A program made the position numbers and the translations under genes. Positions 1 through 64,000 of a stretch of DNA of 64,000 nt are shown here, piece after piece (position 1 is the first letter of the stretch; each line of letters starts with the position of its first letter). Below the pieces are notes generated by a model. That model saw nothing but the letters and a program-made list of their open reading frames with translations. It was not told where the DNA came from and made no database searches. The stretch is from contig JAVLUZ010000725.1 in the NCBI GenBank assembly GCA_036768485.1, positions 62,001 through 126,000 of the forward strand, given 5' to 3'. The stretch is from Mermis nigrescens (taxonomy: Eukaryota; Nematoda; Enoplea; Mermithida; Mermithidae).

Positions 1-2
1 GG

Positions 3-398
3 CAGGGCCGTATTTAGCAGGGGGCATAGTAGAGGGGACGCGGCCGCCTCCACCTTGGCCTAAAATAATTTTGGAAGGTAAGATAATATAATGCACGGAA
101 TAATTAGAAAATTGCATCTGTATGCCACAAAATCGTCAAATTTTCGGCGCTCAGCAATCTATATTAAGATTTTCTATAGTTTTGCTTCAAGCGAGACCAA
201 AAATTACACTTTTTCCAGTCTACTGAGGAAAAAATTTTTCTCGAAAATTTCGAATTTTATGAGCTGAACGGATAGAGCATGTTGAAACAAGTCAGAAAAT
301 GCGGTTTTTATGAGCTATCCATACGAAATATCCAAGATTTTAACCAATTCACTTTAGGTTAGCCCTTTCCCTTGGCTGGATCCCTGGTACGGGCCTGA
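3..398. mobile_element. hAT-like non-autonomous element (CAGGGCCGTA ends)
   Basis: The block starts CAGGGCCGTATTTAG and contains the GCGGCCGCC-type subterminal block seen in other elements here. It ends near CCTGGTACGGGCCTG. The ends are imperfect inverted repeats. The left target duplication is cut by the window edge, so the boundary is provisional. Confidence 0.45.
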
Positions 399-401
399 GG
401 A

Positions 402-565
402 AGAGCTTAATGACCTCCAATTTTTGACCAAAAACGGCCAAAAAAACACCTAAGACCAAAAATGCAATTTTCCCGAAAATGGGGTCAAAAATTTTCCGGC
501 TTTGGTGGATGAAAATGGACGACCAACTTAAGGGGATTCTACAAATCCCCTACTGCATACATGTA
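402..565. repeat. Dispersed repeat family C, partial copy
   Basis: This is related to 5235-5460 and 59210-59452 in the opposite orientation. All share the stretch around GACCTCCAATTTTTG, the repeated ccaaaaacggcca-type phrase, and a tail with the GGGGAT..ATCCCC palindromic theme. No coding potential. Confidence 0.5.
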
Positions 566-710
566 CGCTTTAAGTGGCACGTATATATGTACATATGCGT
601 ACTAAGTAAGCAACACTCGTTCCTGCTCTATCTATCTTCTTCAAACTTTTAAATTTTCCAACATTTATTTACTTTAAAAGAAAAATTGAAATATTAATGT
701 TGATGCGTAC

Positions 711-799
711 CTTAGGAGCTGATTTTATCTTTTCTGCCTCCTCTTGCATTTGGTTGATTTCCGCATCAACGTCGGACGTTTGCCGCAGTTTAACGAGGG
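711..799 (-). CDS. GLUT exon 7: central cytoplasmic loop
   Basis: The 89-nt exon gives (A)LVKLRQTSDVDAEINQMQEE and then AEKIKSAPK before donor AAG|GTACGC. This matches the KLRG.xDV..EI..M..E helix in the GLUT central loop. Acceptor is AATCTCTAG|. It is too short to appear as a free-standing frame but is in phase with exon 6. Following exons are outside the window. Confidence 0.85.
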
Positions 800-3700
800 C
801 TAGAGATTATTTTTTACATAGGAATTATTTCTTCATTAACATAGTAGATTAAAACACTGTCAAGATTTAAGTAGAAAAGAAAAATGGACTAAAAGGGAAA
901 ACAGAAAAATCAACAACAAATTATTACTTGGCGCGAAACAGTAAAAGTATAGATGATTTTAGGCCAGGACCCCACTAACTGCAATCATAGCACGGAATCA
1001 GGAGCGGATTTAAGGTGGCGGGGGGCGGCCGCCCCTCCCATTGACCAAAAATATATGGCGAGATAAAGAATGGATATGCAATTTTCAATGTTTTTTGGCC
1101 GTCAGTGACCATAATTTCTCAGATTTTTCCGGCGCTACGCGCCGGATGATACCAATTAATGACATTTATTTACTTTCTTGGCGACCTGGAAGCCATTTTC
1201 TGTTCTTGTAGGTTTCAAAACAATTTTAACAGCAGAAACAGCTATTTTTGCATAGTTTTTTCTATTTTCAATCAAAAATTTCGATGTTTTGCATCAAATG
1301 CTATAAATACAGGAAATCAAGCAGTAAATAATGCTTCTAGAAGTCTATCCGCCTCAATCTCGCGAATTTTCCGGTGCTTCGCGCCAGAGTTTTGTTAAAG
1401 TCAAAGAAATTTAATGATTTTTTCGCACAAAATTGCCTAAAATTTTAAAATTTTGAGAAAAAATATTGCGTCAAAAGTGATTTATGTAAAAGTATACAAT
1501 GTAAAACACCGAAGAAAACGCTATTTCGCGCGTTAAGGACAAATTTTTTGACCTATTTTTCACTGTTATTGGAAAAATTGGGATACCGCCCCCTTAGGAA
1601 AATCATAGATCCGCCACTCCACGGAATCACTCCCTTCCAAAGCTCATCATTTAATCAATTTCATTGCATTCTATCCAGGTCAACAGAGCGTATGAATTTC
1701 ATTCATAACATCTCACAGAATAGAATAGAAATTTGTGATCAGCTGATTTAGGCTACTTATGTATTCTGAGAGATAAACTGTAAAAGCACAATAAATAATC
1801 ACGGATGTGTTAACAGTCCAATCGAATAAACAGTTAATTAACAATTAAATTTTGATTTCCTATCATTTCTTCACAAGTAAGACAAATACGCTGAATTTAA
1901 ATCGCTTAATTTAGACACACGTACGAGTCTACATTTTAGCTACAAAAAAGTCCAAGTATCAAATTTTGCTATTTAAATTCGTCAGTATTATTACATAGAC
2001 AGACCACTTGCTTGCTTGCTTACAATTGCCTAGATTGATTTTAGAAGAAAAATCTATGATTTTCACGCGTAATCATAAACAAGCCTTGCCTCGGCCCATG
2101 ACATCTGAACCAATTTAAGAAAAAATGAGGATGTCTCAGTTTGATTTGGAAGCAAGACCTTATATGTTAGAATACAGATATCGAAGTAGCAAGTGTATCT
2201 CAATAAGAAATGTGAGATTATGCGATTTTACAGCGCAGAAAAATGTAATATAAATATTTTTTAATAATATTTTCAGTGCATTCAGTCATACAAGTTTCAT
2301 CGGAAAACCTCATTAAGTGTGCCGTTGCATAGTGCTCATAGCTGCTGATAGGGTAAGTTGCGAGAGCACTAATAATAAAAGCGGCGATAAATGACAAAAA
2401 GATTTTCAAAATTTCAAAAGCTTCTAAGAGAAACAAGGTCGATCAAATTATAATTTGAATCTAAATATGTTCACCGTTTCGCGCATTATCGTGCTGCCCT
2501 TTGGTTATTAGCAAATACTTCGGGCTTTCAGGGCAGAACGGCATAGTCAAAAGTTGCCAAATTGACGGAACGATTGTTAAAGCTAAAACGGAGGAAAAAG
2601 TAGAAAGTTTCACGACGATACGACTGAGATACATGATCTTGGAAGTTCCACAACCCCTTCCCCCAGAAATTTTTTCATCCCTCTGAATTCGCCGTTTGTC
2701 AAAAGTTTCCACATATTTCCTGAAAATCCGTAAAAACTTGTTAGAGTATCGTCAGTAACGCCGAAAAACGACGCTTTTGACGCGTATCCACCATTTTTAG
2801 GCCCAACAGAGGCAATTTAAAACTTCATCCCCCCCCAATTCCCATGCTGTGCAGTTCTGATGACTAAAACACATCAGAATTATTTAATGGCCAAAATGAA
2901 AGCGAGCACTAAAGCTTTTACATTTTGCATTGCATCGCAACGCAACTGTAACTTTTATTTGATGTACATAAGTGAGTAACTACAAAAATCTCTTACCAAG
3001 CAAATAAGGCCACAACTTAGCTGAACCAAGCAAAAAATCGAATCCTAATATATTTGCCACCAGAATAGCTACGCAGACCATCAATTGATTGACGCTACCA
3101 AATAATCCTCTATAGTTGACAGGAGCAATTTCCGTCAGATACATAGGAGCCAAGCCACTAGTCAATCCTGTATTAACAAACATGTCAAATTTTCGTCCTA
3201 GCGATTTTAAATGCAAATTAGGTTGTCCCAGGACGAGGTCTGAAATTGCTAACGACTGAACGAGAAAAAATAGAGTAAGGTAATGGATAAAATGATCAAC
3301 TAAGCGCGATGCAAACGAAGAAATACTGTTTGTATATATGAATAACTTGAACAGTCCACTGCTCGAAAAATGATTATTTGACGAACTGATCATAATTTTA
3401 TCGACTAATTTCCAAATTCAGTGATAGTGATTAAGTCGGGTAGGCACGGTTTTTTTGATTTCGGCAAAGATTTTTCCCGACGTACAAAGACTTTTCGGGA
3501 CCGTCTATGTACATGTACAAAGATTTTTGGGAAGACAATTTTTGGGAAGACAAAAAGTGCAAAAAAGGTCTGAAATTCGGAAAAATTTTCGGCGCTTCGC
3601 GCCGAAATGAATAGTTCTATACATATATCTTTATAATGGCAGAAATTACATTTCAAAAGAAAAATGTCAAATTTTTCGGCGCTTCGCGCCGTTTTAAGAC

Positions 3701-6700
3701 GATTCTTACTGATTTTTGCCCTCAGAAACCTAAACATTCGCTAAAATATACTACCAAACTCTGTTTTTACCACATTAAAATCGATATGTACCATATTATA
3801 GTAACCAAAAATTTGTGTGTACAGAATGTACAAAGATTTTTAGGGACCATGACGCAGTCACTTTGTCCGTCTCATTCAATATGCTTTCCTGTGACGTTTA
3901 AATAGCTAAAAATCGAACTTCCTAGCTTGGAAAGTTTACATTCTTCTTACGATCATACATTCCAATAGGGAAGTGGAGAAAGGGTATCAACCCTACCTGA
4001 GAGGGTCCAAGACCCGAACCACTGCCAGACAAGTTCGAGCTATCGATTATTTCTGCATGATTTTGAGAACAAAAGTAGTGCAGATGTCAAAATGTTTACG
4101 GCGCCAAGTAGGACTAGTACAGTTCTGCCTTGTTTACATATAAAATGCCTAGAATGAAGCTGGAATGATCTGAACATTCAAAATTTCAGGCGAATTGTTG
4201 TACATTTTCTATCGATAAAAGTGATAAAACGAGTCAAAACGGGGCGAAAAGCACAAAAAATGCACTTTCATACCTCATTAAATCATTTAAAATAGGATGT
4301 ATTGATCATTTACGCATTTGGTTTACAAAATGGACCGAACCTTAAATTGACAGAGATTTTTCACCCCCTAATCTCTGGACTTTGGTAAATTATGCTTACG
4401 ACAGACAATGAAATCGGAGCTAGGGAAAATTATTCGTGAAAGTTATAAAAATTACACGTTTGAAAATTACTATATACTATACTAAATTAAAACAAGCTAC
4501 GATCAAAAGACAAAATGTGATCGATTTGATATGGCCTACGTAAATCGCATAAAAAACATAAACGGTTTTTTACCACAATTCACTCCGACCAACAGACGCC
4601 CCAATAAAAGCACATAATGGGAATTTGACGACTTGCTAAAGAACATCAGCAAACCAGCGATAAACGTTAGGATGTTGTTAAGTAGCATACCACCTTTTCT
4701 GAAACAATCGGCACGCAGTGTGAATAAGATGAATTATTGGACAACAGAGCTAAGCAGAAAACCATATATAACAAATGATCCGATAATTTATGATATTAAT
4801 TAATGATTATCAATCTAAATAATTTTTCAATAGCTAACAAACAAAACTGGTTTAAGCTTAGGGATTTTAATATTTCAATTCAAAAATACAAATTAACAAA
4901 TACTACTTATTTTCTTGTTTATGCATACCTATTCATCTATTTATTTACAATGTTGAGGGCATCTTATTGAGCTATTGATGCTTAAAACTGCTCAAAGATT
5001 ATTTACTGCGTATTTAGATCGTGAAATTAGAGCTAAATATTCATTTTTTTGTTTGTACAAGTAGTAATTGGCGCAGCGTAGATTTTTTTCAAATATTGCT
5101 CAAAAGTACCTTGACACGTACAAAAATTATTATATTTTTGCTAAAATCGTTATATCAACAAAGAAGTAGAAAATCATTTTACGAGCCTCGAAATATCCAT
5201 TTGTTCCGTATAAGGAAACTATGTACCAGACTTGTAACAGGGGATGGGGGATCTCCCCATCCAAAGATGGTCGTCCCCCAACCCCCCGCCAAAGTCAGAA
5301 ATTTTTTTGACCGCACTTCCTGATTTTTGGAAAAACTTGCGATTTTTAGCCGTTTTTAGGTGTTTTTCGCCATTTTTGGCCAAAAATTGGAGGTCATTTA
5401 CCCCCCCCCCCTGAAAACGATCAGGGACCACCTGCCTAAATTTCAAGCCATTACATGTATGCTATGTACCTCGTCGCGAAAATGAGAAAAGCAATAAGCA
5501 AACGCAGTAGCAAAATATAGTTTTTATAGTAATTTCTTCTTTATTAGGCAAGTAAGTATTTTTGCTTTCTTATTTAACTACAGTGCATAGATGCATAAGG
5601 TGAGAACCGGCAGGGGGTGAAATTTCAGAAGTCATAATCAGGAAATTTAGTCTTCACGTTTTTTTGCTTAATGAAATGATTAAAATGGTCAAAATAGCTT
5701 ATTTAAAACGCTTTCATTTGGCTTCACCGCGTTTTTAACATTTTTAGTCCATCTCAACTGCATTAAAGCAGCTTTTAAAACAAAAAAAGACATTTCGAAA
5801 CGATTTTTGGCGCTTTTTGGGAAACAAGACAAAAAAATTGATAATCCGGGGGCGGAAAATTTTTGAAATTATGGCTACTTTTTCGAACAAAATTTAAGCA
5901 GGAAATGTTCCACCAGCTCAGAATTGCCTAACAGTATCTGTTTGTCTGACCGATGAATATTATTGAGCGCAAAAATGAAAAAGCGCCATTCAGGCTCTTA
6001 TTATAAGTAAAATCTTCTGACAGTTTACGCTCACTATTCGCGTTCAGTTTACGTTTATAGTTGATGTTTTAATTTCTTTTCCCTTAATTTTTTTAATTTC
6101 CCTTTTTCATAATTCCACCTATAGATTTTTTAAACACGATGCTAACGAAAGTTGCTCGGAGTAAATGAAAATCTTGGCCGTTATGAAGACGCGCTAACGC
6201 TTACGAAGACTTTTTGAAGCTAACGTTTTATAATTTTTAAGCTTTTTAAGATTTTTTAGCGAAAATTCCCTAGCATTTTCGGCCTTTCACGCGGAACATC
6301 ATATGTGCTATTTACGGACAAAATATTTTTCTGCAGAATATCGTGGCGTTACAATAGAAAAGGAGATTTATCGCTTTACACGTTCTTGAGGAGAATTTTA
6401 GGGTTTGACTACCAGAATGGCTACTGATCCTCAAAAAACGGCTGCAATCCCCATATTTGTCGGTTAAAAATTTTAAAAAGTGGGCCTTTTTCAAGCGTTT
6501 ATAACTCATTTTTACAAAAAATTTTTTGACTATAGTTTGTCCAATTTATTCGATTTCTTCTGAAATTTTTTCGAATGTTTTATGTTTTTATGTTTTAGAA
6601 AGAACGAGCATTGTCCAAAAAGTCAAAAAACAGTGTTTTTGACGTGTACACATCGTTTTTTAGCCCAAAAAAGGCAATTTTCAAGCATTTAATGGGCCTG

Positions 6701-9700
6701 ACCCCCCCTCCAAAATTTCCGTACTGTAATCCCTCACGCCGCAAGCATTTCAGTTCAAAAAACCTAGTGCGCTAATGCAGAAGATTTCGTGCTAATTAAT
6801 AAAATTTTCCATTAGCACCAGTGCCAGAAAAAATCGCTGGTTCAACCTGCCAAAGCGATCGGCGACAATACCGCTCGATAGACCACCGAACATGGCCCCC
6901 AAAGGAAACAGGCCGCCGACCAAACTCCAGATTGAGGTCAACCGATTCGCATCGACAGAGTCCAATGACTCCAGAAATCTTTTGTCAGTTAAGTTTTCCA
7001 TGTGTTCAATTTCGCTTTCGGTCAAATTCGTCGGATTCATGTGCAAGCTGTTCGCGATCCATCTTTTGATTGTCTAAACGAATTTTCCTATTCATTTAAC
7101 GATTTAAAAATGCAAAATAATGAATATGTGGACAAAATAACTTACTGCTGAAAAATTCGAGTACCAATCTCAATTGCCAACCTCTCATGTGCACGTATAT
7201 ATTGATTGAAGTAGTGTATTTTTCTATTTTTATTCTCAAAACGCTGCACCAAGAAATAGGGCACCTAACAATTAATGACGTACTCGTATTGAGCACTTAG
7301 CTAAGAGCGTACGTAACAGCACGATGCGAAGCCTATCATCTGGCAGCAGTGGCGGATCTAGGATTTTCCTAAGGGGGGGCGGTATCCCAACTTTTCCAGA
7401 AACAGTCAAAAACAGGTCCAAAAATTTGCCCTTAACGCGCGAAATAGCGTTTTTTCGGTATCTTACATTGTATACTTTTACACAGAATCACTTTTGACAC
7501 AATATTTTTTCTTATAATTCTAAAATTTTTGCAATTTCGTGCGAAAAAATCATTAAGTTTCTTTGACTTTAACAAAAATCTGATGCGAAGCACCGAAAAA
7601 TTTTGTGAAATTAAGGCGGATAGACGTCTAGAAGCATGATTTACTGCTTGATTTCCTGTATTCATAGCATTTGATGTGAAACACCGAAATTTTTAATTGA
7701 AATTAGAAGAAAACAATGCAAAAATAGCTGTTTCTGCTGTTAAAATTGTTTTGAAATCTACATGAGCAGAAAATGGCTTCCAGGCAGTGTTTTTTGTACA
7801 AGGTCCGTTTGTACATGTACAAAGATGGTGCCTAAAAGTCGTTGTACATTTTGAACACACAAATTTTTGGGTACTATGATATAGTACGGTAGCAACTTTA
7901 GTTTGGTAAAAACAGAGTTGTTCGATCTTTGGTAGTGTATTTTGGCTAATTCCTGGTTTTATGAGGGCAAAAATCATTAAGAATGATCTTAAAACGGCGC
8001 GTAGCGCCGAAAAATTTGACATTTTTCCTTTCGAAATGCGATATCTGCTATTATACAGATAAATAGGGGACACAATTACTCATTTCGGCGCGAAACGCCG
8101 AAAATTTCTTCGAATTTCAGATCTTTTTTGTAGTTTTTGTCTTCCCAAAAATCTTTGTACATGTACAAAGACGGTCCCTAAAAGTCTTTGTACATCGAAA
8201 AATCTCTGCCGAATACAAAAAAACCGTGCTTCCGAGTCGCTAAGAAAGTAAAGAAATGTCATTGATAGGTATTATCTCGGCGCGTAGCGCCGAAAAACTT
8301 GAGAAATTATGGTCACTGACGGCCAAAAATCATTGCAAATTGCATATCCATTCTTATGTCGCCAAATATTTTCGGCCAATGGGGAGCGGCCGCCCCCCCT
8401 TAAATCCGCCCCTGTCTGGCAGGTGTGGTTCTTTCAAGATAGATAATTAAAAAAACCCGGTGCAGGTTTTTTTGTTTACACTTAATACCGAGTTTGTTAT
8501 GAGCGTGTAAAGTTTTGTCGTAACGTTATAACATATAGCAAACTTTGGTTGTTTTTTTAAATGGCTTGTGAACAACTCAGCATTAACGACAGAAAAAAAT
8601 GGTTTTGAATTGTAGAGAAAGGAATGCTACAGATACCACTTTTTTATTTCACATTAGTTCTCGAATGGGAGTGTAAAGAGTGTGAAAATCTGGGGGTGAA
8701 AAAACACATTTTGGTTGAGTTTTCGGCTTGTTTATGTCAGCCAACAACTCTGGTTTAGAGTCCCAAAAAATTTTTTCTGATAGAAATGTACTACGGCTTG
8801 AGGGCTACTTTGTGCCTACCAGCAAACTTTGGTACACTCAATACAGAGTTAGATCTAGGGGTTTAAACTATAAACTTTAGCGGATGGCGTACAAAAACAG
8901 GTTTTGTCTCAGATTTCTCCGCCAACTTACCCGGTTATAAGTCGGGATAAATTAAATAGAATATATAAAGAGTACCTTCTAAGGGCTAATCGTCGCAGCA
9001 AACCGCGTTTAAAAAACGCAATATTGGTTTACTTATGGTATATAAAGTTCGAAATCAGGGTGTAACATAGGGCTAAAAACACGTTTTTTCCCCTTTTCGA
9101 TTGGTCCTTATAAAATTTATTGCGAAACAGAAGTTTTCCGCTCACCAAAGTACTACGATTTAAAGGCTACAAATCGGCCCAAAGTGAGTTTCTTTATACT
9201 CAATGGGAGTAAGTTTCAGATTTTTAAGGTTTACAATGTTGTAGATGCAATGGTTTTTTGTACATGGTCCGTTTGTACATGTACAAAGATGGTCCTCAAA
9301 AGTATTTGTACATTTTGTACACACAAATTTTTGGGTACTATAATATGTATGGTACAGTAGCGATTTTAGTGAATAAAAACAGTTGTTCGACTTTTTGGTA
9401 GAAGGGCAAAAATCACTAAGAATCGTCTTAGAAAGCCGTGAGGCACCAAAAAAAATTTGACATTTTTCCATTTGAATGCAATTTCTGCCATTATAAATAT
9501 ATATAGAACACACAATTACTCATTTCGGCGCCAAGCGCCGAAAATTTTTGCGAATTTTAGACCTTTTGCAATTTTTGCCTTCCCAAAAATATTTGTACAT
9601 ATGCAAAGACGGTCCCGAAAAGTCTTTGTACATTGGGAAAAATCTTTGCCGAATACCAAAATATACTGGGTAGATGGTGCAAAAATGCGTTTTTGACCCT

Positions 9701-12700
9701 TAATGTTCGTCACTTTCTCCGTTTAGAAGGCAAGATAAGTCATATAGAATAAAAATAAAGTGCTTTCTAAGGCGTACACGTCACAGCAATTTACGTTTAT
9801 TTACATCAATATTTAACTTTTTCGGGAGGTATAAAGTCAAAAATTGGGGGTTTCTGGCTTGTTTTTTCTGCCGAGTTTCCGGTTATGAGTCTGGACATGA
9901 TCTCCAGTAAAAAATCAGACGTAATACGCCAGTTAAGCGCGTTTGTTTACACATAACAGTTGTGTAAAGTGCTTTACATATGATGTTTATTTGTCTTAAA
10001 TAAATTGTGGAGACTTAATTTTTTCATAAAAGTTGATCGTTATATCAGAGCAATATCAGAATTACGAATCCAACTTAAAATTTTCTTCACACTCGTAGGC
10101 TGCATAAGGTTTATACTGCAAATTTACTTCAGTTCTAGAGCCTTGCGGAAGCTTAATTTTTTCAAAATCACCTAGGTAACGTTAGAATTCTGAATCTGAA
10201 GGTTAGTTTTCTCTACACTTAGTAGTTGTGTAAAGTTTGCACTATACATTTATTGTTAGTGTGTAAACTTTACACTACAAATTTAATTTACTTCTAGAGC
10301 GTCGCAGAAGAAGTTTACACTGAAAATTGACTTTAGTTTCAGAGCGTTACAGAAGCTTATTTATTCAAAATGTTGCATGTAACGTCAGGATTGCGAATCT
10401 GAGCGCAAGTGTTCTTTACACCCAATAATTGCGTAAAGTTTATGCTGAAAACCTTTGATCCGTTTGATTGGGGAAGGTTGTCTTGTTTAACAAAGATAAT
10501 GCTTATGTTCAGAACAATATTGTTTTCCGGATCCCCGGATTGCTGTCACTATTATGGCATGTAACTGTATGTGTTTACTGACTGATTTACTCAAATCATG
10601 CTAATTAAAAGTAGGGCACTAGCAAAGAAAAATGCTGCGATGGAACAAAAAAACGATTATACTTAAGATTGTGGATTATAAAGGAAGTTAATGCAGGGGA
10701 CTAGAAAAAGTTACCTATGTATTTGCCTAAAGCCGCAAAATCTGCTAAAAATCAGACTTTCTCTAAGCATCGCAAAATTCGAAGTAAATTCTGCGACCTC
10801 TGAAAAAGTGTAACCTTCTTGAAACAATTATCAGTGCTTCACATAAGAGTATAATAAAGATTATCTAAAATGTATACTTTTCGTGAATTGCTTGCAAGTT
10901 GCAATACTGACTTGCTTTGTAACGTGATTGACAGAAAACTGCCATTGTATTTAAAGGTTTTATTTTGTTATTATGAGCATTATGGCAAGCAAAGCTGGCG
11001 TCAATTGGTTAGTGCAAATAAACGTTGCGAGCATGCAACAGTTCCTACATGTAGTCTGTTTCACGTAAGCTTAGGCGTTTCGTACCTGCTTTAAACCAAC
11101 AATTCCTTTGATTTACTTGAATGCATCGATGATTGCTATTTCATTCAATTGGCTTGCAAAGTCGCTCCTAGTCTACTCCATCTACTATCCCATAGCTACT
11201 GCATAGCTATAGTCTGTTTCATTTGTTTGAGAGCTTTTTCAGTTAATTTTTTGAAGGTTACATTATGCCTAACTAGGTGATTTACTGTAACTCGACAGAA
11301 AACTTGAGTGGGGGCGAGCGGCCGCTATTCTTTCTTTTTTAATGCACTAAACCGTCCATATAGACCTAATTCAAGCATCTAAATAGTGCTGTGACATGCT
11401 ACAAAAAATGCGCTAAATAAAAGTATTGCAGTAGGAATCGAACCCCTGTTGCTTCGACGACAATCAGACGTTCTACCACTACGCTAAGCGGAAGTTTTCG
11501 GCGATGTTTAAAATGATAGTCTATTGTGTTTAATGGTCGATTTATGACAAGTTGAATACGCAAATCCCATCCGCATGTTGCATGATGTGCTGGAAGACGG
11601 AATAAATTATGCCGTACGAAATTTTATTGAAAACACCTTCCTTCCTATGAGGCTACAGTGATCTCTAAATGACCTACAGTAAGTAGGGAATATAGAGCTA
11701 CAGTAGCCTCGGAGAAGATTTGCTGAAAAAGCTCTCGGCTAAATGAAACAGACTATAACTTGCTGCTTTTTAAATAATTTTTTTTGGTTCAATAGTTTAT
11801 TTCAATCTGCAGACCGCAGAATATACTTTTTTTTTGCGTTTCTTAGAGAAAATCTGATTTTTAACAGATTTTGCGACTTTAGGCAAATACATTGGTAGTT
11901 TTTCCCTAGTCTTATCCTTTTACATCCATTATGTAGGGAGAACGCACGTTTTTACACGGATCCCAAAAGTAAAAAATTTTTAAGTTCTCGGAGCACATTC
12001 GAATGACTGTTAGAATAGATTTTAGCATTGTTGAGCCGATGGGCATACATGATCTTGGGAGGGTAATAGGGTTGCCACTTGCCTCCATACATGGGCAGCA
12101 AAAAAATTCTGGTGGTGGGGGGAAAATCGCCGAAAATCGCCAAACATGTTAATAAAACTAGAATTTTGGGGGTCTACAGTAATCTGAAAGGGGTTTTTTA
12201 TTTTCTGAGAGGAAAATGTATACTCCCAGACCCCTCGCGCCTATGTGTGGTTGCATCCCCCTCAGAAAATTTTTCATCCCCTCCCCTAAGAAATTTTCCC
12301 ACCCCCCTAAGAAATTCCCTCTCAAAATTTGCGATTTTCTAAAATTTCCAAAAAAATTTGTAGAAGAGGTGCTTCTTAACCGTTTTTAAGCACCTATTAG
12401 CTCAAAAGTGTCAAATTTTCGGCACTTCGCGCCATGTAGACATTTTTTGACTATGTTTTGTTCAATTTATTCTAATTTTTTCATTTTTTGCGAAATTTTT
12501 TGTTTTAATGCTGTAGAATGACAGAGCATCGTCAAAACGACGGAAAAATGGTGTTTTAGACGCGTATCCACCATTTTAGGGCCCAAAAAGGTTTTTTAAA
12601 TTTTCACCACCCCACCCCCCCCCACAATTCCCATGCTGATGGGCACAATTTTCAGCCGAATTAGTTGCATTCATATTACTTTCGTTTCCCAAACAGCCTA

Positions 12701-15700
12701 AGTTCAAGTAAATTTTCTGGCACTTCAAGCAGAATTTTTAGTTTTCTGCATTGCTTTTCTCTGCAATGCACCAAAATTGATTGTTAAGTAACTAATAAAC
12801 AAGTTTGAAAAACTTACAGCGGAGTCGAGAACAACGTATTTTTTTGTATAAATAAACTTAATTTTTAAAAATTTCCAAGTTGTTTCTGCTTTTCTAAAAG
12901 TTATTGTCAGGAAGTGCTTAAAAAACACCATTGTTCTTGCTTATCTCATAGTACCTATTTGTCGAAATATTTGACTTTAAAATTTTCGTCAACTCAATTC
13001 AGAAGGTCAGCTATGTGCCTGTTTATTATTGCAGCTGCAAACCACAGGTCAGCAGCACACCTTGGCATGAGGGGTTTAAGAGGGTATGTACCCCCAGAAA
13101 CCAAAATAACCCCCTGAATTCCATTTTTTAAATTTTTTTCGTTTTTTTCGCAATTTTTTAATGCCAATGGATAGTGCTCGATGAGAAACGTTGAAAAATA
13201 GTGTTTTTTCGCCACATCACCATAGGTGGGTGGCACCACACCTGGGCGTGAAGGGGTTTGGGGGCTATGCACGTCCCCCCTTCCCCGAGAAACCAAAATA
13301 CTCCCAGAAACCAAAATTCCCCCCAGATTTCATTTTTTAAATTTTTTTGTTTTTTTTTCGCAATTTTTTGATGCCAATGGATAGTGCTCGATGAGAAACG
13401 TTGAAAAATAGTGTTTTATTGCCATAACACCATTTTTAAGGCCATTTTTTGACCTTTGAAAAATCTTGCACCCTCCCCAGAATTTTGGTGCTGCCCACGT
13501 ATGGGTGACACCAAAGTTCTGGAAGATGCAAAATTTTTTCAAAAGTCAACGAATGGCCTTAAAAATGGTGGTATGGATGGCAGAAAAACACCATTTCCCA
13601 ACGTTTCTCATAGAGCACTGTCCATCGGCATCAAAAAATTGCAAGGAAAAACAAAAAAATTTCAAAAATTGAATTCTGAGGGGGGTATTTTGGTTTCTGG
13701 GTGGGTGCATACCATATGTGGGCGGCACTAAAGCTCTGGGGGTGCAAGATTCTTTCAAAGGTCAAAAAATGGCCTAAAAATTGTGGTATGGCGAAAAAAC
13801 ACCATTCTTCAACGTTTCTCATCGAGCACTTTCAATTGGCATCAAAAAATTGCGGAAAAAAACAGAAAAATTTCAAAACTTGAATTCTGGGGGTACTTTG
13901 TTTCCTAGGGAGGGTATTTTGGTTTCCTGGGAATATTTTGGTTTCTGGGGGTATTTTGGTTACTGGGGGGATTTTGGTTTATGGGTTTATGGGGGGTGCA
14001 TACCCCCGAACCCCCCCCCACTCACGCCCAGGTATGCATACCACCATTTTAAGGCCATTTTTTGACCTTCTAAAAATCTTGCATCCCCATATTTTTGGTG
14101 CCGCCCCCTATGGTCAGCAGGACTGTGCCGGTAAACTGACTGACAACGGAATGTTAGTTTTGTGTTTTTCTTTTTATATTGCTATATTTTATACTACTAT
14201 GTCAACAATTTAGGAACCTTCCCATTTACAATTTCCTTTACTTTAAAGCTTATATTTGACGATTAGAGACTAAGACGAAAGACGTACTATTTAATTTCTT
14301 TTTACAACTCAATGGTAATCGAAATTTCGGCATAACTATTAAGTGAATGCACAATAGGCGTGTTTTAATGGTCTCTGATATAATGCATTCGCAGTTTATT
14401 TTGATTCAAAGAAAAATAAGGTAGTTACAAATAAAGATAAGACTGAACGTATTCCTTGTGGCAATTAACTTTTATCTCTACTCACATTTCCGGCTACATT
14501 GATAACACCGATGTTGTAGCCAAATATGAATGACGAACCAAGTCCGGCAGCCAACACTGATAATATCAACCATCCGGTGATTCGACCATTAGAAATATAC
14601 TAGCATGAGAGCGCATATGCACGTGTTCTCGACACATTGCACGCATCAGTGAGAAAAATCTTCAACATTTTCACCTATTATACCGCTAACGAGTTGCGAT
14701 CATACCTGGGCGTGGGGAGGGGGGCCTTTTGGGGGGCATGCACCCCCCAGAAACCAAAAATCCCCCAAAATTAAATTTTTGAATTTTTTTGTTTTTTTCG
14801 CAATTTTTTGATGCCAATGGACAGTGCTCGATGAGAAACGTTGAAAAATGGTGTTTTTTCGCCATACCACTATTTTAAAGGCCATTTTTTGACCTTTGAA
14901 AAAATCTTGCACCCACACCCCAGAGCTTTAATGCCGCCCAAATATGTTTGCGATGAATGCATGTAGCTTGGCATGGATTTTGAGCTTTATCGTCATACAC
15001 CAATTCGCACGAATAAGAGAAAAAGTTATGGGAAATATGTGAAGTCCGGGATTCGCTGCATTTAATGATTGAGGAGTTGTATGAGAATAGCAATTTCGAT
15101 TTTTATTTTTTTGTTGTTGCCTCCAAAGTACTTTAAACTTGAAAAGAGCATAGAGAATGTCATTACTTATGCTTTACATACGATTTTACGCATGCGAAGA
15201 AGACCCCCTCTTACATGTACGAGCATGTGCACCATAATAAAATGGATTTGACTATAAAGTAGTTCTACGCATCCTTTTAGAACTAACGTCAGTACGTAAG
15301 CGGGCAGTTAAAATCTAAAGCAAACGAAATCGTGATTCAGCTAATCAAGTCAGCGTTTCTTAGACCTTTTAAATTAACAAATTAAATGTTTCAAAGTCTT
15401 ACATGCAAGCATTGCGAGACTTTTATTCGGCTACATCATCACACGTGAAATATTAAAAAAGTCGTGAACGATTTCATGCCGAAAGCGATAAGTGCACATA
15501 AAAAATGAAGATTTTTGCAATCAATTACAGAATGGAACTGTAATACCAACATGTTTTTCACCCCGAAAAGCGAGACGAACGGTATCGTAAGTAAGCAATC
15601 GAAATATAGTCAAGAGTTTAGCAGTGAGCCAGAACTCACTTGAGAAAAATTTCTATAAATTATGAAAACTTAGCCCTTAATCAAAAATAATTGTGATTAA

Positions 15701-18700
15701 GAAGCAGTTTTTTGTACAAGACAAAAGTTTTGAGGCACGTACAAAGATTTTTGGAGCCATCTTTGTGCAATGTACATAGACTTGTTGGGACAAAGTGATA
15801 GTAATTTTAATGCTTTTTTAAAAATTTTATGCAAAATTTAATAAAAAATTTTCGATCGTAATAGCAATCTACTTAGCTCCAAGCGCGGGCATTAAACACT
15901 CCAAAATCTATCTTTGTATAATTTCAAGTATCTTTGTACAGACTAAAACATCTCTTCATCTGCCTCTACTGTTTTGAAGATTTTATACAGAAAATTAAAA
16001 GTATTTGACAACTTTGCACCGTTTTCTGCCATTTAAAGATAATATTGACTTTTTATATTTGTGTTGCATTGAAATCATAAGCGACTTGGTGTCTAGTACA
16101 AGATTCAGTCAGCATATTGCAATCGCTGTATTATTTCTGATTGTGTAACAAGTTATTTTAGCTGTCTGAGTCGATTTTTATGTGTAAATTCACCCAGACT
16201 CAAAAAATTTCAGCGCTCCGTGCTGAACTAATATAATCAGCTAAATTTAGGTTGAGGTAACTTTTTATAAAGCGTGCGGGTCGCGGATAACAGACTAGTA
16301 TCATGTGAAAATGTGTACATTCAATAGTATATTTATACATTTCATGTACAACATATTTTTCGCTCGTACAAAGGCTTTTCCGGAGATTTAAACATGTACA
16401 AGGAGGCTCGAACAAAAAACAGTGTTAGGAAGCATTGAATTATAAGACATGAAATAGTCCCAGTCGGCACAACACTGTTTTATGATAGAGCTCCTTCTCG
16501 GATTTTTAAAGCGGTTGCGCGTCTTGATAAGCAAAAATTCAAATGCCTCGAAAAGAGCGATATCTAAACTAGTCATAAGATGGCGCGTGAGTTCGATATT
16601 CCTAATAATATGCTAAATCTTCAGATAAAACATTGAATTTCGTGGCAAAATATCTATAAATGACGCACATAACATTTTCCAAACTGAGATCCCGCTTAAA
16701 TTACTAGTACTTCACCCTCAGTCAAAAAAGCATAGAAAACGTATGTTTAAGCACATATTCTCTTATTTTTAGCAGCTAGCTACGAGCGTTGAAAATGGAT
16801 TCTATTAAGATTACACACATCATGTCTCCTTGCAAGAAATGACAGCTGCAATTATTTATGTGACTAGAGCAAGTGAAAAAAAATTTCCGCATTTAAGCAT
16901 CAAACATTGTTTGCTATGTAAATAAACTGTCCTTAGCTTCGAAGTCAATAATACGATCGGACCAATATTTACGCCTTCCCTCATGTGTTTCTTTTTTAAG
17001 CTGTTCCTGCACAAAGCTGACGGGAATAAAATAACGTCGTGAACTTGAAATGAAGCATAGCAGTAAACAGTATAGCATTCGCTAACTCAGTACGCTCTGA
17101 AGAACATAAATCAATATTATTTGGACCTTTTAAAGACATAAGATTTTAGAAATAAGGAACGTAAAGTCTTGCAATTAGCCACGATCCAACTGAAATTCAA
17201 TGGCAGCTTAAGCCTAGCTAGGTTTAGAGAATTTTGACTGCAAGTTGATTAAGACTATTATTGGTTTGACGTCAATAAAACGTTATTTACCGCAATAGCA
17301 ACATAAACAAAAGAGCACGTGAGTGCGCTAGTGTCAGGCATTAAATGCAATGCATATTGAGCGGAAGGAAAATTAGCATATGTTGACTAAAGCAAGAAAT
17401 CGGCAAACCAAGGAATATGATTTACGAAGCTTGACCTAACAAACAAGCTGATTTATAGACAGTCAGGAAAAAGACCCATATCCAGAATTCAGCCAAGCGA
17501 GGGAAAAGCGAACCCAACATAAGTTGGTTTATATCCAGGAAAATTCGCCGGGATAGCTAGCAAAAAGCGCATTTTTCGACGTTTTCCGACATGCTCTTTA
17601 CATTAGGGTCAAAAAGTTAAAACTTTTCGGAAAAACTTTTATCTCACTCGAAAAGCTATAACAAGTGTCATTTTTTGGTCGTGCTTGAGCCAAAATTATG
17701 GAAAATACTTCATATATGGCGAAAAGCTCTGAAAGTTTGAAGATTTTACGACAATGCTACGCAATTTTTCATCTTCCTGTACATTATCCTATCTTCAATA
17801 TTTTAAATAAGGCACCGGCCAGGAAAATAATCTCATCAAATTACATTACAAGATGGTATGCAGCGTGCACTATAATTTATATCAATGAATACAATGTAAA
17901 ATTAGCCCATGTCAAATAGGAATCCTTAATCAATAAGGTGTCATATTGTTACAAGACAGATGAATTCTGTAGGCATCTGGTCAGACTAAAACTGAGGTAG
18001 ATCCTATTCAAATTACACAAGTTCGAAAATTTATAAATTATTTTTTGAAAAAAAGTAATACTACCAATATAACTGGCGGCCGGAGATGATGTCTTTATTA
18101 TAATTGCCCTAAACCGCTAGATATTATAAATGTAATTTTTAAGTTTTTTCAATGCCTTTAGTCATCTCCCAGGCCGGTGTAGCTCGATAAAACTGGAAAG
18201 TTTAATCTATTTACACCCCGTTGGTCAATATTGATGGTAAGTAAGCATGTGCTAGCCAGTTTTCTTATGCATGATTCCAGACCGTTCGTGACTTACCTGT
18301 CAGGCAGCAACAAAACCTATTTACCTCATTTAAAGAGGACTAAATCTAGACTGCGGTAATGGGAAAGTATTGAAAAAATTTGGCTTATCTACGTTAATCA
18401 TGTAAGCGCTCACACATGTGAAATCAATCGAAAAATTTATTATTACAGACAAAACCTCAAACATGTGTATGTGTATTCTTGTTAATTGAAAGAAAGGGTT
18501 TAAAACCACTGGTTACTGGCTTCCGCATAATGCCGATCTTTTAATAAAAGCTGAAAAGCGTGCTATTTCACACGCATTTGCTATGTGTTGTTTTAGCAAC
18601 TTTTAAGCGGTGCTCGCAAAGAAGTCGGTTTTTGAACCTATTCATTCAATTCGAATCATTTTTCCATGTTTACGTTTCTGGACAGAAATAAATGCAGAAA

Positions 18701-20132
18701 AGGTCGCAAGATGCTAATTTTTCGAATGTATTAACGTTTTCAGGCCTAAAAAGAGCGCTTTAGAGAGATTCATCGAGGCAACTCGCCGAATTCGCAGAAT
18801 GTAATTAGTAAAGCTGCACCGGCCGCCTTTTTACCAGGGCCGGGACCGGAGCATGGAAACATACCATTTTATGTGGTCATATGACATCCCCATACTGGCA
18901 TTTGTTATGTAATATGTGTGCCCAGCTCTTTTTTATCAGATATATCAATAAAGTCTTCATAAAAGTAATAATTTAGTAATGATAATAACATATTGATTTA
19001 ATAATAAATCAAAATAACTTTAATTGCCTACTATGCGTAGCACCACCACACCACTCCAGGAAAGATTATATTTAGTTTAAAATTTTATCTTTCCTGTGGT
19101 GAATACTTGTAACTAGTAAAGTGGTTATTATTATATTATAGCCTTCATCACTAAGTTTTTAGCTTTTTAATTATGCAAGTGATACTTTTGACATTAAACC
19201 AAGAATTTGATGAAGCATCGCACGATAATGATTTAATTTTTATTTACAACTTCATGCAGCGGCGAGATACATAGTGAAATGCTCCCGCATCTATAAGAGA
19301 TGCAAGCAGACGCGCATGCGGGGGTCCGGGGGAATAGGGGATTCAATGGGATAAATATAAGGCCAGAAACAGACAAAAATCGACGCTTTTCCGCGAAAAT
19401 TACTGCAGTCTATCCGCTTTTCAAACCTTTCTATCTTTTAGCTCGAAAAAGCTCTATGACCCCCTAAACCAGACTGATCCCACCCAGAGTCCAGACCATA
19501 AATGCGATGCAAATTCAACTCTGGCTGAAAGTACTCAACACCATTCAACGAAGATTGTTAGGTGCAAACTTGTTGGCTTGATTGATTGAACTAAGCACGA
19601 ATTCCATCCGTCATAATCTGACCTATGATATTACCGTTTCAGTGAAGAGGGAAAACCCCATATTTATAAGATGACTTGAATAATTTTTATTCGTCTAAAA
19701 AAATTAGCTCAATAAAACATTAATTTGACATAGTAAAACCAAAAAATATCAGACGTCGTCAGGTAATAGAAAGCCTTTCGTTAAATCACAATCTTACAAT
19801 GGCTGACAAATGGTACTAGTCTAGTAGAATGAAATCTGAATGTCCTGTAGCACAAAATATTGCAAGTTAACGTAATGAAGTAATTGAAGTAAATATGTAC
19901 AAAGCAATTAGAGTGAAAAACAATAAACGAAGTAAAATAAGATGATACATCAAAAGAAAAATTAGAATAAGGCAAAATAAAAATCAAATAAATTGAATAA
20001 ATGAACTAGAGAAAAATTGCATACATTAAGCAGTTCTTCCTTTTTTGAGGATCCGCGATTCAATGAATTGGCAGCTTCCTGTTGAAGCAATTGGCCATCG
20101 CGCTTCGAAGTCTGATCAGGGTTGCTTGACAT
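711..20132 (-). CDS. GLUT/SLC2-family sugar transporter, 5' portion, seven exons (partial gene)
   Basis: This is the span of a facilitative hexose transporter (major facilitator superfamily, plasma membrane) read on the minus strand. Coding exons are 20132-20025, 14599-14486, 7073-6847, 4698-4574, 3167-2997, 2582-2475 and 799-711. They total 942 nt, or 314 codons, with every junction in phase and canonical GT..AG introns. Family signatures appear in order: TM1 with FGYNIGVIN (about residues 62-70), DRFGRK after TM2 (146-151), GR before TM4 (183-184), PMYLTEIAPVNYRG (199-212) and PFCPESPK (263-270), then the start of the central cytoplasmic loop. GLUT proteins are usually about 490-520 residues, so TM7-12 and the C-terminus lie beyond base 1. 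Introns run from 0.4 to 7.4 kb and are packed with transposons. Family assignment is secure; substrate (glucose or other hexose) is inferred from the family. Confidence 0.9.
999..1619 (+). mobile_element. hAT-like MITE (GGCGGAT family), complete
   Basis: The 621-bp element starts CAGGAGCGGATTTAAGG and ends AGATCCGCCACTC. It is flanked by a perfect 8-bp target duplication CACGGAAT (991-998 and 1620-1627). An internal GGCGCTACGCGCC-type palindrome is present. It lies in the GLUT exon 6-7 intron and provides the empty site for comparison with the copy at 7347-8414. Confidence 0.85.
1628..2474. other. Intron sequence, mostly unique
   Basis: This is AT-rich intron of the GLUT gene between exons 6 and 7. 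It has a minus-strand open stretch at 2218-2436 with no recognisable similarity. I see no other element. Confidence 0.6.
2475..2582 (-). CDS. GLUT exon 6: TM6 and PESP motif
   Basis: A pyrimidine-rich acceptor (ending CCTCCGTTTTAG|) precedes (A)LTIVPSIWQLLTMPFCPESP followed by KYLLITKGQHDNARN, ending G|GTGAAC. PESPK is the GLUT PESPR-type signature at the end of TM6. Phase 1 at both ends agrees with exons 5 and 7. Confidence 0.92.
2997..3167 (-). CDS. GLUT exon 5: TM4-TM5-TM6 start
   Basis: The exon reads LTSGLAPMYLTEIAPVNYRG and continues through GSVNQLMVCVAILVANILGF to KLWPYLL. It contains the PMYLxEIxPxxxRG sugar-porter signature. The acceptor is AATACAG| and the donor CTTG|GTAAGAG is near consensus. 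The open frame extends into the flanking introns but is not transporter-like there. Confidence 0.93.
3445..3850 (+). mobile_element. hAT-like TTTGTAC-family element, right end truncated
   Basis: It starts CACGGTTTTTTTG and carries the family's repeated tgtacaaag motif and two GGCGCTTCGCGCC palindromes (3591-3603, 3678-3690). It ends abruptly within the ttttagggaccat subterminal motif, without the terminal repeat. It is inserted in the GLUT exon 4-5 intron. Confidence 0.7.
4574..4698 (-). CDS. GLUT exon 4: TM3 to TM4
   Basis: After acceptor TTGTTTCAG| the frame reads (R)KGGMLLNNILTFIAGLLMFF, a short loop, then LLLGRLLVGVNC, and ends in G|GTAAAA. It matches the GLUT TM3-TM4 block, including the conserved GR pair. 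It joins exon 3 in phase 2 and exon 5 in phase 1, where the split codon is GGA (Gly). Confidence 0.88.
5235..5460 (+). repeat. Dispersed repeat family C copy
   Basis: The GGGGATGGGGGATCTCCCC start, gatttttagccgtttttaggt core and C-tract before ctgaaaacgatcaggg match the copies at 59210-59452 and 402-565. It lies in the GLUT exon 3-4 intron. Confidence 0.6.
5461..6846. other. Intron with degraded repeat fragments
   Basis: This is GLUT intron between exons 3 and 4. Around 6500-6725 there is a partial copy of the CATACATG family (shared phrases such as gacgtgtacacatcg and a C-rich block ending in cccgtactg). The rest is AT-rich with no recognised feature. Confidence 0.5.
6847..7073 (-). CDS. 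GLUT exon 3: extracellular loop 1 and TM2
   Basis: The exon encodes 75 residues plus two bases. It begins TIKRWIANSL, carries two N-glycosylation sequons (NLTE and NLTD) in loop 1, then TM2 (TSIWSLVGGLFPLGAMFGGL) and ends in ADRFG plus AG. The donor is GGCAG|GTTGAA. The next exon supplies the A of the AGA codon, restoring the conserved DRFGRK motif. The acceptor GTTTAG| has a weak pyrimidine tract. Confidence 0.88.
7347..8414 (-). mobile_element. hAT-like MITE (GGCGGAT family) interrupted by a second element
   Basis: It starts CAGTGGCGGATCTAGG and ends TTAAATCCGCCCCTG. It is flanked by a perfect 8-bp duplication TCTGGCAG (7339-7346, 8415-8422). It is colinear, inverted, with the element at 999-1619 except for a 444-bp insertion plus duplicated target at 7785-8228. 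It is itself inserted at the edge of the long repeat that begins at 8423. Confidence 0.88.
7785..8228 (-). mobile_element. hAT-like TTTGTAC-family element, nested
   Basis: The 444-bp insertion starts CAGTGTTTTTTGTAC and ends ACAAAAAAACCGTG, flanked by CTTCCAGG (7777-7784) and CTTCCGAG (8229-8236). The uninterrupted target is visible in the sister element near 1186-1195. It carries the GGCGC..GCGCC palindromes and the tgtacaaag repeats of this family. Confidence 0.88.
8423..10617 (+). repeat. Long dispersed non-coding repeat (TTTACAC family), outer part
   Basis: About 2.2 kb with recurring phrases (gtgtaaagtt, ccggttatgagtc, caatattgcg) forming a degenerate tandem of roughly 220-250 bp units. 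It matches 49403-51240 in the same orientation and 44693-47787 in reverse, down to the flanking gatagataat and ttgtcttgttta motifs. A TTTGTAC-family element is inserted at 9247-9665. There is no coding potential in any frame. Confidence 0.75.
9247..9665 (-). mobile_element. hAT-like TTTGTAC-family element in the long repeat
   Basis: It starts near tggttttttgtacatgg, carries the GGCGCCAAGCGCC palindrome at about 9526-9538, and ends near gccgaataccaaaata. The terminal repeats are decayed, so the boundaries are approximate. The corresponding position in the other copies of the long repeat lacks it. Confidence 0.7.
11208..11757 (+). mobile_element. TATAGTCTGTTTCA MITE carrying a tRNA-like sequence
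   Basis: The 550-bp element has terminal inverted repeats TATAGTCTGTTTCAT and ATGAAACAGACTATA, extended by GAGAGCTTTTTCAG and CTGAAAAAGCTCTC. It carries a tRNA-like block on its minus strand. Homologues are at 30986-31528 and 37147-37538. Confidence 0.85.
11424..11493 (-). pseudogene. tRNA-like sequence inside a MITE
   Basis: An A-box-like TAGCGTAGTGGTAG and a B-box-like GGTTCGATTCC are correctly spaced. A D stem (GCGT/ACGT) and a near-complete anticodon stem (TGATT/AAGCA) can be drawn. The acceptor stem and outer T stem do not pair, so a functional tRNA is unlikely. An anticodon cannot be assigned with confidence. Confidence 0.6.
12044..12635 (+). mobile_element. hAT-like CATACATG-family element
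   Basis: It starts CATACATGATCTTGGG and ends AATTCCCATG, flanked by CCGATGGG (12036-12043) and CTGATGGG (12636-12643), 7 of 8 matching. It contains GGCACTTCGCGCC and a nested short element near 12092-12252 related to 62853-62992. Confidence 0.75.
13056..14112 (+). mobile_element. Compound hAT-like element, several units in one target duplication
   Basis: About five copies or part-copies of the 230-270 bp GGGCGGC family lie head to tail or inverted. Each contains the tgccaatggatagtgctcg / gagaaacgttgaaaaa core. One perfect 8-bp duplication GTCAGCAG (13048-13055 and 14113-14120) encloses the whole 1057-bp block. It starts CACACCTTGGCATG and ends CCGCCCCCTATG. Confidence 0.8.
14486..14599 (-). 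CDS. GLUT exon 2: TM1
   Basis: The 38 codons include GRITGWLILSVLAAGLGSSF and then IFGYNIGVIN, the TM1 block found in class I GLUTs. The acceptor is ATGCTAG| and the donor AAT|GTGAGT; both ends are phase 0. The exon lies next to a hAT-like insertion (14701-14946) whose left end is only about 100 bp upstream of the acceptor. Confidence 0.88.
14701..14946 (+). mobile_element. hAT-like GGGCGGC-family MITE
   Basis: The 246-bp element starts CATACCTGGGCGTGG and ends GCCGCCCAAATATG. Flanks GTTGCGAT (14693-14700) and TTTGCGAT (14947-14954) match at 7 of 8 bases. It sits just upstream of GLUT exon 2 within the intron. Confidence 0.85.
14955..20024. other. Long GLUT intron, mostly unique AT-rich sequence
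   Basis: This is intron between GLUT exons 1 and 2. Recognisable pieces are a TTTGTAC-family fragment at about 15705-15960, another short piece at 16325-16425, and a possible small inverted-repeat element at 18068-18180 (GGCCGGAGATGA / TCATCTCCCAGGCCGG). The remainder shows no gene or repeat that I can identify. Confidence 0.5.
20025..20132 (-). CDS. GLUT exon 1: initiator Met and cytosolic N-terminus
   Basis: The 36 codons run from the ATG at 20132-20130 to the donor AAT|GTATGC. The peptide is hydrophilic and low-complexity (starts MSSNPDQTSKRDGQLL), as expected for a cytosolic tail before TM1. The exon ends in phase 0 and the next exon starts in phase 0. There is no upstream in-frame ATG in the local open stretch, so this ATG is taken as the start. 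The exon has no diagnostic motif; the call rests on phase, composition and position, so an alternative first exon is possible. Confidence 0.65.
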
Positions 20133-20388
20133 TGATTTCGGATAATCTTTATTTGAATGCAAAAATAATCTTTTACTACCTGAGGTACATTAATCTTCAG
20201 AAAATGGAAGATATCTCTGAAAGAAAAGCTATATGCGAAAGGAGCACACTAGTGAAATCTATCAATTCGAAATTAATAGATATAATTATACAACTCAATG
20301 CTGTCTGTTTTGAGTTCAAAATAATACTGCTGCACGTACTTAATCGAGAATTACGCGGCTTGATACGAATTCACGATCATACATGCGT

Positions 20389-20458
20389 GCGCGCCCACAC
20401 ACATACACGCACAAACACAAACAAATACACAAACACGCATACACGCACGGCGCACGAA
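20389..20458. repeat. CA-rich microsatellite
   Basis: An irregular run of (CA)n with interspersed T, G and A steps (cacacacatacacgcac and similar). It lies about 250 bp upstream of the GLUT start codon. Confidence 0.8.
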
Positions 20459-21561
20459 AACCCACTATGAAATTTCAACCCTTCCCCAAAATTCCCATGC
20501 TGTGTACGTCTGTTTGCGACCCAAATAAAAATTACAGTCATCAATCAATAATCATACATATTACCACTGATAAATTAATTATAATAGTTCCGATTTTAGC
20601 CACTTGTCTGAGTCCAAATTTCTTTTAAACCCGTCAAAATTCTCATGTCGTTAAAGACTCGTTTTTGTGATTGAACGTGTCATTTTCATAGCGAAAATGC
20701 CAAAATATGTAAACGAATAATAAGTTGTTTTACATAGCTTGTGACAGCGCTCAAATGGTAAGCTGAGTAGGTATAGGTATCAAAAAATTGATAAAAGGTA
20801 AAACAACCAAATAGAGATGTCTATAACTACTTCATCATTATTCAGGCGCAGCTGCTTAAGATAATTCAACTCGCGCAAAAATTTTTATGCATTTGCATGT
20901 CAAATTTATGAAAAAGCACTAGAACAAAATGATTAGCGCACTCGTCATCAGCACATGAAAAATAGCGCCGCATTCAGTTATAATACGAAAAACGTTTCGC
21001 AGTATAATTCAAAATATTTCGGTGGATGAACAGTTTTCAATCAAACTTGTTTTCCGCGCCTTCTTTTAATACCTTATATATACGCGCTGGGTAAAAAACG
21101 AGACCAATCTGAAGCCTTTTGTGCGCATTTCTAGAAGTGCGCTTTTCTAGAAGTGTCCAACACTAAACTTATTCGCTCAACTAAGACTAATTTCTAAATG
21201 CTGCGGGTTTTCCGGGTCGGGCAGGCCACTGGAAAGTCCGAACAGCATCTCAGACGAAAATGTTTGTTTTCCTTCAACAAACATCCTCCGGGTCAAAGTT
21301 AAGGACTTCCTTAAAACCAAAAGCTTAGTTACCGCCAGTGTATCCTCCTAATGCCTTGAAACTAAGCAGTCATATGAACAATGACCAAGCGCGGGTTACG
21401 GGTTGGATTCTGCAGAAACTAGTTAAATAATATAGTATACTTAATAATACAGTTACAGTTCTAACAGTCCGGCATGCAGGCATGCACGGAATTTCAAACG
21501 GTGAAAGCGAAAAAGTTTTCATAAGTGCCTTTTTGGGTTCAAAAACGTTGGATACCATCGT
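20459..21561. other. Intergenic, upstream of the GLUT gene
   Basis: AT-rich sequence with a short CATACATG-family remnant near 20470-20510 (aaaattcccatgctgtg). A promoter would be expected hereabouts, but I see no clear TATA/initiator arrangement that I could defend. Confidence 0.4.
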
Positions 21562-22722
21562 ACATACACAGCACGAGAATTCTGGGGGTTGGAATTTTAA
21601 AGTGCCTTTTTGGGTCCTAAAAATGATAGTTAAGCGTCAAAAACATCGTTTTTTAGCGTTTCTGACGAATCTCTATCTTTCTAGAGCATAAAGCAGTGTT
21701 TTTTTTTGTACAAGGTCCGTTTGTACATGTACAAAGATGGTCCCCAAAAGTCTTTGTACATTTTGTACATGCAAATTTTTGTGTACTATACTATTGTACA
21801 GTAGCGATTTTAGTGTGGTTAAACAGGGTTTTCGATCTTTGGTAGTGTATTATAGCTAATTTCTGGGTTTCTGACGCCAAAAAATACTAAAAATTATCTG
21901 AAAACGGCGCGAAGCGCCGAAAAATGTTGACATTTTTCCATTCTAAATGCAAATTCTGCCATTTTAAAGATATATAGGACAAATAATTTATCAGTTCGGA
22001 GCGAAGCGCCGAAAATTGTGGGAATTTTACATCTTTTTACAGTTTTTGTCTTCCTAAAAATCTTTGTACATTTTGTACACACAAAATTTTTGGGCACTAT
22101 AATATGGTATAGCAGCGACTTTAGTGTGGTAAAAACAGAGTTCTCCAAATTTTCATAGTGTGTTTTAGCTAATTTCTGGGTCTCTAAGGGTAAAAATCAC
22201 TAAGAATCGTCTTAAAACGGCGCGAAGCGCCGAAAAATTTGACATTTTTACTTTTGAAATGCAATTTCTGCCATTATAAAGATATATAGAACACACAATT
22301 ACTCATTTCGGCGCGAAGCGCCGAAATTTTTCCGAATTTCAGACCTTTTTTGCAATTTTTGTCTTCCCAAAAATCTTTGTACATGTACAAAGACGGTCCC
22401 GAAAAGTCTTTGAACATCGGGAAAAATCTTTGCCGAGTACAAAAAAAAAACCGTGGCATAAAGACATAATAAAATTTCGAAAAAAACCAAAAAAACGAAT
22501 TGAACAAAAGGTAGTCAAAATATGAGTATAATGGCGCTGAGCGCCGAAAATTCCGCACTTTCGAGCAAACAGATAGAGAAAATCGCTTTAAAAAAGCATT
22601 TTTTTGACAAATTTTTGGATAATTTCTGAGAACTTTCAAAAAATCGCTTATTTAGGGAGGGTGAAAAATTCTTGAAGGGGGGTGAAAACTTTTCTGGGGG
22701 TGAAACCCCCTCAAGAACATGT
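21562..22722 (-). mobile_element. CATACATG-family element hosting a nested hAT-like element
   Basis: The left end reads CATACACAGCACGAGAATTC and the right end resembles the C-rich ctgggggtgaaaccccc start of this family. The uninterrupted relative is 27986-28393. Interrupted at 21694-22455. Outer target duplications were not resolved. Confidence 0.6.
21694..22455 (-). mobile_element. hAT-like TTTGTAC-family element with internal duplication
   Basis: It starts CAGTGTTTTTTTTTGTAC and ends AAAAACCGTG, with a perfect 8-bp duplication GCATAAAG (21686-21693, 22456-22463). At 762 bp it is longer than the 444-bp sister because the palindrome-bearing core (GGCGCGAAGCGCC) is present about twice. Confidence 0.9.
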
Positions 22723-22970
22723 ATAAATACCATATATACATGCACACGGTCAAAATTCTGGGGGTTAACTCTTTCGATACTGATTTTGAGCTGATGGCAC
22801 GCCTCTACATGATTTTGAGAACAAAAGTTGTAATAATACAACATTTTTCCTGCGCGCTTCGTGCCGAATAATTACTTATGTGCTTTTTACTCAAAAAGCG
22901 TCCAGTATTTTTCAATTTTCATTTTTTAAGTGTTAAAAAACGATAGAATGCAGTCAAAAAGGATTAAAAA

Positions 22971-23129
22971 CACTGTTTTCTTTTTTGTACAGAAAACTTC
23001 GATTTTTTTGTACAATCGAAAATCGGTCGAAAACTGCCTATACTTTGTGTACAAAGATGTACAAATATCGCTCCAAAATCTTTGTACGAGCCTCAAAATC
23101 TTTGTCCCGTACAAAAATAAAAAACAGTG
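22971..23129 (+). mobile_element. Short hAT-like MITE (CACTGTTTT ends)
   Basis: The 159-bp element starts CACTGTTTTCTTTTTTGTAC and ends GTACAAAAATAAAAAACAGTG minus its first base. It is flanked by a perfect 8-bp duplication ATTAAAAA (22963-22970, 23130-23137). It lacks the GGCGC palindrome core. Confidence 0.88.
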
Positions 23130-23137
23130 ATTAAAAA

Positions 23138-24162
23138 TGTTCTAAAATGCGGTATTACCACGAAAAAGCGTTTCATAACTATTTTGACCTTCTTCGTCGT
23201 TTAAAAGTCAGAAAAATTTACTGGTTTGGATTTCTGGAACTTCCCACCCCCTACTACCAACCTTGACCTTGTGCATATATGCTGCCATTGCACACATGCA
23301 CACTGAAGTTATGAGGGGGTATCCCCCTGTCAGAACTGTTGAAAAGCATATCCCCTCAGGCCATTTCCGGACCGAAACTTCTTAATCGAACCATAAAAAG
23401 CGTCAAACGACGTTTACAACTTAATTTCTGATTTGAACTTAAGTGTTTAATTACAAGTACGCGTGACAATTAGGAACAAGAAATGCAAAAAGAAGGGATA
23501 ATGAACTTGCATTGTCGATAAAACAAACGACGTAATAGGAAAGGAGACAAGCGAGTCACGATAATGACGATATTATACGCCTGCCCTTGCAACACTTAGA
23601 TAAGTCAACGTCACTTAGCCTAAATTTTAATACCTATCTATAGATAGGATTCAAGTTAGGGAAGAAACTACAAAATCAGGTAAGTTACCTATTCCAAACG
23701 AACTTACGTACTTATAACAGAATAGGATTTTTTTAAATTAGAGCAAACAAGAGGTACAACTAGCTTAAAATGATTTGTATAGCGAGAAGGATTTTTGCGT
23801 AGAAACATAAAAAATCGGTCGTGATGACAAAACAAGATTTTTAGTTATTAATTGATTACATCATACGTAGACAAATAGGTACGCAAGCGACGCAATTCTA
23901 GTCTACATAGATTTATTTACATTACATATACCTATATACTTATTTTTTGATCAGTAGACTGTTCAATTCATTCATTCACTTTTCTTCTTAGATCAAATGA
24001 TAGGTAGATCAAAAAATCCATAAGCCAATGAATTTGTACCCAAAAAAACCGAAAACACAAAAAATCTAGGCCTCGTCAGATTAATTGTCACAGCCCATAT
24101 AAAACCTAACTTGCTCCTAGAAGTCCCTCGTCGCTACCTACTTCTCGGGCAGGACTCAGTCA
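23138..24162. other. Intergenic, one degraded repeat arm
   Basis: A fragment at 23495-23590 (aagcgagtcacgataatgac) resembles the arms of the inverted-repeat element at 26709-28560. No other feature seen. Confidence 0.45.
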
Positions 24163-24817
24163 CATAGGCGTAGCCAGGATTTTTGCCAAAGGAAAATCCA
24201 AAAATTTTTTTCCCATTTGAAAAATAAAAACGGGCGGAGGCCTTTAAATAACGTGTCTTTTGAGCTTTGTACATCGTCCTGTAACACTGTTTTTTTTGTA
24301 CGGGCCTCTTTGTACATGTACAAACAACTCAGGTAAAGTCTTTGTACTAGCGAAAATTTTTTGTACATTAAACATATAGATATACTATTGGATATACGCA
24401 TTTTTACATGCTATAAGATTGTTATCCGTGACCCACAGCTTCACAGAAAGTGTTACTTTGTCCTAAGTTCAGCTGATTATATTGGTTCGGCATTCCATGT
24501 ACTCTGGGAGCCTCAAAATCTTTGTCTGGTACAAAATAATAGTGTCCTGCACTGTTTAAATTTTTTTTCAAAAATTTTTTTTACGTTTTTGCCGGAAAAA
24601 TGCTTATTATACGCGCAAAGCAACAATTTTTTTACTTCCTTGCAATAAATGATAGAGACTGTCAAAAGATAGGAGAAATCGGCGCAAAGCGTCGGATTTT
24701 TAATTTTACATCGCAGAACAGCATTATGCAATTATATTGCTCAATTCTTGAAGATGTCGAAATCTTCCCTAGGGGTAATTCCCCACTTCTCCCCTTCCCC
24801 CATGGACTACGCCAGTG
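24163..24817 (+). mobile_element. hAT-like GGCGTAGCC-family element with a nested MITE
   Basis: It starts CATAGGCGTAGCCAGG and ends GGACTACGCCAGTG. A perfect 8-bp duplication CTCAGTCA flanks it (24155-24162, 24818-24825). It is interrupted by a TTTGTAC-type insertion at 24285-24544. Confidence 0.88.
24285..24544 (+). mobile_element. Nested hAT-like MITE (CACTG ends)
   Basis: It starts CACTGTTTTTTTTGTACG and ends TACAAAATAATAGTG. Flanks TCCTGTAA and TCCTGCAC match at 6 of 8. It lies inside 24163-24817. Confidence 0.75.
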
Positions 24818-25029
24818 CTCAGTCAGTCAAGCAAATAAAGTCGGCACTTATGCACTTTAAGTAGCCATCGACTTTTTCCTATCTTTCTCAACATTAGGGT
24901 ACATGCGATCAGTTTTGCACTAAAGTTGCCAGCGAATTTTTTCCATCTTTTTCAACATTAGAGCATATACGAATATGATCATATCTGATATGTTCTTACA
25001 TTGTCTTTTTGTCTTTTAGGTCTTCTAAA

Positions 25030-25342
25030 ATGGCTTCAATCGTCGATGTCCGTAGCTTTACATTAGTTGATCTTTATTTACATACAACACCCAATGAGGC
25101 AACAGCAATTTTATGGTGCCAAGACAGGGACATGTTATAGCAGCATCCTCAGTGCCAGACAAGTGGCCAATGGCCAGCTGATGATTTTTGGTGAATATAA
25201 AAATGTTTTCCGTTGCCGGTCATGCAGAATTCAACATACGTTCCGATCAGAGAGATTCTTTGAATCATCAATTTTCAAGCATGATGCATCTCACCATTTT
25301 AGAGCAAATTCACATTTTAACCCTGTTTTAAGGCATATATAA
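25030..25342 (+). pseudogene. Degraded Merlin/IS1595-like transposase N-terminal region
   Basis: The first frame reads FTLVDLYLHTTPNEATAILW, then CQDRDML before a stop. A second frame then gives GEYKNVFRCRSCRIQ and TFRSERFFESSIF, and a third LTILEQIHIL. This order (helix, CxxC-like knuckle, RxGSFFExSxL-like strand, L-rich helix) is the N-terminal layout of IS1595/Merlin transposases. At least two frameshifts and a stop make it dead, and the catalytic DDE part is absent. Confidence 0.5.
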
Positions 25343-25437
25343 TTGTATGATTTTCGTGAGTCTTGGTTAAAATAAACGGCAGACCTATGCATCCCTCTAT
25401 GGTTCAGTTATAACATCGTTACTAACTCTTAGAATCA

Positions 25438-25508
25438 GGTATCGTAGCCGAATAGTGAACACATTGCGCTGTAGAGCAAGAGGTCTAAGGATCGAAACCC
25501 GGCAACTG
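25438..25508 (+). pseudogene. tRNA-like sequence in the Merlin-like relic
   Basis: TAGCCGAATAGTGAACA resembles an A box and GGATCGAAACCC a B box, with an anticodon-arm-like TTGC..GCAA hairpin between. The acceptor stem does not pair convincingly, so it is a pseudogene or tRNA-derived fragment. Confidence 0.45.
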
Positions 25509-26201
25509 CAAGTTATTTGTTCGCATAAGAAAAGTCATATAGATTAACCCTGCCAAATGTGTCTAACAACGCGTGATAGATGGCCTACCCTGATGTTTAA
25601 GAAAGATAGAAAAATTTGATGGCCACTTAAGTGCATAGCCAACTCCCTGCTGTGAAAAAACTCAACAAAAACTCAAAACTTACAAAAAATCTCAAAAATG
25701 CCAGTCAGAAGATTAAATATTAAAAATTTTGTTTTTAAAAAATAATTTTTTAAACATCGAAGCAAGAATTTCTGCTTTCATCCACCGTTTTTTCCTAGCG
25801 ATTTGATTCACAACGTGAACCATATCCGAAAATTTTTTCCACATTCCAAATTTAGGTTCACATTTTTGAGGGTCTAAAAAACGTTTAAGAAATTGATCGC
25901 ACATGTTGAAAAACCGATGTTTTTTGCAGAAAGTCCATCCTAGATAAAATGGCGAGACCCAAAACGAGTTTCTGAACATTTTGTTATTGTAAATTCAGTG
26001 TACTGCAATGATTTTTACGATCAGTAATATGTTCTATCTCTTAAAATTGCATTTTCAGATTTTAACTAGCGCACTTTAGCCGATTTCTGGAGTCTCATCG
26101 AATAATGAAAACTCAATTATTTATCTAAATGGCGAAAAGCGCAAAAAAATTTCGAAACTTTACCTCTCTAAACACATTTTAGCAATAAAATTGCTGCAAT
26201 T

Positions 26202-26580
26202 AGTGCGGCGCGGCCTGAACATCGATAGCATATAATAAAATTAAATCAATCCAGCGTGAAGCGCCTGGAAAATTTTGAAATTTTACCTCTAAAACATTTT
26301 TGCATTACAAAAATTGTCTAAGAATCCGTGCAGAAGATGACAATTCATATTAAAGTCCTGGAACTGTCGATAAAAGTGCAGTGATCGGCGCAACGCGGCC
26401 TTAACATCAATAACAAATGTAAAATTAGATCAATCCGGCGCAGCGCCAGAAAATTTCGAAATTTCGGCTGTCTAAATGCATTTTTGCATTACAAAAATTG
26501 GCCGAATCAAGCACGACCTTAACATCAAAGACAAGTAATAAAATTAAATCGATTCGGCGCGAGCGCCGAATAAGTATATA
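26202..26580 (+). repeat. Degenerate triple tandem repeat
   Basis: Three units near 26208, 26393 and 26512 share a gcggcct.aacatc, aataaaattaaatc and ggcgc..gcgcc order. Unit spacing varies (about 185 and 120 bp), so internal deletions have occurred. Each unit again carries a GGCGC-type palindrome. Confidence 0.6.
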
Positions 26581-26708
26581 AGTATATCTATAAGTATATC
26601 TCTGTTTGGAATCACCTACCTGATTTTGTAGTCTCTTCCCCTAACTTAAATATATTCAAACTTAGATTAATTGATGTCGACTTATCCGAATTTATTAGAG
26701 GGCGGGCT

Positions 26709-28560
26709 TAAATCGTCATTCTTATGACTCGCTCATCGCTTTTTGCTGTACGCTTTTATTCTTTCGACCGTACGTTTTATTATTCTTTTACGTCCTTCAG
26801 TAATTGTCGCGTTTTCAGTAATAAATTGTTTCAGTTCAGTTCACTTCAGTTCAAATTTTGGCATTTTACCTTCTAAAGCGCATTTTTGCATTCCAAAAAT
26901 TGGCGAAGAAAAATTTTTCCGAACTCAAAATAATCGTCTCCATGATAGACCACTAGCAATTCGTGATGAGCACCAGATTTTTTTGAGAACATACTGACCT
27001 TCGTGTTTTTTTGTCAAAAATGCTATTTTCCTGGGTTTCGACATTGCTGAATCCAAAAAGGTGGTTTAATCGATCGGAAAAAGCACTGGAACAAAATATA
27101 CCAAATTTATTGCAAAATTATTTTTTAGAACATGCAGAAAATCCTACATTTATCTCAAAACATTCAGCATTCTCTCCACCAAATACAAGTCCCTATAGCA
27201 CTTTCAATCTCAACAAATAACCGAAAATTCGCAATATTTGGCATGTTTTGTTTCAAACTTTTCCTACCAAATAAAACTACCTTCTCCAGATCCCCTTTTT
27301 CAGTTTTCACTTTGTGACGACAGCAATTGCTTGCGGATTCAGATTGGTGTCAGGCTTAGCCCATGCGCTGGCATCAATGTGAATGCACATAACTAAGCCT
27401 AAGCCTAAGACATTGGTAACCCCGTTCAGTCACAGTCCCCCATTGCTTCGGAGACTAATCCGAAACATTCCCGAATGCAGAGCTTTCTTTTCGCCTATCC
27501 TTAAACACATTAACTTCAACAGCCTACAACTCGGTCAATAATGCCGACCGCCACCTAATTCTTTCAGATTTGAATTCCTTGCCCTTAACTAGATTAAATC
27601 AGCCAGGCAAAGTTAATTTCTAGAAGGTCACTACGTTCTCAATATAAGCACTCCGCGTCTCGGATTTAGGTACCCATAATTGACTAATTTTGGCAAATTT
27701 TGAAAATTTTTTCTGTACATTCTAAACTCCAAGTGCCAAAAATGTATATAGTCCAGAAAGTACAATGAATTCTCACTAATTTAGCAAGAGACTTCCGGTT
27801 TCTTTTCCGCGCTCGGAAATCAATTTTAGAGTCTACTTATAGCCATCTAGATGGTTTTCCTGTCGATGTTATGTACTTTCCAGAAATTACAAATAACGAA
27901 CTTTAGCCCTAAAATGTACTAAGATAGCTAGCCTGAGTGTTCATGATGGGATGCGACTCGCGTCGCTCGCTCCGCTAGTCGCATCCATACATGATCTTGG
28001 GTGGGGGAGTTTTCACCCCCCGCAGAATCATTTTTCACCCCCCGCAAAAAAATTTTCACCCCCACCCCAAAATTGGCGATTTTTCAAAAGTTTCCTAAAC
28101 TTACCTGAAAATTGGTAGAAAAAGTTCTTTATAAGAGTTTTTGGCCATCTATTAGCTCAAAATCGCCAAATTTCCGGCGCTTCGCGCCATATATTCATGT
28201 TTTAAGCGATATATTAATCAATTTATTTGACTTTTTTCGAAGTTTTTTACATGATTTTATGCTCTAGAAGGATAGAGTATCGTCAGAAACGCCAAAAAAC
28301 ATTGTTTTTTAACGCGTGCCGGCCATTTTTGGGCCCAACAAAGACACTTCAGGTTTTCTACTTCCCCCAGAATTCCCATGCTGTGCATGTATGGTCGCAT
28401 CCCATTACTCAGGCTTGTTTGAATGAATGAATGATATAATTTATTACTGAAACGCGACAATTACGAAGGATGTAAAAGAGTAATAAAACGTACGGTCAAA
28501 AGAATAAAAGCGTACAGCAAAAGGCGACGAGCGAGTCATGAGAATGACTATTTTAAACGC
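26709..28560. mobile_element. Element with 120-bp inverted arms
   Basis: The arm at 26709-26827 (cattcttatgactcgctc, tttttgctgtacgctttta, gaccgtacgttttatta) is inverted at 28440-28560. The 1.6-kb interior has no intact coding frame and contains a later hAT-like insertion at 27986-28393. The superfamily is unknown. Confidence 0.6.
27986..28393 (+). mobile_element. hAT-like CATACATG-family element, complete
   Basis: The 408-bp element starts CATACATGATCTTGGG and ends GTGCATGTATG (perfect 8-bp terminal inverted repeat CATACATG). A perfect 8-bp duplication GTCGCATC flanks it (27978-27985, 28394-28401). It contains GGCGCTTCGCGCC. It is inserted at the edge of a natural hairpin (27955-27985). Confidence 0.9.
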
Positions 28561-28693
28561 TAGCACCAACATTTTGATCAGTCATGAATGAACATGACTA
28601 AGCATGAGCCAAATAATCAGTTAATTCCACAATATATAGTCCTCAACTGAATAGACATAAAATTTAAGCGTTCATCAAATCACACTTCGTCCT

Positions 28694-29091
28694 CACTGGC
28701 GTAGCCAGTGGGGGAAGGGGGAATTCCCCCTGAGGACAATTTTTACATTTTCAAAAAGCGAGCAATATGGTTGCCTGATGCTGTTTCGCGATGAAAAATC
28801 GAAAAATTCGGTGCTTCGCGCCGGTTTATTCTATTATTTGGCAGTTTCTACCGTTTTATTGGTGGAAAATCAAAAAATTAGCGCTTCGCGCGCATAAGAA
28901 GCATTTTTTCCGTCAAAAGGCTGAAAAAATTTTTGAGAAAATTTAATTTTTTAATGGCTTAAATCGTGCAGGATGATGTGAAAAGCCCAAAAAACACGTT
29001 ATAAAACGGCCCCGCGCATTTTTACGCGTTTTTTTAGACGAAAAAATTTTTTGGAATTCCCCCCGTGGCCAAAATCCTGGCTACGCCTATG
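28694..29091 (+). mobile_element. hAT-like GGCGTAGCC-family element, complete
   Basis: The 398-bp element starts CACTGGCGTAGCCAGTGGGG and ends CCTGGCTACGCCTATG. Flanks TTCGTCCT and CTCGTCCT match at 7 of 8 (28686-28693, 29092-29099). It has two GGCGC-like palindromes. Confidence 0.88.
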
Positions 29092-29568
29092 CTCGTCCTA
29101 CTCACTTATGCGTTTGATAACGCATTTCAAAAATGTCACCAATGAAATTAGCGCATGCGAAAACCTAGATAAAGTGTGAAGCGTGAAAGCATTCCAGTCC
29201 CTGGGCACAGCTTTGTATACTTTTTTCAATTCATGTACAAACGGTGGGCGTTAACCTGCCACAGTAATACCAAAAACTGTAGGCTGGCATGGCTAGCAGC
29301 ACTAAAGTCAGAGTGTCAGTGATCCCACTCTAACTCGCTACAGTAATATTTAACTTTAATAGTATATATAAGCGCATAGGCTTGCATTTTTTTCAAAGTA
29401 TGAATGCTTCATTAACATAAAATTCACTCCTCATTACTTTCTTTTTCGTTACCTAAATATAATGCATATAGGTATCTCTTAAATTTGCAAAATAGCCATC
29501 CACATGAAAATTCCCTACGCATGAATTTTACTTATACGCTATTTCACAACTTATGTGAAACAGATTGT

Positions 29569-29740
29569 TGTCTCTTTCACATAAGTTTGAGCATAAAGTT
29601 CAAAAAAAATTTCGAAATCAAGACGACGTATTACGATTATTACATATGTGTCTAATCAACGCTAGAATCGCAATCTGTCAGCTTATTGTCTGACATTGTT
29701 TTTAAAATTTATGCCCAAACTTATGTGAAACAGACTATAG
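29569..29740 (+). mobile_element. Short TAGTCTGTTTCA MITE
   Basis: About 172 bp with inverted ends TCTCTTTCACATAAGTTTGAGCATAAA and its counterpart up to ACTTATGTGAAACAGACTAT, each shown only in part. It serves as the intact reference for the split copy at 43855-43925 plus 48076-48157. Confidence 0.75.
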
Positions 29741-29745
29741 TTTAG

Positions 29746-30472
29746 TGATTGTTGCATACATGCACGTTTCAAACTGCCAGCTTAGTTTGGTAGTATAACT
29801 ACTATCTTTTCCTTGTCTTGGTTGAAAATCTACTTGCTATTTTGACCTGCATCTGGCCTGTATATTACCATCGTTTTCAGTGTAACTTGAATGATTTTTC
29901 ACTTTAAAATGCCAAGATCAAAAAATCTATTGAAAGCCATACTCTGAGACGAATATCATTAGAAAGAGCATCCAATTTTCTACCTTTCAGAAAAAAATGC
30001 CAACTATCCTGAAGCAGTAAAAAATAATAAATCGACAAGCATTCATTTAAAAGCTCTTTTTTGCTTTTTGTTCAAAATGTGCTTAAAATTATTGAATTAT
30101 GTAAAGTGAGTACTTGCATTTATAGCACAAGAAAGCCCAGCTAAAGACACAACTATTTTACTACTGTTGAGCTTTCTACCTACAATACAGGGTAAATGAA
30201 AGCCTGAGCGAATTTTCGCTATTTTCCGATCTGACAAGCTACAGTAATAAGAAAATTGGATTTTTTCGGCAAAAAAGTTGCGCCCTAAAATTTTCTATCT
30301 AAAACAAATTCTTTTGTCTAAATTGGAGCAGTGGTTCCAGAGATTTGCTCAACAAACCTAAAAGATTTGAAACACTTTTTTGAGTGATCATCAACCACTT
30401 TGTTTTGAAGGCTGACAATAAACTTATTACTGTAGCATCGGACTTTAAAGTACACAAATACTGCTGAAAGGA
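29746..30472. other. Intergenic, nothing recognised
   Basis: AT-rich sequence without repeats or coding signal that I can identify. Confidence 0.4.
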
Positions 30473-30780
30473 TTGTGTCCCAACATGGTCACTAGTCCCA
30501 ACACGGCCACCGTCCCAACACAGCTACCGTCCCAACACGGCCACCAAAATTCCCAACATGGCCACCGTCCCAACACGGCCACCGTCTTTACACGGCTACA
30601 AAAATTAAAAACACGGCCACCGTCCCAACATAGCCACCGATCCCAACACGGCCACCAAAATTCCCAACACGGCCACCGTCCCAACACGGCCGCCATCCCA
30701 ACACGGCCACCGTTCCAACACGGCCACCGTCCCAACATGACCATCGTCCCAACAAAGCCTCTGTATCAACAAGGCCACTA
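30473..30780 (+). repeat. 17-bp minisatellite (CCCAACACGGCCACCGT)
   Basis: About 17 degenerate units of CCCAACACGGCCACCGT, some shortened or with an aaaatt spacer. Because 17 is not a multiple of 3, both strands read open across the array, giving spurious proteins rich in Q, H, P or W, G. A variant unit occurs at 49314 and 61143-63118. Confidence 0.9.
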
Positions 30781-30985
30781 TCACTGTATTTTAATCAGTT
30801 AAGTAGGTATTAATAGTTAATTACAGGAAGGTAATTAGGCATGGATACACATCATGTGGCAGCAATTAAATTGATGACTAAAGTTAGTTTTTTGCATGCA
30901 TAAAGAATTTTGCATGCAACGAAGCATTGTTCTGCACTGGTCGGGTTGCGCGTGTTGGGCGCATCAGAAACATTGAATAATCTAC

Positions 30986-31528
30986 TATAGTCTGTTTCAT
31001 TTATCCGAGAGCTTTTTCAGCAAATGTTTTCGGAGGTTACAGTAGCCCCTTCTTTCATTTACTGTAGGTCGCTAGATCTCACTACAGCTATGCAGTAAAG
31101 ACGGGTTTTTCAACAGCATTTTTGCGGCATAATTTATTCTCGTCTTCCAGCAGATAGATTAACTTACTGATAAAAATCGCGCGTTCATCATATCCTGAGT
31201 CGACACTTTAAACACAATCGACTAAGATGTTAAGAAACGCCGCGAACCCTCGCATAGCTCAGTGGTAAAACCTCTTGCTTGTAGTCGAAGCGACCCGGGT
31301 TCGATTCCAGCCGATAGCTTTTTGTTTGGCGCACTCACTGTAGTATGTCCCAGCACTGATTAAATGCCTAAATCAAATTTATTTGGGCGTATTAGAGCAT
31401 TAAAAATGGAAGAATTCTAGCCACTCGCCCTCACTGAGCTGATCTGCCGAAGTACAGTAATTCGTCTTGTTTAGCTTACTGTAGCCCTTAAAAGAATTGA
31501 CTAAAAAGCTCTCGAATAAATGAAACAG
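30986..31528 (+). mobile_element. TATAGTCTGTTTCA MITE with tRNA-like core
   Basis: The left end CTATAGTCTGTTTCATTTAT plus GAGAGCTTTTTCAG pairs with the right end AAAGCTCTCGAATAAATGAA followed by ACAGA. The usual CTATA end is replaced by the T-rich start of the Helitron-like sequence at 31531. Confidence 0.8.
31248..31318 (+). pseudogene. tRNA-like sequence inside a MITE (left copy)
   Basis: TAGCTCAGTGGTA (A box) and GGGTTCGATTCC (B box) are both good matches at normal spacing. The acceptor stem (CCTCGCA against CGATAGC) does not pair and the T stem is 3 of 5, so it is not a working tRNA. It is homologous to 11424-11493. Confidence 0.6.
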
Positions 31529-31923
31529 AGTTTTTTTTATATATATTTTTGAAAGTTTGTTTGTTTGTATGTTTGTGCCGGGTTGGCTCCGGCCCAATGA
31601 AATTTGGTGGGCTGATATTTTGGGCCGAGGTCGGTACAATGGGGAAGGAGCCGTAGCGATCTTGAAATTTCGACAAACGCACCCATTGGCCCTGGGCAGG
31701 AGGGAGCAGGGTTTGGCCCCTGTGCTATAAGCCTACGATTTCGGGAGATGGCCGATTTTTTGCTATTTTTTCAAAATGAGTTTATACTGTTTGTATAGGG
31801 ATACCCCGGCCAAGAGGAGCATGCCTGGCGACACTATGTACATTGTTATATGTTATAGCATTGGTCGGCACTGTGAAACATCAAAAATACGGGTTTAACC
31901 AAATGATGCTATAACATAGGCAA

Positions 31924-32262
31924 CTTTACAAGATAGGCATGGTATGAGATACTATGCTGCAACAAGATAAGCAATGCTTTAAGATAGGACGTAATATAAG
32001 ATACTCTGTGCTACAGGATAGGCAATACTATCAAGATAGGACGTGATATAAGACATCCCGTGCTACAAGATAGGCAATGCTATAAGATAGAACGTTATAA
32101 AAGATACCCCGTGCTACAAGATAGGCAATGCTATAAGATAGGAAGTGATATAAGATACCCCGAGCTGCAAGATAGGCAATGTTATAAAGATAGTATGGGA
32201 TATAAGATACCCTGTGCTACGAGATAGGCAATGCTATAAGATAGGTTTGGTATAGATACCCT
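31924..32262 (+). repeat. 51-bp tandem repeat array (left copy)
   Basis: About 6-7 units with gataggcaatgctataag and gatataagatacccc, period 51 bp with scattered indels. Confidence 0.85.
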
Positions 32263-32365
32263 GTCTGTGCCATAACATGCAGTGATATAAGATAGGAGAT
32301 ACCATCAGCTATAACATATCACGTGATATATGACACCCTTTGCTACAACAAACAAAAAATTTTTA

Positions 32366-32740
32366 AAACATCAAAAATATGGTTTGACCGAAAAAATTTT
32401 TCAAAACATCCTAAAACATCAAAAATAGTGGTTTGACGAAAAAATTTTCCAAAAGCATCCTAAAACATCAAAAATATGGTTTGACGAAAAAAATTTTCCA
32501 AAACATCCCAAAACATCAACAATATGGGTTTTATTAAAAAAATTTCCAGAACACCCCAGAACATCAAAAATATGATTATGGCTAAACAATTTTCAAAAAC
32601 CATTCTGTAACGTCAAAAATATGGATTTGATCAAAAAATGGTTGACAAAAGACATTTTTAAAAAAATCCAAAAAATAAAATATGGTTTGTACCAACAATT
32701 TTTTTTAGAAATATCCCAAAAACATCAAAAGTCTTGAAAA
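32366..32740 (+). repeat. 48-bp tandem repeat array (left copy)
   Basis: Units built on catcaaaaatatggtttgac and an A-rich tail, period 48-49 bp, becoming degenerate to the right. Confidence 0.85.
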
Positions 32741-33696
32741 ATAAAAAATACAAGAGACATATTAATTCCATATAGCTATCAGGCCTAAGTTCAGCCCGGG
32801 CAACGCCGGGCAGCTCAATTAGTTGCTAATAGTTTCGAAAAGCGGTAGGTAGTCGGCAGTGGGCACATCATTACAAAACAACATACAGCTTAATTCTTAT
32901 TCGGAGTCTTTTTAGGTTGTTTTCAACGCCTTTTCTCATTCTGAGTCGTTCTAGGTTGTTTTCGACGCGTTTGCTTATGCGGAGTCTTTTTAGATTGTTT
33001 TCGACGCGTTTCCTTATTCTGAGTCTTTTAATAATGTTTTCGCATTTTTTTGCACATTACACGAAGTATACGATCATGCAGTTCAGATATGATAGATTAC
33101 TTTTGCACGTGATGGCTTTGTATATGTAATTCCAGCGGAGAAGCTTGCTACACAATAGAACAGCCTGTCTAATTTGCCGCCTCGCTAAGGTACAAATTAG
33201 TGTTATTTTGATATACCAAAAATAAATTTTGGTGTGATTTTGGTAGGCACTTGCTGGACTATCAATATCATATTTTAATTCTGTGAATTTTGGTAAATCA
33301 TATTCTTATCATATTAAAACTCTGGAAACGTGGAAATATTTTTGATATAATTTTGGTATAATTTTAGTATAAAGTGGTAGCACTTATCCCTTTTTCGCTC
33401 TTTATCTTACTTATTTTGTACGTATGATGCAGTAGGTATTTTCCACATGTTGTATTATCATATGGAGACAAATACGTAAGTAGGTATGTACATATGTATA
33501 CCGAGCCGAGACCCCTCATACATATAGTCCATTGAGGTTTGTATACGGGTCTGGGTAAAATCCGGAAACGGAAACGGAAACGGAAACGGAAACAATGGGT
33601 AAAAGCCGGAAACGGAAACGGAAACAACGGGTAAAAGCCGGAAACGGAAACGGAAACAACGGGTAAAAGCCGAACCGAAACGGAAACGAACCAAAG

Positions 33697-35043
33697 TGGT
33701 GGAACCGGGGTTTTCCGTAGGGCTCCATCAGGTCAACACCCCCAACCCCGTTTCCGGTCCGCTGAAAATTTCCTCTAACCGGGGTGGACTCCCACACTCA
33801 TATGTGAATTCGACCCCTTGTCGACGGCTTCACCGACCCGGGGAGCGGGTCCAGCGCGGCGAAACTGGGCCCCCAAGTAGGCCCATCAGGATCAACGCCC
33901 CCGAACCCGTTTCCCGCCAAAATTTCCACAACTGAAGCGGGTTTAGGGCTGGAAGGGTACCCCATTATTCATATGGCGAAGGTGACCCCGGTTCCGTCGG
34001 GTACCTCGCCCCGGGAGGAAGCGGCGGAACCGGGTTCCCCAGGTAGGCCCATCAGGTCAACGCCCTCAACCCCGTTTCCCGCCGAAATTTTTCAACTGAA
34101 GGGGTTTAGGGCTAGGAAACAGGTACCCCATTATTCATATGTGAATCTGACCCCGGTTCCGTCGGGGGTTTCTTCGCCCTGGGAGGGGTCCAAAGTGGCG
34201 GGACCGGGTTCCCGCAGGGCCTATCAGGGCCAACACCCTGCCCGCTTTCCGCCAGGTTTCTCCAGCTTTAGCGGGCCCGAAACGGGGTACCCCATTTTTC
34301 GTATGCGAAAGGACCCCGGTCCCGCCGGTCTCCGCCTTGGAGCGGTCCAAAGTGGTGGAACTGGGGTTTCCCAGTAGCCCAAGGTCAACACCCCGACCCG
34401 CCGCAAATTTCCTCCAACTGAAGAAGGGTTTAGGGGCCCGGAAGCGGACACACCTATGGCGTGAACGGACCCCGGTCCCGTCGGCGGCTTCACCGATCTG
34501 GGAGCGGTCCAAAGTGGCAGAACCGGGGTTCCCATAGGGCCCATCAGGGTCAACGCCCCGAGCCCGTTTCCGCCAAAATTTCCACAACTGAAGGGGGGGT
34601 TTAGGGGCTCGGAAGGTACTCCCATTATTCATATGCGAGGACCCCGGTTCCGTCGGGGCTCCTCCGCCCTTTGAGCGGCACCAAGTGGTGGAACCGGGGC
34701 TTCCGAAGTAGGGCCCATCAAGGTCAACACCCCGACCCCGTTTCCGCCCTAACTCCGGAAGGGTCGAGGGCTCGGAAGCGGTACCCCATTATTCATATGT
34801 GAATCTGACCCCGGCCCTGTCGGCGGTTTCACCGACCTGGGAGCGGTCCAAAGTCGGGAACCGGGGTTCCCAGGTAGGGCCCATCAGGGTCAACGCCCTC
34901 AACCCCGTTTCCGCCGAAATTTCTTCAACTGAAGGGGGTTTAGGGGCTAGGAAACAGGGTACCCCATTATTCGGCATGTGAATCTGACCCCGGTTCCGTC
35001 GGGGGTTTCTTCGCCCTGGGAGGGGTCCAAAGTGGCGGAAACG
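33697..35043 (+). repeat. 181-bp GC-rich satellite, left arm (left copy)
   Basis: About 7 units with the order gaccccggttccgtcgg, gagcggtccaaag, gggcccatcagg, gtttccgccaaaatt, ggggtaccccattattcat. There are many one-base indels compared with the right copy, which suggests consensus errors near a contig end. Confidence 0.9.
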
Positions 35044-36732
35044 GGGTTGGGGTGTTGACCCCGATGTGGCCCTACTTGGGAAACCCCGGTTCCGCCACTT
35101 TGACCGCTCCCAGGGCGGAGAAACCCCCGACGGAACCGGGGTCTGATTCACACATGAATAACGGGGTACCCCGTTTCCGAGCCCCTAAACACCCCTTCAG
35201 TTGGAGAAATTTTGACGGAAACGAGGTTGGGGGTGTTGACCCTGATGGGCCCTACTTGAGGAACCCCGGTTCTGCCACTTTGGACCGCTGCCAGGGCGAT
35301 GAAACCCCCGACGGAACCATGGTCTGATTCACACATGACACAATGGGGTACCCCGTTTCCGAGCCCCTAAACACCCCTTCAGTTGGAGAAATTTTGACGG
35401 AAACGAGGTTGGGGGTGTTGGCCCTGATGGGCCCTACTTGAGGAACCCCGGTTCTGCCACTTTGGACCGCTGCCAGGGCGATGAAACCCCGACGGAACCG
35501 GGGTCTGATTCACACATGAATACTGGGGTACCCCGTTTCCGAGCCCCTAAAGACCCCTTCAGTTGGAGAAATTTTAGCGGAAACGGGGTTGGTGGTGTTG
35601 ACCCTGATGGGCCCTACTTGGGAAACCCCGGTTCCGCCACTTTGGACCGCTCCCACGGGCGGAGAAACCCCCGACGGAACCGGGGTCTGATTCACACATG
35701 AATAATGGGGTACCCCGTTTCCGAGCCCCTAAACACCCCTTCAGTTGGAGAAATTTTGACGGAAACGAGGTTGGGGGTGTTGACCCTGGATGGGCCCTAC
35801 TTGAGGAACCCCGGTTCTGCCACTTTGGACCGCTGCCAGGGCGATGAAACCCCCGACGGAACCGGGGTCTGATTCACACATGAATAATGGGGTACCCCGT
35901 TTCCGAGCCCCTAAAGACCCCTTCAGTTGGAGAAATTTTAGCGGAAACGGGGTTGGTGGTGTTGACCCCGATGGGCCCTACTTGGGAAACCCCGGTTCCG
36001 CCACTTTGGACCGCTCCCAGGGCGGAGAAACCCCCGACGGAACCGGGGTCTGATTCACACATGAATAATGGGGTACCCCGTTTCCGAGCCCCTAAACACC
36101 CCTTCAGTTGGAGAAATTTTGACGGAAACGAGGTTGGGGGTGTTGACCCTGATGGGCCCTACTTGAGGAACCCCGGTTCTGCCACTTTGGACCGCTGCCA
36201 GGGCGATGAAACCCCCGACGGAACCGGGGTCTGATTCACACATGAATAATGGGGTACCCTGTTTCCGAGCCCCTAAAGACCCCTTCAGTTGGAGAAATTT
36301 TAGCGGAAACGGGGTTGGTGGTGTTGACCCTGATGGGCCCTACTTGGGAAACCCCGGTTCCGCCACTTTGGACCGCTCCCAGGGCGGAGAAACCCCCGAC
36401 GGAACCGGGGTCTGATTCACACATGAATAATGGGGTACCCCGTTTCCGAGCCCCTAAACACCCCTTCAGTTGGAGAAATTTTAACGGAAACGAGGGTTGG
36501 GGGTGTTGACCCTGATGGGCCCTACTTGAGGAACCCCGGTTCTGCCACTTTGGACCGCTGCCAGGGCGATGAAACCCCGACGGAACCGGGGTCTGATTCA
36601 CACATGAATAATGGGGTACCCCGTTTCCGAGCCCCTAAAGACCCCTTCAGTTGGAGAAATTTTAGCGGAAACGGGGTTGGTGGTGTTGACCCTGATGGGC
36701 CCTACTTGGAAAACCCCGGTTCCGCCACTTTG
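35044..36732 (-). repeat. 181-bp GC-rich satellite, right arm (left copy)
   Basis: About 9 units of the same repeat in reverse orientation, far more uniform than the left arm. Two unit types alternate (gggttggtggtgttgac and gaggttgggggtgttgac). Confidence 0.9.
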
Positions 36733-36867
36733 GTTCGTTTCCGTTTCCGTTTCCGGCTTTTACCCGTTGTTTCCGTTTCCGTTTCCGGCTTTTACCCATT
36801 GTTTCCGTTTCCGTTTCCGGATTTTACTTCTCCCCTTTGTATACACCTACGTTATTCGTGTGTACTT

Positions 36868-37046
36868 CATTGGGCGTCGGGAAGGGGGTTTGCGGGAATG
36901 CAACCCCAGAAACTAAAATACCCCCTAGAATTCAATTGTTAAAATTTTTTTTGTTTTTTTCGCAATTTTTTGATGCCAATGGATATTCCTCGATGAGAAA
37001 CGTTGAAAAATGGTGTTTGTTCGCCATACCACCATTTTTATGGCCA
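36868..37046 (+). mobile_element. hAT-like GGGCGGC-family MITE cut by the gap
   Basis: It starts CATTGGGCGTCGGG after target copy GTGTACTT (36860-36867). Its right part falls in the N gap. The complete twin is 43515-43751. Confidence 0.85.
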
Positions 37047-37146
37047 NNNNNNNNNNNNNNNNNNNNNNNNNNNNNNNNNNNNNNNNNNNNNNNNNNNNNN
37101 NNNNNNNNNNNNNNNNNNNNNNNNNNNNNNNNNNNNNNNNNNNNNN
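37047..37146. other. Assembly gap, 100 N
   Basis: A run of exactly 100 N, the usual placeholder for a gap of unknown size. Confidence 0.99.
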
Positions 37147-37538
37147 TCTCGTCTTCCAGCAGATAAATTAACTTACTGATAAAAATCGCGCGTTCATCAT
37201 ATCCTGAGTCGACACTTTAAACACAATCGACTAAGATGTTAAGAAACGCCGCGAACCCTCGCATAGCTCAGTGGTAAAACCTCTTGCTTGTAGTCGAAGC
37301 GACCCGGGTTCGATTCCAGCCGATAGCTTTTTGTTTGGCGCACTCACTGTAGTATGTCCCAGCACTGATTAAATGCCTAAATCAAATTTATTTGGCCGTA
37401 TTAGAGCATTAAAAATGGAAGAATTCTAGCCACTCGCCCTCACTGAGCTGATCTGCCGAAGTACAGTAATTCGTCTTGTTTAGCTTACTGTAGCCCTTAA
37501 AAGAATTGACTAAAAAGCTCTCGAATAAATGAAACAGA
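37147..37538 (+). mobile_element. TATAGTCTGTTTCA MITE, left end lost at the gap
   Basis: Same element as 30986-31528 but starting inside it because the contig begins there. The right end ATGAAACAGA is intact. Confidence 0.8.
37257..37327 (+). pseudogene. tRNA-like sequence inside a MITE (right copy)
   Basis: Identical A and B boxes and the same unpaired acceptor stem as 31248-31318. Confidence 0.6.
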
Positions 37539-37929
37539 GTTTTTTTTATATATATTTTTGAAAGTTTGTTTGTTTGTATGTTTGTGCCGGGTTGGCTCCG
37601 GCCCAATGAAATTTGGTGGGCTGATATTTTGGGCCGAGGTCGGTACAATGGGGGAAGGAGCCGTAGCGATCTTGAAATTTCGACAAACGCACCCATTGGC
37701 CCTGGGCAGGGAGGGAGCAGGGTTTGGCCCCTGTGCTATAAGCCTCCACGATTTCGGGAGATGGCCGATTTTTTGCTATTTTTTTTCAAAAATGAGTTTA
37801 TACTGTTTGTATAGGGATACCCCGGCCAAGAGGAGCATGCCTGGCGACACTATGTACATTGTTATATGTTATAGCATTGGTCGGCACTGTGAAACATCAA
37901 AATACGGGTTTAACCAAATGATGCTATAA

Positions 37930-38270
37930 CATAGGCAATTTTATAAGATAGGCATGGTATGAGATACTATGTGCAACAAGATAAGCAATGCTATAAGATA
38001 GGACGTAATATAAGATACTCTGTGCTACAGGATAGGCAATACTATCAGATAGGACGTGATATAAGACATCCCGTGCTACAAGATAGGCAATGCTATAAGA
38101 TAGAACGTTATAAAAGATACCCCGTGCTACAAGATAGGCAATGCTATAAGATAGGAAGTGATATAAGATACCCCGAGCTGCAAGATAGGCAATGTTATAA
38201 GATAGTATGGGATATAAGATACCCTGTGCTACGAGATAGGCAATGCTATAAGATAGGTTTGGTATAGATA
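37930..38270 (+). repeat. 51-bp tandem repeat array (right copy)
   Basis: Units start gataggcaat at 38031 and 38082, exactly 51 bp apart. Since 51 is a multiple of 3 and the copy has few indels, it reads as a 17-residue repeat, which I treat as spurious. Confidence 0.88.
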
Positions 38271-38370
38271 CCCTGTCTGTGCCATAACATGCAGTGATAT
38301 AAGATAGGAGATACCATCAGCTATAACATATCACGTGATATATGACACCCTTTGCTACAACAAACAAAAA

Positions 38371-38740
38371 ATTTTTAAAACATCAAAAATATGGTTTGAC
38401 CGAAAAAATTTTTCAAAACATCCTAAAACATCAAAAATATGGTTTGACGAAAAAAATTTTCCAAAGCATCCTAAAACATCAAAAATATGGTTTGACGAAA
38501 AAATTTTCCAAAACATCCCAAAACATCAACAATATGGGTTTTATTAAAAAAATTTCCAGAACACCCCAGAACATCAAAAAATATGATTATGGCTAAACAA
38601 TTTTCAAAAACCATTCTGTAACGTCAAAAATATGGATTTGATCAAAAAATGGTTGACAAAAGACATTTTTAAAAAATCCAAAAAATAAAATATGGTTTGT
38701 ACCAACAATTTTTCTAGAAATATCCCAAAAGCATCAAAAG
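38371..38740 (+). repeat. 48-bp tandem repeat array (right copy)
   Basis: The motif catcaaaaat recurs at 38381, 38429 and 38478, giving 48-49 bp spacing, then decays. Confidence 0.88.
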
Positions 38741-39691
38741 TCTTGAAAAATAAAAAATACAAGAGACATATTAATTCCATATAGCTATCAGGCCTAAGTT
38801 CAGCCCGGGCAACGCCGGGCAGCTCAACTAGTTGCTAATAGTTTCGAAAAGCGGTAGGTAGTCGGCAGCGGGCACATCATTACAAAACAACATACAGCTT
38901 AATTCTTATTCGGAGTCTTTTTAGGTTGTTTTCAACGCCTTTTCTCATTCTGAGTCGTTCTAGGTTGTTTTCGACGCGTTTGCTTATGCGGAGTCTTTTT
39001 AGATTGTTTTCAACGCGTTTCCTTATTCTGAGTCTTTTAATAATGTTTTCGCATTTTTTTGCACATTACACGAAGTATACGATCATGCAGTTCAGATATG
39101 ATAGATTACTTTTGCACGTGATGGCTTTGTATATGTAATTCCAGCGGAGAAGCTTGCTACACAATAGAACAGCCTGTCTAATTTGCCGCCTCGCTAAGGT
39201 ACAAATTAGTGTTATTTTGATATACCAAAAATAAATTTGTGTGATTTTGGTAGGCACTTGCTGGACTATCAATATCATATTTTAATTCTGTGAATTTTGA
39301 TAAATCACATTCTTATCATATTAAAACTCTGGAAACGTGGAAATATTTTTGATATAATTTTGGTATAATTTTAGTATAAAGTGGTAGCACTTATCCCTTT
39401 TTCGCTCTTTATCTTACTTATTTTGTACGTATGATGCAGTAGGTATTTTCCACATGTTGTATTATCATATGGAGACAAATACGTAAGTAGGTATGTACAT
39501 ATGTATACCGAGCCGAGCCCCCTCATACATATAGTCCATTGAGGTTTGTATACGGGTCTCGGGTAAAATCCGGAAACGGAAACGGAAACGGAAACAATGG
39601 GTAAAAGCCGGAAACGGAAACGGAAACAACGGGTAAAAGCCGGAAACGGAAACGGAAACAACGGGTAAAAGCCGGAACCGGAAACGGAAAC

Positions 39692-42600
39692 GAACCAAAG
39701 TGGTGGAACCGGGGTTTTCCAAGTAGGGCCCATCAGGGTCAACACCCCCAACCCCGTTTCCGCCAAAATTTCTCCAACTGAAGAAGGGTTTAGGGGCTCG
39801 GAAACGGGGTACCCCATTATTCATATGTGAATCTGACCCCGGTTCCGTCGACGGTTTCACCGACCTGGGAGCGGTCCAAAGTGGCGGAACCGGGGTTCCC
39901 CAAGTAGGGCCCATCAGGATCAACGCCCCCGAACCCGTTTCCGCCAAAATTTCCACAACTGAAGGGGGGTTTAGGGGCTCGGAAACAGGGTACCCCATTA
40001 TTCATATGCGAAGGTGACCCCGGTTCCGTCGGGTGTTTCTCCGCCCTGGGAGCGGTCCAAAGTGGCAGAACCGGGGTTCCCCAGGTAGGGCCCATCAGGG
40101 TCAACGCCCTCAACCCCGTTTCCGCCGAAATTTCTTTAACTGAAGGGGGTTTAGGGGCTAGGAAACAGGGTACCCCATTATTCATATGTGAATCTGACCC
40201 CGGTTCCGTCGGGGGTTTCTTCGCCCTGGGAGGGGTCCAAAGCGGCGGAACTGGGGTTCCCCAAGTAGGGCCTATCAGGGTCAACACCCCCAACCCTGTT
40301 TCCGCCAAAATTTCTCCAACTGAAGGGGTTTTAGGGGCTCGGAAACGGGGTACCCCATTTTTCGTATGCGAAAGTGACCCCGGTTCCGTCGGGGGTTTCT
40401 CCGCCCTTGGAGCGGTCCAAAGTGGTGGAACTGGGGTTTCCCAAGTAGGGCCCATCAAGGTCAACACCCCGACCCCGTTTCCGCCAAAATTTCTCCAACT
40501 GAAGAAGGGTTTAGGGGCTCGGAAACGGGGTACCCCATTATTCATATGTGAATCTGACCCCGGTTCCGTCGGCGGTTTCACCGACCTGGGAGCGGTCCAA
40601 AGTGGCGGAACCGGGGTTCCCAAGTAGGGCCCATCAGCGTCAACGCCCCCGAGCCCGTTTCCGCCAAAATTTCCACAACTGAAGGGGGGTTTAGGGGCTC
40701 GGAAACAGGGTACCCCATTATTCATATGCGAAAGTGACCCCGGTTCCGTCGGGGGTTTCTCCGCCCTTGGAGCGGTACAAAGTGGTGGAACCGGGGTTTC
40801 CCAAGTAGGGCCCATCAAGGTCAACACCCCCGACCCCGTTTCCGCCAAAATTTCTCCAACTGAAGAAGGGTTTAGGGGCTCGGAAACGGGGTACCCCATT
40901 ATTCATATGTGAATCTGACCCCGGTTCCGTCGGCGGTTTCACCGACCTGGGAGCGGTCCAAAGTTGCGGAACCGGGGTTCCCCAGGTAGGGCCCATCAGG
41001 GTCAACGCCCCCGAGCCCGTTTCCGCCAAAATTTCCACAACTGAAGGGGGGTTTAGGGGCTCGGAAACAGGGTACCCCATTATTCATATGCGAAAGTGAC
41101 CCCGGTTCCGTCGGGGGTTTCTCCGCCCTTGGAGCGGTACAAAGTGGTGGAACCGGGGTTTCCCAAGTAGGGCCCATCAAGGTCAACACCCCCGACCCCG
41201 TTTCCGCCAAAATTTCTCCAACTGAAGAAGGGTTTAGGGGCTCGGAAACGGGGTACCCCATTATTCATATGTGAATCTGACCCCGGTTCCGTCGGCGGTT
41301 TCACCGACCTGGGAGCGGTCCAAAGTGGCGGAACCGGGGGTTCCCCAAGTAGGGCCCATCAGCGTCAACGCCCCCGAGCCCGTTTCCGCCAAAATTTCCA
41401 CAACTGAAGGGGGGTTTAGGGGCTCGGAAACAGGGTACCCCATTATTCATATGCGAAAGTGACCCCGGTTCCGTCGGGGGTTTCTCCGCCCTTGGAGCGG
41501 TACAAAGTGGTGGAACCGGGGTTTCCCAAGTAGGGCCCATCAAGGTCAACACCCCCGACCCCGTTTCCGCCAAAATTTCTCCAACTGAAGAAGGGTTTAG
41601 GGGCTCGGAAACGGGGTACCCCATTATCTGCATGCGTGAATCTGACCCCGGTTCCGTCGGCGGTTTCACCGACCTGGGAGCGGTCCAAAGTTGCGGAACC
41701 GGGGTTCCCCAGGTAGGGCCCATCAGGGTCAACGCCCTCAACCCCGTTTCCGCCGAAATTTCTTCAACTGAAGGGGGTTTAGGGGCTAGGAAACAGGGTA
41801 CCCCATTATTCATATGTGAATCTGACCCCGGTTCCGTCGGGGGTTTCTTCGCCCTGGGAGGGGTCCAAAATGGCGGAACTGGGGTTCCCCAAGTAGGGCC
41901 TATCAGGGTCAACACCCCAACCCTGTTTCCGCCAAAATTTCTCCAACTGAAGGGAGTTTTAGGGGCTCGGAAACGGGGTACCCCATTTTTCGTATGCGAA
42001 AGTGACCCCGGTTCCGTCGGGGGTTTCTCCGCCCTTGGAGCGGTCCAAAGTGGTGGAACCGGGGTTTCCCAAGTAGGGCCCATCAAGGTCAACACCCCCG
42101 ACCCCGTTTCCGCCAAAATTTCTCCAACTGAAGAAGGGTTTAGGGGCTCGGAAACGGGGTACCCCATTATTCATATGTGAATCTGACCCCGGTTCCGTCG
42201 GCGGTTTCTCCGCCCTGGGAGCGGTCCAAAGTGGCAGAACCGGGGTTTCCCAGGTAGGGCCCATCAGGGTCAACGCCCTCAACCCCGTTTCCGCCGAAAT
42301 TTCTGCAACTGAAGGGGGTTTAGGGGCTAGGAAACAGGGTACCCCATTATTCATTTGTGAATCTGACCCCGGTTCCGTCGGGGGTTTCTTCGCCCTGGGA
42401 GGGGTCCAAAGTGGCGGAACCGGGGTTCCCCGAGTAGGGCCTATCAGGGTCAACACCCCCATCCCAGTTTCCGCCAAAATTTCTCCAACTGAAGGGGTTT
42501 TAGGGGCTCGGAAACGGGGTACCCCATTATTCAGATGTGAATCTAACCCCGGTTCCGTCGGGGGTTTCACCGCCCTGGTAGCGGTCCAAGTGGCGGAACC

Positions 42601-42960
42601 GGGTCCCTCAAGTAGGGCCAATCAGGTCAACACCCCCAACCCCGTTTCCGCCGAAACCTCTCCAATTGAAGGGGTGCCGAGCTCGGAAGCGGGGGCTGCC
42701 CCATTATTCATGTGTGAATCAGACCCGAGTTCCGTCGGGGTTCTCTCCGCCCTAGGAGCGGTCCAAAGTGGCGGAACCGGGAGTTTCCAAGCAGGGCCCA
42801 TCAGGGTCAACACCCCAACCCCGTTTCCGCCGAAAATTCTCCAACTGAAGGGGGTTTTAGGGGCTCGGAAACGGGGTACCGCATTATTCATATGTGAATC
42901 AGACCCAGGTTCCGTCGGGGGTTTCACCGCCCTGGGAGAGGTCCAAAGTGGCGGAAACGG
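39692..42960 (+). repeat. 181-bp GC-rich satellite, forward arm (right copy)
   Basis: About 18 units. From about 40540 to 41640 two unit types alternate (gtcggcggtttcaccgacctg and gtcgggggtttctccgccctt, differing by a few bases), giving a 362-bp higher-order repeat. Confidence 0.92.
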
Positions 42961-43380
42961 GGTTGGGGTGTTGACCCTGATGGGCCCTACTTGGGAAACC
43001 CCGGTTCCGCCACTTTGGACCGCTCCCAGGGCGGAGAAACCCCCGACGGAACCGGGGTCTGATTCACACATGAATAATGGGGTACCCCGTTTCCGAGCCC
43101 CTAAACACCCCTTCAGTTGGAGAAATTTTGACGGAAACGAGGTTGGGGGTGTTGACCCTGATGGGCCCTACTTGAGGAACCCCGGTTCTGCCACTTTGGA
43201 CCGCTGCCAGGGCGGTGAAACTCCCGACGGAACCGGGGTCTGATTCACACATGAATAATGGGGTACCCCGTTTCCGAGCCCCTAAAGACCCCTTCAGTTG
43301 GAGAAATTTTAGCGAAAACGGGGTTGGTGGTGTTGACCCTGATGGGCCCTACTTGGAAAACCCCGGTTCCGCCACTTTGG
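42961..43380 (-). repeat. 181-bp GC-rich satellite, inverted arm (right copy)
   Basis: About 2.3 units in reverse orientation, directly followed by the inverted (GTTTCC)n block. Confidence 0.9.
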
Positions 43381-43514
43381 TTCGTTTCCGTTTCCGTTTC
43401 CGGCTTTTACCCGTTGTTTCCGTTTCCGTTTCCGGCTTTTACCCATTGTTTCCGTTTCCGTTTCCGGATTTTACTTCTCCCCTTTGTATACACCTACGTT
43501 ATTCGTGTGTACTT

Positions 43515-43751
43515 CATTGGGCGTCGGGAAGGGGTTTGCGGGAATGCAACCCCAGAAACTAAAATACCCCCAGAATTCAATCGTTAAAATTTTTTTTGTT
43601 TTTTTTTCGCAATTTTTTGATGCCAATGGATATTCCTCGATGAGAAACGTTGAAAAATGGTGTTTGTTCGCCATACCACCATTTTTATGGCCATTTTTTT
43701 GACCTTTGAAAAAAACTTGCACCCCCAGAACTTTGGAGCCGCCCACCTATA
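43515..43751 (+). mobile_element. hAT-like GGGCGGC-family MITE, complete
   Basis: The 237-bp element starts CATTGGGCGTCGGG and ends CGCCCACCTATA. A perfect 8-bp duplication GTGTACTT flanks it (43507-43514, 43752-43759). It inserted right beside the Foldback-like element. Confidence 0.88.
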
Positions 43752-43854
43752 GTGTACTTACATACAATTAGCGCAGCGTAGTGTGAGTGAAGTATCACCT
43801 ATCTGTGTTGACAAATGCGTAATCTAAGGTGAGCTCATCTTTAAGGTTGGCTTA

Positions 43855-43925
43855 TAGTCTGTTTCACATAAGTTAGGGCATAAATTTTAGGAAGTTATTC
43901 GAAAGTAAGCCGACGGAGTACGATA
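43855..43925 (+). mobile_element. Left half of a split TAGTCTGTTTCA MITE
   Basis: TATAGTCTGTTTCACATAAG and the following cgaaagtaagccgacgg correspond to the left part of the MITE at 29569-29740. It breaks off at the ACTAGCAAAG end of the next element. The other half is at 48076-48157. Confidence 0.75.
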
Positions 43926-44692
43926 ACTAGCAAAGAAAAATGCTCCGATGGAACAAAAAAGATGAATATACTTGGAATTGTGGATTATTATGGATGTAAA
44001 AGGAGGGGACTAGGAAAAATCTACCTAAAGTCGGAAAATCTGCTAAAAATCACACTTTCTCTAAGCAACGCAAAAAATCGATGTATATTCTGCGGCCAAC
44101 AGATTAAAATAAATATTCAACCATAACAATGATTGAAACAGCAGCACGTTAGCTTATGCAGTAGCTATGGGAAATGATATTAAGTAAACTAACAGTCTTC
44201 CAAGCCAATTGAATGAAATAGCAAACATCGAAGACAATTGAAGACATGGTTGGTTAAAAACAGTAGGAAACACGTAAGTTGACTTGAAACAGACTTTAAT
44301 GTAGATACACTAGCATGCCCGAAACGATTGTGTGCACTAATCAATCGGCTCCTGCTTTGCTTGCTATAATGCTCATAAAACAAAACAACTTTAAATACAA
44401 TACCTCTTAGTTTTCTATCAATCAGGTGTCAGCAATTTAAAAAAGTAACCTTGATAGATTTCGTTTATACACTCTTATCTGAAACTTCGAACATTATTTA
44501 ATAAAAGACACTTTTTTAGAGGCCGCAGAATATACATCGATTTTTTGCGTTGCTTAGAGAAAGTGTGATTTTTAGCAGATTTTCCGACTTTAGGTAGATT
44601 TTTCCTAGTCCCCTCCTTTTACATCCATAATAATCCACAATTCCAAGTATATTCATCTTTTTTGTTCCATCGGAGCATTTTTCTTTGCTAGT
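43926..44692 (+). mobile_element. ACTAGCAAAG inverted-repeat element, complete
   Basis: The arm ACTAGCAAAGAAAAATGC, gatggaacaaaaaagatg and on (43926-44095) is inverted at 44520-44692, about 170 bp with near identity. The 420-bp centre has no significant coding. It is the inner part of the 3.9-kb composite that runs to about 47787. Confidence 0.85.
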
Positions 44693-47600
44693 ACACTACT
44701 TTTAATTAGCGTGATTTCAGTACATCAGTCAGTAAACACAATCAGTAACATGCCACAATAATGACAACAGTCCAAGAACGCGGAAAACAATATTGTTCTT
44801 AACATCAGCATTATCCTTTTTAAACAAGACAACCTTATTGACACCATCCATTTTCAAATTAAAACTGCATTAAGTTATTTCTTCTTAATGTGCAGTTCAC
44901 TTATAATCAAGCACAAAAATTTAACCAACGAATTCACATTGCAAATCCTCACTCAATCAATACACAAGCACAATGTGTTGTGACTTTTGAAATTGAAAAC
45001 ACCCAATTTTCAATTTTCAAATTGAAAATTGGATCAATTTTCAAATTGAAAATTGGGTCAATTTTCAAATTGAAAATTGGGTGTTTGAATTTGCGATGAA
45101 GAAAATAATCAAAAGATAGTCACTTGGTTTATTTAAGCCGAGTAATAAAATAACGACCGTCCACCAATTCCAAACTAAACGCAACTAATCTGATCACTAT
45201 GAAAAAGTTTTGAAAAATGAGCTTGCTAAGCGAGAGTTCTAAACCAAGAGAAACTTAAAGTTAAAACCTACCATTAAATTATGAGAGAATTATAAAAGAT
45301 TTTAAACTTCAAGAAAATGGAAAAGGCGGGGATGTTGGTAAATTAGAAGGCAAAGATTTTCGGCAAAAAATTCAAAAACTTCACGCAAATATCAAATGTA
45401 AGGGACACTAACGCTTTGATTTGGTAGTAAAATAAATTTGTAGTATAGACTACATATTAACAACAAATGAATAGTGCAAACTTTACACAACTACTAGGTG
45501 TAGAGAATACTAACAGTTTACGGCTTATTAATGTACATGATTACAATAAAGCTGTATATCTTTGTCGACATCTGTGCACAGTAGTGTGATTGCTGGTTCA
45601 TTTTAAACCACTTTTGCAGGCAATTTACATCAATTAAACGATAGCTCTCCATGTGCAAGATTTTGTGAAACATATTATAAACACGGCTAAGAAAGATTTA
45701 ACTTTAATGCAACCCATTTAAGACAAAATTACATCTCTTCAATGATCTAAGGACACTTGAACATAATTTTTAAATCACTTTAGATTACTTTTGAGGGTAA
45801 ACAAACTCACTTAATTGATGTCTCACATATGAATCCTTGAAAATTTCTTGACTTCAGTTACAAAGTCTCTGCAAGTCTATCGAATTAGGTTAACACGTAA
45901 CGTAAACTTTACACAAACACATAGCGTAAAGAATATTTTAGTCGGATTCGTAATTTTGATATTGCTCCGATATTTCTTTCAACATTTATGGAAAAATGAG
46001 TCTCCATAATGTTTTAAAGACATATAAACATTAGGTTTAAACCACTTTGCAATACTGCTGAGTGTAAGCAAGCGCGCCCAATTGACGTATATATTTCATT
46101 CTCTGTAAATTTTTATATCTCAGGAAAAATTTCGATTTTTGCAATGCTATAGAACAAAGGCTAACATGCAGTGTAAAAAATTACTCGGATATTATGATCA
46201 ACATTCATGAAAAAATTATGTCTCTACAATGGTCTGAGGACATATAAACAATGAATGTAAACTACTTTACATCACTGTTGGATGTAAACAAACGCGCCTA
46301 CGTGACGTCTCACATTTGATCCTTTGAAAACTTCTAGGCTCCAAGAAAAAATTAGGTTTCAGGAATGCTCAAAAAACGAAGATAAATATATATGTAGTGT
46401 AAACTTCATGTAAACACCTAGTGTAAAGAAGATTTTAGTCAGATTCGTAATTTTGATATTGTTCCGATATTACGATTAATATTTATGAAAAAATTAAATC
46501 TACATAATGTTCTATGGGCAAACTAACAATTGGTGTAAACTACTTTACAACACCGTAGAGTGTAAACATATGCGCCAGACTGGCATATCAAATTTGATTC
46601 CTGGTCCATTTCTAGACTTGATAAACGTGTCCCTGACTCGTAACCGGAGAAGCAGGCAGAAAAAACAAGACAGAAACGCATTTAAAACTCCAAATTTTTG
46701 ACTTTACACTCGCTAAATATTAATGTATAGACAATTTGCTTTGACATGCACCCGATATAAAGCACTTTATTTTTATTCTATTAGACTTATCCCGACTTCT
46801 GGACGGAGAAAGTGGCGAACAAAAAACGCAACAAAAACGTATTTTCCATCATTTAGAACACTGTAAACTTTAAAATTCCGTACCGAACTCCCCATTGAGT
46901 TTAAAGAAATTCGGTTTGGTACAATTTGTAGCTTTTAAATCGTAGTACATTCCTGTGTGCCAAAATTCTGTTGCAAAAATTATTTGGCATGATTTATCAA
47001 TCAAACTTCGGAAAAACGTGTTTTTTAGCCCATTTTTTACCTCTGATTTCGAACTTTACACCCCCATAAATAACTCAATATTGCGTTTTTTTAAATGCGG
47101 TTTGCTGCGATGTTTAGCCCCTGTGAGGCACTTTATTAATGCTGTCTTCGATTTGCACTGACTCATAAGCGGAAAAATTTGGCAGAGAAATCTTAGTTAA
47201 AATCCGTTTTTTTACACCATCCACTAGAGTGTAAACTTTAAACCCCAGGATCTAACTCACCATAGAGCATAGAAAACTTTGCTTATATGCAGAATGTAGC
47301 CCTTGATCCGCTCTACATTTCTGTCAGAAAACATTTTAAAAACCTCATAACCGGAGTTAGTATCGGACATAGGAAGGTTGAAAACTCGACCAAAAAGTGC
47401 TTTTTCACCCCAGATTTTCGCACCTCTTTACACTGCCGTTCGATAAATAATGCGAATTTCAAAAAACAAAAAAAGTGTCATCTGTAGAATTCATCCCTCT
47501 ATTATCCTATTCTGTTCAATCCTTCGAGTCATCAATACTCAGTTGTCCACATGCCGCAGTAAAAGGTCCCAAAATTTGTCCTATGTTATAACGTTACACA

Positions 47601-47787
47601 AAAACTTTACACCTTCTTTACACAGTCACTTTTGAGTTTCAAGAAAAACAAAAAAACACGGGCAGCGAATTTTTTTATTATCTTTCTTTTAAAAAAAACC
47701 GCACCTTCCAGAAAAGGTCCCGTTATAGCTGTAGGGGGGGGGTGCCCAGGTGTTGGGGGTACCCAAGTATATTATGAGGTAACGCGC
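44693..47787 (-). repeat. Long TTTACAC-family repeat, outer part, inverted
   Basis: Reverse-complement match to 8423-10617 and 49403-51240, including ttgtcttgtttaaa, ggcgcgtttgtttacac-like phrases and the outer gggtacc / ctacagctataac end. Degenerate internal units of about 250 bp recur near 45905, 46150 and 46404. Confidence 0.78.
45001..45082. repeat. 24-bp palindromic tandem repeat
   Basis: About 3.4 copies of caattttcaaattgaaaatt with a short gggt spacer; each unit is itself a near-perfect palindrome, so the tract can form a cruciform. Confidence 0.85.
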
Positions 47788-47811
47788 TGACGCGCTACCT
47801 ATGATTATATA

Positions 47812-48074
47812 CATACGTGGGCAGCAAGAAAATTCTGAGGGGGGTGCAAGAGTTTTTGAAGGTCAAAAAATGGCCTTAAAAATGGTGGTATGGCGATAAA
47901 AACACCATTTTTCGACGTTTCTCATCAAGCACTATCCATTGGCATCAAAAAATTGCGGAAAAAAACGGAAAAAATTTTCAAAAATTGAATTCTGGGGGGG
48001 GTTATTTTGATTTCTGGGGGTATTTTGGTTTCTGGGGGTTGCATACCCCCGCAAACCCCCCACGCCCAGGTGTG
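47812..48074 (-). mobile_element. hAT-like GGGCGGC-family MITE
   Basis: It starts CATACGTGGGCAGC and ends CGCCCAGGTGTG with the usual conserved core inverted. The target duplication is not recognisable (attatata against aacacttg), perhaps because of a rearrangement at the composite border. Confidence 0.75.
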
Positions 48075-48075
48075 A

Positions 48076-48157
48076 ACACTTGTATAATCGCAATCTGTCA
48101 ATTTATTGTCGGACGTCGTTTTTAAAATTTATGCCCAAAGCTGTGTGAAACAGACTG
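48076..48157 (+). mobile_element. Right half of a split TAGTCTGTTTCA MITE
   Basis: It reads aatcgcaatctgtcaattta through tttatgcccaaagctgtg to gaaacagact, matching the right part of 29569-29740. It continues the half at 43855-43925. Confidence 0.75.
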
Positions 48158-48470
48158 GGAGATTACAAAACATTAGGTAGGTAGGTAGATGACCATTGAA
48201 ATATTTGTTTTCTTAATCCTTGTTTGCCACCTATATTCTTGAACGTTGAGCTTCTCTGATTGTGATCCAGATATTCTGGAATTTTGTTATTTGCCGAAAA
48301 CTGAAAGGAATTCATGCAATTTTGAAACTTAATCTCGTAAATTTTGAAAGTTTTTATATAAATGAAAATTTTTTTAAATTTACATCTAAAAATGTAATGC
48401 ACGTGTTTTTCTATAGTTTGTTTCACAAAACCTTGTGCACTAAAATCAATTTTATACGATTAGTGAACAG

Positions 48471-48734
48471 CACACTAGGGCGTGAAGGGGGGTTTGGGGG
48501 GTATGCACCCCCCTTAAGAAACCAAAATACCCCAAAGAAATCAAAATACCCCCAGAATTCAATTTTTGAAGATTTTTTTCCCTTTTTTTCGCAATTTTTT
48601 AATGCCAATGGATAGTGCTTGATGAGACACGTCGAAAAATGGTGTTTTTACGCTATACCACCATTTTCAAGGCCATTTTTTAACCTTTGAAAAATCTTAC
48701 ACCCCCCCCAGAATTTCCTTGCTGCCCACGTATG
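48471..48734 (+). mobile_element. hAT-like GGGCGGC-family MITE
   Basis: The 264-bp element starts CACACTAGGGCGTGAAGG and ends GCTGCCCACGTATG. Flanks GTGAACAG and GTGAGCAG match at 7 of 8 (48463-48470, 48735-48742). Confidence 0.88.
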
Positions 48735-48742
48735 GTGAGCAG

Positions 48743-49402
48743 AGCAGGTACGAAATTCGTTTCTAGGTAGCTAACTGTAACACAAACTAGCTATGCTTAT
48801 TCATTGCTGTGCATAACATCGTAATTGTTGCTTCCGATTAAGTGAAAAATCGTTGGAAATGAGAGATCATCGTTCAAAAAATATTGATTACTTGCATACT
48901 TAGTCTTTTGACTTTGAAATAAAATAAATGAGTATTTAAATATGCATAATTTATTACAGTGCATTGATATGCAAGCATTTAATTCCCCAACTATTTTGCT
49001 TACATAGGTACCTACTTTGAAATGGTTGCAGAAAATATATAATAGGTATACATATGCACTACTTACCAAAAACATATCAAATACATATACCAAATATCAA
49101 AAATCTATCATATTTTAAATAAAAAATAGCGGAATATATTTTAAATAAAAAATAGCGAAATATCATATTTATATCATATTAAAATTAAGCTAACTATACC
49201 AATATCATATTTTAATTATTTTTGGGCTACCAAAATAACACTAGAACAAATCTACGTATCAAAACTTATAAATTACCTTCCTGTACTATACGGATCCACT
49301 GATTAGAATAAATTGGTGGTGGTGGCCTTGTCGAGACAGTGGCTTTGTTGGGACGGTGGCCATGTTGGGACGTTACCGCTGAAAGCACTTTGCCAATTCC
49401 GA
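48743..49402. other. Unique AT-rich spacer between the head-to-head repeats
   Basis: Contains short runs of aaataaaaaatagcg and atatcatattt repeats near 49110-49220 and, at 49314-49375, about three units of the 17-bp minisatellite (ggtggccttgtcgagac type). No coding signal. Confidence 0.5.
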
Positions 49403-51240
49403 AATATAATAAACTTGGGTACCCCTATCACCTGTGCACCCCCTACAGCTATAACAGGACACATCTAGAAGGTGCGGTTTTTTTAAAAGATAGATAATAA
49501 AAAAATTCGCTGCCCTTGTTTTTTTGTTTTTCTTGAAACTCAAAACTGGCTGTGTAAAGAAGGTGTAAAGTTTTTGTGTAACGTTATAACATAGGATAAA
49601 TTTTGGGAGGTTTTTTAGGCGGCATGTAGACAACTCAGTATTGACTCCTCAAATAAATTAATGGCACAGATTTGTAGAAGAAGGGATGCTCCAAAATGGC
49701 TTTTTTTGTTTGTTGAAATTCGCATTAGTTCTCGAATGGAAGTGTAAAGAGTGCGAAAATCTGGGGGTGAAAAAGCACATTTTGGTCGAGTTTTCAACTT
49801 GTTTATGTCTGATACTAACTCCGGTTATGCGTTTTTTTAGATGTTTTCTGACAGAAATGTAGAGCGGATCAAGGGCTACAATCTGCTTACAAGCAGACTT
49901 TTCTACGCTCAATAGGGAGTTAGGTCCTGGGGTTTAAAGTTTACACTCTAGTCGATGGTGTAAAAAACGGATTTTAACTAAGAATTCTCTGCCAGCTTTT
50001 TCCGCTTATGAGTCGGGCTAAAATGCGTATAACAGTAATCAAGCAGCTTCTAGGGGCTACACGTCGCAGCAAATTGCGTTCAAAAAAACGCAATATTGAG
50101 TTATTTATGGGGGTGTAAAGTTCGAAATCAGACGTGAAAAATGGGCGAAAAAACACGTTTTTCCCCAATTTTGATTGGTAAATCATATCAAATAATTTTT
50201 GCAACAGAATTTTTGCACATAGAAACGTACTACGACTTGAAAGCTACAAACTGTACCAAACCGAATTTCTTTACACTCAATGGGGAATACGGTACGGATT
50301 TTTAAAGTTTACAATGTTCTGAATGATGGAAAATATGTCTTTGTTTGGGTTTTGTTCGCCACTTTCTCCTTTCAGAAGTCAGGATAGGTCCAATAGAATA
50401 AAAATAAAGTGCCTTATATGGGGTGTATGTCATAGCGAACCGCGTATGTCTAAACCAATATTAAGCGAGTGTAAAGTCAAGAATGGGGTGCTTTAAACAG
50501 GTTTCTGTCTTGTTTCTTTCTGCCAGCTTCTCCGGTTATGAGTCAGGGACATGATTCTCAAGTCTGTAAATGAACCTGAAACCAAATTCGATACGCAATG
50601 TTGGCGCGTATGTTTACACTCAACAGTTCAGTAAAGTGGTTTAAACCAATGTTAATTTATCCTTACGACATTATGGAGACTTACTATTTTCATAAAAGTT
50701 GGTTGTAATATCGAAGCAATATTAAAATTACGATTCTGACTAAAATCGTTTTTACACTAGGTGTTAACATATCGTTTACACTACATATTAATCTTCGTTT
50801 TAGAGCCTTGCGGAAACCTAATTTTTTCCTTATGACTAGAAATTTTTAAGGAATCAAGTGTGAGAAGTCGGTTAGACGCATTTTTTCACAACAGTGGTGT
50901 AAACTCTTTTACACCTAATGTTAATTTGTCATCAGACCATTGTTGAGACGTGATGTCTTTATAAATGTTGATAGTAATATCCGCGTAATATCAGATTTAC
51001 GAATCCGACTAAAATCTTCTGTGCATTCTGTGTATGTAAGTAAACACTGCATATGAACTTTTGACCTAGAGCCTTGCAAAAACATAATATTTTTCTTAAA
51101 TTCAAAAAAACAATAAAATAGAATATGTATAGATAAAAGTATAGACCACACAAAAAGCGTAAAAAACGCGTTTTTGTGCAATGAGCAAATTTTTGACATG
51201 TTTTTGGTGGTTTTTGTAAAAGTTAGGGTGAAAATGCTAG
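49403..51240 (+). repeat. Long TTTACAC-family repeat, outer part, forward
   Basis: Same family and orientation as 8423-10617, and the mirror image of 44693-47787. The outer end reads aacttgggtacccctatcac. It shows the same series of gtgtaaag and cggttatg units. Confidence 0.78.
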
Positions 51241-51848
51241 ATCCAGTACCTACCTTGTCGTACCTACTACGTTAGTGCCTACCAACATTATTCATACACG
51301 CAATGTGATAAATATCATTTTAAAATTTACTGAAACAAGCACGCAATAACATGCAAGAAATTTTCCACATATGTATATGTATTTAGCTATCTTCAATCAT
51401 AGCGATTGGGCGAAAATCATTGCGCCCCGTTTGCTACGCAATCTACCCAATTGTAAAGAAATGTCCACTTGAACGACGCATGCATTTTACTTTGAAATGC
51501 GTGTTTCTTAGAGCCATTAGCCAGTGCATTGCTGCGGGCAGTCAACTTTATCGGACTAAATTAGAGTCAGCGAGAAGTAAAATGACAAAACGTGAGATTA
51601 TTTGTTGAAGTTGCATCATGGTCGAAGTAAGCAACGATCAGAAGCGATAAGTGAATTCCAGCTTGAGCACAGAAAATAATGCTGCTTCGAACTTCAGCTA
51701 AATAATATTGCAAACGCGCGGAGTCGGAATATAATTCATACATAATGCAAGTATAAATTGCTAAGATGGAAGCAGTACCTAATGACATTCGCTACAACAC
51801 TGACAAAGATAGGAATAACTACTATTTTTTGTTAACAAAAAGTTGGGT
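51241..51848. other. Unassigned unique sequence
   Basis: Not obviously repetitive, with overlapping open stretches on both strands (51420-51608 plus, 51567-51788 minus). Neither has a motif or convincing splice frame, so I call no gene. Confidence 0.35.
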
Positions 51849-53030
51849 ACTAGCAAGAAAAAATGAAATTTCCTAAACAAAAAAAAATGAAAGTAAGTAA
51901 ATCAAAGAAAAAACCTACCTGTGCCTAAAACTGCAAGATCTGCTAAAAATCAGACTTTTTCTAAGCAACGCAAAAATCGAAGTATATTCTGCGGCCTCTG
52001 AAAAAATAGGTGAACCTTCTCATATTGTCCACCATACAGTGGGCGGTTCCAAAATTCTGAGGGGGTTTTCAAATTGGAATATTGGCCTTAAAAATAGTGC
52101 TATGGCAAAGAAAACACCATTTTTGAACGTTTCTTGTCGAGCTCTATCTATTGGTACCTACCAAAAAACTCAAAAAGAGCAGAAAGATTTAAAAAATTGA
52201 ATTTTGGAGGTATTGTTGGGTATTTGCGTTTTCTTGTTGGGTATTTTGCCTTGGGGTGCATACTCCCCAAACCCCCTACGTCTAGGTATGGTGTCCAATG
52301 CTTAATATAAAGCTTATAAAATAAATCTCAAATCTGCGTTTTTGCTAATCACTTGCAACGTTAATTTATTCGATATTGTGGCTAGATAAATATTACAAAA
52401 AGTTATATCCTATGATTATTTGCGATACCGCAACGAAAGACTGTGATTTCTATATAATGCATGCGTCCATTCAGTACTCTTCTGGCGTTTAATCCCACCA
52501 GACCACCCGGATTTCATTCCTGCCCATGTAAACTGATAACCATTAGGCATGGGAGGTTAGGGATATGCACCAGTGTTCAATCGGAAACGTCAAAAATTGC
52601 CGTTTTTCCAACATACCATAATTACTATTTTTTGACCCAGAAAAATATTGCAACATGGCGCTGCGCTGCTCAGCTAAGGCGATATCTGCTTTTGCAGAGT
52701 GAGTGGTTCAGTTATCTAGCCCAATGTTTTATCTTTGTTCGACAGGATGCTGCTTTCTTCTGCAGGCCGCAGAATATACTTCGATTTTGGCGTTGCTTAG
52801 AAAAAGTCTGATTTTTAGCAGATCTTGCAGTTTTAGGCACAGGTAGGTTTTTTCTTTGATTTACTTAGTTTCATTTTTTCTTTGTTTAGGAAATTTCTGA
52901 GTTTTAGCAAATTTTGTGGCATTTGTAGATAGGAGCTTTTTCTAGTCCCCTCCTTTTACGTCCTTGATAATTCTTTGTTCCAAGTATATTCTACCTTTTT
53001 TGTTCCATCGGAGCATTTTTTCTTGCTAGT
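51849..53030 (+). mobile_element. ACTAGCAAAG-family inverted-repeat element with hAT-like insertion
   Basis: The left arm at 51849-52010 and the right arm at 52766-53030 share ctgctaaaaatcagactt, gcagaatatacttcgattt and the gctagt end. The right arm is longer because part of it is duplicated (52860-52930). A GGGCGGC-family MITE lies at 52033-52290. Confidence 0.78.
52033..52290 (-). mobile_element. hAT-like GGGCGGC-family MITE, nested
   Basis: It starts CATACAGTGGGCGG and ends CGTCTAGGTATG. Flanks TTGTCCAC and GTGTCCAA match at 6 of 8, so it is an older insertion. Confidence 0.75.
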
Positions 53031-55298
53031 GCATATATAATCATGCTGCATTATTGTATATCACTGTTATAGGAGGCCATCAAGTGCTAATTTTGACGTT
53101 TATAATGAAAGCGATGTACTAGACAAATAGATATCGTGAACTTTCAGTCCACAGTGCGCGCATAAGTCATAGGTCTGTCCAGTCCGATCCAAAAAAGACA
53201 ACAAATATGTATGTATATGTAGTTGTTTTAATATAATTGGCTTACGGAGTGCTGATGTTTGTGTATGACTGATGCTTACATTTGCACTGGAGACAGAAAT
53301 CGTATTTGAAAAATTTTGTGAATTGCGAGGACATCAAATAAGGAGAGTAGGAAAAATTTGTTTTCAGACTTCTGGTCCTGAGGGCACGTTCGTCCTCGTA
53401 CGACAAGACTGTGCTTATTTATTCCAACATAAAAAATTGGCGACTGAACTTCTATTATAGCTTTGTCAGTATTAGTCCGATTTAACTTAAATATATTTTC
53501 CATACTTTTTTTAACGTGTTTTTTATTCCGATAAATTTACTCAGAAGATATGCAGACCTTCTGGGATGTTTTATTCTTTTTCTAAAATCTTAATCTTCAC
53601 TGCAAAAATTAAAAAACGAATGTAAAAGTAAAAATTGTAAAAATAAAGATGATAAGTAGTAAAATTTTAGATGCGCTTCGAGAAATGCACTAAATTTATA
53701 TGCCAGTGCATTAATGCGCTATTTTTTAGCACATTTTTTATCAAAATTTCGAGTGGGAGTAGTTGACCACTTTTTAGACAAAATGTTTAATGACCTACTT
53801 TTTGTCAAAAAATGGCAGAAATTTTACAAAAAAGTTTTTGATCAATCTGCAGCAGAGTAAGAATCTTTAGGAATTTTTTTAGTCACAGGGGCGAATCCCA
53901 TGTCCCCTATTACATATTTGACTTTTTGTCTTTTGTGATGCTTTTTTGCTATTGGGAACCCTGCAAATATTCAAAGCAATCGCTCGGGATATTCATCCAA
54001 AGTGCTTGCAAGTCAGCAGCAAGGGGATTTCTCCGGACCCTTCCTGCATAACGCAAACCGTCTGTGCGTATGTTTTATGAATGAAGCAGAACATATTGAG
54101 GTCCAATATTCATGTATTTTTAGGGCAAATATTTTATATGAAAAGCGAGTTTTCAATCCAAAAGAGAAAATTTCGATAATTCATCAATCTTCTAATTTAA
54201 AATCCATTTAACCCATTTGAAGTTGATATATTTTTGCATTTAAATCCGAGTTGTAGGTACAACCATAGAAGCACAGCACGGAGAATCTGGGGGTCAGTCG
54301 GTTTGGGGGGTAGAAGACCAAAAATTAAGCTCTTTTGGGCCAAAATGACCTCAAAAAGTGGTCTAAGCATCAACGTTAAAACTACGTTTATTACATACTT
54401 TCTGGTCAATTTGAAGCACTTTTGAATAAATTTTTCACTTTTCATTCATTTTGGGCTTTCATTTTGCCTCATTTTCTCAGGAATTTTCACATTTTTCCTT
54501 GTCGGGCGACGTCACCTTCAAACCCCCTCCCCATATGCATGTCTGAGTACAACTATGTATGCAAAGGGGAACCCAGGCCGGTCTTAGGCCTATGCGAAGT
54601 GCTCGGCTGCACAGGGTCCCCAAAGGCCCTTGACACGCCAAGCAAGGACAAATTTATTGGATAACGGGCGATCCACAAAATCGTCTGAGCTTGCATTTTA
54701 CAACATTTTCATTCAACAAATAGACACTATTTTAATTGCCTTTTCTGTTTATGAGAATTCAATAAAATTTTGGCGCTTCCTGACAATTTTTAGTAGGTAC
54801 CTCTGTTTCGCATATGTTATTATTTGTTTTCACAACATATTCTTACAATAATCGACATCTAGCGGTAGTTATGCACAAACCAATAAAATTCGAAAACCAC
54901 GTAGATATGTATGAGAATCACAAGCTCGGGAGCAGGAGCGTGTGTTTAAGGGTTTGACCTAAAGTTATTGGCGAGGGATGAAAAATAGATCTTGTAATGT
55001 TCTAGCTATCGTTCACCGTAATCTTATGCTTTTCATCTTGATTAAATTTTTTAGATTAGTGGCAGCCTGGATGTAAGTTATATTTTTACCTCAGGAATTA
55101 TTTTTTACATCAAAAGGTCTCCAAGAAGAATCTGCAAATTCTTGAAGCGCATTTGCAGGCACGTCGCTGGCCGTCTTATTCTGGGGGGACCAGCACCAAT
55201 TTTGGGGGGTCCGGGGTACAAAAAGGCAAAAATAGCAAAACATAACTTTAAAAAGTCCTGTTTTTCCGGTTTTTTCTGAATTTTAGGGGGGCTCGGGC
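53031..55298. other. Intergenic with repeat fragments
   Basis: Mostly unassigned. A dispersed repeat fragment at about 54270-54550 (gagaatctgggggtc to ccccatatgcatgtctgag) resembles 61380-61520 and 62690-62850. A hAT-like GC-rich end occurs at 54572-54630 (ggccggtcttaggcctatg). No gene recognised. Confidence 0.4.
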
Positions 55299-55555
55299 CA
55301 TAGGTGGGCAGCACCGAAATTCTGGGGAGGGGGGGTTGAAAAATTTTCAAAGGTCAAAAATGGTCTCAAAAGTGGTTGTATGGCGAAAAAACACCATTTT
55401 TCGACGTTTCTCATCGAGCACTATCCAATGGCATAAAAAATCGCTAAAAAAACAAAAAAATTTCAAAATTTGAATTCTGGGGGTATCTTGATTTCCGGGG
55501 GGGTATTTCAACTTCTGGGGGTGCATATTCCCTGAAACCCCCACGCCCATATGTG
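55299..55555 (-). mobile_element. hAT-like GGGCGGC-family MITE
   Basis: It starts CATAGGTGGGCAGCACC and ends ACGCCCATATGTG. Flanks GCTCGGGC and GTCCGGAC match at only 5 of 8. Confidence 0.75.
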
Positions 55556-57691
55556 GTCCGGACCTCCCTGCCCCATTCCCCCGAGAGCTACGTACCTGAG
55601 CATTTGAAAGACAGTTGGAATTGATTTGCCACATTTTTGCGCTAAACAAGTCTGAAATGTTAGGCGCTTCGCGCCGGATTTATAATTTTGTTCATTTTTT
55701 GTCTCCTGAGCAGCAAAAATTGAAATCGAAGTAAGGCATTGTGAATATGTCAAAAAAATTTTTTAGGCGCCCCAAACGAAATTATTTATTTTCTGTATTG
55801 CTTTTTTACGCCTTGAAAACAATTGAGTATCTATTAAGCTAGTGAAAAAGTTTTTCAGAAGAGTTCGGGATTGGTTCAGAATATTAAAGCGTGGCTACTT
55901 TGAGCGATACGCTTTTTGAACGATTGGAATTAATTGTTTTCTTCTTAATTTTTTATTACCTTTTTCTCCAGTGTATAGAGCTCGCTAAGAAACACTCCAA
56001 AATAATAATATTTTTGCTTAGTTATCAAGACTATTTGCTTCGAAAGTTTCGTCCCCTGAACTCAAAAGGTCAGCGCCAGACATGTGTTCTGGAGGGGTCT
56101 TGACCCCCAGAATAGAAAAATGAAATTCTAAAAATTATCGGTGCTTCGCGGCAATGCTTCTGTGTGTATTAATATATTGCTCTGCACAAATACGGACAGT
56201 AATTCTTCTGTCTTCATAAATCTCAAAAATTTTTTTTACTCGAAATGTTTTCTACATAAGTTGATGAAATTTAAGCATTTTTTCGAGAAAAATTGTTGAA
56301 AATAATTTTAGACAAAAGTAGACAATTCAAAAAGGCGAAAATCGCTATTTGCACGTGAATACTGAATTTACACTAATTTTTGACTGTATGGGCAAAAGCT
56401 GGGGTGCCACCTTATTTTACGGAAATCCTGGATTCGTCATCTCGGATGAAAAAGATTACACAGATAAATTAATTTCGTATGCTGCTTCGAGCGTATACAT
56501 ACGGACAACACTTCTTAAAGTCTTTGGTCATGTTTTAGCCTGTGAACACATGGGCGTACGTACGCAGGGGGCAGGGGAACGACCCCTTAGTCAGAAAATA
56601 ATTTTGGGACGGTGTGATAACGCATGGAAGATAATGAAAATTATCATCTTTTTACCGAAAAATCTCAAAATTTTTGGCGCTTCGCGCTGTGGGATCGTTA
56701 TTTTATATTTGGCTATTGTATACTGGCGCGGCCTAAAAGAACGTCATTTTTTAAAGCGTATTGAGAGAAAACAAATTGTCCCCCTCAAAAAGTTTCAATT
56801 TTATGAGCTTAATAGATAGAGCATGTTCGGAAACGTCAGAGAATGCACTTTATTTTGTCTGCCGCCGAACATGTCCCGAAATATAGGGCCACCATTTTTC
56901 GGGCCCCCAAAAAATACTCCATACGTTCCTTTAATGTTCACATTCATTTTCAGCATTTTCTGCTGTCACTTAGACCAAGGGGCCCCGGGGGCTTATAGAT
57001 ATTTGCAAGGGGGTTCAGATTCTGAGGGTGTAAGCACTATTTTGAACCCCCACGCTCTTGTGCGATTAAGACATCTGCCTTTGACTTGAAAGGTGTAAGT
57101 TGGATCTCAACGGTATGTGCGGCTTTTTTCGAGCACTGTACACTAAATGGTCATTTTCATCAAATTTGGACATCAATAATGCCAAGCAGGGGCAGAAGAC
57201 AACTGGCGAACCCTGCAGCTCGGGAGGTGGATATTTTAGAAACGCCTTTTGTCGATTGGCTGAATTGTTTACATTTTTGAATCACCGTACCGTAAAAAAA
57301 TGTCAAGAATTTTGAGACAGACTATAGAGACTAACGTATAGGTACAAATGTACTTCTAAATCATTACCCATCGTTCATTTACTGAGTGTTTTTACTCTCA
57401 TTTGTTAATCTAATGGGGCGTGCTGCTAATGAACAGCATTTTTCTTGTAATTTTTGTTTCTGCTTAGGCGATATTACGAGGTTAATAAGCTGAAAATAGT
57501 CTTTTACATGTAATCTCGAATCAATCCAATATAAATTAGACAACAGGCGGCTTAGAAGCTCCATGAAAATGAAATAACAGGCCATCAAAATGAATTATCA
57601 TACGTTGACCATGCTCTACGTAGCATTGTTAATTAAAAAATTTTCGAATTCTGTGGTCACTAAAAATTTATTCAAAAACCGCTAATAAATG
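55556..57691. other. Intergenic with GGCGC-palindrome fragments
   Basis: Degraded hAT-like fragments carry GGCGCTTCGCGCC near 55662, a variant near 56145 and GGCGCTTCGCGCT near 56680. An open stretch at 56349-56819 runs through one of these palindromes and is therefore repeat-derived. No gene recognised. Confidence 0.4.
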
Positions 57692-58310
57692 CATGGGCGG
57701 ATTTAAGGGGGTGGGGCGGCCGCCATCCCCTTCCCCTCCCCGCTGACCAAAAATAACGAAAGATATGCAATTTTCAATTATTTCCGGCCGTCAGTGATTA
57801 TAAATTCTTGAATTTCCGGCGCTCTACTCCGGGTAGTACCTATTTATAAGGTTTTTCCTTTTTTAGCATGGCTGTCCGAAACACACATGGGTGTGGGGTC
57901 TGGATGGGGTGATACACCCCCGGAAGATTAAAACTACCGCAGATTTTTGATGATTTTAGGCAATTTTTGGCGATTTCATCCCCCAGAATTTCGTTGTCGC
58001 CCATGTACAACTATTCAAAATTTTCGACGATCTGCTTCAATTGCAATAAAGACAGGAGATCGAAAGTTTCTAACGCTTATGTTTCAATTTCACTAATTCA
58101 CCGTCGCTTCGCACCAGATTTCCGCTAAAGTCAAAGACATTTTATGATTTTTTAGCAAAATTGTCGAAAAATAATTTTTCGAAAAAATATAGCGCTAAAA
58201 ACGATGTTAAATAAAAATAGACAACGCAAAACGCCAAAAAAGCTGTTTTGCACGTGAAGGGCTAATTTCTGGACCTATTTTACCTATTTTTGGACCTATA
58301 GGTGGTGCTT
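57692..58310 (+). mobile_element. GGCGGAT-family hAT-like element, right end lost
   Basis: It starts CATGGGCGGATTTAAGGGGG and follows the order of 999-1619. It is interrupted at about 57878-58005 by a small CACATGGGTG-type element and ends without its terminal repeat near cctataggtggtgc. Confidence 0.65.
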
Positions 58311-58914
58311 TATTTAATTTTAAGTCGAAATGTAGGTATTAGAAACGGATCAAAATAATATAAATACCACTAAATCTAAATATGCAATGTGGAATGAACA
58401 GCTTTTACACTTTTGCATTTAATTATCTAATTCGAATTACTGTGGATCAAACAAACATTTTTGTCCTGTAAATCTAATTCCCCGAAGGATCGGTACCTGA
58501 ACAATCTGAAATACAACCATCACTGTCATCGATCAAGCTTAGAGAAAGTTGTTACTGAATTGAAATAAGTTTAAAAGCAAATTACGGAAAGCAGTAGAGA
58601 CAATACTGGAGGATCGACTCTGTCTCTCTGTTGTACCCTCCCTCCGACTCAGCCAGCAGCCTCCTCTGCAAACTCGAGCAGTTCGAATAGGATCAAATAT
58701 GTGCAAAAAACTAACTTCATTTTCACGATATCAAATCCCAAAATTAATATCGTTTTCGTTAACGACGACTCTCGAAAAAAAGATATCGATTCGTTAACGA
58801 TGGCTCAAAAACACGTCGTTAACGATATTTTTCGTTTAAATGTCGTTAAACAACCCTACATAGTTGCACCTTGCAAGCAATTCACAAAAAGTGTAGGTAC
58901 ATTTCAGATTATCA

Positions 58915-59152
58915 TTATACACTCTTTTGTGAAACACTGAAAATTATTTAAAGAAGGTTACATTTTTTCATAGGCCGCAGGATATGCTTCGATTTTTTGT
59001 GTTCCTTAGAGAAAGTCTGATTTTTAACAGATTTTGCGACTTGGCTGATGCATAGGTAGCTTTTTCTAGTCCCTCCTTTTACATCCTTAATAAAGCATAA
59101 TTCTAACTATATTCACATTTTTTGTTCCATCGGAGCATTTTTCCTTGCTAGT
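58915..59152 (-). mobile_element. Solo arm of an ACTAGCAAAG-family element
   Basis: It matches the right arm of 43926-44692 (taggccgcag, gagaaagtctgatttttaac, gttccatcggagcattttt, ttgctagt). No left arm is present nearby, so it is a truncated copy. Confidence 0.7.
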
Positions 59153-59209
59153 AAACACCTTTTATTAACAATATTTGAATAAATCAGTGAAGTTCATGAA
59201 GAACATTCT

Positions 59210-59452
59210 TAGACGTATAACAAGGGGATGGTGGATCCACCACGCAAGGTTAGTCGTTCACTCATCCCACAAAGTCATGAAATTTTTTGACCTTCCTCCC
59301 GATTTTTGAAAATATCTTGCATTTTTCGGCCATTTTTAGGTGCTGTTTTGCTATTTTGGGCCAAAAATTGAAGGTCATTCAATCCCTTCCTCCTCAAAAT
59401 AACCGCAGACCTCCATCCAACATTTCTAGCCCTTACATGTACATGTTATAGG
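59210..59452 (+). repeat. Dispersed repeat family C copy
   Basis: It begins acaaggggatggtggatcca and follows the same order of phrases as 5235-5460. It ends close to the candidate bestrophin 3' exon. Confidence 0.6.
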
Positions 59453-59693
59453 TACGCACTTATGCGCTACCTATGATTCTAAGATTATAATATTGTGTGG
59501 AGTCGATCACAAACGAAGTTGCATCTTGTAGAGTCCTACTGGCTGCTTTAGAGATGAAGCATCAAACCTACGGGTTTGAGCGCAAAAATAAGAGCTAAAA
59601 ATAGCTCGGAGCTCGATGAGCGTAAGTGCCGCCTCACTTACAATGTCATGATTCTTATTAAAAATGCTCAAAATCATCCCATCCCACTAATCA

Positions 59694-59863
59694 TCAAAAA
59701 TTTATTGATATTCGCTTGTTCGCATCAAATGCTGAATTTTCGGTGTCCGTAAAGGAATTTATCTCGTCAGCTATTGCAGCTGAAGTTTTCCGTTGCCAGA
59801 GCTCCATGCCGTAGCGACTTTTAACTTGGACAAATTTATGCTTCTTGAGATATTCTGGATTAC
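59694..59863 (-). CDS. Candidate terminal bestrophin exon with stop
   Basis: After acceptor TTCTTATAG| the frame runs (S)NPEYLKKHKFVQVKSRYGME, then LWQRKTSAAIADEINSFTDT and on to a TGA ending at 59694. The phase fits the preceding exon (A + GT gives Ser). Codon use and a clean terminal stop look coding and the block is not repetitive, but it has no family motif that I recognise. It could be the last exon of another gene. Confidence 0.5.
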
Positions 59864-62800
59864 CTATAAGAATTTGAAAAGATGAGTGTACATATGTGCA
59901 TACATATTAAACATAATTATTTTAACCAAACTTAAAAATAGAAACATTTTAGTGGCAAAAACTATATGTAGTGTATTTCGCGAAACCTTTTGCATGGAAA
60001 CCAATCCACAGTATGTGTAAGAGTGACAACAAAAGTAGTTAATTTACAGACATTTTTCAGTAACAAAATGTTGCATAACACAAGTTTATTCAGTTCTTAT
60101 TTATTAAATTTAGTGGTCAACGCTTGTTCTCTGTTTCATAAGCGATGAGGTATAAATTTATGATTTTGCTGCAGATTTCTACAAATTAATCAATTTGTGA
60201 AATTAATTATTCCTGCTTAGCTTATATATACATTTTCGTAATAAATCTTAGTCTTTTTTATTCTTTACTTCATTTAATGTGCAAACATATAAATAAACAA
60301 TTTTTACCAACTTTTTTTGTCAATCAGGTGAAGCATTTTGGGGCCCATTTCCGAACACTCAGGCTTGAACCAGGCTTAAATCTGACTTTAGGGTCGAATT
60401 TAAGCCCGCCACGATCTTTAGTCATAGACAATAACTGCTTATTTGAACACCTCTCTAATTATCATCAAAGAATAAAATCGTTTTTACTGTTGTCAGAAGT
60501 CCAGTTTAATCGATGATGCCTGTTCTTCTCCGATGGTATTAAGCTATTTTGTGAACACAGAAAAACGGCACTTCGGAAGTTGCGGTCGATGAAAAAATTA
60601 AGCTCCATGTCGTCATCATGATCGCCAAACGGGTTGCAAAGCCTTTCAGCCACTGCAACATCATAAGCTTTCCTATATTATAAACCGTGATGCTTACAGC
60701 TCGGAAGGGAGACTTCATACAACTTAATTATAAAATTGAGGTTTCAGATGAACTTAATTGATTCCCATTTTCTTCATCAGCGTCGGAGTTACTGGGAAAA
60801 ATTTTTTCTAGCTCAAAATTTTTTATTTTAATTTTTTTAAAAGTCGATTAACTTAAATTTAATTCAAACTTTTAGTTTGCGCAGCTGGTTGATTTCATGC
60901 GTGACGAAGCAGTCTTTATTGACTGCTTGAAAAATAATCGTAACTCTCATGACAAATAAAAAATGAGTCTTTTTTCGATAAAATAATGATTCAGTCATTT
61001 TTTGCGTTTTTTTCATACACATATTTTCTTTAATCTCGGCGACTGTGATACGTGCTGCTAGGAAATGATGTAAAGAACTGAGAATTGAAGGAAAAGAAAG
61101 CTTATGGCTGACAATTTTTCTTACGCACCTATAAAGATAAATGTCACATTCACATTCCCACAGTCCCCAACACTCCCACCCTTTCAACATTCCCACCGCG
61201 GAGTCCCAATATTCCAACCGCGAGTCTCAACATTCTCACCGTCCCAACGCTCCCATCGTCCCAACTTTCCCACCGTCCCAACATTCCCACCGTAGGTCCC
61301 AAAATTCCCACTGTCCCAACACTCCCACCGTCCCAACATTCCAACCATCCCAGCATTTTCACCATGAGTCCAAACCAGACATGCACATAGGGAGAGATGG
61401 AGGGTTTAGGGGTCCAGCCCGGAATGGAAATGAAAAAATTTCTCATAAAAAAAGGCAAAATAAAAGCGAAAAATGGACGAAAATCCAAAACTTTCTCCAA
61501 AAATGTTGCAAATTGACTAAAAAGTGTAGATAAAGCAGTTTAACGCTATTCTAGAATTTTTAGCAATTTTAGCGTCATTTTAGCTCCTGAAGAGCTCGAT
61601 TGTTGATCCCCTAGACCGGTTATGCTGTTCATCTATGGCCCGAACATGCCCCTCGTCCCAAACTTTTGACCGCAGGTCTCTTTCTTCCCACCGCAAGTCC
61701 AAACTTTGCCACCGTCCCGACATTCCAGCCATCCCAACACTCCCACCGTCCCAACATTCCCAATGCAAGTACCAACACTGCCACCCGCAGAAAAAACCAT
61801 GCTACTGGAATAAAATACGGAATTTGCTGTAAAAGTGCATACATGTATTATATGTATTATATGTACGCGCACGGAAATTTGGTTGTAAAGAAGCTTGCCG
61901 TACACTTGAGACCACACCTGGGCGTGGGGGGTTTGCGGGGGGGTATGCACCCCCCCAGAAACCAAAATACCCCCCCCCCCAGAAATCAAAATACCCCCCC
62001 CAGAATTCAATTTTTGAAAATTTTTTTTCGTTTTTTTCGCAAGTTTTTGATGCCAATGGATAGTGCTTGATGAGAAACGTCGAAAAATGGTGTTTTTATC
62101 GCCATACCACCATTTTTAAGGCCATTTTTCGACCTTCAAAAAAATCTTGCACCCCCCCAGAATTTTCTTGCTGCCCACGTATGCTTGAGACACGTGTTTG
62201 GTATGAACGTATTTGATTGGTCAACATCATGTAGATAGGCAGACATTACTCTTACTCGTAAATTACATGTACACGTAATGTAGTTAGGCAGCGAATAAAT
62301 TCTTAGAAGGTATCTATTGGGATGAAAATCGCGAAAAATGCCTCAAATACAATCTTGGGATCTCTGCTAAATTGTATGGAGTATGCATTTTAAGGGCTCT
62401 AATCTCCCGCTTACTACCACCCGTTGGGTGAGAATGTTGGGACGTTGGCAATGTTGAGACTACCGGTGGGAACGTTGGGACGATGGGAATCTTAGGATGG
62501 TGGCAATGTTGAAAGGTGGCAAAACTGGAGCTTGCGGTGGGAATATTGAGACTCGCGGTGGGAGGGTTGGGACGATGGGACCGTAGATGCACATTGGTCT
62601 TGAGGGGTAAAAACTGGAGCTTATCAAGAACCAATACGACGCAAAAAACTTGTAAAAATTCTACAATTGCGTAAAAACTGCGTTGATCTAAATACAGTTT
62701 TTCTTAAGTTTGAAGCATTTCGGAGAAATTTATGGATTTTGCCTGTTTTTAGCTTTTATTGTGCCTCTTTCCCATTACACATTTTTACTTTTCCATTCTG

Positions 62801-63839
62801 AGGTCTAGACCCCAAACCCTCCCATTTCCCTATGTGCATGTCTGGTTGGGACCATATGTGGGCAGCAAGAAAATTCTGGGGGTCAGGATAGGTAAAATTG
62901 CCAAAAATGTTATTAAAAGTATAATTCTGGAGTTCTACAGTAATCTGGGGGTTTTCAACTTCTGGGGTTACAAACCCCCACGCTTATGTGTGGTTGGGAC
63001 TCACAGTGGGAATGCTGGTACGGTGGGAATGTTAGGACTCGTTGTGGCAATGTTGGGGGGACCCGGGTTGGGAATGTTGGGAGTGGGAATGTTGAGACGG
63101 TGGGAATGTTGGGACACGACCATGTCCAGAAACAAATTTTTAAAAGCTGTTACATTTTGTCGAGGTGTTTGTGCGTAGTCTTGACTCAAAAGATAAGGCA
63201 AGCCAACCAGATTGGGAATAGCTTTGATTGGAGTCATGTAGGGTTACATTCATACCTGGGCGTGGGATTTGGGGGTATGCAGCCCCCAGAAATTAAAATA
63301 CCCCCCAGAATTCAATTTTTGGAAACTTTTTTCTGCAATTTTTGATGCCAATGGATAGTGTTCGATGAGAAACGTTGAAAAATGGTGTTTTTTTCGCCAT
63401 ACCACAATTTTTAAGGCCACCTTTTGACCTTTGAAAAAATCTTGCACCCCCTTCCAGAACTTGGGTGCCGCCCACCTATGGTCACATTGTATCGTTTGAA
63501 CAACTCTTTACCTTTCAAGCATCCTACGTAGAGCACGAAAAGAAACAGAGTCAATATCGGTATTAAAACGTCCACATTTGTAGTCATATGCTGATGCCCA
63601 AATAAACATAAAGCAAGATAGCCATAAACGACAGTGGAGACCGCTTGAACACCAACCAAGGGTAAGTCGACCCATTGAAAAAAGCAAAGCTTGTACAAGG
63701 ACTTTTCAATTAAATCGATTTCATGTATTAAGTTGTCAAGATTTCGCTGCCTTTCCAAGAATTTGTTAGAGTGAGAATTCAGCGCATTGAGTAGCCAGTG
63801 CATAGGTAGCTGCCATCGAATATTTTTGCACGCACAAGC
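59694..63839 (-). CDS. Bestrophin-family anion channel, 3' portion (partial gene)
   Basis: Bestrophins are pentameric calcium-gated chloride/anion channels of plasma or intracellular membranes. Three exons on the minus strand fit: 63839-63512, 60652-60572 and, less surely, 59863-59694 with a stop codon. The first covers the C-terminal part of the cytosolic domain and the last membrane helices (WVDLPLVGVQAVSTVVYGYL, then LFVLYVGCLK). The second holds the hallmark NPFGDHDDDMELNFFIDRN. The gene start, with the pore and gate helix, lies beyond base 64000. If the third exon is right, the C-terminus is short compared with vertebrate bestrophins. The first intron (2.86 kb) contains minisatellites and two hAT-like elements. 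Confidence 0.88.
60572..60652 (-). CDS. Bestrophin exon: calcium-clasp motif
   Basis: After acceptor GTTGCAG| the frame is (V)AERLCNPFGDHDDDMELNFF then IDRNFR. It corresponds to VAEQLINPFGEDDDDFE..WIVDRN in known bestrophins. The donor CGAA|GTGCCG is weak; it is chosen because it keeps phase with the candidate last exon. The open frame could instead continue past it to a stop near 60465. Confidence 0.82.
61143..61372 (+). repeat. 17-bp minisatellite (CCCAACATTCCCACCGT)
   Basis: About 12 degenerate units; a variant of the unit at 30473-30780. It lies in the bestrophin intron. Confidence 0.88.
61640..61790 (+). repeat. 17-bp minisatellite, second tract
   Basis: About 8 units in the same orientation as 61143-61372, separated from it by a 270-bp unique-looking element (ccagacatgcacataggg to gaacatgcccctcg). 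Confidence 0.8.
61913..62183 (+). mobile_element. hAT-like GGGCGGC-family MITE, complete
   Basis: The 271-bp element starts CACACCTGGGCGTGGGGG and ends GCTGCCCACGTATG, with a perfect 8-bp duplication CTTGAGAC (61905-61912, 62184-62191). It lies in the bestrophin intron. Confidence 0.92.
62413..62585 (-). repeat. 17-bp minisatellite, inverted tract
   Basis: About 8 degenerate units of the 61143 repeat in reverse orientation (ggtgggaacgttgggac). Confidence 0.8.
62853..62992 (+). mobile_element. 140-bp hAT-like MITE in minisatellite-flanking sequence
   Basis: It starts CATATGTGGGCAGC and ends CGCTTATGTGTG, with a perfect 8-bp duplication GTTGGGAC (62845-62852, 62993-63000). A relative sits inside 12044-12635. 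The target is itself part of the 17-bp unit. Confidence 0.85.
62998..63118 (-). repeat. 17-bp minisatellite, inverted tract
   Basis: About 7 units (ggtgggaatgttgggac) in the same orientation as 62413-62585. Confidence 0.82.
63251..63480 (+). mobile_element. hAT-like GGGCGGC-family MITE, complete
   Basis: The 230-bp element starts CATACCTGGGCG and ends CGCCCACCTATG, a 12-bp inverted repeat with two mismatches. Flanks GTTACATT and GTCACATT match at 7 of 8. It lies 31 bp from a bestrophin splice donor (63511), inside the intron. Confidence 0.9.
63512..63839 (-). CDS. Bestrophin exon: cytosolic helices and last TM segments
   Basis: The exon gives 109 residues plus one base. After acceptor GTTTTTTAG| it reads ACACKNIRWQLPMHWLLNAL, then RQRNLDNLIHEIDLIEKSLY, KLCFFQWVDLPLVGVQAVST and hydrophobic segments up to YVGCLK. 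The donor is AAAG|GTAAAGAG. It aligns with the EMN..R..CG.LY.YDW...PLVY.Q block and the YVGWLKVAE segment of bestrophins. The end phase (1) supplies the G of the GTG codon in the next exon. Confidence 0.9.
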
Positions 63840-64000
63840 CTAAAAAACAACGTATGCAGTCAGCACAGCTTTGGAAAATATCGAATTAATAATTTTTTCC
63901 CACGTGTCATGCAATAAAGACGAAATTAAAGTATTGCGCCCAAAGTGATAAATACAAAAGAGCATAATTTTCTTTGCTTTACGGAATCTTGCCCGCTGAA

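Follow-up and report, generated by a model that had tools for sequence, protein, structure and literature searches.

A foldback-type transposon family of Mermis nigrescens with arms made of a 181-bp GC-rich satellite

The 64,000-nucleotide stretch of Mermis nigrescens DNA analysed here (the window) carries an element whose arms are opposed arrays of a 181-bp satellite. In our view (probability about 0.85), it belongs to a non-autonomous foldback family, probably mobilised by a Mutator-like transposase, that carries and amplifies this satellite. An earlier note, made from the window alone, had read the structure as a foldback-type transposon, and this reading is supported by the presence of its ends with 9-bp duplications at other loci and by empty sites. 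Under the mechanism that we favour, the element would rely on a transposase provided in trans and belonging, most likely, to the Mutator (MULE) superfamily; by cutting and joining the ends, which consist of GGGTGTGG-type and GGGGAAAA-type octamers followed by GTAAAATCCGG and (GGAAAC)n subterminal repeats, this enzyme would generate the 9-bp target duplications. The tandem 181-bp units would be inherited inside the element as arms meeting head to head at inverted homologies within the unit, and unequal exchange would change arm length. Transposition would thereby disperse the satellite, with some copies growing long and more homogeneous arrays.

Direct reading of the window confirmed the architecture that the note had described, namely short inverted ends, inner blocks of (GGAAAC)n, and 181-bp GC-rich arrays placed head to head, with a 9-bp duplication outside. 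Copy A starts at 33547 with GGGTCTGG-GTAAAATCCGG and finishes at 36835, where the reverse strand reads GGGGAGAA-GTAAAATCCGG. Its left terminal domain (33547..33690, forward strand) contains that end, (GGAAAC)n and 32-bp subterminal repeats, and is followed by a left satellite arm with 8 unit matches (33691..35025, forward), a centre where unit positions 181 and 72 are joined (GGCGGAAACGGGG, 35026..35032), a right arm with 10 unit matches (35033..36733, reverse) and the right terminal domain (36734..36835, reverse). The termini of copy B, at 39554 and 43482, pair as in copy A, with one extra base before GTAAAATCC at the left end; they enclose a left terminal domain (39554..39694, forward), a left arm with 18 unit matches (39695..42941, forward), a right arm with 3 (42949..43380, reverse) and a right terminal domain (43381..43482, reverse). 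The nonamer TTTGTATAC lies on the forward strand at four places, 33538..33546 and 36836..36844 around copy A and 39545..39553 and 43483..43491 around copy B, and its identification as the target-site duplication rests on direct reading, the duplication count and the empty-site paralogues. Long inverted arms of tandem repeats, variable in length, are as expected of a foldback element. At the four element ends the pattern GGGNNNNNGTAAAATCC showed no mismatch in three and one mismatch in the fourth. Since it matched 11 times in the window with up to two mismatches, versus 7.2 expected, this short pattern alone is little proof, and the proof is genome-wide.

While each of the two copies does have the structure of an element, as the earlier note held, they do not represent two separate insertions. 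Their left flanks (31138-33537 and 37147-39544) are 98.6% identical, with 13 mismatches and 17 gap openings, their right flanks (36836-37046 and 43483-43693) are 97.7% identical, and the copy sequences meet a 100-N gap (37047..37146) from both sides. Because of this, the pair is, to judge from the sequence, a single insertion that was either assembled twice (haplotypic overlap) or locally duplicated in tandem. A genuine duplication in tandem, about 6 kb long, as opposed to two haplotypes joined end to end, would account for the identity of both flanks, but the duplicated stretch stops exactly at the gap on both sides, like an unmerged contig overlap, and we regard such a duplication as unlikely. 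With near-identical flanks, the arrays differ in size (8 plus 10 unit matches in A, 18 plus 3 in B). Short units of 165-171 bp (TRF), mostly due to deletions, occur in the left arm of copy A; this arm had 7.7 gaps per 100, compared with 0.0-0.6 in the other three, and its short units therefore probably reflect poor sequence quality.

The other loci with these ends and 9-bp duplications, which the earlier note had proposed to seek, were found. Perfect 9-bp duplications flanked 8 of 15 two-ended elements and two more matched at 8 of 9 positions, whereas among 210 mispaired flanks none reached 8 of 9 and two reached 7; among lengths of 5 to 12, only 9 bp was duplicated. The remaining five elements had no clear duplication. 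The count of 15 leaves aside L010 (the contig starts at the element), L013 (truncated end), L019 (left flank of N), L053 and L054 (one end unrecognised), as well as loci with a single end. The insertion site of the window was empty in all 40 paralogues scored out of 982 candidates, and other empty sites were observed for L058, L035, L013, L022 and L030. L058 carries a 7.0-kb element at a site whose empty paralogue lies in the window itself (31068..31179, reverse strand), as an unbroken repeat with a single TAAATTATG at the insertion point. When 11 joined flanks were compared locally, clear empty sites were obtained for L058 only, with a weak and partial one for L014. A 5.0-kb insert within L058, whose ends are 93.5% identical direct repeats, was discounted, being taken for an LTR-like insertion nested in the element. 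Insertion as a unit with a target-site duplication, the other mark of a foldback element, is thus present in this family.

With regard to the transposase, Mutator superfamily elements produce target duplications of 8-11 bp (PMC6446971), and those found here were of 9 bp only (8 of 15). A Pfam MULE search gave 60 hits in the genome, which encodes Phantom-like proteins with FLYWCH and MULE domains; FLYWCH was present in four of five scanned MULE frames, and these four had no element ends within about 1.5 kb. No transposase with matching ends came to light among the hits that could be checked, and the 12 best of the 60 loci had neither element ends nor satellite within about 1.5 kb. Within 20 kb of the listed places there was one MULE hit for the GGGGAAAA list and one for the junction list (about 0.45 expected each), and two for the GGGTGTGG list; one of these hits, on C137, lies outside an element whose own duplication is complete; the other, a 528-aa MULE frame, is 13.9 kb from a GGGTGTGG end that faces it (C61:40966259-40985000). 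Inside the elements, viewed for 1.5 kb from the end at most of 30 end-motif loci, no transposase was recognised among the listed open frames (by eye, and for five frames by Pfam).

Among the other classes considered, a non-autonomous member of Rehavkus is possible though doubtful. Rehavkus elements encode a PHD-finger transposase, carry minisatellites in their termini and make 9-bp duplications like those described here (PMC6446971). In Tribolium, the 9.5-kb transposon Rehavkus-1_TC (TCsat23) has, as here, satellite arrays within its inverted termini, with a unit of 164 bp (PMC10218199). Against this class, the only PHD-finger frame met (L040), with PHD above the Pfam cut-off plus weaker zinc-binding matches, looked LINE ORF1-like by eye and was set aside as a transposase. 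Target duplications in the P group are 7-8 bp long, and the exact 9 bp of this family speak against a Galileo-like foldback element of that superfamily, which we consider improbable. The point in its favour is that Galileo combines a foldback structure with internal tandem repeats (PMC4079207).

In the listed places the satellite is dispersed and lies mostly near these ends. Of 221 arm junctions, 100 were listed, and within this list junctions less than 20 kb apart formed 23 convergent pairs, no divergent pair and one same-strand pair, which was the window's own duplicate. Among listed exact termini, 26 of 28 neighbour pairs less than 10 kb apart were convergent with one GGGTGTGG-type and one GGGGAAAA-type end; of the 27 convergent pairs, 26 were mixed. 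Terminal domain and satellite join in a single phase, which was recovered, allowing at most two substitutions, in 18 of the 19 loci retrieved. One element with a long array spans 13.8 kb between arm junctions (C61:22436586-22450432), and the 2.5 kb of it that were read were a solid array with units 96.4% identical. An exact 21-base end motif gave no match in viral contigs. Of 44 clusters of exact units, 27 were near a listed end, as compared with 1.5 by random placement. For the other 17, none of the exact ends or junctions on the lists lay within 5 kb, so that part of the satellite may sit outside recognisable elements. The distribution is that of the assembled sequence, where collapsed or missing arrays escape view. 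These 17 clusters, together with a locus (L027) that has units in both orientations and no ends, would fit an ordinary dispersed satellite, its arrays inverted by recombination and never transposed as a unit. However, the exact 9-bp duplications, the empty sites, the fixed junction phase and the clustering near ends make this very improbable as a general account, and for two-ended copies with duplications it is already refuted. Nor did the listed places show the satellite mainly as large ordinary arrays of centromeric type without other ends, which the note had named as fatal to its proposal. Helitrons and Helentrons make no target duplication and have no terminal inverted repeats, and as satellite carriers they do not fit this family, which has both.

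Elements of this kind are already known in flies, beetles and nematodes (Tetris, Rehavkus-1_TC and Tm1), and in the literature consulted the present family found no match among those described. FB elements of Drosophila melanogaster have inverted arms of short tandem repeats and 9-bp duplications. Tetris (TIR-220) of Drosophila virilis is likewise a foldback element with satellite-size tandem repeats in its inverted arms, which expand into long, more homogeneous arrays; it makes 8-10 bp duplications and, as in the present family, an autonomous copy was not found (PMC4079207). Its unit is AT-rich and of 220 bp and sits within a flanking domain reaching as much as 866 bp (PMC4079207), while the GC-rich 181-bp units of the window begin about 100-145 bp from the ends and the middle domain is usually almost nil. 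Tm1, of the Mutator/Foldback family in Meloidogyne, has repeats of about 14 bp, and a copy is known that encodes a Phantom-like transposase (PMC3169594), whereas here the arms are a 181-bp satellite and an autonomous copy was not found. The two different short terminal motifs, one per end, are a Tm1-like trait. No 181-bp GC-rich foldback satellite is named in the parts consulted of the open-licence literature.

CGGAAMCGG, the terminal-domain motif, occurs four times in the consensus unit, a number reached by none of 2000 Markov sequences, and nine times in the left terminal domain of copy B. Conservation of the four motif windows (means of 0.91-0.93 versus a unit mean of 0.88) is a modest excess, and other windows of the unit are conserved as highly or more. 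We tentatively propose that the satellite itself may be functional within the transposon, with every unit forming an alternating cluster of four putative transposase-binding sites; since the motif is present in both ends and units, longer arms would add such sites.

How satellites originate and become scattered is an old question, and here an assembled genome shows one carried by a transposon that leaves clean scars on insertion. Empty sites are present, the junction is fixed, array length differs between near-identical copies, and in one element the arm junctions are 13.8 kb apart. The shared CGGAAMCGG offers a testable reason for transposon arms turning into satellite and, if the proposal is true, selection for mobility would build and spread satellite DNA, the long arrays being a by-product.

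Reading the window sequence (C689:62001-126000) bore out the inverted ends with inner (GGAAAC)n blocks, the satellite arrays of opposing orientation and the TTTGTATAC duplication that the earlier note had ascribed to copies A (33547-36835) and B (39554-43482). The two copies are not independent, as their flanks are near-identical (98.6% over 2.4 kb on the left, 97.7% over 211 bp on the right) and the common stretch halts at the 100-N gap (37047-37146) in A and resumes just past it in B. Two haplotype contigs that overlap but were left unmerged would give this picture; a tandem duplication is an unlikely source of the pair. Copy A has 8 unit matches in its left arm and 10 in its right, copy B 18 and 3, and thus array length varies between otherwise near-identical copies. 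Gaps number 7.7 per 100 in the left arm of A and 0.0-0.6 in the three remaining arms, a difference that would fit the loss of bases at inverted duplicates described in a report on nanopore reads (PMC7229812), if the reads are of that type. Two reading frames resemble, by eye, exons of a sugar transporter and a bestrophin, which marks the sequence as animal. A second foldback-like structure lies at 61150-63120, with opposed arms of a 17-bp minisatellite (GTCCCAACATTCCCACC) that are about 72-97% complementary in 25 listed pairs, and a related 17/55-bp minisatellite (GTCCCAACACGGCCACC) forms a single-orientation array at 30477-30778.

Further loci with these ends and 9-bp duplications were found, as the earlier note had proposed to look for, in the assembly (524 Mb, 860 contigs). 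Searching with 1 kb that spans copy A's end produced 145 matches from the 21 candidates scored, out of 1295, and 18 of the 19 loci drawn from them (L009-L027, all except L027) carried at least one element end, in a sample biased to such loci because the query contained the terminal domain. Thirty more (L028-L057) were chosen by exact end motif; with L028 set aside as the beginning of L010, the satellite was present in 27 of 29, some of them overlapping or duplicated, and absent from L046 and L048. A shorter end motif matched 2927 times at up to two mismatches, subterminal repeats included. L025 and L026 (C644:250335-258998 and C137:696219-704890) have a flank in common and 48 satellite units apiece, and are probably duplicate haplotype sequence. 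Two assembly breaks coincide exactly with element ends: contig C7 begins (C7:1) at an element's first base, and a 100-N gap immediately precedes the element of L019 (C61:33096836).

Fifteen two-ended elements had readable flanks. Identical 9-bp flanks were seen in eight (the window, L009, L012, L014, L017, L022, L032 and L058, the start of the last being placed one base further inward as guided by its empty-site alignment), and 8/9 matches in L015 and L020; L011 matched at 7/9 and L023 at 6/9, and the 9-bp comparison gave no match for L018, L021 and L030. L011 and L021, whose flanks are alike by eye, are probably one insertion. None of the 15 had a duplication of 5-8 or 10-12 bp, and 210 mispaired flanks gave no match at 8/9 and two at 7/9. 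With the element removed, the window site was found running unbroken over the junction in all 40 scored paralogues (982 candidates, genome-wide search; 88-94% identity). When 11 joined sites were compared with local sequence, only L058 had a clear empty site, present at window 31068-31179 and in L035, L013, L022 and L030, and more weakly at window 11434-11757; L014 matched weakly and in part, and the remaining nine gave no match in the locally compared sequence, the genome-wide search covering the window site alone.

The arm junction GGAAACGAACCAAAGTGGCGGAACC occurred 108+113 times at up to two mismatches (control, 0), and neighbours less than 20 kb apart among 100 listed were convergent in 23 cases, divergent in none and on the same strand in one, the window's own duplicate. 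Exact 25-base termini numbered 99 for the GGGGAAAA type and 162 for the GGGTGTGG type (controls, 0). Pairing 100 listed GGGTGTGG-type termini with the 66 of 99 GGGGAAAA-type termini on the same contigs (C7-C229) yielded 28 neighbouring pairs under 10 kb, of which 26 were convergent and mixed, and the like-type pairs were one convergent and one divergent. Fourteen of the 26 span 537-984 bp (10 of them 802-842 bp) and are a MITE-like form; the other 12 span 1.9-9.2 kb.

In the places listed, and as far as arrays are represented in the assembly, satellite occurring mainly as ordinary arrays was not seen. A 30-base piece of the unit matched 1377+1703 times at up to three mismatches (control, 0), or about 0.56 Mb assuming one unit per match, and 100 listed matches were spread over many contigs. 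Among 44 clusters of 100 listed exact matches, 27 had a listed end or junction no more than 5 kb away, where random placement would give 1.5, and 17 had none within that distance, in a count that relies on mostly exact ends and that decayed ends escape. The longest cluster among the matches listed (C61:22437240-22449954) is flanked by a convergent pair of arm junctions with 13.8 kb between them; 2.5 kb sampled from it was solid array, with 13 units at 96.4% identity, where units on average were 89.5% identical when compared inside a locus and 86.2% when compared across loci. This long homogeneous array resembles TIR-220 as described in the Tetris report (PMC4079207).

A Mutator-type transposase with matching ends, for which the earlier note had proposed to search, was not linked to the element among the loci covered. 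PF10551 matched 60 places in the genome, and four of five scanned frames had the FLYWCH+MULE make-up of Phantom; none of the listed interior frames was recognised as a transposase (five by Pfam), none of the 12 best MULE loci read had these ends or the satellite within about 1.5 kb, and the positions of MULE matches showed no clear association with listed ends or junctions. Several PF10551 loci carry repeated inverted arms that differ in sequence from these; inverted repeats of other sequence lie near either side of transposase loci L065, L067, L069 and L070, and L061, L063, L064 and L066 are at least 99% identical to one another over 1.1-2.5 kb. In the interval C61:40966259-40980457, a GGGTGTGG end points towards a 528-aa MULE frame that lies 13.9 kb downstream of it. 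In L040 (1-1029), a PHD-finger frame, LINE ORF1-like by eye, is fused directly onto a satellite unit. Since no transposase was linked to the element, we do not assign the family to Mutator, Phantom or Rehavkus. It is like Tm1 in having 9-bp duplications, arms of tandem repeats and a different terminal motif at each end (PMC3169594), and like Tetris (PMC4079207) and Rehavkus-1_TC (PMC10218199) in arms holding satellite-size units.

The consensus unit holds four CGGAAMCGG motifs in alternating orientation (mean 0.004 in 500 mononucleotide shuffles and 0.03 in 2000 Markov sequences, none with four), and in copy B the left terminal domain holds nine. Their conservation in the unit is modestly above average only, so that they are putative transposase sites. 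Of 30 listed joins, which include duplicated loci, 25 have the arms overlapping or no more than 14 bp apart, and 23-418 bp separate them in L009, L017, L020, L037 and L047. Joins fall at unit positions 181|72 in window copies A and B, L010, L011, L021, L019 and L014, within a few bases of it in L013, L058 and L053/L054, and at 181|155-156 in L012 and L016, with L023 near it and further joins elsewhere. By eye on the consensus, the recurrent join points are inverted homologies inside the unit (TGGCGGAACCGGGGTT versus TGGCGGAAACGGGGTT, 15/16), which suggests strand switching or exchange between the inverted arms. At its other boundary, with the terminal domain, the satellite keeps a single phase in 18 of 19 fetched loci (up to two substitutions), and therefore the arms have been passed on within the element.
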